Assembly: GCF_006064855.1 (NCBI RefSeq)
Contig: NZ_CP040753.1
Span: 2,522,001-2,586,000, forward strand
Source of the DNA: Sulfitobacter sp. BSw21498
Lineage (GTDB): Bacteria; Pseudomonadota; Alphaproteobacteria; Rhodobacterales; Rhodobacteraceae
Direction of reading: 5' to 3'
Length of the DNA: 64,000 nucleotides
Shown in pieces: positions 1-64,000 of the stretch (position 1 is its first letter; every line of letters begins with the position of its first letter). The notes beneath the pieces were generated by a model. The model saw only the letters and a list, made by a program, of their open reading frames with translations. It ran no database searches and was not told the DNA's origin. The translations under genes and the position numbers were made by a program.

Positions 1-12
1 AGTTCTGACTAC

Positions 13-516
13 TCAGGGGTTCAGCGCGATGGGTGTATTATTGCCGACCATCGCGTAGATATCCTCCATCTCGTCATTAGTGACAGAGATACATCCCCAC
101 GTCCAATCCGTGCGATTCTTGTCCTTGGCAGTCTTTTGACCGTGGATAAAGATATCGCCACCGGGGCTTTTACCCATCTCATTGGCGCGCGCCCGGTCCA
201 TCTCGTTGGGGTAATCGATCCCGATCGATAGGTGGAACCGACTGTTCGGATTGCGCCGGTCGATCCGATAGATTCCTTCGGGCGTACGGCCGTCCCCCTC
301 ATAGACCTTATGGCCTACGGGTGCGAATCCCAGTTTGATATCATATGATTCCAACACCTTATCGTGGTGCATCAGGTACATCCGTCGGTCGCCTTTGTTG
401 ACGATCACATAGGTGACCTGTGGCCCGTTGTACCGTTTAAATTTACTGCTGCTGCAGGCCCCAAGCGCCACAAGCGCGGTGCCACCCAGAATCAGATTTC
501 TGCGTTTCATGTTCAC
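13..516 (-). CDS. L,D-transpeptidase (YkuD family), lipoprotein
   Basis: The 167-aa product is probably a periplasmic peptidoglycan L,D-transpeptidase. This family makes 3-3 cross-links or attaches proteins to peptidoglycan. The N-terminus is a lipoprotein signal with basic residues, a hydrophobic stretch and Cys21 in an LGAC lipobox. The catalytic signature is HGQ (His125) followed by WGCIS (Cys142), as in the YkuD domain. A TPEG segment near residue 78 is also typical. The start is GTG at 516, or ATG six bases further in; a GAGG lies just upstream and serves either. It follows the ion-channel gene on the same strand with about an 80-base gap. The family call is firm, but the substrate cannot be told from sequence. 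Confidence 0.88.
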   Translation of the reverse strand: MNMKRRNLILGGTALVALGACSSSKFKRYNGPQVTYVIVNKGDRRMYLMHHDKVLESYDIKLGFAPVGHKVYEGDGRTPEGIYRIDRRNPNSRFHLSIGIDYPNEMDRARANEMGKSPGGDIFIHGQKTAKDKNRTDWTWGCISVTNDEMEDIYAMVGNNTPIALNP

Positions 517-596
517 AATGCCTCGTTCCCGTGGCCTTTTCGGCCCTTATGTGGATGCCCTACCATGTAGCAAATATCGATGCGGTCAAAAAGCCG

Positions 597-1370
597 TTAC
601 TGGCGGGTGGTCTCTGCCAGCCGCTTTTCGATCGCTTCCAGCTTCTCCATCACCTCAAGCCGGTAGGCATCGGTGCGCACGGTTTCTTCTTCGTTATGCG
701 CATCCTGCATCGAGTTCACAATCAGACCGACCAGCAAGTTCACCACGGCAAAGGTCGTGACCAGAATAAACGGCACGAAAAACACCCACGCATAAGGGTA
801 CACTTCCATCACGGGCCGCACGATGCCCATCGACCAGCTTTCCAGCGTCATGATCTGGAACAGGCTATAGGCGCTGGCGGGCAGCGATCCGAACCATTCA
901 GGAAAGTGAGTGCTGAACAGCTTGGTCGCGATCACCGAACCGATATAAAAGATAATAGTCATCAGCAAAAAGACCGAGCCCATGCCGGGCAGCGCGGTGA
1001 TGAAACCTTCGACGACGCGGCGCAGACGGGGGGCGACGGATAGCACGCGCAACACCCGCAAAATACGCAATGCGCGCAGTACCGACAGGCCTTGCACGGC
1101 AGGCACCAGCGCGATGGCAACGACGGTAAAGTCGAATACATTCCAACCGTTGCGAAAGAACCCGATCCCGCGCGCAAAGATCTTGAGAGTGATTTCAGCG
1201 ACGAAAATGAACAGACATACGCGGTCGAGAAACAGGATTACCGCGCCATATTTTTCCATCAACGAAGGCGCGGTTTCCATGCCCAGCAGGGCGGCGTTGA
1301 ACACAATGACACCGATGATGAAATTGCTGACGGCCCGTCCTTCGACCCATCTTCCCAGACGTTCCCGCAT
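597..1370 (-). CDS. Voltage-gated sodium channel, NaChBac/NavBac family
   Basis: This is a single-domain, six-transmembrane channel subunit expected to work as a homotetramer in the inner membrane. With ATG 1370 as start it is 257 aa; a GTG at 1385 would add five residues, but AGGA sits better for the ATG. S1-S3 precede a voltage sensor with regularly spaced arginines (LRALRILRVLRVL). S5, a pore loop and S6 follow. The selectivity filter reads TLESWSM, the form described for bacterial Nav channels of marine Rhodobacterales (NavSp type), which argues for sodium selectivity. The C-terminus (EKLEAIEKRL) is a short coiled coil, as in NavBac tetramers. It lies 27 bases after the RNA methyltransferase gene, possibly in one operon. 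Confidence 0.9.
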   Translation of the reverse strand: MRERLGRWVEGRAVSNFIIGVIVFNAALLGMETAPSLMEKYGAVILFLDRVCLFIFVAEITLKIFARGIGFFRNGWNVFDFTVVAIALVPAVQGLSVLRALRILRVLRVLSVAPRLRRVVEGFITALPGMGSVFLLMTIIFYIGSVIATKLFSTHFPEWFGSLPASAYSLFQIMTLESWSMGIVRPVMEVYPYAWVFFVPFILVTTFAVVNLLVGLIVNSMQDAHNEEETVRTDAYRLEVMEKLEAIEKRLAETTRQ

Positions 1371-1397
1371 GTTTGTCCTGCCCACCTTAGCTGTGCG

Positions 1398-2636
1398 TTA
1401 TTTGCGCTTGCGTTGTACTTCCGGCGCAGTGAATTGCGCTGCCAGCTCCACATGGGATGACCAGCGGAATTGATCAACGACTTGCACCCAATTCAACGTA
1501 TAACCGGCGGCAATCAGCACAGCGGCATCCCGCGCAAAGGTGACCGGGTTGCACGAAACATAAGCCAGAACTGGCGGCATCGCTTTGACGATCTCGGCAA
1601 TCTGCGCCTCTGCGCCGGCACGTGGCGGGTCGATTACGACCGCGTCGGTCTTGGCCAGTTCATCGGGCAGCAAGGGACGGCGGAACAGGTCTCGGGTCTC
1701 GTGCGTGACGGGCTTTAGGCCGGTCGACATGCGCCACCCGTGGTCCAGCGCCGCGGTCATGGCGGCGTCACCCTCGACCGCATGTACCTCTGCACGATCA
1801 GCCAAGGGCAGACTGAACGTCCCAGATCCCGCAAAAAGATCGATCACGTGGCGCGCATCGCCAACAGCCTCGCGCACAGCAGTGATCAATGCGGCCTCGC
1901 CATGGGGGGTGGCTTGCAGGAACGCGCCGGGCGGGGGCGTCACCTTGGCCGCGCCGAACCGCTGTACCGGCGGCGTGCGCATGGCGATCACGTCTCCGTC
2001 CCAGGTCAGCCGCGCCAGCCCCAGAATGTCACACAAATGCGCCAGCTCTTGCCGCAGCGGGCCGTCAAGCTCCTTGCCGTTCTGGACCGAGATATCGAGC
2101 CCGCCTCGCGATGCGGTCACTGTCACGGCCAGTGGTGCCTTGCGGCTGGTCCCGATCACGGCCAGCTTTTCGGCAATTGGCAGTGCGCCCAATACGGCAG
2201 GGTCCAACAACTGACACCCTGGAATTTCGATCACGACATCGGACCCGCGCCCGTGGAAACCGGCCATCGCACCCTTTTTGGTACGCTTCGCTGCAAAGGT
2301 CGCACGACGGCGCGATTGCGCTGGCGAGGTCTGGAGAGGCTTGAAAACAGTCTCTATCCCATGAGCATCCAGCGACGCTTTGACCACGCCCAGCTTGAAT
2401 TCCGCAACGAAATCATCTGATGCATGCTGCAACTGACATCCGCCACAGGCCTTGAAGTGACGGCACGGGGGCGCGACCCGGTTTTCAGACGGTCTGACGA
2501 TACGAATATCGGTCAGGGTCTGCCCGTCAGGCGTGCCTGTGACCACCTCGCCCGGCAGGGTCATCGGTGCAAATAAAGGGCCGGACGCAATGCCGTCGCC
2601 CAGGTGGCCAAGTCGCTGGATTGTATATTCTGTCAT
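1398..2636 (-). CDS. rlmD: 23S rRNA (uracil-C5)-methyltransferase, RlmD/RumA family
   Basis: This 412-aa SAM-dependent RNA m5U methyltransferase contains the family features in order. There is an N-terminal TRAM-like region, then Cys58, Cys64 and Cys67 (CRHFKACGGC) plus a later Cys in IPGCQLL for a 4Fe-4S cluster. SAM motif DLFAGSGTF, a DPPRAGA motif and the catalytic SCNPVTFARD follow. The usual target of RumA/RlmD is U1939 of 23S rRNA. Some alphaproteobacterial homologues modify other uridines, so the site is inferred. ATG 2636 is the only strong start before the TRAM region. The next gene downstream is the sodium channel. Confidence 0.85.
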   Translation of the reverse strand: MTEYTIQRLGHLGDGIASGPLFAPMTLPGEVVTGTPDGQTLTDIRIVRPSENRVAPPCRHFKACGGCQLQHASDDFVAEFKLGVVKASLDAHGIETVFKPLQTSPAQSRRRATFAAKRTKKGAMAGFHGRGSDVVIEIPGCQLLDPAVLGALPIAEKLAVIGTSRKAPLAVTVTASRGGLDISVQNGKELDGPLRQELAHLCDILGLARLTWDGDVIAMRTPPVQRFGAAKVTPPPGAFLQATPHGEAALITAVREAVGDARHVIDLFAGSGTFSLPLADRAEVHAVEGDAAMTAALDHGWRMSTGLKPVTHETRDLFRRPLLPDELAKTDAVVIDPPRAGAEAQIAEIVKAMPPVLAYVSCNPVTFARDAAVLIAAGYTLNWVQVVDQFRWSSHVELAAQFTAPEVQRKRK

Positions 2637-2674
2637 GCGCAGGGCTTACCGCGAAGCCGTGCGCAGCAAAAGCC

Positions 2675-4501
2675 TTATTCTGCGGCCTTCATATCCAAAA
2701 ACCCACCTGACTGCCGCTGCCAGTACCGTGCATAAAGCCCGTCTTTGGCCAGCAACGCCTCGTGGGTGCCTATCTCTACGATGCGGCCAGCGTCCATTAC
2801 AGCGATGCGGTCCATCTCGGTCAGGGTTGAAAGGCGGTGCGCGATGGCCATCACGGTCTTGCCCTTCATCACCCGGGTCAGTGCGCTTTGGATTGATGCT
2901 TCGACCTCGCTATCAAGCGCGCTGGTTGCCTCATCCAATATCAGGATTGGTGCGTCTTTCAGGATCGCCCGTGCCAGCGCGATGCGTTGACGTTGCCCGC
3001 CCGACAGCTTCACACCACGTTCGCCCAAATGCGCGTCATAGCCGCTGCGGCCCGTGTGGTCCTGCATACTTTCGATGAACGCATGCGCTTCGGCTTTGCG
3101 GGCGGCGGCGATCACCTCGGCTTGGGTCGCATCGGGCTTACCGTAGCGTATGTTGTCGAACGCCGACCGGTTGAACATAGCGGTTTCCTGCGTGACCATC
3201 CCGATCTGACGCCGCAAGCTTTGCTTGGTCACTTGGCTCACATCCTGCCCGTCGATCAAAATGTGACCCTGTTCCGCAGGATAGAGCCGTAACAGAAGGG
3301 AAACCAAGGTCGATTTACCTGCGCCAGAGGCCCCTACAATCCCCAATTTTTCGCCCGGCTTGATCGACAGGTTCAGATCTTCGATGCCGCCTGTGTCGCG
3401 GCCATAGGTAAAGCGCAGCCCATCAAACTGGATCGCCCCTTCGTGAACATCCAGATCCGCGGCGCCATCCGCATCACGCAGCTGCTGCGGGGCCGCGAGG
3501 GTGCGCATACCGTCCTCGACCTCGCCCATATTCGCATAAAGCGCCATGAGCGTAAAACTGACCCAGCCGGTCATTTGCGCCAGCCGCAGCGACACCGCCC
3601 CCGTTGCAGCGATATCACCCGCCGTCACCAACCCAAGTGACCAATACCATAGCGCGCCGCCCACCAGCAGCACCGGCAGAACCCCTGCAATCGCCATCAG
3701 CCAGAACCGGAAAGACACACTAACCCGCCCAAAATCGAGGCTCGTGTCCAGAAATTTGCGCATCGCGCCTAAGGCGGCGCGGTCTTCGTGGTCGGCATGG
3801 GCGAACAGTTTCACGGTCTTGATATTGGTGATCGTATCGACCACCTGCCCCGTCACCATCGCGCGCGCGCCTGCCCGCGCCTTTGAAAATTTGCGCACCC
3901 GAGGCATGAAATGGCGGATCAAAAAGACATACCCCACCATCCACAACACCAAACCAGCAGCGATACGCCAGTCCACCGTCCCCAAAAGCATCACCGCCCC
4001 GATAAAGGACGCCGCCGCGAACAGCACCGTGTGCAGCACCTCGGTCACAACATCGGTCAGCGCACGGCTGGTCTGCATTTCCTTTTGGGAAATCCGGCCC
4101 GCGAAATCATTGTCGAAGAACGTGACCGCTTGTCCCAGCGTGTAGCGATGCAACCGTGATAGCACGAGGTTGAACACATTGGGTGCCACGACGATCGACT
4201 GCATATACGAACTGACGCCAAACAGCGCCGGACGCAGCAGCAAAAAGAACGCCAGTCCCGCCAACAGCAGCCCCGTATGGTCCGCAAAAACGGCCCCCGC
4301 CTCTGCCGCAAGTGCTGCGTCAACAACCCAGCCAAGGACCAATGCGGCCATGACCTCGATCACGCCAGCGCAGATGGAGAGCACCCCCGCCACACAAAGC
4401 GCGGCACCGCTGCCCTTTAAAGCCCAACGAAAGAAAGCCGCCAGACGGCGCGGCGGCGCGGTGTCGGCGGGGGAAAACGGGTCGATCCATTTGAACGGCA
4501 T
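2675..4501 (-). CDS. ABC transporter half-subunit, permease fused to ATPase (MsbA-like)
   Basis: This 608-aa exporter-type half transporter has an N-terminal six-helix membrane domain and a C-terminal ATPase. The ATPase has a Walker A GASGAGKST, signature LSGGQRQR and Walker B ILILDEATSALD, so its catalytic site looks intact. Its ATG overlaps the TAA stop of the preceding, homologous gene (TAATG). The two are therefore translationally coupled and probably form a heterodimer. The substrate is unknown; MsbA-like exporters move lipids or hydrophobic compounds. The C-terminal tail after the ATPase reads WQRQSGGFLDM, which resembles the end of its partner and supports an ancestral duplication. Confidence 0.88.
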   Translation of the reverse strand: MPFKWIDPFSPADTAPPRRLAAFFRWALKGSGAALCVAGVLSICAGVIEVMAALVLGWVVDAALAAEAGAVFADHTGLLLAGLAFFLLLRPALFGVSSYMQSIVVAPNVFNLVLSRLHRYTLGQAVTFFDNDFAGRISQKEMQTSRALTDVVTEVLHTVLFAAASFIGAVMLLGTVDWRIAAGLVLWMVGYVFLIRHFMPRVRKFSKARAGARAMVTGQVVDTITNIKTVKLFAHADHEDRAALGAMRKFLDTSLDFGRVSVSFRFWLMAIAGVLPVLLVGGALWYWSLGLVTAGDIAATGAVSLRLAQMTGWVSFTLMALYANMGEVEDGMRTLAAPQQLRDADGAADLDVHEGAIQFDGLRFTYGRDTGGIEDLNLSIKPGEKLGIVGASGAGKSTLVSLLLRLYPAEQGHILIDGQDVSQVTKQSLRRQIGMVTQETAMFNRSAFDNIRYGKPDATQAEVIAAARKAEAHAFIESMQDHTGRSGYDAHLGERGVKLSGGQRQRIALARAILKDAPILILDEATSALDSEVEASIQSALTRVMKGKTVMAIAHRLSTLTEMDRIAVMDAGRIVEIGTHEALLAKDGLYARYWQRQSGGFLDMKAAE

Positions 4502-6342
4502 TACGATGTCGGCTCTTCTGTGCGTAGGAACCCGCCGGATTGCCGGTTCCAGAGATCTGAATATAGCCCGCCCTTGGTCAAAAGCACCTCGTGGGTGCCT
4601 TCTTCGACAATACGCCCCCCGTCCATCACCAAAATGCGGTCCATCTCGGCGATGGTGGATAGGCGATGCGCGATGGCGATCACGGTCTTGCCTTCCATCA
4701 TGCCATAAAGCGTCTTCTGGATTGTGGCCTCTACCTCGCTGTCCAGCGCGCTTGTGGCTTCGTCCAGCAAAAGAATCGGCGCGTTCTTCAAGATAACACG
4801 CGCCAAAGCGATACGTTGCCGCTGTCCGCCAGACAGTTTCACACCCCGCTCCCCGACCTGTGCATCATATCCTGACCGGCCCCCTTGATCGTTTAAATCC
4901 TGAATGAAATCATGGGCCTGGGCCTGTTTTGCGGCGGCGATCACCTCTGCTTCGGTAGCGGAGGGGCGTCCATAAAGGATGTTCTCGCGGATCGACCGGT
5001 GCAACAAAGCATTGTCCTGCTGCACCATTCCGATTGCTTGCCGCAGACTGTCCTGACGAACGGTCGTGATATCCTGCCCATCAATCAGAATACGGCCGCC
5101 TTCAGGATCGTAAAAGCGCAACAGCAGCTTAACCAAGGTCGATTTACCCGCGCCCGACCGCCCAATCAGGCCAATCTTTTCGCCCGGCCGCACTGTGATA
5201 TCGATGTGATCCAACCCGCCTGACCCGCGCCCATAGTGATGGGTCAGGCATCGCATTTCCACGCAGCCATCGGTCAATACCAACGGCTGCGCGTCGTGTT
5301 CGTCCACCAGTGTGATCGGCTGCGCAATCGTTTCAAGCCCCTCTGCAACCACGCCAAGCTGCTGAAAAAATGTCGAAAGTGCCCACATGATCCACGCGGT
5401 CATAGAATTCAGCCGAAGCGTCAGCGCCGTCGCCGCCGTCACCACACCCACGGTCGCATTGCCCGTGGACCACAGGTAGAACGCCCACCCTACGACCCCA
5501 ACGATTAACAAACCGTTCAAGCTGACCAGACAGATATCCATGATGGTGAATATCCGCATTTCCTTTTGGAAAGTGACGCGCGCCTTCTCGATGGCCCCTT
5601 TGGCATATTCAATTTCGCGGTCATGATGGGCGAACATCTTGACCGAATGGATGTTGCTATAGCTGTCGACCACACGGCCCGTCACCTCGGACCGCGCATC
5701 CGACGCCGCTTGCGAGGCGACCGCGACACGTTTTATCGTCCATCGGGTAAGCAGCGCATAAAGCGCGAACCACGCCACCAACGGGATCAACAGCTGCCAG
5801 TCCGATGTGGTTAACAGGATCGCCGCGCCAATCAGATAGGCAAGCGCAAAGGAAATCGCGTCGAACACCTGAAACACGACCTCTCCCGCGGCGGGAGGCG
5901 TTTGCATGATGCGGTTGGCAATGCGTCCGGCAAAGTCGTCTTCAAACCAGCCGACCGATTGCCGCAACACTTGCCGATGCCCGCGCCAGCGGAACAGTGT
6001 GCCGTAGTTCGGCAACACGGCATTGTTCAACAGCAACACATGCGCGGCTTGGACAGCAGGGCGCGCGATTAGGATCAGCAACGCCACGACGATAAACTCC
6101 GCCCCATAGCTACGCCACACCTCGGCGGGGCTGCTATCCATCAGATCGACGAGGCGACCCATATAGTAGATTAGACCGATCTCGATCGCGGCGACCACAA
6201 TCGACAATACGCCTGTCACCCAGAATACAGTTTTGAACGGCCCACTGTAGCTTCGGAAAAAGGGCCACAGCCTTGTGGGTGGCGTGTCTTGTTCGGCGTA
6301 ATCTGCGTAGGGATCGACAAGATTTTCGAAAAATCGAAACAT
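4501..6342 (-). CDS. ABC transporter half-subunit, permease fused to ATPase (MsbA-like)
   Basis: This 613-aa protein is the first of two tandem ABC half-exporters. A six-helix transmembrane domain is followed by an ATPase with Walker A GRSGAGKST, signature LSGGQRQR and Walker B ILLLDEATSALD. Both this and its partner keep the catalytic glutamate, so neither looks degenerate. The stop codon is shared with the start of the downstream half-transporter, which implies coupled expression. Similar pairs are common in Rhodobacterales without a known cargo. A lipid, lipopeptide or drug exporter is a reasonable inference, but nothing nearby names a substrate. Confidence 0.88.
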   Translation of the reverse strand: MFRFFENLVDPYADYAEQDTPPTRLWPFFRSYSGPFKTVFWVTGVLSIVVAAIEIGLIYYMGRLVDLMDSSPAEVWRSYGAEFIVVALLILIARPAVQAAHVLLLNNAVLPNYGTLFRWRGHRQVLRQSVGWFEDDFAGRIANRIMQTPPAAGEVVFQVFDAISFALAYLIGAAILLTTSDWQLLIPLVAWFALYALLTRWTIKRVAVASQAASDARSEVTGRVVDSYSNIHSVKMFAHHDREIEYAKGAIEKARVTFQKEMRIFTIMDICLVSLNGLLIVGVVGWAFYLWSTGNATVGVVTAATALTLRLNSMTAWIMWALSTFFQQLGVVAEGLETIAQPITLVDEHDAQPLVLTDGCVEMRCLTHHYGRGSGGLDHIDITVRPGEKIGLIGRSGAGKSTLVKLLLRFYDPEGGRILIDGQDITTVRQDSLRQAIGMVQQDNALLHRSIRENILYGRPSATEAEVIAAAKQAQAHDFIQDLNDQGGRSGYDAQVGERGVKLSGGQRQRIALARVILKNAPILLLDEATSALDSEVEATIQKTLYGMMEGKTVIAIAHRLSTIAEMDRILVMDGGRIVEEGTHEVLLTKGGLYSDLWNRQSGGFLRTEEPTS

Positions 6343-6411
6343 ATTTCACCTGTAGGCCGTGCGTTCGCCGCCACTATAGAAAGAGCCGCTTCAGAATGGC
6401 CACAGGGCGCA

Positions 6412-7596
6412 TTAGCTTTCTGGCGCATCCAGCAAGCTTTCCCGAGTTGCTGCGAACCCCGAAGCAATCCAAAGCGCTTTTAACCCGGCCAACCGTTTCC
6501 CCAATTCAGGGCCCCGATATCGCGGCATCAAATCAGCGGCTTTCACGGGAAACACAGCCTTTTCCGCTTGAAAGATCCCCTCAAGAACGGCGGGATCGGG
6601 CGGCGTGTCAGAAAGGCAGGCCCGCAGGATAACGACCGCGCGCGCGATATCCCCGCCATCAAGATAGGCAATCGCGGCGACGGTCTCGGCCCCGAAGGCG
6701 GCCTCCCTTAACCGATGAAGGTATTTCGCATCTGCCTTGCTCAGCCGTAACCGTTGGTCCACGTCTTCGCCGCCAAGCGCTGCCAAACGCGTGCGCCAAT
6801 CAGGAGCCAGCTGCAAAAGATGTTCAAAATGCACGACCATCGCAAGCCAGCGATCGTCGCTGCCGGGCAGGACAACCCCCAACACACCGGTTTGGCGCAT
6901 CGCTGCCACCGAAGGCGCAGGATCCGGCGCGGCCAATAGTTTCGCAAGTTCCGCCCCGATACGTTCGGCCGACAGGCTTTCCAGGCCATCCGTATGCGCT
7001 GCAATCGCGGCCAAAGCATCTGGACTAAACCCCTCTGCCGAGTCGGCATACCACGCGCAAAACCGGAAATATCGCAATGTGCGCAGGTAATCCTCGCGAA
7101 TACGTTGCGCCGCATCCTCGATAAATCGCACCCGTCGCGCCCGCAGATCAGGCAGACTTTCAAGCGGATCAATGACCCGACCCTGCGCGTCCGCATAAAG
7201 AGCATTCATGGTGAAATCGCGGCGCAACGCGTCGTCAATGATACTGTCAGAGAACGCTACCACGGCGCGCCGGCCATCCGTTTCCACATCGCGGCGGAAG
7301 GTCGTTACCTCGAACCCTTTGCCGCCACTGACCACAGTGACCGTTCCATGTTCCACCCCCGTCGGCACGGCTTTGAGCCCAGCGCGCGCCGCGAGCGCCA
7401 TCACCCTTTCCGGCAATGCGTTGGTCGACATATCGACATCGCTGTCGGCCACGCCCAGCAGCGCATTGCGCACACAGCCGCCAACGAAATAGATCACATG
7501 CCCCCCATCCTTCACCGCATCGCACACAGCTTGGGCGTCAGGGTCAACAAGCCAGCGGGTGCTCGCGGGAAGGGTCACATCATACGTTCGGTCCAT
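6412..7596 (-). CDS. cca: CCA tRNA nucleotidyltransferase / poly(A) polymerase family
   Basis: The gene encodes a class II nucleotidyltransferase of about 394 aa, expected to add or repair the CCA end of tRNA. The head domain shows VGGCVRNALLG followed by the metal-binding DSDVD near residue 51. RRDFTMNALYAD comes next, then a GRVIDPLESLPDLRARRVRFI segment. ATG 7596 is chosen over an upstream in-frame start at 7680, because homologous sequence begins there and the longer form would sit well inside the preceding NUDIX gene. The 22-base overlap with that gene suggests co-transcription. The absence of a C-terminal HD motif fits short alphaproteobacterial versions. Confidence 0.86.
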   Translation of the reverse strand: MDRTYDVTLPASTRWLVDPDAQAVCDAVKDGGHVIYFVGGCVRNALLGVADSDVDMSTNALPERVMALAARAGLKAVPTGVEHGTVTVVSGGKGFEVTTFRRDVETDGRRAVVAFSDSIIDDALRRDFTMNALYADAQGRVIDPLESLPDLRARRVRFIEDAAQRIREDYLRTLRYFRFCAWYADSAEGFSPDALAAIAAHTDGLESLSAERIGAELAKLLAAPDPAPSVAAMRQTGVLGVVLPGSDDRWLAMVVHFEHLLQLAPDWRTRLAALGGEDVDQRLRLSKADAKYLHRLREAAFGAETVAAIAYLDGGDIARAVVILRACLSDTPPDPAVLEGIFQAEKAVFPVKAADLMPRYRGPELGKRLAGLKALWIASGFAATRESLLDAPES

Positions 7597-8171
7597 GCCC
7601 GTAACATACGCGCGGTTGCCCCCCAAATGTAATAGGGACCGTAAGGAACAGTGTAATAATACCGTCGTTGCCCCTGCCATCGTCGTGATTGAACCACATA
7701 ATTGTCAGCGTTCAGCACATGATCCAACGGAACGGTAAAGACTTCCTCAACTTCACCCGGTTCAGCGACGATTTTGAAATCTTCTTTCACAAAGGCGATT
7801 ACTGGGGTCACTAGAAAGTTGGTCACTGTTTCATGCGCGGGCAACGTGCCCAACACCTCAACCAGATGCGACGGCAAACCGATCTCTTCTCGCGCCTCAC
7901 GCAACGCTGCCGCCACCACGTCAGCATCGTCACCATCCTGTTTGCCACCGGGAAAGGAAATTTGTCCTGGATGGTGCTTTAGAGCCGAGGACCGCTTGGT
8001 CAGGATAAGGTCAAAACGGCCATTACGCTCGATAATCGGGGCCAGCACGCCGGCAGGACGCAAGGTGCGATTGGCCGGCAGCACCGTCTCTTTATTCAGG
8101 TCAAAATCAGACGACGTGACACCAGTTTGCGCCAACGCCGTCCGAAAATGGGCAAGTTGATCAGCTGCCAC
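7575..8171 (-). CDS. CoA pyrophosphatase, NUDIX family (NudL/YeaB-like)
   Basis: The product is a NUDIX hydrolase carrying the CoA-pyrophosphatase signature, LTKRSSALKHHPGQISFPGG. This runs straight into a NUDIX box (GGKQ ... ALREAREEIG). Members split coenzyme A to 3',5'-ADP and 4'-phosphopantetheine. A GTG at 8171 gives 198 aa and an 11-base overlap with hslO. The longer form from 8228 (217 aa) would overlap hslO by 68 bases and looks less natural. The stop is embedded in the start region of the cca gene, so hslO, this gene and cca form a compact operon. Confidence 0.82.
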   Translation of the reverse strand: MAADQLAHFRTALAQTGVTSSDFDLNKETVLPANRTLRPAGVLAPIIERNGRFDLILTKRSSALKHHPGQISFPGGKQDGDDADVVAAALREAREEIGLPSHLVEVLGTLPAHETVTNFLVTPVIAFVKEDFKIVAEPGEVEEVFTVPLDHVLNADNYVVQSRRWQGQRRYYYTVPYGPYYIWGATARMLRAWTERMM

Positions 8172-9147
8172 TGTTATCTTCAGCCTCGAACCCGACAGTT
8201 TTCGGGTCCAGATCGTAATGCGCGCCACAGAACTGACAATCTGCGGTGACCCGACCGTCGTCAGTTGTCATCGTTTTAATATCGCCCGCTGAATAGATAG
8301 ACAGGCTTTGCCGAACCCGATCTTCCGAGCAGGTGCAGCCAAATCGAACAGCCTGCGCGTCGAATACCCGCGGCACTTCCTCGTGAAACAGGCGTTTCAG
8401 CAAGTCGGTCGGTGGCAGACTTGGCCCGATCAGTTCAAGCTCGTCTACTGTATCCAGCAGCACATTCACACGGCGCCAGTTATCGCCCTCTTCGCCGTCA
8501 ACGAGGTCAGAGGCAAGAAGCACGTCACCGCTGCCTTCGCCCTGCGCGGCAAAGGGCGACGCTTTGGGCATATGTTGCAGCATAACACCGCCAGCACGCC
8601 AATGTTCATCCTGACCAGGCGTTGTGGATTTGCCAAAGCTCAACTCGAACCGGGTTGGCAGCTGCTCGGACTGCGCGAAATACGCCTCTGCACATTCGGA
8701 GAGGGATTTTCCAGTAAGCGGCGTAATCCCCTGATAGGGTGTCATACCGTTCCCTTGATCGATCATAACGGCGAAATATCCCTCGCCGACCTGATCAAAC
8801 GCCGGCCCATCGGTGATCCGGTCAGCATCATAACTGGCGTAAGCACGGATACGCGCAGGTTCGCCATCGTCGGTCGGACCATAATAGTCCGTTGCAATCA
8901 TCCGCACCGGCCCGTTCGACTGAACCTGCAGTTGCAGTTTCCATCGCAGTTTGATCGTCTGGCCGATCAACGCCGTAAGCAAGGCCATTTCCGCGACCAG
9001 TGCTTCGACCTTTTCGGGATAATCGTGCTGACGCAAGATCCCTTCCAGCACGCCATCCAGACGGGCGACACGCCCCCGGATGTCAGAGGCATCGAGTTGA
9101 AAGGGTAGAACGGTATCGTCCCACGCGATTTTGTTTCCTTGGGTCAT
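8161..9147 (-). CDS. hslO: Redox-regulated molecular chaperone Hsp33
   Basis: Hsp33 is a cytoplasmic holdase chaperone, zinc-bound and inactive when reduced and activated by oxidative unfolding. The 328-aa product ends with the diagnostic zinc motifs CTC (Cys271, Cys273) and CQFC (Cys304, Cys307). The middle has the family segment GYFAVMIDQGNGMTPYQG. ATG 9147 is chosen because AAGGAAAG precedes it and the chaperone domain starts there. An in-frame upstream extension to 9576 runs through the divergent NUDIX gene and is rejected. A heat-shock-like promoter is visible just upstream, which fits the function. Confidence 0.93.
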   Translation of the reverse strand: MTQGNKIAWDDTVLPFQLDASDIRGRVARLDGVLEGILRQHDYPEKVEALVAEMALLTALIGQTIKLRWKLQLQVQSNGPVRMIATDYYGPTDDGEPARIRAYASYDADRITDGPAFDQVGEGYFAVMIDQGNGMTPYQGITPLTGKSLSECAEAYFAQSEQLPTRFELSFGKSTTPGQDEHWRAGGVMLQHMPKASPFAAQGEGSGDVLLASDLVDGEEGDNWRRVNVLLDTVDELELIGPSLPPTDLLKRLFHEEVPRVFDAQAVRFGCTCSEDRVRQSLSIYSAGDIKTMTTDDGRVTADCQFCGAHYDLDPKTVGFEAEDNSGS

Positions 9148-9187
9148 TTGACTTTCCTTACCGGCAGACGGTTGGCATACCGCGTCT

Positions 9188-9215
9188 ATATAAGCGCAAC
9201 AACCCGTGCGAAAAG
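9188..9215 (-). promoter_or_regulatory. Candidate RpoH-type promoter of hslO
   Basis: Reading the minus strand, CTTTTCG (9215-9209) is followed 17 bases later by CTTATAT (9194-9188). Alphaproteobacterial RpoH promoters are usually given as CTTG, about 17 bases, then CYTATNT. The -10 half matches well; the -35 half has one mismatch in the core. The element lies about 40 bases upstream of the hslO start. This is inference from pattern only. Confidence 0.4.
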
Positions 9216-9225
9216 GGGGTGTCAA

Positions 9226-9672
9226 ATGATGCGACGTGTAGGGAAGCCGCCCGTGCCCGGCAAAACATATCGATCTCGACCCGGTGTCTATGCGATCTTG
9301 CCCCTTAAGGGACGGTTTTTGTTGACTGCCCAGTTGCGCCCCGAGGTCGATGTTCAACTTCCTGGCGGTGGAATTGACCCTGGTGAATCGCCGCTTCAAA
9401 CGCTCCACCGCGAGGTGATGGAGGAAATCGGGTGGACCATCGCCCGCCCCCGGCGATTGGGGGCGTTCCGACGGTTCGCATATATGCCCGAGTATGATAT
9501 GTGGGCCGAGAAAATCTGCCACGTATATGTCGCCCATCCAGTCCATCAGGTTGCCCAGCCGATCGAGCCGGACCACGCCACCGTTGTTATGTCGGGGGAA
9601 GAAGCCATTTCTGTGCTAGGGAACGACGGAGACAGGTATTTCCTTGATCGATTTTTGGCGATGCGACCCTGA
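9226..9672 (+). CDS. NUDIX hydrolase
   Basis: This 148-aa NUDIX protein has a complete NUDIX box, GGGIDPGES followed by REVMEEIGW. The fold opens with the segment RSRPGVYAILPLKGRFLLT. ATG 9226 is preceded by AAGGGGGTGTCAA, a good ribosome binding site; the longer upstream reading crosses the hslO start. The substrate is not evident, and nucleoside diphosphate derivatives are the usual targets. It is transcribed divergently from hslO with 78 bases between them. Its last 127 bases overlap the end of the convergent receiver-phosphatase gene, which is unusual and treated as a finding. Confidence 0.8.
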   Translation: MMRRVGKPPVPGKTYRSRPGVYAILPLKGRFLLTAQLRPEVDVQLPGGGIDPGESPLQTLHREVMEEIGWTIARPRRLGAFRRFAYMPEYDMWAEKICHVYVAHPVHQVAQPIEPDHATVVMSGEEAISVLGNDGDRYFLDRFLAMRP

Positions 9673-10931
9673 TAATCGAAGCAAATTCCCGACACATCAT
9701 CCGGGAAATCTACACCGCCCGCATATTCCTCCAGATGGGTGGAAAGCGCGTCGAAAAATTGCGCGCCTCGAACGGAATATAGGTCATGCAGAACGCGGGC
9801 CACCCCGTCGTCGTCCAGCATTTGCCCCGATGCGTTAGGGCACTCCGTTACACCATCGGATAAAATGATAAATCGATCGCCTGGTTCTAGCTGTGCAACC
9901 GTCGTGTCATAATGCGCATCAGGTATCAGGCCGACAGGCAGCCCCCCCTGCCCCAACTGTACCAAAACACCATTTTTTCTTTGTATATATGGATGAGGGT
10001 GTCCGGCCTGCGTCGCTTGAATATAACCGGTATCAAGGTCAATTTTGGCTAAAAAGATCGTAAAGTATTGCTCCGTCTCCATATCAGTGAGGACCAACCT
10101 GTTCAGGTCTGCCACCACTCGATCGGGCGACCGCATCCTGTACATCCCGTTCGGTTGACGCGTCAAAGCAATGTTATGGTCCGGCGCGACAGCAGAGAAG
10201 GTTCCGGCAAGCCGCGCCGCCATCAGAGCGGAGCTGACACCGTGCCCAGATACATCCAACCCATATACCCCCAAGCTGCGGCCGGCGGCGAAATACCCCA
10301 CCAAGTCGCCACCCACGTGACCACTTGATCGCAGCATCAAGGAAATCGTTCCCTCGTTAAAGTCGTGCAGCGGATCCTGCAGCAGGGATTCCTGAAATTT
10401 CCGCGCCTCATCAAGATCACGATCAAGCGCGCTATGTACCACCTGCAGTGCAGACAGCGCTTCACTGATGACGCGATTCTTCGATGACAGTTCGCGTTGC
10501 ATTGTCAGAATTCTTTCGCCCGCCATGATGCGAGCGCGCAATTCGTCCACGTTAACCGGCTTGCTAACGAAATCATCCGCGCCGCTATCGAGCCCCCTGA
10601 CCACCTCTGATTTATCGGATTTTGCGGTCAGTAGAATGAAATATCCGTAGCGCCCCGTAGAGAGTTCACGGAACGCACGGCAGAACTGTAGCCCCGACAT
10701 CCCGGGCATAATCCAATCGCTGATGACCAAATCTGGCAGACGATTTCGGCACATTTTTAGCGCGTCCACTGCCGATGCCGCCTCTTGGACGGTGAACCCC
10801 CATCGCGTCAAGGTCGCCGTTAAAATGCACCGTTGTAGTGCGCTGTCGTCCACGACCATGACAGTTTTGACCGCGCGAAACCGCGCTGATTCAGGTAGTA
10901 TCTGTGTTTTTTCGGTTGTCTGCGACAGCAT
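9546..10931 (-). CDS. Response regulator with PP2C-type (SpoIIE) phosphatase output
   Basis: The 461-aa protein has an N-terminal receiver domain: acidic pair Asp28/Asp29, phosphoacceptor Asp72 in VISDWIMPG, and the SKP lysine. A helical linker follows, then a PP2C/SpoIIE phosphatase with GGDLVGYF, GLDVSGHG and LSDGVTE. Such proteins dephosphorylate anti-anti-sigma factors in partner-switching systems. RbaY of Rhodobacter capsulatus has the same layout, but its STAS and anti-sigma partners are not in this window. About 35 residues after the expected end of the phosphatase domain look non-homologous and are read from DNA that overlaps the NUDIX gene. The Hpt gene across the divergent intergenic region may feed phosphate to this receiver. 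Confidence 0.85.
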   Translation of the reverse strand: MLSQTTEKTQILPESARFRAVKTVMVVDDSALQRCILTATLTRWGFTVQEAASAVDALKMCRNRLPDLVISDWIMPGMSGLQFCRAFRELSTGRYGYFILLTAKSDKSEVVRGLDSGADDFVSKPVNVDELRARIMAGERILTMQRELSSKNRVISEALSALQVVHSALDRDLDEARKFQESLLQDPLHDFNEGTISLMLRSSGHVGGDLVGYFAAGRSLGVYGLDVSGHGVSSALMAARLAGTFSAVAPDHNIALTRQPNGMYRMRSPDRVVADLNRLVLTDMETEQYFTIFLAKIDLDTGYIQATQAGHPHPYIQRKNGVLVQLGQGGLPVGLIPDAHYDTTVAQLEPGDRFIILSDGVTECPNASGQMLDDDGVARVLHDLYSVRGAQFFDALSTHLEEYAGGVDFPDDVSGICFDYQGRIAKNRSRKYLSPSFPSTEMASSPDITTVAWSGSIGWAT

Positions 10932-11207
10932 CTCAAAGGCTTTCGATATCTCTTATCGGAAGCCTATGGGATGTCGGATTAAGATACCGTGAATCCTGTC
11001 TAATATTATCCGTGACGAAGCCATTGATACCGCGCCTCGCGCAGACGGACGATAGTCCCTGCGATGGGGCCTTCCTCGGTTCCAAGGCATTCATTCATCA
11101 GACGCAGCGGCCAGCGCTAAAAGATTGATCGCTACGATCAGATAAGCAGACGGAACTATTTGTTAAGGTTTTCGCGTCAGGGTGACCGCAGAAAAGGAGG
11201 CGAATCG
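10932..11207. other. Divergent intergenic region between receiver-PP2C and Hpt genes
   Basis: These 276 bases hold no convincing gene. They must contain the promoters of the two divergent signalling genes. Several AT-rich hexamers are present (for example TAATATTAT near 11000), but no pair at a standard spacing stands out, and I do not call a promoter. Confidence 0.5.
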
Positions 11208-11573
11208 TTGATCGATTGGGAGCAAATCTCTGTGCTGAAAGAAGCTGTTGGCCCCAGCGCATTCGAAGAAATTATCGTGGTATTTTTTTTGGAGGTAGAA
11301 GAAGCAAAAAGCAAACTTCGGGACAGCAGGGCTACTAAAACCATTCGAGACACTCTTCATTTCGTTAAAGGAAGTGCGCTGAGCTTAGGTTTTATCGAGT
11401 TTTCGGAACATTGCCTGCGCGCGGAAAAAGAACTCGCGTTAGGCGAATCGATGCAGCCCGTTATAGAGGACCTTTTTACCATCTACGAGAAATCCAAGCT
11501 GCAGTTTCTGACAAGCTGTGGGTCAAAATCCCGCGCTATAGCACAAACTGCGCCAAAGTTTCATCATTCGTGA
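11208..11573 (+). CDS. Histidine phosphotransfer (Hpt) domain protein
   Basis: This is a small phosphorelay protein of 121 aa. The phosphorylatable histidine is His51 in TLHFVKGSA, which matches the Hpt consensus HxxKGSA. The start is a TTG at 11208: AGGAGG lies 7 bases upstream, and IDWEQISVLKEAVG matches the usual Hpt N-terminus. An in-frame start at 11160 lacks a binding site. It lies divergently from the receiver-PP2C gene, which is probably its phosphate acceptor. The last 38 bases overlap the end of the convergent ilvA gene. Confidence 0.8.
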   Translation: MIDWEQISVLKEAVGPSAFEEIIVVFFLEVEEAKSKLRDSRATKTIRDTLHFVKGSALSLGFIEFSEHCLRAEKELALGESMQPVIEDLFTIYEKSKLQFLTSCGSKSRAIAQTAPKFHHS

Positions 11574-12768
11574 TGTCGGTATAGGTGAACCCGGCTGCCT
11601 TAAGCTGTGACAAGAAAGGAGCGAAGCTATCGGAACTGCGCGTTTCGATCCCGATAAGGACTGACCCGAAATTACGTGCTGATTTTTTCAGATATTCGAA
11701 ACGGCAAATGTCATCGTCAGGCCCTAGAATGCCCAGAAACTCCTTCAGCGCACCGGGCCGCTGCGGCATCCGCAGGATGAAGTATTTCTTAACCCCAGAA
11801 TAGCGCTGAGCCCGTTCCTTTACCTCAGGGAGACGTTCAAAATCAAAGTTCCCGCCTGATGCGACACAGACGACGGTCTTGCCCTTTATCTGTTCAGAAA
11901 CCTCACCCAAGGCTTCAATTGAAAGAGCTCCGGCAGGCTCAAGGACGATGCCTTCGACGTTCAACATTTCAATGATCGTGACGCAGATGCGATCTTCGGC
12001 CAGGTGGATCACGCTCTCAACCGGCACAGTACGCAATCGCTTAAAATTACGCTCACCAATCTTTGCCACAGCGGCACCGTCAACAAAACTATTGATAGGA
12101 GATACATCAACAGGAGCTCCAGCCACCAATGCCCGAGCTAAACTAGGCGCACCTTTAGGTTCAACGAAGCTATATCGACATGTATCTTGAAAATAGCTGT
12201 AGATCCCCGACGACAATCCGCCGCCACCGACGGGCAGCATGATGTGGTCCGGAACACGGCCCAACTGCTTTTCTATTTCAACCGCAACAGAGGCTTGCCC
12301 CTCGATGACATCTTCATCATCGAAAGGAGACAGAAAATGAGCGCCCTCTTCCGTGCAATATTGCTGCGCCGCTTGCAGGGTTTTATCAAAATAGTCCCCA
12401 ACCAGCCGCACCTCCACCTGAAGCCCGCCAAAGATTTTTGTTTTCTGGATCTTCTGCTGAGGGGTCGTTACGGGCATAAATATAACGCCCTTCACACCAA
12501 AATGACTGCACATAAATGCAACACCTTGGGCATGATTTCCTGCGCTTGCACAAACAAAAACCGACTGTTCGGGGATCACCTTGCGCATCGCGTTGAACGC
12601 GCCGCGCAGCTTATATGATCGGACCGGGCTTAGGTCTTCTCGCTTCAACCAAATATCCGCGTCATATTTTTCGGACAAATGTTCGTTGCGCATCAATGGG
12701 GTGGCGGGAAACACCTCGCGCATCGATAGCGTAGCGCTGCGAGCCGCAGTTTTGAACAGATCCGTCAT
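11536..12768 (-). CDS. ilvA: Threonine ammonia-lyase, biosynthetic-type
   Basis: The enzyme converts threonine to 2-oxobutanoate and ammonia, the first step to isoleucine. The 410-aa sequence shows the PLP-binding SYKLRGAFNA (Lys53) and a glycine-rich PVGGGGLSSG loop. A C-terminal ACT-like regulatory segment (YFILRMPQRPGALKEFLGIL) follows. One ACT-like domain and this length are normal for the shorter IlvA class. ATG 12768 is preceded by AAGG at a good distance and matches the homologous start; the in-frame extension to 12876 is unlikely. The gene is divergent from argG, with about 125 bases between the starts. Confidence 0.9.
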   Translation of the reverse strand: MTDLFKTAARSATLSMREVFPATPLMRNEHLSEKYDADIWLKREDLSPVRSYKLRGAFNAMRKVIPEQSVFVCASAGNHAQGVAFMCSHFGVKGVIFMPVTTPQQKIQKTKIFGGLQVEVRLVGDYFDKTLQAAQQYCTEEGAHFLSPFDDEDVIEGQASVAVEIEKQLGRVPDHIMLPVGGGGLSSGIYSYFQDTCRYSFVEPKGAPSLARALVAGAPVDVSPINSFVDGAAVAKIGERNFKRLRTVPVESVIHLAEDRICVTIIEMLNVEGIVLEPAGALSIEALGEVSEQIKGKTVVCVASGGNFDFERLPEVKERAQRYSGVKKYFILRMPQRPGALKEFLGILGPDDDICRFEYLKKSARNFGSVLIGIETRSSDSFAPFLSQLKAAGFTYTDITNDETLAQFVL

Positions 12769-12893
12769 TTCATTGACCTTTGCGTTGGATACCTTTCGAT
12801 ACGATCCCGCGCCGGTGCGGTCAACGCAGCCTTCAATCTTGCTCATACCATGGAAAACAGATACTTCGCGGTGCAAACCGAAAAGGAAACATC

Positions 12894-14114
12894 ATGTCCG
12901 CGCCCAAAAAAGTTGTGCTCGCCTATTCTGGTGGGCTTGATACCTCGATTATCCTAAAATGGCTGCAAACCGAATACGGCTGCGAAGTGGTGACCTTTAC
13001 CGCTGATCTCGGCCAAGGCGAAGAACTTGAGCCTGCCCGCGCCAAAGCCGAAATGATGGGCGCGTCGGAAATCTATGTCGAAGATGTCCGCGAAGAATTC
13101 GTGCGCGATTTCGTCTTCCCGATGTTTCGCGCCAATGCCGTCTACGAAGGGCTTTACCTGTTGGGCACCTCGATCGCTCGGCCGTTGATTTCTAAACGCT
13201 TGGTTGAAATTGCCGCCGAAACCGGAGCCGATGCGGTTGCGCATGGTGCGACGGGCAAGGGCAATGATCAGGTCCGTTTCGAATTGGCTGCCTATGCCTT
13301 GAACCCTGACATCAAAGTAATCGCGCCTTGGCGTGAGTGGGATCTGACCAGCCGGACGAAATTGATCGAATTTGCTGAAAAACATCAGATCCCCGTGGCA
13401 AAAGACAAACGTGGCGAAGCACCCTTTAGTGTGGATGCAAATCTCCTTCACACGTCCTCCGAAGGAAAAGTGCTGGAAGATCCGGCCGTGGACGCACCCG
13501 AATATGTTTATCAGCGTACGGTTTCGCCAGAGCAGGCACCCGACACGCCCGAATATGTCGAAGTTGGTTTTGAAGGTGGCGATGCGGTCAGCATCAATGG
13601 CGAAAACATGTCGCCAGCGACACTTTTGGCTAAATTGAACGAACTTGGCGGCAAGCACGGCTGCGGCCGCCTTGATCTTGTTGAGGGGCGCTTTGTCGGT
13701 ATGAAGTCCCGTGGGATCTATGAGACCCCCGGCGGGACATTGCTGCTCGAAGCACACCGCGGCATCGAATCGATTACCCTCGACCGCGGCGCGATGCACC
13801 TAAAAGACGAGCTGATGCCGCGTTATGCAGAGCTGATCTATAATGGTTTTTGGTACAGCCCCGAACGCACCATGCTGCAAGCCGCGATTGATGCCTCCCA
13901 GACACATGTGACCGGTACAGTTAGATTGAAATTGTACAAAGGCCATGTCCGCACGGTTGGCCGCTGGTCGGAGCATTCGCTATATTCCGAAGCGCATGTC
14001 ACCTTCGAAGATGACGCTGGTGCCTATGATCAAAAAGACGCTGCGGGCTTCATTCAGTTGAACGCGCTTCGACTCAAGCTTTTGGCGGCACGTGACAAAC
14101 GCCTCAAAGGTTAA
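12894..14114 (+). CDS. argG: Argininosuccinate synthase
   Basis: ArgG joins citrulline and aspartate with ATP to give argininosuccinate in arginine synthesis. The 406-aa product starts [18 protein letters not shown], the family's ATP-pyrophosphatase loop. [14 protein letters not shown] and the WREWDL segment follow. ATG 12894 has AAAAGGAAAC just upstream; longer in-frame readings are rejected because conservation begins at this methionine. The gene is followed within about 10 bases by a strong terminator, so it is likely transcribed alone. Confidence 0.95.
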
Positions 14115-14118
14115 GATA

Positions 14119-14160
14119 AAAAAGGCCCGGACAGAGCATAATCTCTCCGGGCCTTTTCTT
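14119..14160 (+). terminator. Rho-independent terminator after argG
   Basis: A stem AAGGCCCGGA / TCCGGGCCTT with a short loop (about 14122-14156) is followed by TTCTTT. The 5' side is A-rich, so it could also serve the convergent gene at 14175 from the other strand. Confidence 0.85.
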
Positions 14161-14174
14161 TAATTTTGAACGGT

Positions 14175-14588
14175 TTATTCGGCCGTGATGACCGTCATCA
14201 CCAATTTACCATCAGGTTTGATAGGGCCGTCTTCCTTTGCGCCCAAAGTGTATTCGAAGCCACCGGTTTTCATGCCGCCCTCTTCTGAGTGGACCATAAG
14301 CATCAGCATATCGCCGGATTTAACGTCTTCTTGCAGAATGGCGCTGACGTCGATGTTCTCACCGGCACGCAAGGGTGCGTAGCCGACGACCGGGCCCGGC
14401 TTCATCTCTGCATCGGTGCGGTGCACGACCATCCAACCGTTTTCCGATGCCATCACTTTATCGGCGCTGACGACGCCGTTGGACACATCTTGATCCATCG
14501 CTTCTACCATAGCGTTGCTGTGGGCTGCGGCGAAAGCCGTGCCCGCGACGAGCGTGAGGGACAGTGCGGTTGCTGCAAACATCTTCAT
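14175..14588 (-). CDS. Exported protein with DUF7282-like domain
   Basis: The 137-aa product has a clear Sec signal peptide (MKMFAATALSLTLVAGTAFAAAH), so it is periplasmic or secreted. The mature part contains GWMVVHRTDAEMKPGPVVGYAPLRAGENIDV followed by the MLMLMVHSEEGG region. This arrangement resembles DUF7282, a small beta-rich domain of unknown role. ATG 14588 is preceded by GGAGATTTAAC. It is convergent with argG and separated from it by the shared terminator. No function is assigned. Confidence 0.7.
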   Translation of the reverse strand: MKMFAATALSLTLVAGTAFAAAHSNAMVEAMDQDVSNGVVSADKVMASENGWMVVHRTDAEMKPGPVVGYAPLRAGENIDVSAILQEDVKSGDMLMLMVHSEEGGMKTGGFEYTLGAKEDGPIKPDGKLVMTVITAE

Positions 14589-14678
14589 GTTAAATCTCCT
14601 GGTTGTGTTGAACTTGTCTGATAGACACGCCAACCACCGAGATTTAGTTTCGATACTCCGCCTTTTTCTAGCCATTAC

Positions 14679-15371
14679 TCACCTAAGTCTTTGATCATAA
14701 AGCTTTTGGTAATGGGGCATTGCCTGCGCGCACAGCGTTTCCGCCTCACCGGTGAGCGTAGGCAGAGGCCCTTCGGCCCCGGCGAACCCGGTGCTTTTAT
14801 GAACGGCACCGTACCAATGCGCTGCCCAGATCCCGTCTTCTGCGCGGGGACCGGCGGCCCAAGACAGCATAGCGGGATCGAAACGCAGGTCGATTGCGCT
14901 GCAAAGTTTGCGCAGCATCTGTTCCGGATTCGCCCTGATATCTGCTGAATCAATCACCATTCCGCCAATTTGATCGAAAAGCGCGGTTTGTTGACCATAG
15001 CCGATATCGTTAAAATTCGGTGCTTCTCGCTTTGCAGTATAGCTGGCAATTACGTGCGCAGGATGGCGTATCAGATGGACATGGACACAGCCTTTGGCCC
15101 AATCCATCGGAAAGCTGTCAATCATGTGATGCGGCATATGCTTCATATAGCGGTGTGGGGTGCCGGCGAGCGCGCACTGCGCCGCGACTTTGGCAGGGTC
15201 ACATTCATGGTGCGCGATGATTTCTTGGTGCATCGGATGGTTAATGCCGGTTTGTTTAAGATAGGGTGCATAGAACGGCTCATCCATCGCGGTGAAATCA
15301 GCGCGATTGCCGAAACTATACATCATCGCCGTGCTTAGATTACGCGGGCCGGACCACATTGCGATACGCAT
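14679..15371 (-). CDS. Sulfotransferase-like protein
   Basis: This 230-aa protein begins MRIAMWSGPRNLSTAMMYSF, which is a PAPS-binding 5'-phosphosulfate loop of the sulfotransferase P-loop fold. A second conserved element, VHLIRHPAHVIASY, resembles the 3'-phosphate-binding loop. The ATG overlaps the TGA of the aminotransferase gene (TGATG), so the two are translationally coupled. In-frame extension to 15641 is read from inside the aminotransferase and is rejected. Whether it transfers sulfate, and to what, is unknown. Confidence 0.75.
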   Translation of the reverse strand: MRIAMWSGPRNLSTAMMYSFGNRADFTAMDEPFYAPYLKQTGINHPMHQEIIAHHECDPAKVAAQCALAGTPHRYMKHMPHHMIDSFPMDWAKGCVHVHLIRHPAHVIASYTAKREAPNFNDIGYGQQTALFDQIGGMVIDSADIRANPEQMLRKLCSAIDLRFDPAMLSWAAGPRAEDGIWAAHWYGAVHKSTGFAGAEGPLPTLTGEAETLCAQAMPHYQKLYDQRLR

Positions 15372-16279
15372 CAGGCACATTCCTTTGCGATGAGGGCCTT
15401 GTACAATTCGCGTAGTTTTTTGGTCACAGGCCCCATTTCGCCGTCGCCGATCTGGCGACCATCGATCATCGCGACGGGGGTTTGCGCGCCGAAGGTGCCC
15501 GTCAAGAATGCCTCGTCGGCACCATAGGTGTCGACAAGCGAATAGTTCCGCTCGAAACAGGGGATGTCGTTGGCGCGACACAGATTGATCACTTTCTGAC
15601 GGGTGATCCCATTCATGCAGTAGTCGCCAGTGCTGGTCCAAACCTCCCCCTTGCGGACGATGAAAAAATTACAGGCGTTTGTTGTATTCACGAACCCGTT
15701 AATATCCAGCATCAAACCCTCGTCGGCACCCGCTTTTTCCGCGGCAATACAAGCAAGGATACAATTCAATTTTGAATGACTATTCAGTTTCGGGTCCTGG
15801 GTCATCGGCAGCCCCCGCATATGGGGCACGGTAGCAAGCCGGATCGGGCGCGGCATATTGGGCCGGGAATGCTCCATTATGATCGCGATTGTGGGGCCGG
15901 ATTGCGACAGCGACGGGTGCTGGAACGGCCGCGTTTTAGGGCCACGGGTGATCATCAATCGCGCGTGGGCGTCTGTGGTCATTCCATTTGCACTTTGGGT
16001 CTCTAACAATGCGGAAACGAGCTGCTCACGTGTCATCCCGATGTCCAGATCAATGGCTTTTGCGGCTTCGAGCAGGCGGTCGAAATGATCGCTTAGGAAG
16101 GCCCATGTACCATCATAAAGCCTCAGCCCTTCCCAGATTCCGTCACCCAACATGAAACCGCTGTCATAGACGCTGACAACCGCCTGCGCCCTGGGGACAA
16201 TCCGGCCGTTTAAATAGATCAAGATGTCTTCGTTACGGGCATCTTCTTGGGCTTGGTGCGTGGTGACGTGATCTTGCAT
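15371..16279 (-). CDS. Class IV aminotransferase (branched-chain/D-amino-acid type)
   Basis: The 302-aa PLP enzyme has class IV family features. YDSGFMLGDGIWEGLRLYDG lies near the start, LNSHSKLNCILACIAAEKAGADEGLMLD surrounds the expected PLP lysine, and GITRQKVI and EAFLTGTFGAQTPV follow. Branched-chain, D-alanine and aminodeoxychorismate-lyase members share this fold, so the substrate is open. ATG 16279 has GGAG eight bases upstream; a TTG one codon earlier is less likely. The coupling to a sulfotransferase-like gene is distinctive and suggests a shared pathway not identified here. Confidence 0.8.
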   Translation of the reverse strand: MQDHVTTHQAQEDARNEDILIYLNGRIVPRAQAVVSVYDSGFMLGDGIWEGLRLYDGTWAFLSDHFDRLLEAAKAIDLDIGMTREQLVSALLETQSANGMTTDAHARLMITRGPKTRPFQHPSLSQSGPTIAIIMEHSRPNMPRPIRLATVPHMRGLPMTQDPKLNSHSKLNCILACIAAEKAGADEGLMLDINGFVNTTNACNFFIVRKGEVWTSTGDYCMNGITRQKVINLCRANDIPCFERNYSLVDTYGADEAFLTGTFGAQTPVAMIDGRQIGDGEMGPVTKKLRELYKALIAKECA

Positions 16280-16430
16280 CAAATTGCTCCTTCTTTGCGG
16301 TTGACGCTAAGAACTTCATGCCACGGGGCCAAGGGTGAAACCTACATCACTAGGGCGTGACATCACGGGCACCTGAGTTGCCTCGCGGCGCTAATAGCGT
16401 CACGGTTTGAAAAAATGATGGAGAGTATTC

Positions 16431-17096
16431 ATGAGTATTGCCACAAATATGCGCCTGATCGTGCTGAGCGCCGCCATCGGTCTGGGCCTCGCGGCACAGG
16501 CGACAACCGCAAAAGCCGCCGGAACAGAGACGCTTTTGGTTGCTGGAGGCTGCTTTTGGTGCGTCGAATCCGATTTCGAAGCCGTGAAGGGCGTCAAGGA
16601 AGTTGTATCCGGTTTCGCGGGCGGAAATGTGAAGAACCCGACGTACAAGCAGGTCGTCGCGGGCGGAACGGGCCACTATGAAGCGGCGCAGATCCAGTAT
16701 GATCCTGCGGTTGTTTCTGCCGACCAATTGCTGGCAATGTTCTTCCGCTCGGTCGATCCGACCGATGCCGGTGGGCAGTTCTGCGACCGCGGCGACAGTT
16801 ATCGCACTGCGATCTTTGCGGATGGTGCCGGCCAGAAAGCCGCTGCAGAGAACGCAAAATCACAGGCTCAGGCCGCTTTAGGGAAAACCGTGGTCACCCC
16901 GATCTTGGGAAAAACTGCGTTCTATCCCGCCGATGCCTATCATCAGGACTATTACAAAAGCGATGAACGCCTTGCCTTTACCAGCGTCGGGTTGGGTGTG
17001 AAAAAGTCCGTCGCATATAAACGCTATCGTAACGGCTGCGGGCGCGACCAGCGCGTGAAACAGCTTTGGGGTAGTGCTGCTCCGTTCGTAAAATAA
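16431..17096 (+). CDS. msrA: Peptide-methionine (S)-S-oxide reductase, exported
   Basis: MsrA reduces methionine-S-sulfoxide in proteins. The catalytic motif GCFWC (Cys41) is present, with YHQDYYK further on and a resolving cysteine in NGCGRDQ near the end. Unlike most MsrA, the 221-aa product begins with a Sec signal peptide of about 29 residues (hydrophobic stretch, then TAKAAG). It is therefore expected to act in the periplasm on oxidised envelope proteins. The start is supported by GGAGAG about 5 bases upstream. Confidence 0.9.
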   Translation: MSIATNMRLIVLSAAIGLGLAAQATTAKAAGTETLLVAGGCFWCVESDFEAVKGVKEVVSGFAGGNVKNPTYKQVVAGGTGHYEAAQIQYDPAVVSADQLLAMFFRSVDPTDAGGQFCDRGDSYRTAIFADGAGQKAAAENAKSQAQAALGKTVVTPILGKTAFYPADAYHQDYYKSDERLAFTSVGLGVKKSVAYKRYRNGCGRDQRVKQLWGSAAPFVK

Positions 17097-17099
17097 GTA

Positions 17100-17127
17100 T
17101 TAACCCAGCGTTAATCGTTGGGTTCAA
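17100..17127. terminator. Possible bidirectional terminator between msrA and the PfkB kinase
   Basis: AACCCAGCG and CGTTGGGTT around a TTAAT loop form a 9-pair stem with one G-U pair between two convergent genes. There is no proper T-tract, so the call is weak. Confidence 0.35.
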
Positions 17128-18002
17128 TCACCGTCGAAACCGTGGTCCTGAATGTCTTTGAGGTCCGGGATCACGTCGGCCGTTCCCTGACGCGTCACCA
17201 TCAACGCACCCGCCTGCATCGCCAGTATAATCGCATCTTGCATTGAAAGTTTGCGATCCAATGCGGCTATGAGATAACCGGTAAACGTGTCGCCTGCGCC
17301 CGTCGTATCGACGGCAATCACAGGATAGGCAGGGAAATTCATCACTGATTTTGCCTGTTTAGAGACCCATTTGCAGCCCTCGGCGCCCAAGGTTACGATA
17401 ATATCGTCGATCGGCAGGGCGTCGATGCTGGTGCCAACGGCTTTCCCAAGCGCGGCAGCTTCGACTTCGTTTAGCACAAGGAGATCGATGTCGGGCAATA
17501 CCTCCGCCACGATCTCCGCATCGAAGGGTGCGGCGGCATAGGCCACGCGCAATCCCAGCGTATGCGCAGTGCGCGCGGCAAAGCGTTGGCCCAATGTTTC
17601 GTTTTGCATGAGCAGAAAATCACCCGGCGACGCCTCGGACAAAGCGGCACCGATCATCTGGGTGGTGATTTCGTGATTGGCCCCTGAAAACAAAACGATA
17701 GCGTTTTCACCATCATCCGCGACACAGATATTCGCATGGCCGGTGGCCGTATCGATCACGCTGATATGCTGCGTCTCAACACCATATTCCAGCAGTCGTT
17801 CCACGGCCCATTTGCCATCCGGCCCCACGGCGCCGATATGCGTGACGCGCGTGCCGGCACGGGCGGCGGCGACCGACATATTGGCCCCCTTCCCGCCCAA
17901 ACCCTGCCGGAAATCATGCGCGGCAATTGTTTCCCCCGGCGCAGGCAAATGCCGCAGATAGTAGAAGTTATCTGCGTTGATAGAGCCGAGGTTCCAGATC
18001 AT
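17124..18002 (-). CDS. PfkB-family carbohydrate kinase (ribokinase-like)
   Basis: The 292-aa product belongs to the PfkB sugar kinases. The N-terminal GGKGANMSVAAARAG is the first family signature. DTTGAGDTFTGYL is the second, containing the catalytic aspartate and anion hole. Ribokinase is the nearest family type, but substrate cannot be read from sequence. The start overlaps the stop of maeB by four bases (ATGA), so it is co-translated with malic enzyme. No sugar transport genes are nearby. Confidence 0.85.
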   Translation of the reverse strand: MIWNLGSINADNFYYLRHLPAPGETIAAHDFRQGLGGKGANMSVAAARAGTRVTHIGAVGPDGKWAVERLLEYGVETQHISVIDTATGHANICVADDGENAIVLFSGANHEITTQMIGAALSEASPGDFLLMQNETLGQRFAARTAHTLGLRVAYAAAPFDAEIVAEVLPDIDLLVLNEVEAAALGKAVGTSIDALPIDDIIVTLGAEGCKWVSKQAKSVMNFPAYPVIAVDTTGAGDTFTGYLIAALDRKLSMQDAIILAMQAGALMVTRQGTADVIPDLKDIQDHGFDGD

Positions 18003-20257
18003 TCGCCGACCTTACAGGCTGCTAGAATGGCCATGTTCAAAATGTCGTTCGCCGTGGATGTCGTCGAACAAATCTGGATCGATTTGTCCAAACCGGTCAA
18101 AATCGGCCCGATCACAGTGGCGCCCGCCATTTCCTGCATCAGTTTCACAGAAATGCTCGCGGAATGTCGCGCGGGGACCACCAGAATATTCGCAGGCCCC
18201 GTCAAACGCGAGAACGGATAGTTCTTCTGGCTCTCGGCGTTCAGCGCGACATCAACGGTCATCTCGCCTTCGTATTCGAAATCAACGCCGCGGGCGTCCA
18301 GCACATCGGGGGCGCGCTGCATCTTTTCCGCCCGCTCGGAAACCGGATAGCCGAAGGTAGAGAAGCTGACGAAAGCAACCCGAGGCTCAAGCCCCATGTG
18401 ACGCGCGACCTTAGCCCCTTTTTCGGCAATGTTGGCCAGATCCTCTTCGTTTGGCCATTCGTGCACCAGCGTATCGCCGATAAATACGATCCGCCCCTTG
18501 TGCAGCAACGCGGTAATGCCGACGGCGCCATGTTGGGCGTTGGCGTCGAACACGTGGTTCAGCCGTTCAAGCACATGCGCAGATTTACGGGTCGCACCGG
18601 TCACCAGACCGTCGCCATGCCCATGTGCCAGCATCAATGCGGCGAACACGTGACGATCTCGTGCTGCAAGACGGTGTATGTCTTTGCTGTCCGACCCTTT
18701 GCGCTGCAACCTGTTGTAAAGATATGACTTATATGTATCCAGATACTGGGTATTGGCCGCGTTCACGATCTCGAGCTCGCGGTGTGCATCCTCCATTCCT
18801 GCGGCGGTCAGCTTGGCCTTGACGTCGTCAAGCCGCCCGACCACCAGTGCCTTGCCCAGACCGGAGCGTTGGTACATGACCGCCGCGCGCAAGACCTTGG
18901 GGTCATCGCCCTCGGCAAAGATCATCCGCGCCTGATTGGCGCGGGCACGGGCATTGATCCCCCGCAGGATATTCGCCGTCGGGTCCATGCGCGACTTCAG
19001 GCTCAGCTCGTAGGCGTCCATATCGATGATCGGGCGCCGCGCGGCACCGGTATTCATCCCTGCACGTGCAACGGCCGGCGGAATACGGTGGATCAATCGC
19101 GGGTCAAACGGCGTCGGGATAATGTAATCGCGACCAAAGGTGAGGTTCTTGCCATAGGCGAGCGCCACTTCGTCCGGCACATCCTCGCGCGCAAGATCGG
19201 CCAGCGCGTGGGCGCAGGCGATCTTCATCTCGTCGTTGATGGCGCGGGCATGAATATCGAGCGCCCCGCGGAACAGATAGGGAAAGCCCAACACGTTATT
19301 CACCTGATTGGGGTAGTCACTGCGGCCTGTGGCGACAATCGCGTCGGCGCGGACTTCGTGTGCTTCTTCGGGGGTGATTTCGGGATCGGGGTTTGCCATC
19401 GCAAAGATCACCGGATTATCGGCCATGCTGGCAACCATCGCGGGCGTCACAGCGCCCTTGACCGACACGCCAAGGAACACATCCGCGTTCTTCATCGCCT
19501 CTTCCAGGGTCCGCAGATCAGTCTGCGCGGCGTGGGCCGATTTCCACTGGTTCATGCCTTCGGTACGACCTTGATAGATCACGCCTTTAGTGTCGCACAT
19601 AATGCAGTTGTTATGCTTGGCCCCCATCGCCTTGAGAAGCTCAAGACAGGCGATCCCCGCCGCGCCGGCGCCGTTCAAAACGATCTGCACGTCTTCGATC
19701 TTTTTGCCCGAAATGCGCAAGGCATTCAGCAGCCCCGCGGCACAGATTACCGCCGTTCCGTGTTGGTCATCATGAAAGACGGGGATGTCCATCTCTTCTT
19801 TCAGGCGCTGCTCGATGATGAAACACTCAGGCGCCTTGATATCCTCAAGGTTTATCCCGCCGAACGTCGGGCCCATCAGCTTGACCGCATTGATAAACGC
19901 TTCGGGGTCTTCGGTATCCAGTTCAATGTCGATGGAGTTCACGTCGGCGAAGCGTTTGAACAGCACCGATTTGCCTTCCATCACCGGCTTTGACGCCAGC
20001 GCACCAAGGTTACCCAACCCTAGAACCGCCGTCCCGTTAGAAATCACCGCGACCAAATTGCCCTTGTTGGTATAGTCATACGCCAGTTCGGGGTTCTCGG
20101 CGATGGCCTCGCACGGGACGGCGACACCGGGGGAATAGGCAAGGCTCAGATCTCGCTGGGTCGTCATAGGGACGGTCGCGGTGATCTCGAACTTGCCGGG
20201 TGTGGGTTCAAGGTGAAAGGCTAGCGCCTCTTCTGACGTAATACGGTTTTTGTTCAC
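17999..20257 (-). CDS. maeB: NADP-dependent malic enzyme with phosphotransacetylase-like domain
   Basis: The enzyme oxidatively decarboxylates malate to pyruvate. The 752-aa protein has an N-terminal malic domain ([36 protein letters not shown]) and a nucleotide-binding loop ([15 protein letters not shown]). A C-terminal phosphotransacetylase-like domain starts near [17 protein letters not shown]; in MaeB this part is regulatory and binds acetyl-CoA. A GTG at 20257 with AGAGGAAAG upstream is the preferred start; an earlier in-frame start at 20314 is not supported by homology. It is divergent from mutS and coupled to the PfkB kinase. Confidence 0.92.
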
Positions 20258-20435
20258 TGGAACGGCTTTCCTCTTGGTTTCTCGCTTGATATCGCCGATC
20301 GCCCCTTCACACAATCATGATGGCGCTCACGCTTTGGGCGACGTCGCGGCGACCCCGTGCGCGCAGTGGTCGGTCCGCCCTTTCGTCTGGGGGCGCGGTT
20401 TTGTACACAGCGTTAACACGAACCGGGGGCGCAGA

Positions 20436-23081
20436 GTGACCGAAGAAAAAATCACGCCAATGATGGCGCAATATCTAGAGCTCAAATCCCAGTACGCCGA
20501 AGCGCTGCTGTTCTACCGTATGGGCGACTTCTACGAGATGTTCTTTGACGATGCCGTCGCGGCAGCAGAGGCGCTGGACATTGCCCTGACCAAACGCGGC
20601 AAGCACGGCGGCGAAGATATCCCCATGTGTGGCGTTCCGGTACATGCCGCCGAAGGATATTTGCTAACGCTGATCCGCAAGGGGTTTCGCGTCGCGGTCT
20701 GCGAACAGATGGAAAGCCCGGCAGAGGCAAAAAAACGCGGCTATAAGTCGGTGGTCAAACGCGATGTCGTGCGGCTGGTCACCCCCGGTACTTTGACCGA
20801 AGAATCCCTGCTCGAAGCGCGGCGCCACAACTATCTTGCAGCTTTTGCAGAGGTACGCGACGGCCATGCATTGGCGTGGGTTGATATCTCTACCGGCGCG
20901 TTTCACGTGATGCCCCTGACCCTGTCGCGTCTCGGCCCCGAACTGGCACGTCTGGCCCCGTCAGAGCTGATCGTGTCAGAAGCGAAAGAGGCCGATTTAC
21001 GCGATTTAGTGTCAGATTTTGATATCGCACTTACTCCAATCGCCCGTTCCGCCTTTGATAGCAGCGGGGCCGAAAAAAGGGTCTGCGATCTGTTCGGTAT
21101 CGGGTCTCTGGATGCGTTCGGCAGCTTTGAACGCGCCGATATCTCCGCCATGGGCGCGATCATCGACTACCTTGAGATCACGCAAAAAGGCAAACTGCCC
21201 CTGCTCCGCCCGCCGCAAAAAGAAGCAGAGGCACGCAGCGTGCAGATCGACGCCGCCACAAGGCGCAACCTTGAACTGACCCACGCGTTGACGGGTGGTC
21301 GTTCGGGCACGCTGCTGTCGGTGATGGACAAGACTGTAACGGCAGGTGGTGCGCGTCTGCTCGAACGGCGCATTTCGTCGCCTTCGCGTGTGTTAGAGAC
21401 GATTCAAGCCCGTCTGGACGCCATTTCCTTTGCCTATGATACGCCGACCATCCGTAGCGATATCCGCCAGCACCTGCGCAATGTGCCTGATCTGGACCGC
21501 GCCCTGTCGCGCCTGTCGCTTGATCGTGGTGGCCCCCGCGACCTTGCAGCCCTCCGCAATGGCTTGACCGAAGCAGGGCAATTGGCAGAAAAAATGCAAA
21601 CCGCCACCCTACCTGATCTGCTGGCCCAAGCCGCCAAAGGGCTCTCCGGCCATGACGACCTGATCGACCTGCTGGACGAAGCCTTGATCGCAGAGCCGCC
21701 CCTGCTCGCCCGCGATGGCGGGTTTATCGCGCCCGGATACAACAGCGAGCTCGACGAAGTGCGCACCCTGCGCGACGAAGGCCGCAGTGTCATTGCGCAG
21801 ATGCAACAGGATTTCGTCACGCTCACCGGTATCTCTACGCTCAAGATCAAACACAACAATGTGCTTGGCTATTTTGCCGAGGTCACAGCGACCCATGCCG
21901 AAAAGATGCTGTCGGCGCCGCTGACGGATACTTTTATCCACCGTCAAACCACGGCCAATCAGGTCCGTTTCACAACCGTGGAGCTCTCTGAAATGGAGAC
22001 CAAGATCCTTAACGCGGGCAACCATGCGTTAGAGATCGAAAAGCGGCTCTATGAAACGCTGAAACGTGCCATTCTGGACCACTCAGGCCCCATCGGCGTG
22101 GCATCGGCCGGACTGGCAGAAATTGATCTGGCTGCTGGACTGGCCGAGCTTGCACAGTCTCAGAACTGGGTGAAACCCCGCGTCGATAATTCACGTGCCT
22201 TCGACATTCAGGGTGGCCGTCACCCCGTAGTGGAACGTGCTTTGGCCCAGCAATCGGGCAGCCCGTTTATTGCCAACGATTGCACCCTGTCGGCCGATGG
22301 TGACAACGCGAACATTTGGCTGCTGACCGGCCCCAACATGGCGGGTAAATCGACCTTCCTGCGGCAGAACGCGATCATCGCTTTGATGGCCCAGATGGGC
22401 AGCTATGTGCCTGCCGCCAGCGCCCATATCGGCCTGATCAGCCAGATTTTCAGCCGCGTAGGCGCCTCTGACGATCTGGCACGGGGGCGTTCCACGTTTA
22501 TGGTCGAAATGGTCGAAACCGCCGCGATCCTCAATCAGGCGGACGATCGTGCGCTGGTGATCCTGGATGAGATCGGGCGCGGCACCGCGACCTATGACGG
22601 CCTGTCCATCGCTTGGGCCACGCTGGAACATCTGCATGACATCAACCGTTCGCGTGCGCTCTTTGCCACGCACTACCACGAGATGACCGCCCTTTCGAAC
22701 AAATTGGACGGGGTCGATAATGCCACCGTCGCAGTCAAGGAGTGGGATGGCGAGGTTATCTTCCTGCACGAAGTCAAAAAGGGCGCTGCCGATCGGTCTT
22801 ATGGCGTGCAGGTTGCGCAGCTTGCCGGATTGCCTGCCTCCGTCATTGCCCGCGCCCGCGTCGTGCTTGAAGCGTTGGAAAAAGGCGAACGCGAAGGCGG
22901 CGCAACCCAGAAGACTTTGATTGACGACCTGCCGCTGTTCGCCGTGGCGCCTACACCCGCGCCGCAACCGAAACAGACCTCAAAGCTGGAAGAGACGCTG
23001 GCAGACATCATTCCCGATGAGCTCTCTCCACGTGAAGCACTCGAATGGATGTACAAACTAAAAGAGGCGGCCAAAAACTGA
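20436..23081 (+). CDS. mutS: DNA mismatch repair protein MutS
   Basis: MutS recognises mismatches and small loops and recruits MutL. The 881-aa sequence begins with the mismatch-binding domain, including the [15 protein letters not shown] segment whose Phe wedges into the mismatch. It ends with the ATPase, Walker [10 protein letters not shown] near residue 630, then [15 protein letters not shown] and [15 protein letters not shown] at 20436 preceded by GGGGGCGCAGA fits the conserved N-terminus; the longer in-frame reading from 20250 enters the maeB promoter region. The extreme C-terminus has the short dimer/tetramer region ([14 protein letters not shown]). Confidence 0.96.
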
Positions 23082-23092
23082 CCGCCTCCCTC
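23062..23092 (+). terminator. Possible terminator hairpin overlapping the mutS stop
   Basis: GAGGCGG (23064-23070) and CCGCCTC (23082-23088) form a 7-bp stem around the mutS stop codon. Only a weak T-rich stretch follows, so function as a terminator is uncertain. mutS and grpE converge here. Confidence 0.4.
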
Positions 23093-23143
23093 ATTTCCAA
23101 ATGGATTTAAATCCTCCCCGAAGGGCCGCTCTATCCCGGGCGT

Positions 23144-23707
23144 TTACCCTGCGGGGGTAGAGGATACGCCAACCTGCGCCGGACGCAGCAAACGGTCGTG
23201 CAACATGAAACCTTCCGCGGCTACCTGAATGATATCGCCTGCTTTGGTACCAGGCACGGGGGCCTCGAACATCGCTTGGTGATGCTGAGGATCAAATTTT
23301 TCGCCCACTTCAGGTGCAATAACTTCCATGCCGTGCTTTTTGAACACGCTCAGCAATTCACGCATCGTCAGCTCGATGCCTTCCAGCAACGGACCAGATA
23401 TGGTGCGCTGCTCTTCCGTGGCGGCTTCCAATGCGCGTTTCATGTTGTCGTAAACCGGCAACATGTCGCGGGCCAGCTTTGACCCGCCATAGTTCTCGGC
23501 CTCGCGACGGTCTTTATCAGACCGTTTGCGCGCGTTCTCTGCGTCGGCCAAGGCGCGCATAAAGCGGTCTTTAAACTGGTCGCGTTCGGCACGCAATTCG
23601 TCCAGTTCCAGCGCTTCGTCGTCAATTTCGGCCATCTCATCAGCATAGGCCTCGGCCTCTGCGTCATCGATATCATCCAGAAATTCGTTCTCTTTCGGCT
23701 CTGCCAT
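23144..23707 (-). CDS. grpE: Nucleotide exchange factor GrpE
   Basis: GrpE is the DnaK nucleotide exchange factor. The 187-aa product has an acidic N-terminus, a long helix (ELRAERDQFKDRFMRALADAEN) and the typical C-terminal beta domain (HQAMFEAPVPG ... GDIIQVAAEGFMLHDRLLRPAQVGVS). AGAGGTGAATT precedes ATG 23707. It is 9 bases downstream of hrcA and forms the common hrcA-grpE heat-shock operon. Confidence 0.95.
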   Translation of the reverse strand: MAEPKENEFLDDIDDAEAEAYADEMAEIDDEALELDELRAERDQFKDRFMRALADAENARKRSDKDRREAENYGGSKLARDMLPVYDNMKRALEAATEEQRTISGPLLEGIELTMRELLSVFKKHGMEVIAPEVGEKFDPQHHQAMFEAPVPGTKAGDIIQVAAEGFMLHDRLLRPAQVGVSSTPAG

Positions 23708-23716
23708 AATTCACCT

Positions 23717-24781
23717 CTAGCTGCGGTTCGAAATCAGCTTTCCAACCAGCTGCGCCGTGTAATTCACAATCGGCACGATACGTCCATAATTCAGGCGCGT
23801 GGGGCCGATCACTCCGACCGCCCCGATCACCTTACGATCAGCGTTCATATAAGGGGAAACCACCAGAGAGGAACCCGAAAGTGAAAAAAGTTTATTCTCA
23901 GAACCAATAAAAATGCGCACACCGTCGCCCGCATCGGCCAATTCGAGGAATTCGGCGATGTCCCGCTTGCGTTCAAGGTCGTCAAACAGCTGGCGGATCA
24001 ATTCGACGTTCTCTGCCTCGCCTTCGGCGTTGATCAGATTCGACCGCCCCCGCACGATCAATCGCTCGGGTGTCTCGCCCTCACCCTGCCACAAGGCCAG
24101 CCCGCTTTCGACAAGTTGCTGCGCCAGAATGTCGATCTGCTGGCGCCGCTGGCTGATCTCATGCGCGATGGTGCGCTGCAATTCCGAGATGGTCTTCCCC
24201 TCGACCAGCGCGTTCAGGAAATTCGCGGCCTCGCGCATGCTGCTGGGGGTCTGGCCCGGCGGGGGGGTGAACAAGCGGTTTTCCACGTGACCGTCCGAAA
24301 ACACCAGAACGACCAGCGCCCTGTCGTGAGACAGTGAAACGAATTCGATATGCTTGATCGGCGCCTCGTGCTTTGGCGTCAGCACGAGCGAGGCGCCTTG
24401 TGTCACGCCGGACAATGCCGACCCCACGCGATCAAGGATACCGCCGACATCGGCGTTGTTGTTGCCAACGGTCGCATCAATCTTTTCGCGGTCGGTTTCT
24501 GTCGGGTCGCCAATCTCGATCATGCCATCAACGAACATCCGCAGGCCCATCTGCGTCGGGATACGGCCCGCGCTGACATGGGGGCTGCCAAGCAGGCCCA
24601 TATATTCAAGATCCTGCATCACATTGCGAATGGTGGCTGCGCTGACCTTTTCGCTGAAATCACGGGTCAGCGTGCGCGACCCCACAGGGTCCCCATTGGC
24701 CAGATAGCCTTCGACCACGCGGCGGAAAACTTCACGCGAGCGATCATTCATTTCTTCTAAAACTGTTGGTGCTTTGTCCAT
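23717..24781 (-). CDS. hrcA: Heat-inducible transcription repressor HrcA
   Basis: HrcA represses chaperone genes through CIRCE operators and needs GroE for activity. The 354-aa protein has the N-terminal winged helix (GDPVGSRTLTRDFSEKVSAATIRNVMQDLE) and a GAF-like C-terminal domain. The end is typical: VIGAVGVIGPTRLNYGRIVPIVNYTAQLV. ATG 24781 is preferred by homology, although no good ribosome binding site precedes it. ATG 24751 with AGAAGAA is the alternative. I see no CIRCE inverted repeat upstream. Confidence 0.93.
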   Translation of the reverse strand: MDKAPTVLEEMNDRSREVFRRVVEGYLANGDPVGSRTLTRDFSEKVSAATIRNVMQDLEYMGLLGSPHVSAGRIPTQMGLRMFVDGMIEIGDPTETDREKIDATVGNNNADVGGILDRVGSALSGVTQGASLVLTPKHEAPIKHIEFVSLSHDRALVVLVFSDGHVENRLFTPPPGQTPSSMREAANFLNALVEGKTISELQRTIAHEISQRRQQIDILAQQLVESGLALWQGEGETPERLIVRGRSNLINAEGEAENVELIRQLFDDLERKRDIAEFLELADAGDGVRIFIGSENKLFSLSGSSLVVSPYMNADRKVIGAVGVIGPTRLNYGRIVPIVNYTAQLVGKLISNRS

Positions 24782-24790
24782 ATAGGCAGA

Positions 24791-24818
24791 AGTATGTGCG
24801 TCAGGGGGCAAACGTCAA
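24791..24818 (-). promoter_or_regulatory. Candidate promoter of hrcA-grpE
   Basis: On the minus strand TTGACG (24818-24813) and CATACT (24796-24791) are 16 bases apart. The predicted transcription start falls only a few bases before ATG 24781, so the mRNA might be nearly leaderless or use the inner start at 24751. Pattern-based inference. Confidence 0.35.
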
Positions 24819-24881
24819 TCGGGGTTGCATCGCGCCGCAACGCAGAGTTATCCCCAAAGGCAAATGGAAAAGGAATTACCT

Positions 24882-25595
24882 ATGCGCCCCTCTGGTCGGA
24901 AACTTGATGAATTGCGTGCCGTGTCGATTGAAACCGGCTTTACCAAACACGCCGAAGGATCGGCCCTGATCAAGATGGGCGACACCCACGTGCTGTGTAC
25001 AGCAACGATCGAAGACCGCGTGCCGCCGTTTATCAAAGGCTCCGGTCTGGGTTGGGTCACCGCCGAATACGGCATGCTGCCGCGCGCCACCAACACCCGT
25101 ATGCGCCGCGAGGCCGCGATGGGCAAACAAGGCGGGCGCACCGTTGAAATTCAGCGTCTTATCGGTCGTGCCCTGCGCGCCGGTGTGGATCGCAGTGCCT
25201 TGGGCGAACGCCAGATCACCATCGACTGCGACGTGCTGCAGGCCGACGGTGGCACACGTTGTGCGTCTATCACTGGCGGTTGGGTCGCATTGAAGCTCGC
25301 GGTAAACAAACTCATGAAGGCCGGCGATGTCATCAGCGACCCGCTGGTTGATCCGGTCGCGGCGATCAGCTGTGGTATTTACGCGGGACAGCCCGTGCTC
25401 GACCTCGACTACCCCGAGGATTCCGAAGCGGGCGTTGACGGTAACTTTATCATGACCGGCACTGGCAAACTGATCGAGATCCAGATGAGCGCCGAAGGCT
25501 CTACCTATTCACGCGACCAGATGAACCAGCTGATGGACCTCGCTGAAAAGGGCGTGGCAGAGCTGGTTGAGATGCAAAAGGCAGCCACCGCATGA
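24882..25595 (+). CDS. rph: Ribonuclease PH
   Basis: RNase PH is a phosphorolytic 3' exoribonuclease that trims tRNA precursors. The 237-aa product has [11 protein letters not shown] at the start, [19 protein letters not shown], the [22 protein letters not shown] segment and [32 protein letters not shown] precedes ATG 24882; an upstream in-frame ATG at 24825 is rejected. The TGA overlaps the rdgB start by four bases. The rph-rdgB-hemW order is common in alphaproteobacteria. Confidence 0.95.
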
Positions 25596-26203
25596 CCCGC
25601 AAATTTACTGGCGACCAGATTTTGGTCGCCACCCACAACGCGGGCAAACTGCAAGAAATGACAGAGCTTTTCGCCCCCTTCGGCGTCTCTGTCAAAGGTG
25701 CCGCCGAGATGAACCTGGGCGAACCTGAAGAAACCGAAAGCACTTTTATCGGCAATGCCCGCATCAAAGCACGTGCGGCAGTCGAGGCAACAGGCCTCCC
25801 TGCCCTTGCGGATGATTCCGGCATAGAGGTCGAAGCGCTGGACGGTGCCCCCGGTGTCTACACTGCCGACTGGTCCGAAACGCCGAACGGGCGTGATTTC
25901 GTCATGGCAATGACCAAGACCCATAACCTGTTGGAAGAGGCAAACGCCCCCCATCCCCGTCGTGCTCGGTTCTGCGCGACATTGGTGTTGGTCTGGCCAG
26001 ACGGCCACGAAGAGATTTTCGAAGGTCGGGTTAACGGTTCCCTCGTTTGGCCAATCCGTGGCGAAATCGGTCATGGCTACGATCCGATGTTCCAACCCGA
26101 TGGGCACAACCAAACCTTCGGCGAAATGTCCGCCGACGCGAAAAACGCAATCAGCCACCGTGCGGATGCTTTCGCCAAACTGATTTCTGCCTGCTTTGAT
26201 TGA
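25592..26203 (+). CDS. rdgB: XTP/dITP pyrophosphatase (RdgB/HAM1)
   Basis: The enzyme removes non-canonical purine nucleotides such as dITP and XTP from the pool, yielding the monophosphate and pyrophosphate. The 203-aa sequence starts [14 protein letters not shown], followed by [23 protein letters not shown] and [18 protein letters not shown], all hallmark segments of the family. It is translationally coupled to rph (ATGA). Its stop lies 8 bases inside the start of hemW. Confidence 0.94.
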
Positions 26204-27353
26204 GGATTGGCGTCAGGGCGGCTTTGGCCTTTATATCCATTGGCCTTTTTGCGAGGCTAAATGCCCCTATTGTGACTTTAACAGCCATGTTAGTCGCTCA
26301 ATCGACCAACGCGCTTGGCGTGACGCCTACCTGTCAGAGCTGGAACGCGGCGCAGCCGAAACCCAAGGACGTGTGTTGAACGCTGTCTTTTTCGGCGGCG
26401 GCACCCCAAGCTTGATGGACCCTGATGTCGTCGCGGACGTCATTGCCGCAATTCGGCGCCTTTGGCCAACAGCTAATGACTTGGAAATTACCCTTGAAGC
26501 GAACCCAGGCTCGGTCGAGGCCGATCGCTTCGCCGCTTTCCGGCAGGCCGGCGTTAACCGTATTTCAATGGGGATACAGGCGCTGAACGACGCTGACCTG
26601 AAACGGCTTGGGCGAATTCATACCATCGCAGAGGGACTGGCAGCGTTCGATATTGCCCGCACGACATTCGACCGCGTCAGCTTTGATCTTATCTATGGGC
26701 GTCAGAACCAGACTTTGGTCGACTGGCAGGCCGAACTGAAGCAGGCCCTATCCCTCGCGATAGACCATATGTCTTTGTACCAATTGACGATCGAACAAGG
26801 CACCGCCTTTGGGGATCGCTACGCGATCGGAAAGCTTCGCGGGCTTCCCACTGATGACCTTGGTGCCGATATGTATGCAGCAACCCAAGACATCTGCGGA
26901 GAGATGGGCATGCCATCTTACGAGGTGTCTAACCATGCGCGCGACGGCGCCCAATCGCGGCATAACCTCATCTACTGGCGGTACGGCGATTATCTGGGTA
27001 TCGGCCCCGGGGCGCATGGACGTTTGACCCAGAATGGCAATCGATTTGCGACCGAATGCTTCAGCAACCCCAAACGCTGGCTCGACGCGAGCGTAAGTGG
27101 GGCCACAGAAAAACCCCGCGAGCTGCTTACCACCGAGGATCAAGGCAGCGAGTTTCTGATGATGGGCCTACGCTTGAAAGAAGGTGTTGACCTTCGACGT
27201 TACGAGGCCCTTGCGGGTGCCCCCCTATCGACAAAAAAAATCACCCAGATGCAGGACATCGGGATGATTTCTAGGGTTCATGATCAGCTTTTTGTCACTC
27301 ATCAGGGTTTTATGGTGCTGAACGCTATCCTGGCCGAGCTATTGTCCGATTAA
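26196..27353 (+). CDS. hemW: Radical SAM family heme chaperone HemW
   Basis: HemW proteins resemble oxygen-independent coproporphyrinogen oxidase HemN but act as heme chaperones. The 385-aa product has the radical SAM cluster motif CEAKCPYC near residue 19, FFGGGTPSLM, and a C-terminal HemN_C-like domain. A TTG at 26196 is the only plausible start before the conserved GGFGLYIHWPFC and overlaps rdgB by 8 bases. It is convergent with parB, with a four-base overlap of the two stops. Confidence 0.9.
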   Translation: MIEDWRQGGFGLYIHWPFCEAKCPYCDFNSHVSRSIDQRAWRDAYLSELERGAAETQGRVLNAVFFGGGTPSLMDPDVVADVIAAIRRLWPTANDLEITLEANPGSVEADRFAAFRQAGVNRISMGIQALNDADLKRLGRIHTIAEGLAAFDIARTTFDRVSFDLIYGRQNQTLVDWQAELKQALSLAIDHMSLYQLTIEQGTAFGDRYAIGKLRGLPTDDLGADMYAATQDICGEMGMPSYEVSNHARDGAQSRHNLIYWRYGDYLGIGPGAHGRLTQNGNRFATECFSNPKRWLDASVSGATEKPRELLTTEDQGSEFLMMGLRLKEGVDLRRYEALAGAPLSTKKITQMQDIGMISRVHDQLFVTHQGFMVLNAILAELLSD

Positions 27354-28237
27354 GAAGCCGACAAACGTTGGCAGAGTTCGTCCAGCTCATCCATGGTCGT
27401 GTAATGCAGTACCATCTGGCCGGCTTCCTGCCCGGGTTTATGGTTCAGCGTTACTTTCAGGCCCAGATTTGCCGAAAGATCGCCTTCAAGTGCGCGGGTG
27501 TCTGCATCTTTCTCACCAGTCGGTCGAGCGGTGCGTTTTTCGACACCACCATTTTCTGCCTGATGCTCTTTCTTAATCAAAGCTTCGGCAGCCCGTACCG
27601 ACAAGCCGCCCGCAATAATCTGCTTCGCAAGCTTTTCGGGGTTCTTTGACGGAACCAAGGTCCGTGCGTGTCCAGCCGTCAGATCACCCTGCCGCACCAA
27701 TTCCAGCACATTTTCAGGCAGGTTCAAAAGCCGCAGTAAGTTCGCAATATGGCTTCGGCTTTTACCCAGGGCTTCGGCCATTTTTTCCTGCGTGTGCCCG
27801 AAACGATCCATCAGCTGGCGATAACCTGCAGCCTCTTCGATCGAGTTGAGGTCCGCGCGCTGAATGTTTTCGATAATCGCGACTTCAAGAACTTCGACGT
27901 CGGTAAATTCGCGGACAATGATCGGCAGCTGGTGCAGCTGTGCCATTTGCGACGCACGCCAGCGCCGTTCGCCAGCAACGATCTCGAATGTTCCGTCCTC
28001 GCGGCGGCGCACGATCAGCGGCTGGATGACCCCTTTTTCTCGGATCGAATTCGCAAGATCCTCCAGATCCTGTGGATCAAATCGCTTGCGCGGCTGCTCC
28101 GGGTTAGGAGAGATTTTTTCGATCGGAACATACTGTTCCGCTGCGCCTTCTGATGCCACCGTTTGTGTCTCCGCTACATCTGCCATCAAAGCCGACAATC
28201 CGCGACCCAAACCGCGTCGTTTGTCTCTATCTGCCAT
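27350..28237 (-). CDS. parB: Chromosome partitioning protein ParB
   Basis: ParB binds parS sites near the origin, clamps on DNA using CTP and spreads to form the partition complex. The 295-aa protein has an N-terminal GRGLSALM box (ParA interaction) and the CTPase/nuclease-like domain with GERRWRAS (residues 89-96). ENIQRADLNSIEEA follows, then the helix-turn-helix KMAEALGKSRSHIANLLRLL and a C-terminal dimer domain. It lies downstream of parA in the same operon. Two parS sites are found 1.4 and 3.3 kb upstream. Confidence 0.96.
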   Translation of the reverse strand: MADRDKRRGLGRGLSALMADVAETQTVASEGAAEQYVPIEKISPNPEQPRKRFDPQDLEDLANSIREKGVIQPLIVRRREDGTFEIVAGERRWRASQMAQLHQLPIIVREFTDVEVLEVAIIENIQRADLNSIEEAAGYRQLMDRFGHTQEKMAEALGKSRSHIANLLRLLNLPENVLELVRQGDLTAGHARTLVPSKNPEKLAKQIIAGGLSVRAAEALIKKEHQAENGGVEKRTARPTGEKDADTRALEGDLSANLGLKVTLNHKPGQEAGQMVLHYTTMDELDELCQRLSAS

Positions 28238-28252
28238 TGCCTGACCCCTTAT

Positions 28253-29053
28253 TTATATAACACTATTCGCCAGTACTTCTCGCGCGAGATCGCGATACGC
28301 TTTGGCACCTTTCGATCCGCTATCATAGCTAAGAACCGGCATCGCGTAGCTTGGTGCCTCGCTGACGCGGACATTCCGCGGGATGACAGTCCTATATACC
28401 AGTTCACCCAGATTACTTCGGGCGTCCTGCTCAACCTGTTGAGACAGATTATTTCGCCGATCATACATCGTCAGAAGAACCCCCTCGATCCGAAGATCTT
28501 TATTACCGTTCTGCCTGACCTCTCGGATTGTAAGCATAAGCTGCGAGAGCCCTTCCAAAGCAAAAAATTCGCTTTGCAGTGGTACCAGAACTGAATGCGC
28601 CGCGATCATCGCGTTCACCGTCAACAGGTTCAACGATGGGGGGCAGTCGATTAAGATATAGTCAAAGGCGTAGCTGTCCATTTGGGTTTGACGCAATGCG
28701 TCATGCAATAGAAAGCTTCGCTTTTCGTTAGAGATTAGCTCCATATCAGCCGAACTGAGATCGACCGTCGCAGCAACGATGTGCAGGCCCTCCGTCTCGG
28801 TTGACATGATAACTTGGTCCAAATCGATATCTTCGAGCAGCAGTTCGTATGTTGTAAACTCTCTATCATCGAGTTCGATACCCAAACCCGTTGAGGCATT
28901 CCCCTGCGGATCAAGGTCGATCACGAGAACGCGTTGCTTTTGCTCGACCAATGCGGCAGCCAAATTTATCGTCGTTGTGGTTTTTCCCACGCCGCCTTTC
29001 TGGTTCGCAATCGCAATAATCTTTGGTCCTGATGGCCTAGACAGGTCAGACAT
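28253..29053 (-). CDS. parA: Chromosome partitioning ATPase ParA (Soj)
   Basis: ParA is the ATPase that moves ParB-bound origins. The 266-aa product carries the deviant Walker A KGGVGKTTT (residues 19-27) and the DLDPQGNASTGLG loop. Walker B follows as YILIDCPPSLNLLT. ATG 29053 overlaps the end of rsmG by 8 bases, and 15 bases separate the stop from parB. The chromosomal, not plasmid, type is supported by the rsmG-mnmG neighbours and the lack of an N-terminal helix-turn-helix extension. Confidence 0.96.
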   Translation of the reverse strand: MSDLSRPSGPKIIAIANQKGGVGKTTTTINLAAALVEQKQRVLVIDLDPQGNASTGLGIELDDREFTTYELLLEDIDLDQVIMSTETEGLHIVAATVDLSSADMELISNEKRSFLLHDALRQTQMDSYAFDYILIDCPPSLNLLTVNAMIAAHSVLVPLQSEFFALEGLSQLMLTIREVRQNGNKDLRIEGVLLTMYDRRNNLSQQVEQDARSNLGELVYRTVIPRNVRVSEAPSYAMPVLSYDSGSKGAKAYRDLAREVLANSVI

Positions 29054-29651
29054 GATTGATTTCCTTGATCTTAAGGATTGCAGCTGAGCTGTTCGTCTTA
29101 CTCGGGATCGCCTCGTAGGTATAGGCCCACTTCAAATTCGCCGCGTTATGCTCCTCGCGCCAATTTTCGCCTTTCGGAAAGAGCGCAGTTCCAGATGGGC
29201 TCATATGAAGGCTGGCAAATCCCATTAGGGTAGATAGATCAGCGAGAGCTCGTGCGCTAAGCACATCTGCCGATAGCGGCTCGATTGATTCAATCCGGTC
29301 ATTTACCACCGACGCGCTGAGACTAAGCTCACGAATTGCCGTGCGCAGAAATACACACTTTCTCTGATCGCTTTCAACCAGGGTGAACCTAGTATCCCGT
29401 CCCTCTTGCTCTGCCATCAAGGCTAGTATTATTGCCGGGAACCCGCCGCCACTTCCCAAATCGACCCAATGGGCTGCATTTGGTGCGTGGGCGTAAAGCT
29501 GAATAGAATCTTGAATATGCCGATCCCAAAGCTCGGACACGCTTGCCTTGGAAACGAGATTGATCTTCACTGTCCACTTTTCTACGAGACCCGCAAAATG
29601 CTGAAGCTTATTCAATGTTTCACGTGAAACATCGCCATCTGATCCGATCAT
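29046..29651 (-). CDS. rsmG: 16S rRNA (guanine-N7)-methyltransferase RsmG
   Basis: RsmG (GidB) methylates N7 of G527 in 16S rRNA. The 201-aa product has the SAM-binding DLGSGGGFPAI and the WDRHIQDSIQLY segment. A perfect parS site is embedded in its codons 7-12 (VSRETL), a placement well known for gidB genes. Its ATG overlaps the mnmG stop (TAATG). The tail overlaps parA by 8 bases. Confidence 0.93.
   Translation of the reverse strand: MIGSDGDVSRETLNKLQHFAGLVEKWTVKINLVSKASVSELWDRHIQDSIQLYAHAPNAAHWVDLGSGGGFPAIILALMAEQEGRDTRFTLVESDQRKCVFLRTAIRELSLSASVVNDRIESIEPLSADVLSARALADLSTLMGFASLHMSPSGTALFPKGENWREEHNAANLKWAYTYEAIPSKTNSSAAILKIKEINHV
29616..29631. promoter_or_regulatory. parS centromere site inside rsmG
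   Basis: The 16-base palindrome TGTTTCACGTGAAACA is a perfect match to the ParB binding consensus. It lies in the first codons of rsmG, 5.1 kb from the predicted origin. Confidence 0.95.
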
Positions 29652-31513
29652 TATGCTGACTTCTTTCGGCTGTCACGTTTTAGATGTGATAGTAGCAGTG
29701 TTAGCGCAGATGGAGTCATGCCATCAATCCGGGCCGCCTGTGAAAGGTTTCCGGGCCGGGAAAGCGACAGTTTCGATTTCAGTTCATTAGACAACCCATC
29801 TATCGAGCTATAATCAAATTCAACAGGAATAACATGTGCTTCGTCCTTCTGTAGAAGGTCTATATCCCTCTTCTGCCGCACAATGTAATGTGCGTACAGT
29901 GCGTCGCGTTCGACCTGTCGCCGAATTTGGGGCTCGATAATCTCAAGCTCAGGGCTAATCTTAATGAGGTGTTCGAACGTCACATCTGGGAACGCCAGAA
30001 GCTCAAAGCCGGTTCGCTTGGACCCGTCTTGGCTAACCTTAATCCCAGCAGACTCAATGGTCTTAGAGGCGTAAGCAGACTTGGTAAGTATCTCCATGGC
30101 GTCTTCGATTTTGGCCATCTTAGTCTCAAAGCTCTCGATCCGCTCCGCACCGGCGACACCCAATGCCATAGCAATCGGCGTCAATCTCTGGTCTGCATTA
30201 TCCGCGCGAAGCGAAAGGCGGAATTCGGCTCGCGATGTAAACATCCGATAGGGCTCGGTTACACCTCGCGTTGTAAGGTCATCAACCATCACGCCGATGT
30301 AGCATTCCGACCGGCTAAAGGTAATTGCCTCCTTGCCCTGAGCCAGTAGCCCGGCGTTCAACCCAGCGACCAATCCTTGCGCAGCAGCCTCTTCATAACC
30401 GGTCGTTCCGTTAATCTGACCCGCCAAGAAAAGGCCCGGCACGCTTCGCACGGCGAGCGTCAGGTCAAGGGCCCGAGGGTCTACGTAGTCGTATTCAATC
30501 GCATAACCAGGCTGGATAATCTCAACCCGCTCTAATCCAACCATAGAACGTACGTACTCAAGCTGCACATCTTCGGGTAAAGATGTAGAAATACCGTTCG
30601 GATAAATGGTGTGGTCGTCAGCGCCCTCAGGCTCTAGAAACACCTGATGAGAGGTTTTATCGGCAAACCTTACGACCTTATCCTCGATTGAGGGGCAATA
30701 GCGCGGGCCAACACCATCTATATGACCGCCATACATCGCGGAACGCGCGAGGTTGCTGCGAATAATGTCGTGCGTTTTCTCATTCGTATGGGTGATGCCG
30801 CAAGCAATCTGGGGCGCTGATGTCGCTTTAGACAGGAACGAAAAAAGCACAGGCTCGGCATCCCCTGGCTGGGATTCAAGCTTCTCCCAGTCAATGGTCC
30901 GACCATCTAGCCGCGGTGGCGTTCCTGTCTTCAAACGCCCAAGTGGCAGGTCAAATGAATCGATACGTTTTGCGAGATCAACGGAGGCCTTATCGCCCAT
31001 TCGGCCACCAGAGCGTGACACATCACCGATATGAATAACGCCGCGAAGGAACGTGCCAGTGGTCAGAACAACCGCCGCCGCAGAAATTTTCAATCCATCG
31101 GACAGTACAGCTCCGCCTACGCTCCCGTTTGTAACGATAAAGTCGGTGACTTCACCCTCAATAATCTCAAGATTGGCTTGCTGTTCGGTCTCTGAAAGCA
31201 TTTCGCGACGATATATGGCGCGATCTGCTTGGGCGCGCGGTCCCTGTACGGCTGGGCCCTTGCGACGATTAAGAAGACGAAACTGAATGCCGGCCTTATC
31301 CGCAACTCGGCCCATCACGCCGTCCATCGCGTCAATTTCGCGCACAAGGTGCCCTTTTCCCAATCCGCCGATTGCAGGGTTACAGGACATCATGCCGATT
31401 CCATCGCGCGACATTGTTATCAAAGCGGTACTTGCACCTAAACGTGCCGACGCATGCGCAGCCTCGGCGCCGGCATGCCCACCACCAATAACAATGACAT
31501 CAAAATGTTTCAC
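29651..31513 (-). CDS. mnmG: tRNA uridine-5-carboxymethylaminomethyl modification enzyme MnmG
   Basis: MnmG (GidA), an FAD enzyme, acts with MnmE to install (carboxymethyl)aminomethyl groups on wobble U34 of tRNAs. The 620-aa sequence starts with the FAD fold [31 protein letters not shown] and the [14 protein letters not shown] segment near residue 375 follow. The start codon is GTG at 31513 and lies inside a parS palindrome; GGAAAG upstream can serve as binding site. It directly follows mnmE, its functional partner. Confidence 0.95.
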
Positions 31514-31521
31514 GTGAAACT
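31506..31521. promoter_or_regulatory. parS site spanning the mnmG start codon
   Basis: TGTTTCACGTGAAACT matches the parS consensus in 15 of 16 positions. The GTG start codon of mnmG is the GTG of its central CACGTG, read on the minus strand. It is 3.5 kb from the predicted origin. Confidence 0.9.
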
Positions 31522-31528
31522 TTCCAAT

Positions 31529-32815
31529 CTATTTACCCAAGCAAAAGCTCGAGAAGATTACATCTAGCAGATTTTCCACGTCAATCCGACCAACCAACGC
31601 CTCAAGCGCACGAATCGAATGGCGCAGTTCTTCTGACGCTATATCATATTGATCAGGCCCATGATCCAGTACCAACATCGCAGATGCCAGACCTTCGGCA
31701 GATTTCTGCAATGCAACGCGATGACGCTCATGCGTGGCCAATCCGGCGTTCAAGCTCCGAACACTTAGAATTTCTTGAATTCTATCAACGAGTTGCTTTA
31801 CGCCCTGCCCGGTGACACCTGATATTGCCCCCTTTGGGTCGTCTAAAAGATCGGCCTTCGGACGCAAGATAATATCATCGGGGATAAGAGAAACAGGAAG
31901 CTCCTCGCCTTGCTCAACCAAAAAGACCCGTAGGTCTGCCTGTTGAGCTCTATGTTTAGCGCGGTCAATTCCGATCGCTTCAACCTCGTCGGCGCCCTCT
32001 CGTAGACCGGCAGTATCAAGGAGTGTGACAGGTAATCCGCCTAGATCCATCCGGACCTCGATGATATCACGCGTCGTGCCCGCAACAGCCGAGGTGATCG
32101 CAGCATCGCGTCCCGCCAGAGCATTCAGTAAAGTCGACTTACCAGCATTCGGTCGTCCGATAATAGCGACCTCAAATCCGGTTCTGATCCGTTCGGCGGT
32201 GTGTGTACCTGCGAGTTCTTTTGAAATGTCGGCATTCACCGCAGTAAGAAGCGCAGTCACTTCCGGCGAAACGTCCACCGGGACATCCTCGTCAGCGAAA
32301 TCGATGGTTACTTCGAGCAGAGCAGCGGCGCGTATTAGTTTTTCGCGCCAGATGTCAACTTTCTGGCCCAAGTGACCGGACAGAACGCGTAACGCTTGCT
32401 TGCGCTGAACCTCAGTCTCCGCCTCGATCAAATCCCCCAAGCCTTCGACCTGGGTGAGATCAAGCTTACCGTTCTCCATCGCTCGACGCGTAAATTCGCC
32501 AGGTTCCGCGAGGCGAGCGTTGTCGAAGCCGGAGAGTAATCGTAGCACAGCCCGCACTACCGCAATACTGCCGTGTAGGTGCAACTCTACCGTGTCTTCG
32601 CCGGTAAAACTGTTAGGCCCCTTAAACGTGAGAACCAACGCGCGATCAAGGATTTGCCCCTCGGCGTCGCTGACCGCGCGAACCGCGGCTTGGCGCACTA
32701 CTGGCAGGGGCAATGCGATGGTATTTGCGATTAAAAAAGCCTGCGGGCCCGAGATACGAATGACGCAAACACCGGCCCGCCCCTGCGCTGTGGCTTGGGC
32801 GAATATCGTATCCAT
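31529..32815 (-). CDS. mnmE: tRNA modification GTPase MnmE
   Basis: MnmE (TrmE) is the GTPase partner of MnmG. The 428-aa product starts with a folate-binding domain (MDTIFAQATAQGRAGVCVIRISG). A helical region and an inserted G domain with GRPNAGKST, DTAGLRE and a TxRD motif (GTTRD) follow. It ends with FCLGK, the C-terminal box whose cysteine is typical of MnmE. It follows rho and precedes mnmG on the same strand. Confidence 0.95.
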   Translation of the reverse strand: MDTIFAQATAQGRAGVCVIRISGPQAFLIANTIALPLPVVRQAAVRAVSDAEGQILDRALVLTFKGPNSFTGEDTVELHLHGSIAVVRAVLRLLSGFDNARLAEPGEFTRRAMENGKLDLTQVEGLGDLIEAETEVQRKQALRVLSGHLGQKVDIWREKLIRAAALLEVTIDFADEDVPVDVSPEVTALLTAVNADISKELAGTHTAERIRTGFEVAIIGRPNAGKSTLLNALAGRDAAITSAVAGTTRDIIEVRMDLGGLPVTLLDTAGLREGADEVEAIGIDRAKHRAQQADLRVFLVEQGEELPVSLIPDDIILRPKADLLDDPKGAISGVTGQGVKQLVDRIQEILSVRSLNAGLATHERHRVALQKSAEGLASAMLVLDHGPDQYDIASEELRHSIRALEALVGRIDVENLLDVIFSSFCLGK

Positions 32816-32845
32816 ATCATTTAACCCACTGAATTAAGTGAATAT

Positions 32846-34117
32846 TTAGCTGTTCATCGAGTCGAAGAAATCGGAATTTGTCTTCGTTTGCTTCAATTTC
32901 CCGATCAGGAATTCGATTGCATCCGTGGTACCCATTGGGTTCAGAATACGACGCAAGACAAATGTCTTTTGCAGATCGATTTTATCGACCAACAGATCTT
33001 CTTTCCGCGTGCCGGACTTGAGGATATCCATCGCAGGGAAGACGCGTTTGTCTGCGATCTTGCGATCCAGCACGATTTCGGAGTTACCGGTCCCTTTGAA
33101 TTCTTCAAAGATGACTTCGTCCATGCGGCTGCCGGTATCGATCAGTGCGGTCGCGATAATGGTCAGCGACCCGCCCTCTTCGATATTACGCGCGGCACCA
33201 AAGAAACGCTTCGGACGTTGCAGCGCGTTCGCATCAACACCACCGGTCAGAACCTTACCGGACGATGGTACCACAGTGTTAAAGGCGCGGCCCAAACGGG
33301 TGATCGAATCCAGCAAAATTACGACGTCGCGCTTGTGTTCAACCAGACGTTTTGCCTTTTCGATAACCATTTCGGACACGGCAACGTGACGGGTCGCAGG
33401 CTCGTCGAAGGTCGAGGAGACGACCTCCCCTTTGACACTACGCTGCATATCAGTGACTTCTTCGGGGCGTTCATCGATCAGCAAAACGATCAAATAGCAC
33501 TCAGGGTGGTTCTTTTCGATCGAATTGGCGATATTTTGCAGCAAAACGGTTTTACCAGTCCGTGGCGGTGCCACGATCAAACAGCGCTGGCCTTTACCGA
33601 TGGGCGATACCAGATCGATAATACGTGCCGAGCGGTCCTTGATCGTTGGATCATCGACTTCCATCGTGAGACGTTCGTCTGGGTAAAGCGGCGTCAGGTT
33701 TTCAAAAGCAACCTTGTGGCGGGCCTTTTCGGGCTCCTCAAAGTTGATCTTGGTCACTTCGGTCAGCGCAAAGTAGCGTTCGGTATCATCCGGCGCCTTG
33801 ATCAATCCTTCGATCGTGTCCCCCGTGCGCAGCGAGTGCTGGCGGATCATCTCGGGCGAAACGTAGATATCATCGGGGCCCGGCAGGTAGTTTGCCTCGG
33901 GCGAGCGGAGGAAACCGAAGCCGTCCTGCAACACTTCCAGCACACCATCGCCAGAGATTTCCCACCCTTCATCCGCGCGTTCGCGCAGAATCTGGAACAT
34001 CATCTCGCCTTTACGCATCGTGGATGCGTTTTCGATCTCAAGCTCTTCGGCCATCGCCAAAAGATTCTTGGGCGTCTGCGCCTTTAGATCGGCAAGGTTA
34101 AGTGTTTCGGTTGTCAT
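32846..34117 (-). CDS. rho: Transcription termination factor Rho
   Basis: Rho is the hexameric RNA helicase that ends transcription at untranslated RNA. The 423-aa protein has the N-terminal helical and cold-shock RNA-binding domains ([31 protein letters not shown]). Walker A APPRTGKT is at residues 183-190, and the secondary RNA-binding segment and [13 protein letters not shown] follow. ATG 34117, with AGGA upstream, gives the normal length; the in-frame extension to 34162 is rejected. A long open frame on the opposite strand (32888-34087) is a codon-bias shadow. Confidence 0.96.
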
Positions 34118-34240
34118 GGAAATATCCTGTTCCGGTCCCGGAATACGGGCGGGTCGTGTCATAAAAATGGGCAGATTAATACAAACCCCGGACGGGGTGC
34201 AGCAAACACATACTCAGATTGGCCGGTTTCGTCAATCAAC

Positions 34241-34690
34241 TTAGAATTTCACGACAACCGAGAACACTATGATGATCATCAGCAGCGTCGGTACTTCGTT
34301 CATGATCCGGTAACGTTTACCGCTTAGGCTGTTCTCACCGGCTGCAAAGGCCCGCACACGCCCGACAAGCCACCCGTGAAAGCCCGTCATCGCAAACACG
34401 CTGGCGCCCTTCGTCCACGGCCAGACAGCGGCCCAATCAACGATGCCGGGCGTCAGAACCAGCGCCAGCCCAAAGATCCACGTGCCGATCATCGCAGGAC
34501 GCATGATGACTGTGGCGAGCTTGAACTCCATCATTTTGAAAAGGTCATGGGTCGGGCCGCTTTGGCCTACCTGCTCCGTATGATGCACGAGAAGGCGCGG
34601 CAGATAGAACAGCGCTGCCATCCACGAAATGACCGAAATGATATGAAGCGATTTTACCCAAGGGTAGGCGATGGCAAGCAGGTCGGTCAT
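34241..34690 (-). CDS. hemJ: Protoporphyrinogen oxidase HemJ
   Basis: HemJ is the heme-dependent membrane enzyme that converts protoporphyrinogen IX to protoporphyrin IX in many alphaproteobacteria and cyanobacteria. The 149-aa product has about four transmembrane helices, the conserved N-terminal PWVKSLHIISVISWMAALFYLPRL (containing the key histidine) and a KGASVFAMTGFHGWLVGRVRAFA region. It is the last gene on the left side of the origin region. Loss of hemG and hemY is normal where hemJ is present, though I cannot see the rest of the genome. Confidence 0.9.
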   Translation of the reverse strand: MTDLLAIAYPWVKSLHIISVISWMAALFYLPRLLVHHTEQVGQSGPTHDLFKMMEFKLATVIMRPAMIGTWIFGLALVLTPGIVDWAAVWPWTKGASVFAMTGFHGWLVGRVRAFAAGENSLSGKRYRIMNEVPTLLMIIIVFSVVVKF

Positions 34691-35094
34691 GTCAGACTCC
34701 GGTTTGGGTCTTCTTACTAATATAAATAAGAAAAGAAGAAAGATGATGATGTAAGTAGGGAGACCATTTTCTGTGGATTACTGTTTTGTACCTCGATTTA
34801 TCCACCTGTGTACTTCGTAAATCCACCGACAGTGATAAGTCACGGGATGTCAAATTAAAATTAATATTTTCAGTGGGTTATTCGAAAAAAAATCGGGGGA
34901 TAACCTGTGTAGGTCTGTGGATAAGCTTGGGATTAACTCCGTTCAGGGGATTTCGGATTTATCCTTATGCCTGCCCGTATAAAACGTGAAATTCCGGCTG
35001 GAGGGCAAGGGTTTTCCCGACGGTTTTGCGGACCCTCGCCATTCGGGGGAAAAATCCCTAAGAACTTCCTAGCGTCGCACACAGGTTTATCCAC
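34691..35094. other. Predicted chromosomal replication origin (oriC)
   Basis: This 404-base gap is free of convincing genes and lies between hemJ and maf, which diverge from it. Two perfect DnaA boxes (TTATCCACA) lie at 34916-34924 (minus strand) and 35087-35095 (plus, abutting maf). Near matches lie at 34772-34780 (minus, TAATCCACA), 34798-34806 (TTATCCACC), 34895-34903 (minus, TTATCCCCG) and 34959-34967 (TTATCCTTA). AT-rich stretches at about 34711-34760 and 34850-34893 could be the unwinding element. The flanking order parAB-rsmG-mnmG-mnmE-rho-hemJ and maf-aroE-coaE-dnaQ is the known origin neighbourhood of alphaproteobacteria. Genes on both sides read away from it. Confidence 0.88.
34916..34924 (-). 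promoter_or_regulatory. DnaA box, perfect consensus
   Basis: TGTGGATAA on the plus strand is TTATCCACA on the minus strand, identical to the classical DnaA box. It sits centrally in the origin region. Confidence 0.85.
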
Positions 35095-35095
35095 A
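35087..35095 (+). promoter_or_regulatory. DnaA box abutting the maf start codon
   Basis: TTATCCACA is a perfect DnaA box whose last base is the A of the maf ATG. DnaA bound here could affect maf transcription or translation as well as initiation. Confidence 0.8.
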
Positions 35096-35694
35096 TGCCC
35101 CAACGTCTCATCCTCGCCTCCGGCTCGTCGATCCGGTCACAGTTGCTGCAACAGGCTTGCGTCCCTCACGAGGTGAGCGTCGCGCGAATTGATGAACAAA
35201 TGATTAAGATGGCCCTGCTGGCAGAGCAGGCGCCCCCACGCGACATCGCCGATACACTGGCAGAGATGAAAGCCCGCAAGGTCAGCGACAAGACCCCCGG
35301 TGCGTTGGTACTGGGCTGCGATCAGGTGCTCGACCATCGCGGTACGCTGCTGTCGAAACCCGCAACGCCCGACGAAGCGATTGCGCAGCTGAAATCCCTG
35401 CGGGGTGATCGCCATAGTTTGTTGTCAGCTGCGGTTATCGTCGAAGACGGCAAACCGATCTGGCGCCACGTGGGTCAGGTCCGGTTGCGGATGCGCGATG
35501 CTTCGGACGACTATATAGAAGACTACGTTGCGCGAAACTGGGACAGTATCCAGCACGCGGTCGGTGCCTATAAGCTGGAGGAAGAAGGCGTCAGGCTGTT
35601 CACCGGCATTGAAGGGGATTACTTTAATGTCCTAGGGTTACCTTTGCTTGAACTGTTGAATTATTTGACGCTACGGGGGGATCTATCCGCATGA
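35095..35694 (+). CDS. maf: Maf family nucleotide pyrophosphatase
   Basis: Maf proteins hydrolyse dTTP, UTP or modified nucleotides and are linked to septum inhibition in some bacteria. The 199-aa product has LILASGSSIRSQLLQQA at the start, the KARKVSDKTPGALVLGCDQVL segment and the RGDRHSLLSAAVI region. The ATG immediately follows a DnaA box. No Shine-Dalgarno is obvious. It overlaps aroE by four bases and heads a maf-aroE-coaE-dnaQ operon leaving the origin. Confidence 0.88.
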   Translation: MPQRLILASGSSIRSQLLQQACVPHEVSVARIDEQMIKMALLAEQAPPRDIADTLAEMKARKVSDKTPGALVLGCDQVLDHRGTLLSKPATPDEAIAQLKSLRGDRHSLLSAAVIVEDGKPIWRHVGQVRLRMRDASDDYIEDYVARNWDSIQHAVGAYKLEEEGVRLFTGIEGDYFNVLGLPLLELLNYLTLRGDLSA

Positions 35695-36524
35695 GCCTGG
35701 CCAAAATACCGCTAGCAGGTGTGATCGGGTCACCGATTGCCCATTCGAAATCCCCGCAGATACACGGGCATTGGCTGAAAACGCTTGGCCTGCAAGGCGC
35801 CTATATCCCGCTACACGTCGAACCCGAAAATGTGCGCCAAACGCTTGAGGCGATGCCGAAAATGGGGTTTGTCGGGGCCAATGTCACGATCCCCCATAAG
35901 GAAGCCGTGATCGAGATCGCGGACATCATTACGGACCGTGCGGCGATGATTGGTGCGGTGAATACGATCACCTTTCGCGCCGATGGCAAAATCCAGGGCG
36001 ACAATACGGATGGCTACGGGTTTATCGAAAACCTGAAAGCCGGTGCGCCGGATTGGGTGCCGTCGTCTGGCCCCGCATGCGTGTTTGGCGCTGGTGGCGC
36101 TGCGCGGGCCGTGATTTGGTCGTTGCTGGATGCAGGTGTCCCTGAAATCATGCTCTCCAACCGCACCCGAGAGCGGGCTGAACGCCTGCGGTCGGTATTT
36201 GGAAACCGTGTTACCGTCTATGATTGGTCGCAGATGGGCATGATGGTGGGCCACGCTGCATTGGTGGTGAACACCACGTCGCTTGGGATGATTGGCAAAC
36301 CAGAGCTGCGCGTGCCGCTGAACGGGCTGCGCGCAGATACGGTCGTTACGGATCTCGTGTATGCACCGCTAAAGACAAGCCTTTTGGAAGCGGCAGAAGC
36401 GGCAGGATGTGTCACTGTTGACGGCTTAGGCATGCTTTTGCATCAGGCTGTGCCGGGGTTCGAACGATGGTTCGGCACGCGCCCCACAGTGGACCACGAA
36501 ACACGCTTGGCGGCGTTGCGCTGA
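35691..36524 (+). CDS. aroE: Shikimate dehydrogenase
   Basis: AroE reduces 3-dehydroshikimate to shikimate with NADPH in the aromatic amino acid pathway. The 277-aa sequence begins with the shikimate-binding GSPIAHSKSPQIH and has the catalytic lysine in NVTIPHKEAV. GAVNTI, GAGGAARAVIWSL (NADP loop) and a C-terminal GLGMLLHQAVPGFERWFG follow. It is coupled to maf (ATGA) and to coaE (TGATG). Confidence 0.95.
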   Translation: MSLAKIPLAGVIGSPIAHSKSPQIHGHWLKTLGLQGAYIPLHVEPENVRQTLEAMPKMGFVGANVTIPHKEAVIEIADIITDRAAMIGAVNTITFRADGKIQGDNTDGYGFIENLKAGAPDWVPSSGPACVFGAGGAARAVIWSLLDAGVPEIMLSNRTRERAERLRSVFGNRVTVYDWSQMGMMVGHAALVVNTTSLGMIGKPELRVPLNGLRADTVVTDLVYAPLKTSLLEAAEAAGCVTVDGLGMLLHQAVPGFERWFGTRPTVDHETRLAALR

Positions 36525-37114
36525 TGTTTCTACTGGGTCTGACCGGGTCGATCGGTATGGGGAAATCGACCACCGCAAAAATGTTCGCTGAACTGGGATG
36601 TGCCGTTTGGGACGCCGATGCCGCGGTACATCGCCTTTATGCCCAGGGCGGCGCCGCAGTTTCTGCCTTTCAAAAGGAGTTGCCCGATGCCGTCGTCGCG
36701 GGCGAAGTGTCACGACCCGCGCTGAAAAACCTGATTGATGCGGACCCGACCGTGTTGAAAAAGATCGAAGCCATTGTGCATCCGTTGGTTGGCGAAGACC
36801 GCGCGGCCTTTCTGGCCGATACCAAGGCAGAGATTGTCGTGCTTGATATTCCGTTGATTTTTGAAACCGGCGGTAACAAACGCATGGATGCGGTTGCATG
36901 CGTCACTGTTTCGGCGGAAATCCAGCAAAATCGGGTGATGGAACGCGGCACAATGACGTTGGAACAGTTCGAAAACATCCGTGCGAAACAGATGCCAAAC
37001 GATGAAAAATGCGCCTTGGCCGACTATGTGATTGAAACAGACACCCTGCCCCACGCCCGTGCGCAGGTGCAGGCCGTCATCGACAATATCAAAGGAAAGC
37101 TTTCCCATGCGTGA
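36524..37114 (+). CDS. coaE: Dephospho-CoA kinase
   Basis: CoaE performs the last step of coenzyme A synthesis. The 196-aa product has the P-loop GLTGSIGMGKST, the DADAAVHRLYA substrate segment and DIPLIFETG. The ATG shares its A with the aroE stop; the in-frame earlier start at 36467 lies inside aroE and is rejected. The last 8 bases overlap dnaQ. Confidence 0.94.
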   Translation: MFLLGLTGSIGMGKSTTAKMFAELGCAVWDADAAVHRLYAQGGAAVSAFQKELPDAVVAGEVSRPALKNLIDADPTVLKKIEAIVHPLVGEDRAAFLADTKAEIVVLDIPLIFETGGNKRMDAVACVTVSAEIQQNRVMERGTMTLEQFENIRAKQMPNDEKCALADYVIETDTLPHARAQVQAVIDNIKGKLSHA

Positions 37115-37793
37115 GATCGTGCTGGATACGGAAACCACCGGATTCGACCCTCAAAGCGGCGATAGGATCGTAGAAATCGGCGCGGTTGAATTGATGGGCC
37201 ACGTGGCGACCGGCAATACGTATCACCAGTATATCAATCCCGAACGCAGCATGCCCGCCGAGGCATTCGAGGTGCACGGGCTGGGGGATGATTTCCTGCG
37301 CGACAAACCCAAATTTGCGCAGATCGGGCGGGAATTTCTGGATTTTATCGGCGATTCAAAGCTGGTGATCCACAACGCGGCTTTTGACATCAAATTCCTG
37401 AATGCTGAACTCAAGTGGATGGGCCTGCCCCAGATCCCGTGGGAACAGGCGCTGGATACGCTGGCCATCGCACGCAAACGCTTTCCTGGCTCACCGGCGT
37501 CGCTGGATGCGCTGTGCCGTCGTTTCGGCATCGACAACGCGTCGCGTACGTTGCACGGGGCTTTGCTTGATAGTGAAATTCTCGCGGAGGTGTATCTTGA
37601 ACTGATTGGCGGGCGGCAGCCTGATTTTGGTCTGTCGACCAAGCCAGAGCGCAAAGAAGGTGATACCACCCCCGACTGGGCGCCCAAACCGCGCCCGACG
37701 CCCCTGCCCTCGCGGATTACCCCGCAAGAGACTGCCGCCCATACCGAATTTGTCGATAAACTGGGCGACAGCGCTGTGTGGAAGACGCTTTAG
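37107..37793 (+). CDS. dnaQ: DNA polymerase III subunit epsilon
   Basis: DnaQ is the 3'-5' proofreading exonuclease of the replicase. The 228-aa product has ExoI motif LDTETTGFDP, ExoII in HNAAFDIKFLNAEL and ExoIII in HGALLDSEIL, all catalytic acidic residues present. The C-terminus contains a proline-rich stretch, likely the flexible link to the polymerase. AAAGGAAAGC precedes ATG 37107. It is convergent with secB, overlapping by four bases. Confidence 0.94.
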   Translation: MREIVLDTETTGFDPQSGDRIVEIGAVELMGHVATGNTYHQYINPERSMPAEAFEVHGLGDDFLRDKPKFAQIGREFLDFIGDSKLVIHNAAFDIKFLNAELKWMGLPQIPWEQALDTLAIARKRFPGSPASLDALCRRFGIDNASRTLHGALLDSEILAEVYLELIGGRQPDFGLSTKPERKEGDTTPDWAPKPRPTPLPSRITPQETAAHTEFVDKLGDSAVWKTL

Positions 37794-38281
37794 GCGTCTG
37801 CTTTTTGCGTATTCTCTGACTGACGGCGCGCGATTTCGTTGCGATACAGCGCGACAAAGTCGATGTTTTCGAGGTTCAGCGGCGGGAAGCCACCGTCACG
37901 GGTCACATCGCTGACAACACGGCGCAGAAACGGGAAGATCATGCGCGGGCATTCGATCAGCAGGAACGGGTGCATCTGATCTTCTGGCACGCTCTCGACG
38001 TGGAAAATCCCGACATAGTCGATTTCAAGCAAGAACAGCGTTGCGTCGCCGCCTTTGGCCTTTGATGTCACCTTGAGCTTGATCGCGGATTCATACTGAT
38101 TGTCAGCAGACCGCTTTTTCGCATCCAGATTGACCTGAACCTGCACGTCTGGCTGCACATCCGTTGGCGCGCCCTTTTGTGCCATGATGTTTTCAAACGA
38201 CATATCGCGGATGAACTGACCCAGTATGCGCATTTGCGGCTGTGCAGCTTGGGTCGGTTGTGTTGCTTCTTCTTCAGCCAT
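37790..38281 (-). CDS. secB: Protein-export chaperone SecB
   Basis: SecB is a tetrameric cytosolic chaperone that delivers unfolded precursors to SecA. The 163-aa product has RILGQFIRDMSFENI, VSKAKGGDATLFLLEIDYVGIF-type core, and ECPRMIFPFLRRVVSDVTRDGGFPPLNLENIDF, all diagnostic. The N-terminus is acidic and polar. It is located next to dnaQ and the FxsA and Tim44-like genes, as in many alphaproteobacteria. Confidence 0.95.
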   Translation of the reverse strand: MAEEEATQPTQAAQPQMRILGQFIRDMSFENIMAQKGAPTDVQPDVQVQVNLDAKKRSADNQYESAIKLKVTSKAKGGDATLFLLEIDYVGIFHVESVPEDQMHPFLLIECPRMIFPFLRRVVSDVTRDGGFPPLNLENIDFVALYRNEIARRQSENTQKADA

Positions 38282-38342
38282 TTAAAGGCTCCTTAAGACT
38301 AAAAACTCATTTCGTCGGGCTTATCAGATCGCTTGGCCGCGC

Positions 38343-38837
38343 TCAATGGTCTGTCCAGCCAGACGGGCGCTTGGGCCCGCGGTCCTGCTCTGACAGCTCG
38401 TGATATTCGCCGTCGATGACGTCGCCCTGCATCGGACGATGGGGCTGCGGCTGTCGGGGCCCGGTGGTGCCGCCCATGTGAACACCAGATACGCTAACCT
38501 TGCTCCGGACCGCTTTGAAGGCAGCCGTGCGCACGCCCGGTATCAAAAGGGCAAAGCCGATAGCATCAGTGAAAAAACCCGGGGTCAGCAGCAAGGCACC
38601 GGCAAACAGGATCATTGCGCCATGCACCAGCGGTTCGGTCGGATCGCGGACTTCGGACAGGGATGATTTGATCTGGCCAAGTGCTAGCGCCCCCTGTGCG
38701 CGCATCAGATAGGTACCGATAATCGCTGTCGACACAACAATCGCCAGGGTCCAGCCGAGGCCAATCGCCCCACCCACTTGAATGAACAACGTTATTTCTA
38801 TCAGCGGTACGGCAATAAAAGCTAAAAACAGCCACAT
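38343..38837 (-). CDS. FxsA family membrane protein
   Basis: The 164-aa product has the FxsA domain: IAVPLIEITLFIQVGGAIG, then GTYLMRAQGALALGQIKSSL, and a second hydrophobic segment GAMILFAGALLLTPGFFTDAIGFALLIPG. E. coli FxsA affects phage exclusion by F plasmids; its normal role is unknown. Three to four membrane segments are visible, with a polar C-terminal tail. It is divergent from the Tim44-like gene. Confidence 0.85.
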   Translation of the reverse strand: MWLFLAFIAVPLIEITLFIQVGGAIGLGWTLAIVVSTAIIGTYLMRAQGALALGQIKSSLSEVRDPTEPLVHGAMILFAGALLLTPGFFTDAIGFALLIPGVRTAAFKAVRSKVSVSGVHMGGTTGPRQPQPHRPMQGDVIDGEYHELSEQDRGPKRPSGWTDH

Positions 38838-38939
38838 GGCAGGCGTCCTTTCCTATGGGCCAGAGTGGACTTGGCCCTGTTCACACCCTACATAGGGGCA
38901 CTAGACCGACGTTTCCATGTTTCTTAGCACGAGGTACCT

Positions 38940-39599
38940 ATGAATTCGCCCATGATACAGCTTCTGGTACTGGCCGCTATTGCCGTGTTCCTGATCCTGC
39001 GCCTCAAAAATGTGCTTGGCACGCGCACTGGTTTCGAAAAACCGGCCGAGGTCAGCGAGAAGCCTGAACGCCCCACCGGCCCCGCATTCGAAGTGATCGA
39101 AGGCGGCCCCGATCTGGATATCACCGATCACGCGCCCGAAGGGTCCGACACAGCGCTCGCCCTGGCCGAGATGAAACGCATTGAGCCATCCTTTGGCGTC
39201 AGCGATTTTCTGGGCGGTGCCCGCGGTGCTTATGAGATGATTGTGATGGGCTACGAGCATGGCAACCTCGACGACATCAAACCCTTCCTGTCGGAAGAGA
39301 TATACGAAAGCTTTGTTGAAGGCGTCGCCGCACGCGAAGATCAGGGCCTGACCGTGGAAAGCCATTTCGTCGGCATCCGCGAGATGGAGCTTGAGAGCGC
39401 CACGATGGACAAAACCACCAACGAGGCGGAGCTGACGATCCGTTTCGTTGCCGAGCTGACGTCGGTCGTGAAAGACCGCGACGGTGAAATCGTCGAAGGC
39501 AGCGCGACAGCGGTCAATCGTCAAAAAGACACATGGGTGTTTGCTCGTGTCATGGGCTCGGATGATCCAAATTGGCTGCTTGTTTCTACAGACGGTTAA
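38940..39599 (+). CDS. Tim44-like (TimA) membrane-associated protein
   Basis: This 219-aa protein has one N-terminal membrane anchor (IQLLVLAAIAVFLILRLKNVLGTRTG) followed by a Tim44-like domain including GYEHGNLDDIKPFLSEEIYESF. In alphaproteobacteria such proteins (TimA) are the ancestors of mitochondrial Tim44 and are thought to assist envelope protein handling. It lies opposite fxsA and just upstream of mltA, with the stop inside the mltA reading frame start region. Confidence 0.85.
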   Translation: MNSPMIQLLVLAAIAVFLILRLKNVLGTRTGFEKPAEVSEKPERPTGPAFEVIEGGPDLDITDHAPEGSDTALALAEMKRIEPSFGVSDFLGGARGAYEMIVMGYEHGNLDDIKPFLSEEIYESFVEGVAAREDQGLTVESHFVGIREMELESATMDKTTNEAELTIRFVAELTSVVKDRDGEIVEGSATAVNRQKDTWVFARVMGSDDPNWLLVSTDG

Positions 39600-40633
39600 A
39601 AAGTGCCTGTGCGGGTGCATTTCTGTGGGCGGGCCTGATGGCTCCGCCCGCTTCTGCGACCGATGTGTCCTATAGCATCCTGTCGTATGACCAGCTTGAC
39701 GGCTGGGAAACCGACGACCATGCCGCAGCGTTGCGCACCTTTGTAAACACCTGCGGCGATATGAAGAGCGTGGATTGGCGCAACATCTGCGCCTATGCCA
39801 AGTCCGATCCCGACCCGCGCCAGTTCTTTGAACTGCTGTTCCGGCCCGTGTTGATCGAAGACGGCGCCGAGGCGATGTTCACCGGCTATTTCGAACCCGA
39901 ACTTGATGGCGATCTCTACCCGTCTGACCGCTATCGCTATCCGGTTTATGCTATGCCGCCAGAGGCAAAAGAGAATAACCCATGGCTGCCGCGCCGTGAT
40001 ATTCTGGACACTGATGTGATGAAGGGGCGCGGCCTTGAAATCGCCTATGTTGACGACCCGGTAGAGCTTTTCTTTCTGCAAATTCAGGGGTCTGGTCGGA
40101 TCAGGTTGCCCGACGGCAGCTATCGGCGCGTAGGCTATCGTGGTGCGAACGGCCACCCGTACCGGTCGATCGGCGTCGAACTGGTGCGCCGTGGCGTCTA
40201 TGATCCGCATCAGGTCAGCGCCGAGGTGATCAAGAACTGGGTCCGGCGCAACCCCGAAGACGGGCGCGAACTGCTGTACCACAATCCGTCCTATGTGTTC
40301 TTTCGCGAGGTCAGTCAGGTGCCCGCCGACCAAGGGCCGCTTGGCGCGATGAACCGCTCCGTGACAACCCTGCGCACCATCGCCGTTGACCCGAAATTTG
40401 TACCGCTCGGGGCGCCTGTCTGGATCGAAAAACAGGGCAGTGAACCGATGCACCGCTTGATGATCGCGCAGGACACCGGTTCGGCGATCAAGGGCGCTCA
40501 GCGGGCGGATGTGTTCTTTGGCACCGGTGACGAGGCGGGCCGTGCCGCCGGAAAGCTGCGAGACCCTGGGCGAATGATGGTATTGATGCCGATCCAGCGG
40601 GCTTACGCTCTCCTGCCGGAGCCACTGCTATGA
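39572..40633 (+). CDS. mltA: Membrane-bound lytic murein transglycosylase A
   Basis: MltA cleaves peptidoglycan glycan strands to 1,6-anhydromuropeptides. The 353-aa protein has an N-terminal signal sequence (FYRRLKSACAGAFLWAGLMAPPASA) and the MltA domain (FTGYFEPELDG, LFFLQIQGSGRIRLPDG, YRGANGHPYRSIG). A 3D domain with IAQDTGSAIKGAQRADVFFG completes it, carrying the conserved aspartates. A TTG at 39572 overlaps the Tim44-like gene by 28 bases; I find no better start before the signal peptide. There is no lipobox, so it may be soluble. Confidence 0.87.
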   Translation: MAACFYRRLKSACAGAFLWAGLMAPPASATDVSYSILSYDQLDGWETDDHAAALRTFVNTCGDMKSVDWRNICAYAKSDPDPRQFFELLFRPVLIEDGAEAMFTGYFEPELDGDLYPSDRYRYPVYAMPPEAKENNPWLPRRDILDTDVMKGRGLEIAYVDDPVELFFLQIQGSGRIRLPDGSYRRVGYRGANGHPYRSIGVELVRRGVYDPHQVSAEVIKNWVRRNPEDGRELLYHNPSYVFFREVSQVPADQGPLGAMNRSVTTLRTIAVDPKFVPLGAPVWIEKQGSEPMHRLMIAQDTGSAIKGAQRADVFFGTGDEAGRAAGKLRDPGRMMVLMPIQRAYALLPEPLL

Positions 40634-41229
40634 CCCGAAAACGCTTGAACAAGGATGATCTTTCCCTTTGGAAAAAGGTGGCAGAGCGGACAGAAAAGCT
40701 GGACGTCGACAAGCTGTTCCGTGCCGAAATCGACGGCGCCGCTGCACTTAAGGGCCCTGGCCCGACGCCGCCGCAGATTCGCAAGACGACCTCTGTCCTG
40801 CTGGGCAAGCCCAATCCCAAACCACGGCGCAACACCCATGATCTGGTGCCTTCGTTGCCTGAACAAATGCGCCAGTCGCCGGTTCAGATGGATTCAAAAG
40901 CCTTCGGCAAGCTCAAGCGCGGCAAGATGCGTCCCGAAGGCCGGATCGACCTGCACGGCATGACGCTGGACCGCGCCCATCCTGCCCTGACCAAATTCAT
41001 CCTCGGGTCTCATGCCAAAGGGCGGCGCCTTGTGTTGGTGATCACCGGCAAGGGCAAGATGCGCGACGAAGGCGGCCCTATCCCCGTGCGCCACGGCGTG
41101 CTGCGCCATCAGGTGCCGCAATGGCTGTCGATGCCGCCGCTGTCGTCTGCGGTGCTTCAGGTCAGTCAGGCGCATATCAGCCACGGCGGTGGCGGCGCCT
41201 ACTACGTTTACCTGCGGCGCCACCGGTAA
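40630..41229 (+). CDS. Smr/MutS2-type nuclease-like protein
   Basis: The 199-aa product carries a C-terminal Smr domain with IDLHGMTLDRA near residue 102, VITGKGKM and the LQVSQAHISHGGGGAYYVYLRR ending. Smr domains act as endonucleases on DNA branches or on stalled mRNA. The basic N-terminal half (KRLNKDDLSLWKKVAERT) is usual for stand-alone Smr proteins of this class. It is coupled to mltA (ATGA) and convergent with the MFS gene. Confidence 0.88.
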   Translation: MTRKRLNKDDLSLWKKVAERTEKLDVDKLFRAEIDGAAALKGPGPTPPQIRKTTSVLLGKPNPKPRRNTHDLVPSLPEQMRQSPVQMDSKAFGKLKRGKMRPEGRIDLHGMTLDRAHPALTKFILGSHAKGRRLVLVITGKGKMRDEGGPIPVRHGVLRHQVPQWLSMPPLSSAVLQVSQAHISHGGGGAYYVYLRRHR

Positions 41230-41235
41230 CGATCC

Positions 41236-42456
41236 CTAGGGGGTCACCAGCCGCTTGCGATACAGCAGCACACCGGCGGTCGCCATGATCGCTGCAATGA
41301 CATAATAAATCGCGATCGGGATCATTTGCTGCGGAAAATCGACGCCCAGATCAATGAAAAGCCCCGTGACACCCGGCCCAATGGCCGATCCAAAGACCAT
41401 CAGCGCGGCCCCCACGGCCTTGATCGATCCGATATAGCGTGTGCCATAGAATTCGGCCCAGAACACAGAGGTCGCGGTCGCCTGCATGCCCTGCCCCACG
41501 CCAAAGATCATCAACCCCACACCCGCCATTGCAATGGTATCGGCAAAGGCCAGCACCGCGAACGCCACGGCAAAGGGCACCATCTGCAAGGGTGTCACCC
41601 GCGTCACGCCGAACCGGTCAATGGCCCAGCCCGACACAAAGGTCGAAATCACGGATGTCACGGTATAAAGCGGCATCAGCGCGACAAAGCTGACCAGCGT
41701 CCAGCCCTTCACCTCTGTCAGGTGGACCTGTTGAAAGAATAACGCCGTGCCCCACGCGGCAGGCCCGATGACCAAGGGGATCATCAGCCAGAACAATCCG
41801 TGCCGGAACATCTGCAACCGTGTCCAGTGTTGGCCGTCCATCCCCGCCGATTGCGTGCTTTGCGCCATGGATTGCGGCGTCCGTTCCTGCTGCAGCAATA
41901 GTAGCATGACAGGCATGGTGATCACCACCAGCACGGCCGCCAGCACCCATAGGCTGCGCCAGTGGAAACTGGCAAAAAGGGCTACGAATACAACGGGCAA
42001 GATCGCCTGACCCGCTGCAAACCCCATCGACGACAGGGACAAGGCCTTGCCGCGCGCGGCCTCGAACCAGCGGACCATGGCAACGGCACTCAGCTGGGAC
42101 ATCATCCCCTGACCCGTCAACCGCAGCGCATAGATGACAAAGATCAGCGCGATCCAGTTCGGCACGGCAGCCATCGCCAGACAGGCCCCCGCCAACGCGA
42201 CCATCACCCAGAACGACAAACGGCGTACCCGAAACCTGTCAGTAAGCACACCGGCCCAGACCATCGTGATCGCCGATAGCGTGGTGCCGATCGTGTAAAT
42301 GCCGCCCCATTGCCCATCAGACAGGCCAAAGCTGCCCTTAATCTCGCCTGCGAAAAGCGAGATGAAATAGGTTTGCCCATAGGCCGACGTGAATGTCAGC
42401 AGGAAACCCGCCAACAAGAACACCCAATTGGCGCGGATAAATCTGAAGTATGCCAT
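41236..42456 (-). CDS. Major facilitator superfamily transporter
   Basis: The 406-aa protein shows about 12 membrane segments. Between helices 2 and 3 lies VLTDRFRVRR, the MFS loop signature, with a similar GWAIDRFGVTRV in the second half. The pattern fits the oxalate/formate or nitrate-like subfamilies loosely, but no substrate can be named. The start codon ATG 42456 lies in the 3' arm of a perfect inverted repeat, with AGAAGG in its loop as the binding site. It is 38 bases downstream of hslU on the same strand. Confidence 0.82.
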   Translation of the reverse strand: MAYFRFIRANWVFLLAGFLLTFTSAYGQTYFISLFAGEIKGSFGLSDGQWGGIYTIGTTLSAITMVWAGVLTDRFRVRRLSFWVMVALAGACLAMAAVPNWIALIFVIYALRLTGQGMMSQLSAVAMVRWFEAARGKALSLSSMGFAAGQAILPVVFVALFASFHWRSLWVLAAVLVVITMPVMLLLLQQERTPQSMAQSTQSAGMDGQHWTRLQMFRHGLFWLMIPLVIGPAAWGTALFFQQVHLTEVKGWTLVSFVALMPLYTVTSVISTFVSGWAIDRFGVTRVTPLQMVPFAVAFAVLAFADTIAMAGVGLMIFGVGQGMQATATSVFWAEFYGTRYIGSIKAVGAALMVFGSAIGPGVTGLFIDLGVDFPQQMIPIAIYYVIAAIMATAGVLLYRKRLVTP

Positions 42457-42482
42457 GCGCCATCCTTCTCAGGCGCATGGCA
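42451..42482 (-). repeat. Perfect 11-bp inverted repeat over the MFS start codon
   Basis: TGCCATGCGCC (42451-42461) and GGCGCATGGCA (42472-42482) are exact reverse complements around a 10-base loop. On the mRNA strand the loop holds AGAAGG and the 3' arm holds the ATG of the MFS gene. The element lies just after hslU. No T-tract follows, so it is not a simple terminator. Confidence 0.85.
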
Positions 42483-42494
42483 GATTGAAAAGAC

Positions 42495-43802
42495 CTAAAG
42501 AACGTAGCGCGACAGATCGGTGGATCGCGTCAGCTCGCCCAGATTCTTTTCAACGAAATCGCCGTCGACGGTGATCTTTTCGCCGGTGCGATCCGGCGCA
42601 CTGAACGACAGCTCTTCAAAGACGCGCTCCATCACGGTGTACAGGCGCCGTGCCCCGATGTTTTCGATGGATTGGTTCACATCGGCCGCAATCTTGGCCA
42701 GTGCCCTGATGCCTTCGTCAGTAAAACTGACCTCGACTTCTTCGGTGCCCATCAGCGCGGTATATTGCAGCGTCAGCGCGTTATCGGTTTCGGTCAGAAT
42801 ACGAACAAAGTCATCTTCGGTCAGCGCACGCAGTTCAACCCGGATGGGCAAACGACCCTGCAATTCGGGCAACAGGTCCGACGGTTTGGCAATGTGGAAG
42901 GCACCCGAGGCGATAAACAGGATATGGTCAGTTTTCACCGGACCGTATTTCGTCGACACGGTGGTACCCTCGATCAGCGGCAGCAAATCGCGCTGCACGC
43001 CTTCGCGCGATACATCACCGCCGCGCGCGTCAGAGCGGGCGCAGACCTTGTCGATCTCGTCCAGAAATACGATGCCGTTCTGCTCCACAGACTCGATTGC
43101 CGCGCGGTTGACGGTTTCGTCATCCAGCAGCTTGTCGGCCTCTTCGCTGATCAGCACCTCGTAACTTTCGGACACCGAAAGACGCTTCTTGACCGTGCGA
43201 CCGCCCATGGCTTTGCCAAACAGGTCTCCGATGTTCATCATCCCCATGCCACCGCCGGGTTGCCCGGGGATATCCATGGTGGGAAACGGGCTAGAGGTGT
43301 CGGCGACTTCAAGCTCGATCATCGTGTCGTCCAGCTCGCCCGATTTCAGCTTTTTGCGGAACATGTCGCGGGTGCCTTCGCGGGCATCTTTTCCGGCAAT
43401 CGCGTCCACCACGCGTTCCTCCGCGGCTTTATGGGCGCTGACCTTCACGTCTTCGCGCATGTGTTCGCGGATCATCACAATGGCACTATCGATCAGGTCG
43501 CGGATAATCTGTTCTACATCGCGCCCGACATAGCCGACTTCGGTGAACTTTGTAGCTTCCACCTTGAGGAACGGCGCCCGCGCCAGTTTTGCCAGCCGGC
43601 GGCTGATTTCGGTTTTACCGACGCCGGTGGGCCCGATCATCAGGATGTTCTTGGGGTATACTTCGTCGCGCAGGTCATCGCCCAACTGCTTGCGGCGCCA
43701 GCGGTTGCGCAGGGCCACGGCCACGGCTCGTTTGGCGTCGTTCTGGCCGATGATAAAACGATCAAGTTCGGATACGATTTCGCGGGGGGTAAGATCGGTC
43801 AT
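42495..43802 (-). CDS. hslU: ATP-dependent protease ATPase subunit HslU
   Basis: HslU (ClpY) is the AAA+ unfoldase that feeds HslV. The 435-aa product has [16 protein letters not shown] at the N-terminus and Walker A GPTGVGKT at residues 57-64. A central I domain and Walker [11 protein letters not shown] follow. It ends with DLSRYVL, the C-terminal tail that inserts into HslV. It overlaps hslV by four bases. It is followed on the same strand by the hairpin and MFS gene. Confidence 0.96.
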
Positions 43803-44356
43803 TGTGAGATTTTCTCCACCGTGAGGTTGCCATTGGTATAAACGCAGATGTCAGACGCGATCTTCATCGCGTCGCGGGCGATGGTTTCGGCGTCGCGGTC
43901 GCTGTCCATCATGCCGCGCGCGGCGGCCAGTGCATAATTCCCGCCCGACCCGATGGCCGCGACGCTGTGTTCGGGTTCCAGCACGTCGCCCGCGCCTGTG
44001 ATCACGAGCAGTTCTCGCCCGTCCGTCACAATCAGCATCGCTTCGAGCTTTTGCAGGTATTTATCGGTGCGCCAGTCCTTGGCAAGCTCGACACTGGCCC
44101 GCGCCAATTGACCCGGCGTCGCCTCCAGCTTGGCTTCAAGCCGTTCCAGCAGCGTGAAAGCATCTGCGGTAGAACCGGCAAAGCCCGCGACAACGTCAAA
44201 CCCACCGGGGCTGAGACGGCGCACCTTGCGCGCGGTCCCTTTGATGACGGTCTGGCCAAGGCTGACCTGACCGTCGCCCGCGATCACGACTTCGCCGTCT
44301 TTCTTCACACCGATGATGGTGGTCCCGTGCCAGCCGGGGAATTCTTGCTTTGACAT
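43799..44356 (-). CDS. hslV: ATP-dependent protease peptidase subunit HslV
   Basis: HslV (ClpQ) is the proteasome-like threonine peptidase of the HslUV complex. The 185-aa product has [11 protein letters not shown] ahead of [10 protein letters not shown], so Thr12 should be the mature N-terminal nucleophile after processing. [13 protein letters not shown] and [17 protein letters not shown] are family segments. GGAGGCTAC precedes ATG 44356, and the in-frame start at 44374 is less likely. A weak promoter lies upstream. Confidence 0.95.
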
Positions 44357-44375
44357 GTAGCCTCCATAGTTCAAA

Positions 44376-44407
44376 CCTATATGAAAACCCCGCCGCTGTT
44401 TCGCAAG
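44376..44407 (-). promoter_or_regulatory. Candidate promoter of hslVU
   Basis: On the minus strand, CTTGCGA (from 44407) is followed by CATATAGG (44383-44376). TTGCGA to CATATA is 17 bases, while the CTTG to CATATAG spacing is a little long for RpoH. It is placed properly for a heat-inducible hslVU transcript. Confidence 0.3.
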
Positions 44408-44430
44408 GCTATTGTCCGGAAAGGATTTGA

Positions 44431-45396
44431 ATGCCCCCGGTAGACGCCCTTAAAGTCGAGGCTTTTCAAATGTTTGGCAGATTGGCCGGAAAAGCGGGTC
44501 TCGCGGCAGAAACCTACGTCTGTGGCGCGGAGTGGATCAAGGACGATCAGAAACAACGCCAGATCGTGCAGCGGTATGACGGGCGCGATGGTGCTGCTGT
44601 GGTGTTGAAATATGTCACACGTCCTGCGGATACCGACCGGTTCACCAAGATGCTCGCGGCGCATCAGGCGGCCTGTGACGCGCTGGATGCGATACCCGCC
44701 TATACGGTGCCGCAGATATTGGCGGCGGATCACGAGGCGCAGGCCTATCTGATGCGCTTTGCCAAGGGGGACACGTTTCTGGACCTGTGTCGCCAGACAG
44801 AAGATCACGCGCCCTTGCTGCGCCGTGCCGGTGGCTGGCTGGCGGCGTACCACGGGGCCACGGTGCAGGGCACACGCCCGTTCCAGCCGCACTTCATGGT
44901 CAATCACCTGCAGCGGTTGGTGGCGCGTATCGAAAGCGGCCAGCGTCGCATCAATGGCAAGCAGCGCTTTGCGGCTTATGTGGACCGTATTGCCGATTAT
45001 GCACCGCAGGCCCAAGGGCACGCGGGCAGCATCGCGGCCAAACATGGTGATCTGAACGGGCTTAATCTGGTGATGTCAGTGGATGAAACTGCAGCATTCG
45101 ACTTTTCAGCGACCACGCCATCGCCTGTGGGATATGACATCGCGCGACTGCTGCAAAGCTACACCCAGATGGTCGGAGACCTCGACGCGTTGCCCAAGCG
45201 ATACGCCGTACCCCCCGCCGCATGGGAGGCATTTTTCCAAGGATACACCCTTGTGCCGCCCGATGATCCCACGGTGCAATTCCTAACGCGGGTGCAGATT
45301 TTAACCGACTGGAACCGCATTCAGGAACATGCCTCGCTCGCCAATGTGATGCGGTTCGAGCGGATTAAAAAAATAGCGCGCCAAGCTTTTGCCTGA
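44431..45396 (+). CDS. Aminoglycoside phosphotransferase-like kinase
   Basis: This 321-aa protein has the kinase-like fold of the APH/choline kinase superfamily. The catalytic loop reads [12 protein letters not shown] (the HGDxxxxN motif) and the metal-binding aspartate is in TAAFDFS. The N-terminal lobe contains AAVVLKYV, with the probable ATP-binding lysine. GGAAAGGATTTGA precedes ATG 44431. The substrate is unknown; small hydroxylated compounds are typical. It is divergent from hslVU and convergent with trxA, and it is a distinct gene from amgK further right. Confidence 0.78.
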
Positions 45397-45432
45397 CGCG
45401 CCAAATAATGTGCTTGCTACGGGTGCGGTAGC

Positions 45433-45753
45433 TTAAATCGACTCTTCGATCCAGCCTTGCAGTGCCGCCTTTGGGCGGGCGCCGGCCAGGTTTGATACGA
45501 CTTCACCGTTCTTGAAGATGAACAGGGCAGGGATGCCACGCACACCCATCTGGGCGGGGCTGTTGGGGTTTTCGTCTACGTTGACTTTGACGATCTTTAC
45601 CTTGCCATCCATCTCGGCGGAGAGTTCCTCCAGCGCGGGGCCGATTTGCTTACAGGGGCCGCACCATTCAGCCCAGAAATCCACCACGACGGGGATATCG
45701 GAATTCTTAACTTCTGCGTCGAATGTTGCGTCTGTGACTGCGACGGTTGCCAT
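45433..45753 (-). CDS. trxA: Thioredoxin
   Basis: The 106-aa product is a classical thioredoxin with active site WCGPCKQ (Cys31, Cys34), the [13 protein letters not shown] strand and the cis-proline region [12 protein letters not shown]. It acts as a cytoplasmic dithiol reductant. It follows addA on the same strand after about 40 bases, an order conserved in related genomes. Confidence 0.95.
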
Positions 45754-45791
45754 TTTGCTGCTCCTGCACGGGGGTTGGTTAGAATGGGAAC

Positions 45792-48700
45792 CTATGTAGC
45801 CCCATGCGTCCCGTCAAGATCGCGCACCCGCGATAGGGCGTTTGTGATCAGTGCATCGGGCAGTTCCATCAGCGCAGCAGTACGCGTCCACAAGATCGCA
45901 GTGCGAATACGGTGGTCGGGAAACACCTGCGCCAGTGCTGCGGCATAGGCACCCATCTGGCGCAGAATCCCTTCGGGACAGCGATCCGGCGTGTCTGGCA
46001 CCACGCGGTTGGTTTTATAATCCACCAGCAACACATCCGTATCGGATACGAGCAGCCGGTCGATTGTGCCATGCAGGCGCGCGCTGCCCAACGGCGCAGT
46101 AATCGGGACCTCGGCCAATGCATCCTTGCCAAAGACATGCGTAATGGCGGGCGTATCGAGCACGGCAATCGCCTCTTTCAAGGCAGCCTGAGCTGTCACA
46201 TCATCATACCCTTGGGCCAAGGTTTGCAGCACGCCGTTCCACCGGTCGCTTTGCATCATCGGCAGTGTTTCCAGCATCTTATGGACCAGATTGCCGTATG
46301 ACTTCGCCTCTGCCTCTGACTGGCCATCGTCACCGGGAAGCGCTTTGGCACCACCCAGGTCTGAAGGGGCCATCGTCTTGGCACGCTCGGGGATATTGGT
46401 GAGGGGCGTGCTGAAAATAGGCTCTAATAGAGGATTAATGTCGGTTTTTGATGCAGTATCAATCACCGGCAGCGCATCCCAGTCGCCATGTTCAAAGCGC
46501 ATTCCGCCCGAGCTGCCTACCGGTTTTGCACCGGCCTGACCCATGGCAGCGCCGACCATCTGATACCAGCTATTGCCATCTTTGGGCAGGTCACCCGCTG
46601 CCGCGACGATCAGCCATTTTTCGGCGCGCGTCATCGCCACGTAAAGCAGCCGCAGCCGTTCCGCCATTTCGCGCGCTTTGCGGTCGTCCAGCGCACCGCG
46701 CATCGCGGCCGGCATGTCACCTTCGGACAGTTTCCACACAGGCGTGTCGTCGATTTTGATAATTTCGTCGCGGATCACCAACGGGCGCTTGCCGGTATCC
46801 GGCAGGATCACGATCGGTGCCTCAAGCCCCTTGGCCCCGTGCACGGTCATCACGCGCACCTGATCTGACGCGTTATCAATCTGGCGCTTGATCTCGAGGT
46901 CGTCGGTCTGCATCCACACCAGAAAACCGGTGAGGCTCGGGATCGCGCCGCGCTCATACGACAGCGCCTGCGAGAGCATGGCGTTGATCCCGTCTTCCGC
47001 CTCTGATCCCAGCCGCGCCAGCAGCTTGCGGCGCCCGTCGTGGCGGGTGAGGATGCGTTCAATCAGGTCATAGGGCCGCAGGAAATCGACCTGCGCCCGC
47101 AAATCCCGCAAGATCGCGACGGTTTCAGGATATGCGTCGCTGCTGCGCAACGCCTGCCACAGGTGATCTTCCTTGCGGTAGTGGGACAGGGTGAACAACA
47201 TCTGCTCTGTCCAGCCAAACAGAGGCGATTTCAGCGCCGTCGCCAGCGACAGGCTATCCTCGGGCGTGGCAAGAAACGACAGCAGCGCCGCCAGATCCTT
47301 GACCGCCAGTTCGGCCCCGACCTTGAGCCGGTCGGCCCCCGCAATAGGGACACCGGCGGTCTTGCAGGCGCGAATGATTTCTGAAAACAGATCGCTGCGG
47401 CGTTGCACAAGGATCAGGAAATCGCCCGCACGGATGCGCCGTCGGGCAAAGGCACCCGGGGTGTCGGTATCGACGGGCAAATAATGGTCGCCCTCGATCA
47501 GTTCCTTGATCTGGGACGCGACCTGGTCGGCCAGAACGACCGCATGGTGATGCGCAGATTTCTGATCCACCGGATCGGACCATTCACGGTCATCGGCCTC
47601 GTCTGTCTTCTCGACCACGGGCCATAGATCGACACGGCCGGGCAGGGCGGATTTGAACGCTTTATGCGCGGCGTCTGCCTGAAACCCTGCGTCGGTATGG
47701 GGGGCCAGCGTCGTATCTACCAGTTGCAGGATCGCCGAGGACGATCGGAACGAATACTCAAGGCTGCGCCGCTGGAAGGTCTGGCCGGCTTGGGTGATTT
47801 TTTGCTCGAACAGGTCCTGTTTGTGGTCGAATTCACGCGGGTCGGCGCCCTGAAAGGAATAGATCGACTGCTTTTTATCACCGACGACAAACAGCGTGCG
47901 GTCTTCTTCTTCGCGGGCACCGTCGCCGCTATAGAACTCATCGGCCAGCCGTTCGATCACATCCCATTGGCGCGGGCTGGTGTCCTGCGCTTCATCCACC
48001 AGAATATGATCAATGCCACCGTCGATCCGGTAAAGCACCCATGCCGCAACCGCCGGATTGGTCAGCAACGCCCGTGCCTTGAGGATAAGATCATCAAAAT
48101 CCAGCCAGCCGCGTTTTTGTTTCTCGCGGGCATAAATCTCGAGGAACCGCTGCGCAAATTGGTGCAGCACATGGGTCTTCTGCGCAGCTCGCAGTGCCAG
48201 CCGCGCGTCCCGGGCATCTTCGACCCGTCGCATCAGATCATCGACCTGCGGCATCAGATCAAACAGCAGCTTTTGGGTCGGTTTGGTGGGCAGGGTGCCG
48301 ACCTTGGCGGTAAAGGGTTCCTTGGCGCCCGCACCAGTCAGCATCACGTCTTCCAGAACGGGCAGGGCGGTGATGTCCATCGTCTGGATCGTGGCAAGCT
48401 TTTCCGCAGCCTTCCCGTCCAGCCCACCCTTGGCCCGCATCGGCGGGATCATCTGTTCAAGGATCATCGCCTCTGACCCCAGAAACACCGAAGCCGTGAT
48501 TTTTTCTTCGGTCAGATCGGCGGGGTGGTCGAACAGCGCCAGCACATCTTCCCACGACAATACATCGGCAAAACCTTCGCGTTGGCCGACGATACTGCGG
48601 GTGAGCTTGCTGAAATCCTCGCCCGTGTACATCCGCGCCAGCGTGGTGATCAGGGCGGCATCGTGACCCTCGGCCATGGTATCGACAATCTCGGCCCGCA

Positions 48701-49169
48701 ACAGATCGGCGGCGCGGTCTTCGATCTCGGTGAACTGCGGGCTTACCCCTGCCTCTAGCGGAAAGCACCGTAATAGAGACGCACAAAACGAGTGAATGGT
48801 CTGGATCTTCAGCCCGCCCGGGGTTTCGATCGCGCGGGCAAACAGCGTGCGGGCCATGCGCAGCTTTTCAGGGCTAAAACCGTCCTCGACGCCCAGTTCA
48901 GACAGCGAATGGCGCAGGTCGGTATCTGTCAGCATCGCCCATGCGCCCAGCCGTTTGAACAGCCGGTTCTGCATCTCGGACGCGGCGGCTTTGGTATAGG
49001 TCAGACACAGGATATGCTGCGGCTCAACCCCGTTCAGCAACAGCCGCGCCACGCGGTCGGTCAGCACGCGGGTCTTGCCCGACCCCGCATTCGCCCCCAA
49101 CCAGGTCGAAGCATCAGGCCGCGCCGCGTCGATCTGGGCGCGGGTTGCGTCGTCAAAGGGGGCGGTCAT
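45792..49169 (-). CDS. addA: Double-strand break repair helicase-nuclease AddA
   Basis: AddA is the 3'-5' helicase and nuclease subunit of AddAB, which processes double-strand breaks for recombination. The 1125-aa protein has the UvrD-type Walker [22 protein letters not shown] near the start and [13 protein letters not shown]. Motif [15 protein letters not shown] and the C-terminal nuclease motif [10 protein letters not shown] follow. ATG 49169 overlaps the addB stop by four bases (ATGA). The in-frame reading to 49208 lies inside addB and is rejected. Confidence 0.94.
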
Positions 49170-52129
49170 GTCAAATCCTCCGGCGAAGGTTCGGTCGTGG
49201 CATCCCATTCTCCAAACCGCGCCAACTGGTCATAATCGCCCTCAAAATCCGTGGTCTTCACCATCCGGCGTGAGGTAAAGCCTTGTTCATCAGACAGATA
49301 GCTGGTGATCAGCGCGTGCAGCTTGGCCAGAACCTCTGCCGGTGGTTCGTCTTCCAGAGGCGCAGGGCGTTCTACCGGCTTGCTGCCCAACCCGATATAG
49401 GCGGCTTGGGCGACGGGGGCAGGGCCGATTTCCTTGAACCCGCCTTCCTCGACCATGGCGGCCTCTAGCAGCAACTGCTTATCAAAAGCTTTCTGTTCAG
49501 CCACGCTAGGTGGTGTGCCGGTCTTGTAGTCATAGATCAAAATATCGCCATCTTCCGTCCGGTCGATCCGGTCAGCATAGCCGGTGAGGGTAAAGCCCAG
49601 ATCTGCGAAACTATGGCTGCCTTTGGCGGCTTTTTCAAACGCGGCAGGGGTGGAATAGCTTTGTCGCTGCGTCTCGTTCTCGATGAACCAATCGGCGATG
49701 CGTTCGATCTTGGTCAGCCACATGACACGGGCGGCAGGCCAGGGGGCTTCGGTCTCTAACACGGTTTTTGCCGTCTCTAGCAAGTGCGATTTCGTCAAAA
49801 GCGCGGGGTCTGCTGTCACCGATTTGATGAAACGTTCCATGATTTCGTGCACAATGATGCCACGGACAGGGGCGTCGGGCGACTGCACCAGCGGGTTCAG
49901 CGCGCGCAGTTTGAGGCTGTGTTTGGCGTAGATCGCATAAGGGTCGCGGATCAGACGTTTGATCTCTGTCACCGACAACGCGTGGGGACGCGCGGCACGG
50001 GGCGGGCGCGGTGACGGGCGCGGCGTGGGTGTCACACGGTCGACGGTTTCCAAAGCGCGCGCCTGATCCAGCCAATGATCGCCGCGTCTGACCATCGCCT
50101 TCCACGCCGCATCACCACCCTGTGCGGGCAGACCGTTCAGCAGGTTGCCTAGACGGTTCAGCCAGCGCGAGGGCACGGTTTCCGCCTCGTCCGACCGGAT
50201 CGCGCGGGTCAAACAGACCTCGGGCGCGGCGATGGATTGTTGATAGTCATGCGCAGACAGGCCGATCCGCCGTTCAGGCAACAGCAATCCGGCCTTCAGG
50301 CGCATCTGGCGATTCAGCCAAGGGTCCGGCGGCGGCGCTTCGGGCCAGACGCCGTCGTTGAGCCCGCCAAGGATCACCAGATCGGCGCCCTGCACGCGGG
50401 CCTCTAGCGTGCCCCAGATCATGACGTTTGGATGCGGCGCGTCGCGGTCGCGGATTTCGCCCTGTTGCAGCAGCGCGCCGACCAAATCGGTGTAATCCGA
50501 CGCCGACATTTCGCCGCCATAGGGCGCATTTTCGGCAAGGTCGTTCATCACCTTTGCCGCCTCTTCGCCCGCGTGGTGCTGCCACAATCCGTTGGGCTGG
50601 CTTGGCGCGGCACCGTCGGCGATGGCATCGGCCAGCGCCATATGCAGGGCGACCCATTCTTCCAGAGGCCGGTCGCCTGTTAGTTCACAATCGGTCAGGT
50701 GAGTGCCGACCCAATCGGCCCAAACGTCCATCTGCGCAGGATCTTTCGACCGCGATACCGTCTTGCGCGCCAGTCTCAAAACCCCATCTGCATCGGGGTA
50801 GGGCAGCCCGTCGCGGCGCAGTTGCAGTTCAAGCCGCTGGGTGTTGAGCTGGTGGATGTTGCGATCCCCGCCACTATGGGTCAGCGGGTGCTTCAGCAAG
50901 GTTAACAAGGCCTCTGAATCGAGCTTACGCAGGAACAGATCGCCCACGTGACGCAAAAAACGACCCGGAGGAGACAGGTGCAGCGGCAAGCCCGCGCTGT
51001 CGTCGGGCAGGATATTCCAGCGGTCCAACGCCGAGGTGACCTGACGCGACAGCATCCGGTCGGGGGTGATCAGCGCGGCGGTTTTGCCGTCTGCCACCGC
51101 TTGACGCAAGCGCAGCGCAATGGCCAGCGCTTCGGCACGCGGGGTGGGGGCCTGAATCAGGGTTAACCCTTCGGTGGCTTCGTGCAGATCGGGCAGTTTC
51201 GGCCCTTCGGTCAGCCAGACGTGGGTGACAGGGGCAGGGCGCAATGACAGCGACACCAAAGCGTTACGCGCGGCAGAGGGGGGCGGCGTGTCGGTCCAAG
51301 CCTCGATCTTGCTGTGCGACATTTCAAGCCGGCACAGCAGATCGCGGAACCGGTATTGCGGGTGATCCTGCGCGATCTTTTCCTGATCCTCGCCCAGATC
51401 GGTCCAGACCGCCTGTGGCATGTCGAAACAGAAACCCGGTAGCACCAGCGCACCTTGGGGCAGCTTTGCCACTGCTTCCATTAACAGTGCCGAGGTTCCC
51501 CGTGATCCGGTAGAGCCGGCGACAATCACCGGATGCTGTGGCGGGTTTTCTTGCCAGTCCGCAATCAGCCGCAACGCAACCTGCCTTTGCCGCGCGCGCG
51601 GATCAGGACGGGTAACGCTTTCGCCCAGATAACGGTGCGCAATATCAAGGAATTGTTTCGCGCGTTCCCAGTGGCCAGACTGGTCGCTGACATCCAGCTC
51701 GGTTACCGCCTCGACTGGCACGCCTTCGCCCTGCATTTCATCGATCAACTGCGCTAGGCTATCCGAAAGGTCATAAAGCGACGCCCGTGGGGCAAGCTCG
51801 GGTGCTTGATCCAGCAGTTTCGACACCAGTGTAATCAGCTCTAACCGGCGGCGTAGAGCCGGACCAGGCCGCGGCAGATCAACGCCGGTCCCTAGGGTGT
51901 CAAGGTTGTCGATCAGGTGGATGCGCGGCAGCAGGCTGGCCGGACCGGCATCGAAAATTTCGCGCAAGCGGCGTTGCATCCGGCGGGTGTTCACCACCAG
52001 ATCGATGCGCCCGATGGCGTGGGCGGGCTGCCCTAATAGCCGCGAAAGCAACCCGCCCACCAGTTCCTTGGGAAAGTCGACACCGGGGGCCAGCCCGAAA
52101 ACGCGCGGGTCGTCTTGCGGTTCAAACAT
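49166..52129 (-). CDS. addB: Double-strand break repair protein AddB
   Basis: AddB is the partner of AddA. The 987-aa product has an inactive helicase-like N-terminal half and a C-terminal nuclease with GDILIYDYKTGTPPS. Unlike Bacillus AddB I see no cluster of C-terminal cysteines for an iron-sulfur site; this is usual for alphaproteobacterial AddB. ATG 52129 overlaps the murU stop by 8 bases, while the in-frame 52225 start is inside murU. It belongs to the tsaE-amgK-murU-addB-addA chain. Confidence 0.9.
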   Translation of the reverse strand: MFEPQDDPRVFGLAPGVDFPKELVGGLLSRLLGQPAHAIGRIDLVVNTRRMQRRLREIFDAGPASLLPRIHLIDNLDTLGTGVDLPRPGPALRRRLELITLVSKLLDQAPELAPRASLYDLSDSLAQLIDEMQGEGVPVEAVTELDVSDQSGHWERAKQFLDIAHRYLGESVTRPDPRARQRQVALRLIADWQENPPQHPVIVAGSTGSRGTSALLMEAVAKLPQGALVLPGFCFDMPQAVWTDLGEDQEKIAQDHPQYRFRDLLCRLEMSHSKIEAWTDTPPPSAARNALVSLSLRPAPVTHVWLTEGPKLPDLHEATEGLTLIQAPTPRAEALAIALRLRQAVADGKTAALITPDRMLSRQVTSALDRWNILPDDSAGLPLHLSPPGRFLRHVGDLFLRKLDSEALLTLLKHPLTHSGGDRNIHQLNTQRLELQLRRDGLPYPDADGVLRLARKTVSRSKDPAQMDVWADWVGTHLTDCELTGDRPLEEWVALHMALADAIADGAAPSQPNGLWQHHAGEEAAKVMNDLAENAPYGGEMSASDYTDLVGALLQQGEIRDRDAPHPNVMIWGTLEARVQGADLVILGGLNDGVWPEAPPPDPWLNRQMRLKAGLLLPERRIGLSAHDYQQSIAAPEVCLTRAIRSDEAETVPSRWLNRLGNLLNGLPAQGGDAAWKAMVRRGDHWLDQARALETVDRVTPTPRPSPRPPRAARPHALSVTEIKRLIRDPYAIYAKHSLKLRALNPLVQSPDAPVRGIIVHEIMERFIKSVTADPALLTKSHLLETAKTVLETEAPWPAARVMWLTKIERIADWFIENETQRQSYSTPAAFEKAAKGSHSFADLGFTLTGYADRIDRTEDGDILIYDYKTGTPPSVAEQKAFDKQLLLEAAMVEEGGFKEIGPAPVAQAAYIGLGSKPVERPAPLEDEPPAEVLAKLHALITSYLSDEQGFTSRRMVKTTDFEGDYDQLARFGEWDATTEPSPEDLT

Positions 52130-52814
52130 CGGCGGCGTCCAGCATATCTTCGGCAAGGGTGATCCCACCGGGGTGGCCCACATCGCACCAGCGCCCGGGG
52201 TATGCCAGCCCGTACATGCGCCCACGGTCCAGCATCACGTCCCACAAGAGGTTAAGCGAGAAGGCACGCTCTGAAATCGTCTCTAACAGGTCGGTTTTGA
52301 TGATCTGGACTCCGCCATAGACGACACCCGGCCCTCGTTTCAGCTGACCGTCGGCATCCATCGTAAAGTCGCCGTCACCGGCGTGACCCACAGCTTGCGC
52401 CACGGGCACGCCCATCAGCAGTGCGTCCATCTTGGCAGGGTCCCATGCATCCGCCAGCAACGACAGCGGGTTGGGGCCGGCCCAGATCGCATCGGTGTTC
52501 ATGGTAAAGACGGGCCTGTTGCCCAGCAGTGGCAGCGCATTGCGCAGCCCGCCGCCGGTTTCCAGAATATCAGGCTGTTCCACGATCGTTTGCACATCGC
52601 GCCCTGCAAGGTGCTGTAGCAGCGCGTCGGGTTTATAGTGCAGGTTCACGACAATGCGTTCCGGCGCGATACCGCGCGCCAGATCTAACGCATGGTCGAT
52701 CAGGGCGCGCCCCGCGACGGGGATCATCGGCTTGGGCTGGTCTTTGGTCAAATGCTGCATCCGCGTGCCAAACCCGGCGGCAAACATCATTACGGCTTTG
52801 GGGGCGTTGCGCAT
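52122..52814 (-). CDS. murU: N-acetylmuramate alpha-1-phosphate uridylyltransferase (MurU-type)
   Basis: The 230-aa protein is a sugar-1-phosphate nucleotidyltransferase with MMFAAGFGTRMQHLTKDQPKPMIPVAG, the GxGTRM...KP signature. LETGGGLRNALPLL follows. Next to amgK it is best read as MurU, which turns MurNAc-1-phosphate into UDP-MurNAc in peptidoglycan recycling. ATG 52814 overlaps amgK by 25 bases; an inner ATG at 52790 would clip the N-terminus. The pair allows a MurA-independent route to UDP-MurNAc. Confidence 0.85.
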   Translation of the reverse strand: MRNAPKAVMMFAAGFGTRMQHLTKDQPKPMIPVAGRALIDHALDLARGIAPERIVVNLHYKPDALLQHLAGRDVQTIVEQPDILETGGGLRNALPLLGNRPVFTMNTDAIWAGPNPLSLLADAWDPAKMDALLMGVPVAQAVGHAGDGDFTMDADGQLKRGPGVVYGGVQIIKTDLLETISERAFSLNLLWDVMLDRGRMYGLAYPGRWCDVGHPGGITLAEDMLDAADV

Positions 52815-53794
52815 CTGGCTTTCAAATCCTCTAGAAAATCGGGGGTCGGCGTGGGGAGCGCGGCGTGCAGCACCTTGGCCAGCGGTTCAAGCGCCGGATC
52901 ATCAAGGTTGCGCTGCACATATTCCCAAACGCGGGGGATGAAATCGACATAGTGCGCTTTGCCATCGCGCAGACACAGCCGCGCAAATATCCCCAAAATC
53001 CGCAGGTTTCGTTGTAGCCCAAGCAGAGCATAGGCGCTGCGGAACGCTGTGCCGTCCTGCCCGCTGTGCTGGATGTAATGCGCGATCATCTCGGCCTCGA
53101 CGGCTGAGGCAACGTCGCGCCGCGCGTCTTGCAGGATCGACACCAGATCATAGGCGGGATGGCCTTGCAGTGCATCCTGGAAATCCAGCAGCCCGACGCG
53201 GGCAGAACTGGAACGTTCGGGAAGCCACAACAGGTTTTCAGCGTGATAGTCGCGCAGGATGATCACGCGGGGAGCGCTGTCCAATACCAGCGCCAATGGG
53301 GTGAACAATGCGTTAAACTCTGCCGCGGCGTCGCTGTCGGGGGCGTACCAGTCGAACACCATTTGCGCCGCGCCTGTCAGCCAGTCCGCATCACAAAGCG
53401 GCAGATCGGGGGGCGGTGCCTTGTGCAGGTGCAGCAGGCAATCTGTCGCAGAGGTATACAGCGCATGCGTCATCGCGGGCGTCTGGATCATCAAACGTGC
53501 GAACAGGTCATCGCCCAGATCCTCGATCAGCAGAAAACCATTATCGATATCTTCGGCATATACCTCGGGCGCGCTGGCACCTTGTGTGCGCAGCCAGTTG
53601 GCGATGCGGATGAACGGGCGCACGTCTTCGCCTTTTTCGGCGGGGGCGTCCATCAGCACAGCGGTGTTGCCGTCGGGCTTTGTCAAACGGTCATACCGGC
53701 GGTTCGACGCGTCGCCGGCCAGCAGATCACGCTGCGCCTGCGCCCATCCCGCATCGGCAAGGAAGCTCTGGATGGCGGTTATACGGTCGGTCAT
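52790..53794 (-). CDS. amgK: N-acetylmuramate/N-acetylglucosamine kinase (AmgK-type)
   Basis: The 334-aa product belongs to the APH-like kinases. It has DASNRRYDRL, LLIEDLGDDLFARL, and the catalytic loop ILRDYHAENLLWLP followed by GLLDFQDALQGHPAYDL with the metal-binding aspartate. AmgK phosphorylates C1 of MurNAc and GlcNAc for recycling. ATG 53794 overlaps the tsaE stop (ATGA); longer readings to 53824 enter tsaE. The coupling with murU directly downstream supports this assignment over a drug-resistance role. Confidence 0.85.
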   Translation of the reverse strand: MTDRITAIQSFLADAGWAQAQRDLLAGDASNRRYDRLTKPDGNTAVLMDAPAEKGEDVRPFIRIANWLRTQGASAPEVYAEDIDNGFLLIEDLGDDLFARLMIQTPAMTHALYTSATDCLLHLHKAPPPDLPLCDADWLTGAAQMVFDWYAPDSDAAAEFNALFTPLALVLDSAPRVIILRDYHAENLLWLPERSSSARVGLLDFQDALQGHPAYDLVSILQDARRDVASAVEAEMIAHYIQHSGQDGTAFRSAYALLGLQRNLRILGIFARLCLRDGKAHYVDFIPRVWEYVQRNLDDPALEPLAKVLHAALPTPTPDFLEDLKARCATPPKP

Positions 53795-54261
53795 TTGCGC
53801 CATGCCCCCAGCTTTTCGTGCCATTTATCGTCGTTCCACGTGGCAGACAGCCGCCGTGTGTCATCACCAGTGACAGTCAGGGTCAGGTCCAGCGCATCTT
53901 CGGGGCGCACATCGCCCAGCCGGTCGGGCCATTCCACAAGGCAGATGGCATCGCTGAAGGCATCGGTCAGCCCCAGCTCTTCGATCTCGTAGACGGAGGT
54001 CAGCCGATAGAGATCCGCATGCCAGATCGCGGCATCGCGGGTGTCATAGGTCTGCACCAGCGTAAATGTGGGCGAGGGAACGTCTTCGGGCACGTCGAGC
54101 AAGGACTGGATCAATGCGCGGGCGAAATGCGTTTTGCCTGCGCCGACGTCGCCGGTCAATAAAACAACATCGCCTGCTGTCAGCACGCGCCCTAGCGTCA
54201 CGGCCAAGCGGGCGGTTTGGTCTGCGTCCTGCAGCGTAAGATCAAGTGCGTGTGATGCCAT
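53791..54261 (-). CDS. tsaE: tRNA threonylcarbamoyladenosine biosynthesis ATPase TsaE
   Basis: TsaE is the ATPase needed for t6A37 formation on ANN-decoding tRNAs, working with TsaB and TsaD. The 156-aa product has the P-loop LTGDVGAGKTHFARAL, PSPTFTLVQTY and HADLYRLTSVYEIEELGL, all typical. ATG 54261 is chosen by homology; upstream in-frame sequence to 54297 is unrelated. The operon continues into amgK. Confidence 0.92.
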   Translation of the reverse strand: MASHALDLTLQDADQTARLAVTLGRVLTAGDVVLLTGDVGAGKTHFARALIQSLLDVPEDVPSPTFTLVQTYDTRDAAIWHADLYRLTSVYEIEELGLTDAFSDAICLVEWPDRLGDVRPEDALDLTLTVTGDDTRRLSATWNDDKWHEKLGAWRK

Positions 54262-54311
54262 GCGGCAAGGATACTTGTCCGCGGTGGTGCGCCGCAAGGC
54301 GAAAGCGGGGA

Positions 54312-55835
54312 TCAGGCGTCTTGTGGCGACTTCACGGCGTCAGAATTTTCGATCTCTGCGGGATGTTTTTTCCGCTGGTGAAACCGGATCAGCGTGGCCC
54401 CGTCAAGGATCGGTGAGATCAGGCAGGTCAGCTCGGTCCCATCGACAAGATACAGCGGCATGCTCCAATTCAGGCGATCCTCCCTGTTTTCCACAAAGCC
54501 CTGTATCTGCTCCCACGGCAGATTGGGCGCCGACCGCCGTTTCCAGACCTGAATAGCATCATGGATGGTGATGTCGGCAAAGGCAGCGTCCGGTTCGACC
54601 TTCCAGAGCTCTTGGTAGGCTCTGTTCGAAAACGTCAAAACCCCCGAGGATGAGAATACGCCGATGGCGTCATCCAAGGTGTCCAGCATGGCTTGGCCCT
54701 GTTCCAGTTCGGCCTTGAAGCTGCGGGTTTGGGTGACCTGCGCGCTGATGTCTTCGATCAGAAAGGCTGTGGCTCCGTCGGGATGGGGGCGCCCCTTGAC
54801 CCGAAACGTCTGACCGGACTCCAGCGACCAGATTTCTTCGTAACGGCCATCATGCGCAGCGCTTATCAATTCGGATATGGTATTGCGCCATGACGCATAG
54901 TTTTTGGGTTCGGGAATTTTGCGTGTCTCGCGCAGTTTGTCAAAAAATGTCTGGATCTCGGGGCGGGCACTCAGGAACTGCGCCCCAAGGCCGGTCAGGT
55001 CGATGAGGGCCGGATTAAACAGGACAAGCTGGTTTTTGCGATCAAAAATAGCGAGCCCGATCGACAGCTGGGCAAAGGTCTTGGTCAGGGTCTGGACAAA
55101 GTTGCGCTGTGCTTCTTCGGCGCGGATCAGGGGCGTGATGCATGTCGCTTGGTAACAATTGGTGGTGCGTGACTGGCTATGGGTCACGGCATACCAGTTT
55201 TTCGCGCCGGTGGTCTGATCGCGCAGCGCAAGCCGGTGGGTCGCATTGCTGAAGTCCGCAGGGAACAGCGGTCGGCTTTCGATGGCCAGCGTAGGGTGAC
55301 ATACCTTAAAGAGCGCGTGGTAGGCATCATTGTACCACAGCAAACGGTGGTGTTGATCGGTGTGCCAAAGCGGCACAGAAACTTGAGAGCGCACCCGCGA
55401 CAGCGTGACCTCTGCCTCTGAGCGCAGGTCGACGCCGACGTCTTTGGGATCCAGCACAACGACACGGCACAGGTGTTTGTCCCAATTGATCCGCAGCAAT
55501 GTCTGAATTTTGGGATCGGTGGCCGCGACAATCATCTGGCCTTCGCCGGTTGAAGGGGGCTTGTCCGGGAACAGCCCGAAACGCGGCAAGATATTGTGAT
55601 GTAAATCGGGCCATTCATGGTGCCCTGCTTCTAGCGGGCAGAACTGTTGCGCCGCGCTAGAGGCATGCTGCAACACACCGTGGTCGAACAGATAAGACAG
55701 CTCTGGCTCGCCCTGAAGGACGGGTTTGTCCCGGCGTTCAGGGCTATTCAGCCAAAGATAGGCGACGTAGCCACTGGGTAGAATGGCCATTATCACAAGC
55801 GCGATGTCAAATGTGGAAGCCACGACGAGACTCAT
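54312..55835 (-). CDS. PAS-domain protein, DivL-like without kinase domain
   Basis: The 507-aa protein begins with one membrane segment (VVASTFDIALVIMAILPSGYVAYLWL). At least three PAS-like regions follow: one around LWHTDQHHRLLWYNDAYHALF, one around LAIFDRKNQLVLFNPALIDLTGL and one around GVFSSSGVLTFSNRAYQELW. No histidine kinase H, N or G boxes are present, and the sequence stops after the last PAS. Its place directly upstream of tsaE is that of divL in alphaproteobacteria. R. capsulatus has a kinase-less DivL that affects CtrA phosphorylation, so I infer the same role here. Confidence 0.65.
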   Translation of the reverse strand: MSLVVASTFDIALVIMAILPSGYVAYLWLNSPERRDKPVLQGEPELSYLFDHGVLQHASSAAQQFCPLEAGHHEWPDLHHNILPRFGLFPDKPPSTGEGQMIVAATDPKIQTLLRINWDKHLCRVVVLDPKDVGVDLRSEAEVTLSRVRSQVSVPLWHTDQHHRLLWYNDAYHALFKVCHPTLAIESRPLFPADFSNATHRLALRDQTTGAKNWYAVTHSQSRTTNCYQATCITPLIRAEEAQRNFVQTLTKTFAQLSIGLAIFDRKNQLVLFNPALIDLTGLGAQFLSARPEIQTFFDKLRETRKIPEPKNYASWRNTISELISAAHDGRYEEIWSLESGQTFRVKGRPHPDGATAFLIEDISAQVTQTRSFKAELEQGQAMLDTLDDAIGVFSSSGVLTFSNRAYQELWKVEPDAAFADITIHDAIQVWKRRSAPNLPWEQIQGFVENREDRLNWSMPLYLVDGTELTCLISPILDGATLIRFHQRKKHPAEIENSDAVKSPQDA

Positions 55836-55945
55836 TTCCTTAGGGTTCCGCTAAATTAAGCGCCAAAGAGTTAACGGTTTATTAACCGACCCAGAGATCG
55901 GCGGGTTTTGTCCGAGGGGGCGCTAACCGTCTATTCGCGTAAGGT

Positions 55946-57346
55946 TTACCACGAAAACTGTGTATTTTCCCCCGTAGCGCGCGGCGTGTCCCCGTGGTCG
56001 GCGTCGATCTTCGCCCGCGGCCAGGTCACTTTGACCACAGCCCCGACGTGCGTTTCGGTGCGCGGTGCGGTTTCGGGCCCATTGGCAAAGCGCAGCTCTG
56101 CGCCAGATCGTTCCAGCAGCGTTTTGGCGATGAACAGCCCCAGCCCCATGCCCTCATATTCGGGCCGCTGCGCAGCGTTCGGGTCAGACCGCCGCCGCCG
56201 CATGAACGGGTCTCCGATACGGCCAAGGATATCTGGCGGGAAACCGGCACCATCGTCGAAAATCCGGATTGAGATCACGGTATCGGTCCAGTTGGCTTCG
56301 ACCCAGACTGTCGTTGCCGCAAAATCGACCGCGTTCTGCATTAGGTTGCGCAGCCCGTGGATAATCTCTGGTCGGCGCAGGATCGCGGGCTGGTCGGCGG
56401 CATCACCCGCATCAGGGCCAAGGGTAAAGGTAAATGTCTTGCCGCGCATACGGTGCGGTTCGGCAGCTTCTTCCAGAACGGTCATGAACGGGGCCTGACG
56501 CAGATGTAGATCGTCTTTGCCTGCACGCCCCATATTACGCAAAATATCGCGGCATCGGTCCGCTTGATCGCGGATCAAGGCCGCGTCTTCGGCCAGTTCA
56601 GGCTGGTCTTGCAGCTCGTTCCAAAGCTCGCCGCTGGCAAGCTTGATCGTGGCAAGCGGCGTCCCCAGTTCATGTGCGGCAGCAGCCACGACGCCGCCAA
56701 GGTCGGTCAGCTTTTGTTCCCGCGCCAGCGCCATTTGCGTCGCGGCCAAGGCGTCGGCCATCGAATGGATTTCCGTCGTAACGCGTCGGGAATACGCGGT
56801 AGAGAACAAAATCGCGATCACCAGCGCAATCCAGATGCCAAAGATAAAGATGCTTGGCAGTTCCAGTCGCCCGCCGTTTTGCGTGATCAGTGGCAAGTGG
56901 TACAGCGCCAGCAGCGTCGCCAGCACAATCGCTGTACCGCACAGCACAATGGTCGAACGCAGGCTTAGCGCCGTGGCAGAAATGGTCACAGGCCCCAACA
57001 ACAGCAGCGAGAACGGGTTATGCAGCCCGCCCGTCAGGAACAGCAGAAACGCCAGCTGCACCAGATCGAACAGCACCATCAGCAGGTTTTCGTATTCAGA
57101 CAGACGTTTGTTTTCGGGAAAGACCAGAATGGCGATCAGGTTCCCGAGTACCGATACACCGATGGCAAAGTAACATAGCCCCAGTTCCAACTGCAGGCCA
57201 AAGATGCGCTGCGCCACGGTGATCGCCGTCAGCTGCCCCGCAATCGCCACCCATCGCAGCACAATCATGGTGCGTAGCCTGATCCAGTTGGCGCGGGCAC
57301 CCTTGCCCAAGCCTCTCCCCACGGGAATGTCAGCGGCCTGCGTCAT
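55946..57346 (-). CDS. regB: Redox sensor histidine kinase RegB/PrrB/ActS
   Basis: RegB senses redox state through the quinone pool and a cysteine, and phosphorylates RegA. The 466-aa protein has about six transmembrane segments with the quinone-binding GGLHNPF at 106-112. The phosphorylated His225 is in AAHELGTPLATIKL and the redox-active Cys265 in DRCRDILRNMGRAGKDD. Both fall at the same numbers as in R. capsulatus. The ATPase has NLMQNAVDFA and GMGLGLFIAKTLL. It is divergent from senC and regA. The DivL-like gene lies downstream. Confidence 0.95.
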   Translation of the reverse strand: MTQAADIPVGRGLGKGARANWIRLRTMIVLRWVAIAGQLTAITVAQRIFGLQLELGLCYFAIGVSVLGNLIAILVFPENKRLSEYENLLMVLFDLVQLAFLLFLTGGLHNPFSLLLLGPVTISATALSLRSTIVLCGTAIVLATLLALYHLPLITQNGGRLELPSIFIFGIWIALVIAILFSTAYSRRVTTEIHSMADALAATQMALAREQKLTDLGGVVAAAAHELGTPLATIKLASGELWNELQDQPELAEDAALIRDQADRCRDILRNMGRAGKDDLHLRQAPFMTVLEEAAEPHRMRGKTFTFTLGPDAGDAADQPAILRRPEIIHGLRNLMQNAVDFAATTVWVEANWTDTVISIRIFDDGAGFPPDILGRIGDPFMRRRRSDPNAAQRPEYEGMGLGLFIAKTLLERSGAELRFANGPETAPRTETHVGAVVKVTWPRAKIDADHGDTPRATGENTQFSW

Positions 57347-57445
57347 CGGCGCACCTTTTCAAAATGTCGATTGCGTTGATAGAGGGAAAGCGTAGGTCTG
57401 TGTCCGACCGGGATCAAGAGCGCCTAACCGCGCAGGAGAATGAAT

Positions 57446-58066
57446 ATGAGAAGAGTAATGGCAATTGGTGCGGTGCTGGTCGTGCTGGCCTTTCTGGCGG
57501 TATCCTTGATGCTCGTCTACCGGTCCGATAGCGACAGCGACAAATACGCGCAGTGCAGGAACTCTGCCGTGGCCGGGGGTGCCGAATTGGGCGGGCCGTT
57601 TGAGCTGGTGAATGCGCAAGGCCAGACAGTAACGGACACGGATGTGATCACCGAACCCAGCCTCGTTTACTTTGGTTATACCTTCTGCCCTGACGTTTGC
57701 CCGCTGGACGTAGACCGCAACGCCCGCGCCGTAGATGAACTGGAAACGCGCGGTATTTCGGTAACGCCTGTGTTCATTTCTGTCGATCCTGGCCGCGATA
57801 CCCCTGAAGTTGTTGGGGATTTTGCGGCCAACATGCACCCCAAGATGATCGGCCTGACCGGATCGCCCGCGCAAGTCAAAGCCGCGAGCGACGCCTACCG
57901 GACCTACTACAAGGCGCATGAGGCCGAAGACGAAAACTATCTCGTGGATCACTCGACCTTTAGCTATCTGGTGATGCCCGAGGACGGTTTCGTCGACTTC
58001 TTTCGCCGCGATGTCCCGCCAGAGCAGTTGGCCGACAAGGTCGCGTGTTTTGTGGACAACCAGTAG
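57446..58066 (+). CDS. senC: SCO1/SenC/PrrC copper chaperone
   Basis: SenC delivers copper to cytochrome c oxidase and influences Reg signalling. The 206-aa product has one membrane anchor (VMAIGAVLVVLAFLAVSLMLVY) and a thioredoxin-like periplasmic domain. Copper ligands are Cys81 and Cys85 in TFCPDVCPLD and a histidine in DHSTFSYLV. ATG 57446 is preferred because AGGAG lies 7 bases upstream; the ATG at 57440 is too close. It is followed by regA after 75 bases. Confidence 0.93.
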   Translation: MRRVMAIGAVLVVLAFLAVSLMLVYRSDSDSDKYAQCRNSAVAGGAELGGPFELVNAQGQTVTDTDVITEPSLVYFGYTFCPDVCPLDVDRNARAVDELETRGISVTPVFISVDPGRDTPEVVGDFAANMHPKMIGLTGSPAQVKAASDAYRTYYKAHEAEDENYLVDHSTFSYLVMPEDGFVDFFRRDVPPEQLADKVACFVDNQ

Positions 58067-58141
58067 AAAATTTGACCTCCCTATGCTCGCGCCACATATC
58101 TGGATAAAGTCGGGTACAACATTCAACCAGCGGAGCATGAT

Positions 58142-58696
58142 ATGGTTCAGGAAAATACGCTCGACCTAGGCGAGGATCGGTCCCTCCTTCTGGTGGACGA
58201 CGACGAACCGTTTCTGCGCCGTTTGGCCAAAGCGATGGAAAAACGTGGTTTCGAGGTAGAGACCGCGGGCTCTGTCGCCGCTGGCGTTGCGATCGCCACA
58301 GCACGGCCCACGGCCTATGCGGTGGTTGATCTGCGGTTGCAGGACGGCAATGGGTTGGATGTGGTCGAGGTATTGCGCGACAAACGCCCCGATGCGCGGG
58401 TTGTGGTGCTGACGGGATACGGGGCCATCGCCACCGCCGTTGCCGCGGTCAAAATCGGCGCGACGGATTATCTGTCAAAACCGGCTGATGCGACTGACAT
58501 CGTCAATGCGCTGCTGGCCACGGGCGATGACTTGCCGCCGCCACCGGAAAACCCCATGAGCGCGGATCGCGTGCGGTGGGAACATATCCAGCGCGTCTAT
58601 GAACTGTGCGACAGGAACGTGTCCGAAACGGCGCGTCGGTTGAACATGCACCGCCGGACCTTGCAGCGCATTCTGGCAAAGCGGTCACCGCAATAG
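58142..58696 (+). CDS. regA: Redox response regulator RegA/PrrA/ActR
   Basis: RegA is the DNA-binding partner of RegB and controls respiration, carbon and nitrogen fixation and, where present, photosynthesis. The 184-aa protein has acidic residues DDD at 19-21, phosphoacceptor Asp63 in VVDLRLQDG and the SKPAD lysine. A proline linker and the highly conserved Fis-type helix-turn-helix NVSETARRLNMHRRTLQRIL follow. The GNAT gene converges with only 4 bases between the stops. Confidence 0.95.
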   Translation: MVQENTLDLGEDRSLLLVDDDEPFLRRLAKAMEKRGFEVETAGSVAAGVAIATARPTAYAVVDLRLQDGNGLDVVEVLRDKRPDARVVVLTGYGAIATAVAAVKIGATDYLSKPADATDIVNALLATGDDLPPPPENPMSADRVRWEHIQRVYELCDRNVSETARRLNMHRRTLQRILAKRSPQ

Positions 58697-58700
58697 GGCG

Positions 58701-59186
58701 CTAGACGTCGTACCGTTTGCTGATCTTGTCCACGATCTGACCAGACGCAAGTGTGACACCTTGGTCAAAGTGCCAGTCGCGAAATCCGCGGCTTTGGTAA
58801 TAGGTCAGCCCGCCGTCGTTGTCGGCGCGGATTGTGGCGTTGATCCAGACATAGCCCAGCTGTTCCGCCGCCTGTGCCGTGGCATCAAACAGCGCGGACC
58901 CGACGCCAAGACCGGTGCGACCGACCTGCACAAAGCTCGCGATATCGCAGGCCTCGGGTGGCAGGTTAGGGTGCGGGCTGATCCATTGAAAACCGACGAC
59001 GTTCTCTTGGTCATCCAGCGCCACATGCCATGCGCTTTGGTTGGCGTTGGCGGCGATCCACTCGGTCAGATCCTTACCGGTGACAGGGCGCGTCATCGCG
59101 ATGGTGCCGCCAATGGTGATAATCTCGTTTAACAGCTGCGCCATGTTGGACGCATCTAGCGCGATAGGGGGGCGGACCTTGACCAT
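58701..59186 (-). CDS. GNAT family N-acetyltransferase
   Basis: The 161-aa product fits the GNAT fold, with WHVALDDQENVVGFQWISPHPN, a glycine-rich acetyl-CoA loop (QVGRTGLGVGSALF) and the YYQSRGFRDW ending. The acceptor is unknown. Its ATG overlaps the stop of the HD hydrolase (TGATG), so the two are co-translated. It lies where other Rhodobacter-type reg clusters carry hvrA, which is absent here. Confidence 0.8.
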   Translation of the reverse strand: MVKVRPPIALDASNMAQLLNEIITIGGTIAMTRPVTGKDLTEWIAANANQSAWHVALDDQENVVGFQWISPHPNLPPEACDIASFVQVGRTGLGVGSALFDATAQAAEQLGYVWINATIRADNDGGLTYYQSRGFRDWHFDQGVTLASGQIVDKISKRYDV

Positions 59187-59779
59187 CACAGCGCGCCGAG
59201 TAAATCTAGGTGGCGCGCGGTGAAATCATTGCGCGTCTCTACCGGCGGGCGCAGCACGATGGACAGCCCCTCCATCACCTCGGGTTTGGGCCGGCCAAAA
59301 AGCTTGGACGCTTCGGTTTCGGAAAATCCGGCGATCTGCGTCGCCTCCATCCAGGCGCTGACCTTATCGGCGCGTTTGATCTGCTGCTTGACCGATTTGG
59401 GTAGCGCTGCGGGCAGACCAAAGCGGATGTGGATCGCCGCCATCAACCGGTCATCCAGCGCACCGTATTCCGGGCCGACCGCGGCTTTCACCGGAGAGAT
59501 CATATCCCCGATCACATATTCCGGCGCATCATGCAGCAAGGCGGCCAATCGCCATTTCGCCGGCGCCTTGGGGTTCATCCGCCCGAAAAGGGTTTCGACC
59601 AGAAGCGCATGTTCAGCCACAGAATAGGCAAAATCCCCCCGCGTCTGACCATTCCAACGCGCCACAAAGGCTAGCCCGTGCGCGATATCTTCGATCTCTA
59701 TATCGACCGGCGTCGGGTCCAGCAGATCAAGCCTGCGACCGGATAACATGCGTTGCCATGCACGCGATTGCTGCGCCAT
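59186..59779 (-). CDS. HD-domain phosphohydrolase (YfbR/5'-nucleotidase-like)
   Basis: The 197-aa protein has an HD metal site: SVAEHALLVE followed by LAALLHDAPEYVIGDMISPVK and a later RADKVSAWMEA. This is the pattern of YfbR-like dNMP 5'-nucleotidases. No signal or membrane segment is visible. It heads a two-gene unit with the GNAT gene. A degenerate parS-like palindrome lies 16 bases upstream of its start. Confidence 0.8.
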   Translation of the reverse strand: MAQQSRAWQRMLSGRRLDLLDPTPVDIEIEDIAHGLAFVARWNGQTRGDFAYSVAEHALLVETLFGRMNPKAPAKWRLAALLHDAPEYVIGDMISPVKAAVGPEYGALDDRLMAAIHIRFGLPAALPKSVKQQIKRADKVSAWMEATQIAGFSETEASKLFGRPKPEVMEGLSIVLRPPVETRNDFTARHLDLLGAL

Positions 59780-59794
59780 TGTGTTGTTCTGCCT

Positions 59795-59810
59795 TTTTTC
59801 ACGTGGAACA
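59795..59810. promoter_or_regulatory. Degenerate parS-like palindrome
   Basis: TTTTTCACGTGGAACA shares 14 of 16 bases with the parS consensus. It is intergenic but 25 kb from the predicted origin, so binding by ParB is uncertain. Confidence 0.3.
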
Positions 59811-59850
59811 TTTGCGGGTTCATTGTGTTCTTCCCACGAAGGAGAAGATC

Positions 59851-60153
59851 ATGAAACCTGTAATTTCCGCTCTCACAATCGCCCTTGGCCTCGGGACTGT
59901 TGCCGCGCCAGCGTTGGCCAACGATGTCTGTATGCCCGCGCAAGAGCTCAAGGCGTCACTGGTGGACTGGTACGGCGAAACACCGGTCGAAGGACAGGAT
60001 GACAGCGCCGTTCAAATCTGGGCGTCGGACAATACTGGTACATGGTCTGCCGTGAGAACCCTGTCGAACGGGATGGCGTGCGTGACCGCACAGGGTCAAA
60101 ACTGGATGGCGGGGATGAATACTGATCAAATGGTCGTCGCCTCGGCAGAGTAA
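59851..60153 (+). CDS. Small exported protein of unknown function
   Basis: The 100-aa product starts with a clear signal peptide (MKPVISALTIALGLGTVAAPALA) at ATG 59851, with AAGGAGAAGATC upstream. The mature part of about 77 residues has two cysteines, in NDVCMPAQEL and MACVTAQG, which may form a disulfide. It also has a WASDNTGTWSAVRTLSNGMAC segment. I recognise no family. It lies between the HD hydrolase and ahcY. Confidence 0.72.
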   Translation: MKPVISALTIALGLGTVAAPALANDVCMPAQELKASLVDWYGETPVEGQDDSAVQIWASDNTGTWSAVRTLSNGMACVTAQGQNWMAGMNTDQMVVASAE

Positions 60154-60210
60154 CCGTTTCGTGTGACGGCGAACCACCACCGTTGAGATCACTCCCCCAA
60201 AGTGCTACGG

Positions 60211-60252
60211 CCCTTTTCAAATATAGAAACATTGCCGATCTTTTGAAAAGGG
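60211..60252 (+). promoter_or_regulatory. Inverted repeat sequestering the ahcY ribosome binding site
   Basis: CCCTTTTCAAA (60211-60221) and TTTGAAAAGGG (60242-60252) are perfect 11-base reverse complements around a 20-base spacer. The 3' arm contains AAAAGGG, the only good ribosome binding site for the ahcY start at 60262. It could be an RNA switch or a protein operator. It does not resemble SAH or SAM/SAH riboswitch consensus as I know them. Confidence 0.6.
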
Positions 60253-60261
60253 ATGCCCCCG

Positions 60262-61650
60262 ATGGCCAACGATTACATCGTTAAAGACATAAGCCTTGCC
60301 GCCTTTGGCCGCAAAGAACTTGATATTGCGGAAACCGAAATGCCCGGCCTGATGGCGCTGCGTGCCGAATATGGCGAAAGCAAACCGCTGTCCGGTTCAC
60401 GCATCGTGGGCTCGCTGCACATGACGATCCAGACCGCCGTGCTGATCGAAACGCTGGTCGTGCTTGGTGCCGATGTGCGCTGGGCGTCCTGCAATATCTT
60501 CTCTACCCAAGACCACGCCGCTGCGGCCATCGCCGAAGGCGGCACGCCCGTGTTCGCGATTAAGGGTCAGTCGCTGGAGGAGCACTGGGACTATCTGGAT
60601 AAATCCTTCCAGTTCCCCGAAGGCCCGAACCTGATTCTCGACGATGGTGGCGACGCTACGCTTTACATCCTGCTGGGTGCCCGTGCCGAAGCCGGCGAAG
60701 ACGTGATCTCTGTCCCGACGTCGGAAGAAGAAATCGCGATTAAGGCACAGATCAAAAAGCGGATGGCGCAATCCCCCGGCTGGTTCACCAAAATGCGCGA
60801 CCAGATCAAAGGCGTGTCTGAGGAAACCACCACAGGCGTGCACCGTCTGTACGATCTGGTGAAGCAAGGCCAGCTGCCCTTCCCCGCGATCAACGTGAAC
60901 GACAGTGTCACCAAGTCGAAGTTCGACAATAAATACGGCTGCCGTGAATCGCTGGTCGATGGCATCCGCCGTGCCACCGACGTGATGATGGCCGGTAAGG
61001 TTGCCGTTGTTTGTGGCTATGGCGACGTTGGCAAAGGTTCTGCCGCATCGCTGGCCGGTGCCGGTGCCCGTGTGAAAGTGACCGAAGCCGACCCGATTTG
61101 CGCGCTGCAAGCCGCAATGGACGGGTTCGAGGTGATCCTGCTGGAAGACGTGCTCGACACCGCCGATATCTTTATCACCACCACCGGCAACAAAGACGTG
61201 ATCCGCATCGAGCACATGCGCGAGATGAAGGACATGGCGATCGTCGGCAACATCGGCCACTTTGATAACGAAATTCAGGTCGCCGCGCTGAAGAACCACA
61301 AGTGGACCAACATCAAAGAACAGGTCGACATGATCGAGATGCCTTCGGGCAATCGTCTGATCCTGCTCTCCGAAGGGCGCCTATTGAACCTTGGCAATGC
61401 CACGGGTCATCCATCGTTCGTCATGTCCGCCTCGTTCACCAACCAGGTGTTGGCGCAGATCGAACTGTGGGAAAACACCGGTAAATACGAAAACCAGGTC
61501 TATATCCTGCCCAAGCATCTGGACGAGAAAGTCGCGCGTCTGCACCTTGATCGTATCGGTGTGAAGCTGACCCAATTGAGCAGCGAACAAGCCGCCTATA
61601 TCGGCGTCACACCCGAAGGCCCGTTCAAGCCGGAACACTACCGCTACTAA
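60262..61650 (+). CDS. ahcY: Adenosylhomocysteinase (S-adenosyl-L-homocysteine hydrolase)
   Basis: AhcY splits S-adenosylhomocysteine into adenosine and homocysteine, keeping methylation going. The 462-aa protein has the substrate segment [22 protein letters not shown], the NAD loop [20 protein letters not shown] and the C-terminal FKPEHYRY that completes the partner's site. ATG 60262 is preferred over ATG 60253, because AAGGG sits at a usable distance only for the former. An inverted repeat covers that binding site. The gene is monocistronic, with a terminator behind it. AhcY next to the reg genes is a known Rhodobacter order. Confidence 0.96.
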
Positions 61651-61670
61651 ACCGGCGTAATTCGTCTGAT

Positions 61671-61708
61671 AAAACGCCGTCTGAACAGTTGTTCAGGCGG
61701 CGTTTTTC
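61671..61708 (+). terminator. Rho-independent terminator after ahcY
   Basis: AACGCCGTCTGAAC and GTTCAGGCGGCGTT pair in a 14-bp stem with one G-T wobble and an AGTT loop. It is followed by TTTCATTTG. It is also positioned to stop the convergent DUF1045 gene. Confidence 0.88.
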
Positions 61709-61713
61709 ATTTG

Positions 61714-62391
61714 TCATCCCCCAAGGGCAACGCGTTCAATTTCGTGGAAACGCCCATCGGAATCCTCACCACATAGGGTCAGGCTGTCGATGACAAAGGG
61801 GGCGGGAATATCTGTCCCTAAATAGTGCTGCAGAGCCGTTTTGACGGGCGTAATTTGATCGGGCGCTAGCGGGCCCGTAAGGGTGATGTGAAACCGGAAA
61901 TACTCCATAATATGCGGGTATCCGTAGTTTTTAAGGTAAATCCGCTGCTGGTCGGTGAGGTAGGGCGCGTTCTTGCGGGTCAACTCTGCCTCGGACAAAG
62001 GGGCACGGAACGCATCCAGCACGACATTGGCCGTGGCCGCAAGACTGCCAAGCGCGGTGGTATCCCCCTGCGGCACCAGCGCCAGAAACCGCCCGATCTG
62101 CGACAGCGCCAACCCGTCAAGCTGTACCGGTGCCTGACCTTTGCAAAAGGTCGCAACGCCCTCGGCGAGCTGCGCTTCGGTCGACGCCTTTGTCAGCTCA
62201 AACGGGGCTTTGACTGTGCCGTGCAGCCCGTATTTTCGTGGCCGGTCGGTCAGTTTGGCAATGTCCAGATCGTCAATGGCGGGATGCTCGACAGGTATCC
62301 CAGCCTGCAGGTCCCAGCCCAACCACGCTGCACCCCGCTGGGCAAAATCCCCCGGGCGCGGCGTATAATAGATGGCATATCGCTTGAACAT
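61714..62391 (-). CDS. DUF1045 family protein (2H phosphoesterase-like)
   Basis: The 225-aa product matches DUF1045, often encoded in phosphonate operons. Two HxT motifs are visible, in YGLHGTVKAPF and YFRFHITLTGPL, as in 2H phosphoesterases. ATG 62391 has GGAGGGACCGAGA upstream. No phn genes are within the window, so its role in phosphonate metabolism is not supported here; PhnN/PhnM may lie elsewhere. It is convergent with ahcY. Confidence 0.78.
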   Translation of the reverse strand: MFKRYAIYYTPRPGDFAQRGAAWLGWDLQAGIPVEHPAIDDLDIAKLTDRPRKYGLHGTVKAPFELTKASTEAQLAEGVATFCKGQAPVQLDGLALSQIGRFLALVPQGDTTALGSLAATANVVLDAFRAPLSEAELTRKNAPYLTDQQRIYLKNYGYPHIMEYFRFHITLTGPLAPDQITPVKTALQHYLGTDIPAPFVIDSLTLCGEDSDGRFHEIERVALGG

Positions 62392-62640
62392 TCTCGGTCC
62401 CTCCACTCGCTTAACCTATGCGTCTAACAGCGCAGTATGACACCTTAAAGTTAGGGGGCACCCGATTTTCGGTAGGGTTTTTGAATGCCCCTGAACAGCT
62501 AAGCTGCGGGCGCACTGGTTGTGCCGGAAACGGCGCAGGACCAGTGTTGCGGGAAAAATTTCTTTCGAACGCGCCAAAACCGCTCTAGGCTTTGACCCAA
62601 GGCCGGAGCTACCGGTCACATCAACGGTTGGAGACACCCT
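62392..62640. other. Intergenic region without recognised genes
   Basis: These 249 bases lie between the divergent DUF1045 and DUF2853 genes. I see no open frame with family similarity. A TTGACC occurs near 62592, but no clear -10 box accompanies it. Confidence 0.5.
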
Positions 62641-62982
62641 ATGGGCAAGAGAGACGAATGGATCGAAAAATACGCTGACGATCTGAAAACGAAATGCGGC
62701 ATGACGCCGGACATGGGCCTGCTGACAAAGGTGACCATCGGCTGCGGTCCGTCGATCTATAACGCCGACGCCCAAACCATCGCCGCGTCGCAAGAAAGCG
62801 AGCTTGAACTGGTAAAAGCCAACTTTCTGATGAAAAAGCTCGGCCTCTCTGACAGCCCTGACCTGATGGATGCAATCCATAAGGCCGTCGAAACCTACGG
62901 TAAGTCCGAGCGGAACAAATACCGCGCAGTGGTCTATTATATGCTGACCAAACACTTCGGCAAAGAATCCGTTTACGGGTAA
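62641..62982 (+). CDS. DUF2853 family protein
   Basis: The 113-aa protein is mainly helical and has the DUF2853 pattern: DEWIEKYADDLKTKCGMTPDMGLLTKVTIGCGPSIYNADAQTIA near the start and a KLGLSDSPDLMDAIHKAVETYG segment. No function is known. GTTGGAGACACCCT precedes the ATG. It is followed by a strong terminator and is probably transcribed alone. Confidence 0.83.
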   Translation: MGKRDEWIEKYADDLKTKCGMTPDMGLLTKVTIGCGPSIYNADAQTIAASQESELELVKANFLMKKLGLSDSPDLMDAIHKAVETYGKSERNKYRAVVYYMLTKHFGKESVYG

Positions 62983-63001
62983 GTTCTAGTGAATTGAATA
63001 T

Positions 63002-63032
63002 GAAACGCCCGCTTTGCCAAGCGGGCGTTTTT
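63002..63032 (+). terminator. Rho-independent terminator after the DUF2853 gene
   Basis: AAACGCCCGCTT and AAGCGGGCGTTT form a 12-bp stem with a TGCC loop, followed by TT. The convergent EVE gene may use it too. Confidence 0.88.
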
Positions 63033-63056
63033 CATGTCGAAATCCCTTGATAGGGT

Positions 63057-63476
63057 CTAGCTTTGGGTGTTCCCCATAGCGCAGATCGCGGTCCATTGTT
63101 CCGGCGTGACAGGTTGCACTGACAGGCGCGGGCTTTTAACCAAGGGCATATCGTCGAACCGGCCATCGGCCTTGATATCGTCCAGTGTCACAGGTGTCTC
63201 AAACGGGCGCAGGGCTTTGATATCAACACATTCCCACCGCGCATCCTGGGTCGAACTGTCCTGATGTGCTGCGGCACAGACTTCGACAATGCCGACAATC
63301 GCGCGTTCCCCTTGCGAATGGTAAAAGAACCCCAGATCGCCGACCGCCATCTCTCGCATAAAGTTACGCGCCTGATAGTTGCGCACGCCGTCCCATTCCT
63401 CGCCCGCCGCGCCTTTGGCGACCTGATCTTGCCAGCCCCAGGCCGAGGGTTCGGATTTGAACAGCCAGTAGGCCAC
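63057..63476 (-). CDS. EVE domain-containing protein
   Basis: The 139-aa product has the PUA-like EVE fold: AYWLFKSEPSAWGW at the start, WDGVRNYQARNFMREMAVGDLGFFYHS and GIVEVCAAAHQD. EVE domains bind modified bases in DNA or RNA. The GTG at 63476 shares its first base with the TAG of the YCII gene (TAGTG), so the pair is coupled. This gpsA-YCII-EVE order is common in Rhodobacterales. Confidence 0.85.
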   Translation of the reverse strand: MAYWLFKSEPSAWGWQDQVAKGAAGEEWDGVRNYQARNFMREMAVGDLGFFYHSQGERAIVGIVEVCAAAHQDSSTQDARWECVDIKALRPFETPVTLDDIKADGRFDDMPLVKSPRLSVQPVTPEQWTAICAMGNTQS

Positions 63477-63748
63477 TACCCGATCACCCGGTTCCAAGGG
63501 ATCAGCTGCACATCGGCGAACAGCCCTGCTTTGGCATAGGGGTCATTGTCGGCCCATTCCTGTGCTGCGGCTTTATCTGCCACATCCAGAATGACCAAAG
63601 ACCCGATCATGTCACCGGTATCATCCAGCAGCGGGCCGGCTTGGGCCACGCAACCAGTGGATTTCAGATAGTCGACATGGGCGGGGCGGTTTTCCTGACG
63701 CACGGAAAGCGCGCCAGCTTTGTCTTTGGCAATAAGGGCAACCAACAT
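63476..63748 (-). CDS. YCII-related protein
   Basis: The 90-aa protein has the YCII pattern: MLVALIAKDKAGAL, RPAHVDYLKSTG (conserved histidine), and GSLVILDVADKAAAQEWADNDPYAKAGLF with the DP-Y motif. The family resembles ferredoxin-like dimers of unknown reaction. It starts one base after the gpsA stop and is coupled to the EVE gene. Confidence 0.85.
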   Translation of the reverse strand: MLVALIAKDKAGALSVRQENRPAHVDYLKSTGCVAQAGPLLDDTGDMIGSLVILDVADKAAAQEWADNDPYAKAGLFADVQLIPWNRVIG

Positions 63749-63749
63749 G

Positions 63750-64000
63750 TTATTCTTCCTTTAAGGGGCGGGTCAAAAGCGCTTTCATCGCGCTTGCCAC
63801 ATCTAAGCGGTTCTCGACCAGACCTGCAACGGCGGCGGTGATCGGCAGGTCCAGCCCGTTGTCTTGCGCCAGCGTATCCACGGCGCGCGCGGTGGCCGCC
63901 CCTTCGACGGTGGTGGCGCTGTCAAAGGGTTCCCCCCGGCCCAAGGCAAGCCCCAAACGGTAGTTCCGCGACTGGGTCGATGTACAGGTTAGTGTCAGAT
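63750..64000 (-). CDS. gpsA: NAD(P)-dependent glycerol-3-phosphate dehydrogenase, C-terminal part
   Basis: Only the 3' part of the gene lies in the window; it continues beyond position 64000. The frame reads [22 protein letters not shown], the conserved GpsA segment, and a helical C-terminus [32 protein letters not shown]. GpsA reduces dihydroxyacetone phosphate to glycerol-3-phosphate for phospholipids. The upstream domain cannot be checked here. Confidence 0.88.

Follow-up and report, generated by a model that had tools for sequence, protein, structure and literature searches.

The window analysed here is the whole 64,000-bp stretch of DNA at positions 2,522,001-2,586,000 of a 3,097,372-bp contig, in a genome of two contigs (3.24 Mb) whose closest named relatives, judged by Maf, belong to Sulfitobacter (S. 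litoralis 97%). Within it a gene-free spacer of 404 bp separates hemJ from maf; its bounds are exact, with the hemJ start at 34690 on the minus strand and the maf start at 35095 on the plus strand, and both genes point outward, as the original prediction of a gene-free region with diverging flanks had described. To the left of the spacer lie parB, parA, rsmG, mnmG, mnmE, rho and hemJ, and to the right maf, aroE, coaE, an RNase_T-type exonuclease and secB. RsmG, MnmG, MnmE, Rho, Maf, AroE, the dephospho-CoA kinase and the ParB domain score above the curated NCBIfam cut-offs; HemJ is slightly below its NCBIfam cut-off (127.7 vs 138.05 bits) and far over that of Pfam (186.2 vs 34.2), and ParA scores under the NCBIfam cut-offs. 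The rho-hemJ / maf-aroE-coaE neighbourhood with parAB close by, which had been claimed for this locus, is borne out by gene order and profile scores. The ten neighbour genes scanned are of core type, with no replicase gene beside the spacer, and the spacer gave no blastn match (E<=1e-5) in 72,556 plasmid records. Coordinates of all features are given in Table 1.

Table 1. Features of the hemJ-maf spacer and its surroundings (positions in the window)
Feature	Position	Strand	Evidence
Very probable oriC (whole hemJ-maf spacer)	34691..35094		Box cluster, skew flip, parS, conserved spacer
hemJ, left flank	34241..34690	-	ORF list and profile scores
maf, right flank	35095..35694	+	ORF list and profile scores
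rho	32846..34162	-	ORF list and profile score
parB and parA	27350..29053	-	ORF list and profile scores; ParA below NCBIfam cut-offs
parS, perfect TGTTTCACGTGAAACA, just inside rsmG	29616..29631		parS scan
parS, 1 mismatch to the 16-mer, perfect 14-bp core, spans the called mnmG start codon	31506..31521		parS scan
46-nt A/G-rich tract free of cytosine, a candidate unwinding element with proposed deviant DnaA-trios	34718..34763	+	Alignment, run lengths, stability
Conserved core GATGATG..GTAGGG	34742..34760	+	Alignment; 5'-TAG-3' at 34756-34758 is the first 3'-GAT-5' trio
13-bp gap, first trio to box 1	34759..34771		63-row comparison
DnaA box 1 (TAATCCACA, 1 mismatch), strongly conserved	34772..34780	-	Box scan, 68-row alignment
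DnaA box 2 (TTATCCACC, 1 mismatch)	34798..34806	+	Box scan, alignment
IHF-like site (TTTCAGTGGGTTA, 1 mismatch to consensus WATCARNNNNTTR)	34868..34880	+	68-row scan
Weak DnaA box, 2 mismatches	34895..34903	-	Box scan
DnaA box 3, perfect TTATCCACA, conserved only weakly	34916..34924	-	Box scan
Tandem weak boxes (TTTATCCTTATGCC; consensus about TTATCCTTATCC)	34958..34971	+	Alignment
Perfect DnaA box TTATCCACA fused to the maf start codon	35087..35095	+	Box scan, 68-row comparison

The DnaA boxes were graded by their mismatches to the reference TTATCCACA. Two perfect and four near boxes on both strands had been predicted and the scan recovered them all, two of the near boxes having one mismatch and two having two (those at 34895 on the minus strand and 34959 on the plus strand). 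Four boxes with at most one mismatch fall within 405 bp where 0.054 would be expected (Poisson 3e-7); no other 405-bp stretch holds four in the 924 kb sampled of 3.24 Mb, and two others in that sample reach three. Exact copies of TTATCCACA number 14 in the genome, two of them in the spacer. The clustering of DnaA boxes in a gene-free region, which was taken as one mark of an oriC, is present here. At the right end the perfect box reaches one base into the gene, its last A being the A of the maf ATG.

At the DNA level the 404 bp are matched in 16 of the genus's 23 other genomes and in none of the 16 compared from outside the genus. Of the 16 matched genomes, 15 have the spacer flanked by hemJ and maf; in the other (G005) it stands before maf at a contig end. 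For the comparison within the family, 80 Maf loci were taken, which gave 67 orthologous spacers and, with the window, 68 rows (effectively 60 sequences with 80% identity weighting), while 13 loci without a hemJ-maf spacer were dropped (L065, L095, L113, L121 and L122-L130). One locus labelled Nitrospira (L091) was retained for its roseobacter gene order; it lies on a Nitrospira-MAG-labelled contig with the roseobacter order rho-hemJ-maf-aroE and a roseobacter-type origin, and this contig is probably mis-binned. Conservation along the spacer is uneven. Mean information per column reaches 1.32 bits at box 1, 1.23 over the maf ribosome site and its box and 1.11 over 34711-34760. Box 2 and the IHF-like site each average 0.70, the tandem weak boxes 0.68 and box 3 0.44, and the filler between these elements has 0.19-0.37. 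The box at the maf start codon has at most one mismatch in 48 of 68 rows, against 0 of 68 for the control at the hemJ start.

Spacer length and filler were compared in the window and the 38 of the Sulfitobacter/Roseobacter-like loci L052-L090 that have the spacer. Mean identity to the window is 0.35 for the filler and 0.74 for the tract together with box 1, and despite this divergence of the filler the spacer measures 400-407 bp in 37 of 39; the rho-hemJ gap varies more in the same rows (SD 19 vs 5.4 bp, rho starts being taken from alignments). The distance from the tract to box 1 is identical in 48 of the 56 rows having both anchors, and in 39 of 41 rows the tandem box lies no more than 1 bp off its median distance from maf; such distances come only from rows with both anchors (27 to 63 of 68), and the anchors were sought near the aligned positions, which favours constant distances. 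Five of the 68 rows have no GGAT anchor at box 1, so that counts concerning box 1 refer to 63 rows. The conserved order is a C-free tract, a 13-bp gap, a DnaA box, the IHF-like site, the weak boxes and the box of the maf start codon.

Strand asymmetry was surveyed over 40 chromosome-wide stretches of 20 kb and the window. GC skew is positive in all 18 stretches of the maf-side arm and negative in 21 of 22 of the other arm (the exception is at 1.275 Mb), and the polarity of GGGNAGGG, which we take to be the KOPS motif of E. coli, tracks GC skew across the 40 stretches. The best two-point fit puts the origin at 2.575 Mb by GC skew (12.5-kb grid) and at 2.550-2.5625 Mb by GGGNAGGG, with the second switch at 0.84-0.90 Mb; the spacer is at 2.557 Mb. 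At the local scale the skew is about zero over the 29 kb to the right of the spacer within the window (-0.0036 and +0.0072), the cumulative skew stays low and flat as far as about +45 kb, reaching its minimum at +32 kb, and locally the GGGNAGGG switch fits best at +6.6 to +10.6 kb, preceded by three wrong-sense sites. Both are offset to the maf side, so that skew alone cannot single out the 404 bp. The predicted behaviour of GC skew is found at the scale of the chromosome, where 39 of 40 stretches have the expected sign; the local minimum is 32 kb to the maf side of the spacer, and the sign change is resolved only coarsely. In a single-contig genome of the same genus (G013), 12 of 13 distant stretches have the expected sign (the exception is at +187 kb), and the local switch is 7-18 kb from the orthologous spacer, also to the maf side (orientation from L146).

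These offsets in the two genomes would fit a true origin some 7-35 kb away in the direction of maf, with the spacer being a DnaA-regulated site. We consider this very improbable, since the local skew is flat and GGGNAGGG sites are few, the rest of the window has no comparable box cluster, parS and parAB are on the hemJ side, and the neighbourhood of the spacer resembles the origins of the class. Exact parS cores occur only twice in the genome, 3.2 and 5.1 kb from the conserved core, and G013 also has two at nearly equal distances. An origin at dnaA (+383 kb) or at hemE (+451 kb) was rejected because the sampled stretches there are of one polarity, and no box cluster was found in 3.5-4 kb around dnaA or around hemE. 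Taken together, skew, the box cluster, parS with parAB and the same spacer in relatives support the predicted location, and on this comparison of sequences the hemJ-maf spacer is very probably the oriC of the 3.1-Mb chromosome. Ori-Finder has been used to predict Rhodobacteraceae origins in 101 strains, with proximity to parAB among the criteria, according to the part of that study drawn on here (PMC6699656).

Some further sites were recorded during these scans. The parS core over the mnmG start codon and the perfect DnaA box over that of maf are two origin-region sites which each share a gene start. Three boxes also cluster at 160.3 kb and at 912.7 kb, and neither place was judged to be an origin. 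At the former (L004 10349-10419, genome C1 about 160,349) three one-mismatch boxes within 71 bp fall in the final part of an ORF resembling a 2-hydroxyacid dehydrogenase (ORF reading only). At the latter (L009 12721-12746, genome C1 about 912,721) one perfect box and two one-mismatch boxes, the latter two overlapping each other, lie within 26 bp, adjoining a helix-turn-helix-like ORF (ORF reading only) and near the fitted skew switch opposite the origin; this place is a possible DnaA-titration site or mobile replicon.

Two AT-rich stretches had been predicted in the spacer, and low-stability 40-mers do start in both, the least stable at 34708-34718 (-1.06 to -1.07 per step) and another at 34850 (-1.11). 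The first coincides in the alignment with an upper strand almost devoid of cytosine, which to the left of box 1 makes up 0-5% at each distance from 13 to 50 (63 rows). The C-free run has a median of 45 nt (30-59) over the 68 rows and is the longest C- or G-free run of the locus in 67 of them; in 924 kb of its own genome one C-free run exceeds the 46 nt of the tract (50 nt, L039). The trinucleotide 5'-TAG-3' stands exactly 13 bp off box 1 in 50 of 63 rows, and a second DnaA box (at most two mismatches; eight offsets scanned) was found in 13 of 63, in all 13 abutting box 1 and leaving four bases to TAG. The combined pattern of tract, TAG and box occurs in 21 of 120 family genomes including its own, one site in each, against 0 of 120 for the reversed control; in its strict form it is absent from the other 99, and all four loci examined lie between hemJ and maf. 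Outside the family the fixed pattern GATGATGN{2,6}TAGGN{8,16}GTGGAT gave three matches besides the own genome (142 class genomes), which were taken as chance; none of the three loci has matches to rho, hemJ, maf or aroE, and one (L175) lies between UvrD-like and PrmA-like genes (ORF reading only).

The most likely unwinding site is the tract beside the box at 34772, and we regard its service as the opening site as probable. The chief alternative is that the spacer is the oriC, yet opens in the central AT-rich stretch (about 34850-34890), the tract then serving another protein or helicase loading. The central stretch adjoins the IHF-like site, and in 21 of 68 rows the least stable 40-mer begins at 150-240 nt from hemJ; it begins within the hemJ-proximal 90 nt in 43 of 68, however, and the sequence of the central stretch is hardly conserved. 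An A/T run upstream is also usual for IHF sites, which counts against opening there, and we judge this alternative unlikely. The IHF-like site itself, scanned with WATCARNNNNTTR, which we take to be the IHF consensus, is present at one mismatch or fewer in 40 of 68 rows, while the median for the scanned offsets is 1 of 68. The same scan found no site in E. coli oriC at that threshold, although E. coli oriC has a known IHF site, so that the consensus used is crude.

The tract could also be a T-rich unwinding element of the E. coli type, with DnaA acting on the other strand. The general layout is similar in that E. coli oriC has its unwinding region to the left of an inverted first box (perfect there, with one mismatch here), a perfect box of opposite orientation at the right end, just beyond the annotated oriC, and a known IHF site between them, which our scan did not find; the end boxes are 315 bp apart here vs 180 bp there, and the flanking genes differ. 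On the bottom strand the motif TT[AG]T[AT] is commoner than in mononucleotide shuffles (1.87 vs 0.83). In E. coli oriC, however, two TTATT motifs to the left of the first box are on the other strand relative to the box, so that the T-rich strand is the opposite one, and on the strand equivalent to that of E. coli TT[AG]T[AT] has little enrichment here (0.49 vs 0.40). We judge an unwinding element of this type unlikely.

The origin of Caulobacter is flanked by hemE and COG1806/DUF299, and an IHF site and an AT-rich region have been published for it, as far as the text drawn on here goes (PMC1914354). The spacer agrees with origins of this Cori type in having a heme gene to the left with maf and aroE further right, and in an AT-rich region of about 40 bp, DnaA boxes and an IHF site on a 400-bp scale (same part of PMC1914354). 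It differs in its flanks, which are hemJ and maf in place of hemE and COG1806/DUF299, hemE being 451 kb away, and in its boxes, which are TTATCCACA here and TGATCCACA in the portion of the Caulobacter work consulted (PMC4285127). A gene for DUF299 (Kinase-PPPase, PF03618) was not found in the window genome; one is present in 56 of 86 class genomes. The IHF site of Cori-type origins has its counterpart here in the conserved IHF-like site, as scanned with the crude consensus. For CtrA (TTAA-N7-TTAA) there is one site with one mismatch; family spacers hold 0.87 such sites each vs 0.31 in mononucleotide shuffles, and class loci 0.21 vs 0.23. GANTC occurs once in the window, and at 1.03 per spacer vs 1.53 in shuffles.

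For the class, 86 genomes were searched, of which 56 had a DUF299 match, and the best-scoring 30 loci, each from another family, were taken; among these 30, the left side has hemE in 29 and the right side has maf in 25. After L200 (no hemE match) and L206 (short) were skipped, 28 hemE-DUF299 spacers were usable. In 22 of the 28 the C-free run exceeds the G-free run in length, in 21 it is the longest of the locus, and in 20 a box-like sequence lies within 30 nt of it. Across class and family loci, then, the spacer may have hemJ, hemE or neither of them on its left and either maf or DUF299 on its right, and such a tract stays in most. That the tract is a promoter or leader of hemJ, as its place about 25-75 bp upstream of that gene might suggest, rather than a part of the origin, is hardly credible given its presence in these spacers, where the left gene is hemE, and its persistence in two of the three family loci without a hemJ match beside the spacer (L113 and L121; it is reduced in L095). 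One class locus (L197) has the gene order hemJ, hemE, spacer, DUF299, maf, aroE, which may represent the arrangement that preceded the loss of hemE and DUF299 from the origin of Rhodobacteraceae.

The guanines of these C-free runs are periodic. In the 28 class runs the period of three has z values of 5.8, 4.6 and 3.1 at lags 3, 6 and 9, and the lag-3 controls gave 0.7 for other-strand runs of the same 500 nt (21 runs) and 1.1 for C-free runs of flanking genes (84 runs). Lag 3 is likewise the highest in the 68 family rows, whose sequences are related (z 12.9; lag 4 at 7.1). With the phase chosen to put G at position 3, the class runs contain 160 triplets ending in G, and these have A in the middle in 45 cases, G in 71 and T in 44. 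Among the papers listed by literature searches, no title or opening of an abstract mentions a C-free or guanine-periodic tract at alphaproteobacterial origins; an older comparison of Caulobacter origins (PubMed 19332823) may note one.

An array of this kind invites comparison with the DnaA-trios of the basal unwinding system (BUS) of B. subtilis oriC, in which a DnaA box is followed by a GC-rich gap and then the trios. In the part of PMC10721633 drawn on, B. subtilis DnaA captures trios on one strand, Arg202 and Glu228 holding the guanine and Asn187 the central adenine, and a central G or T slows opening. The portion of PMC8287927 used gives a gap of 10-13 bp and a box-proximal 3'-GAT-5' as the common state, reports trios to be absent from 15% of the origins searched, and suspects deviant trios without the central adenine. 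The spacer has the same order, strand polarity, 13-bp gap and first 3'-GAT-5' trio on the expected side and strand of the box (sense as in that portion of PMC8287927), and, in 13 of 63 rows, an abutting second box with a 4-bp gap left (PMC8287927, likewise in part). It differs in that no run of trios with central adenine is found at box 1, where the strand is guanine-periodic as 3'-GNW-5', and in a Tyr at the Asn187 position of DnaA. The published rule, which asks for three or more NAN in unbroken succession no further than 16 bp from a box, finds two trios at box 1 by direct reading and is satisfied there in 4 of 63 rows. Next to the weak box at 34895, a short run of A satisfies the lax form. 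When the published rule was applied to the whole spacer, one strand had three or more trios in 34 of 68 rows and the opposite strand in 37 of 68, vs 16% of shuffles; these counts are alike on both strands, hence not strand-specific, and were not taken as support.

The DnaA of the window genome has Lys, Glu and Tyr at the positions of B. subtilis Arg202, Glu228 and Asn187. Thirty DnaAs of other alphaproteobacterial families were sought and 29 were compared (L238 gave no frame): all 29 have Lys at the Arg202 position and all 29 have Glu at the Glu228 position, and the Asn187 position holds Tyr in 23, Phe in 3, His in 2 and Asn in 1. The residues that read guanine are thus retained and the one that reads adenine has changed, as would suit a guanine-periodic array whose centre is free. 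The sole genome with Asn (G207) has an origin (L196) without the tract and without a box at one mismatch or fewer, a single case. E. coli DnaA has Lys, Glu and Gln at 202, 228 and 187, so that these residue states are not specific to the C-free tract, and the relation of residue to tract is a correlation of two clade-wide states, not of independent changes. We propose, at slightly less than even odds, that the tract is a deviant trio array read as 3'-GNW-5', which would retain the first guanine and allow A, G or T in the centre.

Location, conservation, spacing, the period-three guanine and the DnaA residues come from the comparison of sequences, and from them we infer the steps of binding, bending and unwinding. 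DnaA would bind the conserved boxes, and IHF would bend the DNA that separates the tract-proximal boxes from the weak boxes and the maf-end box. Starting at box 1, a DnaA filament would extend over the 13-bp gap onto the C-free strand and capture its bases in threes, read as 3'-GNW-5', and the duplex would then open for helicase loading. More tentatively still, the array may be class-wide in the alphaproteobacteria, a 3'-GNW-5' series on a C-free strand beside the first box, read by a DnaA with an aromatic residue or His at the Asn187 position, the initiator and the origin code having changed together; the right-end box, which runs into the start codon of the adjacent gene (in Rhodobacteraceae, maf), could tie expression of that gene to DnaA occupancy.

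The origin itself is where it was expected, and what the comparison supplies is something testable. A candidate deviant motif is named at the place where the published rule mostly fails, the first box in the family tested, together with a matching residue of DnaA. If this is true, one opening mechanism would extend to the class of Caulobacter, with initiator and origin changing together.
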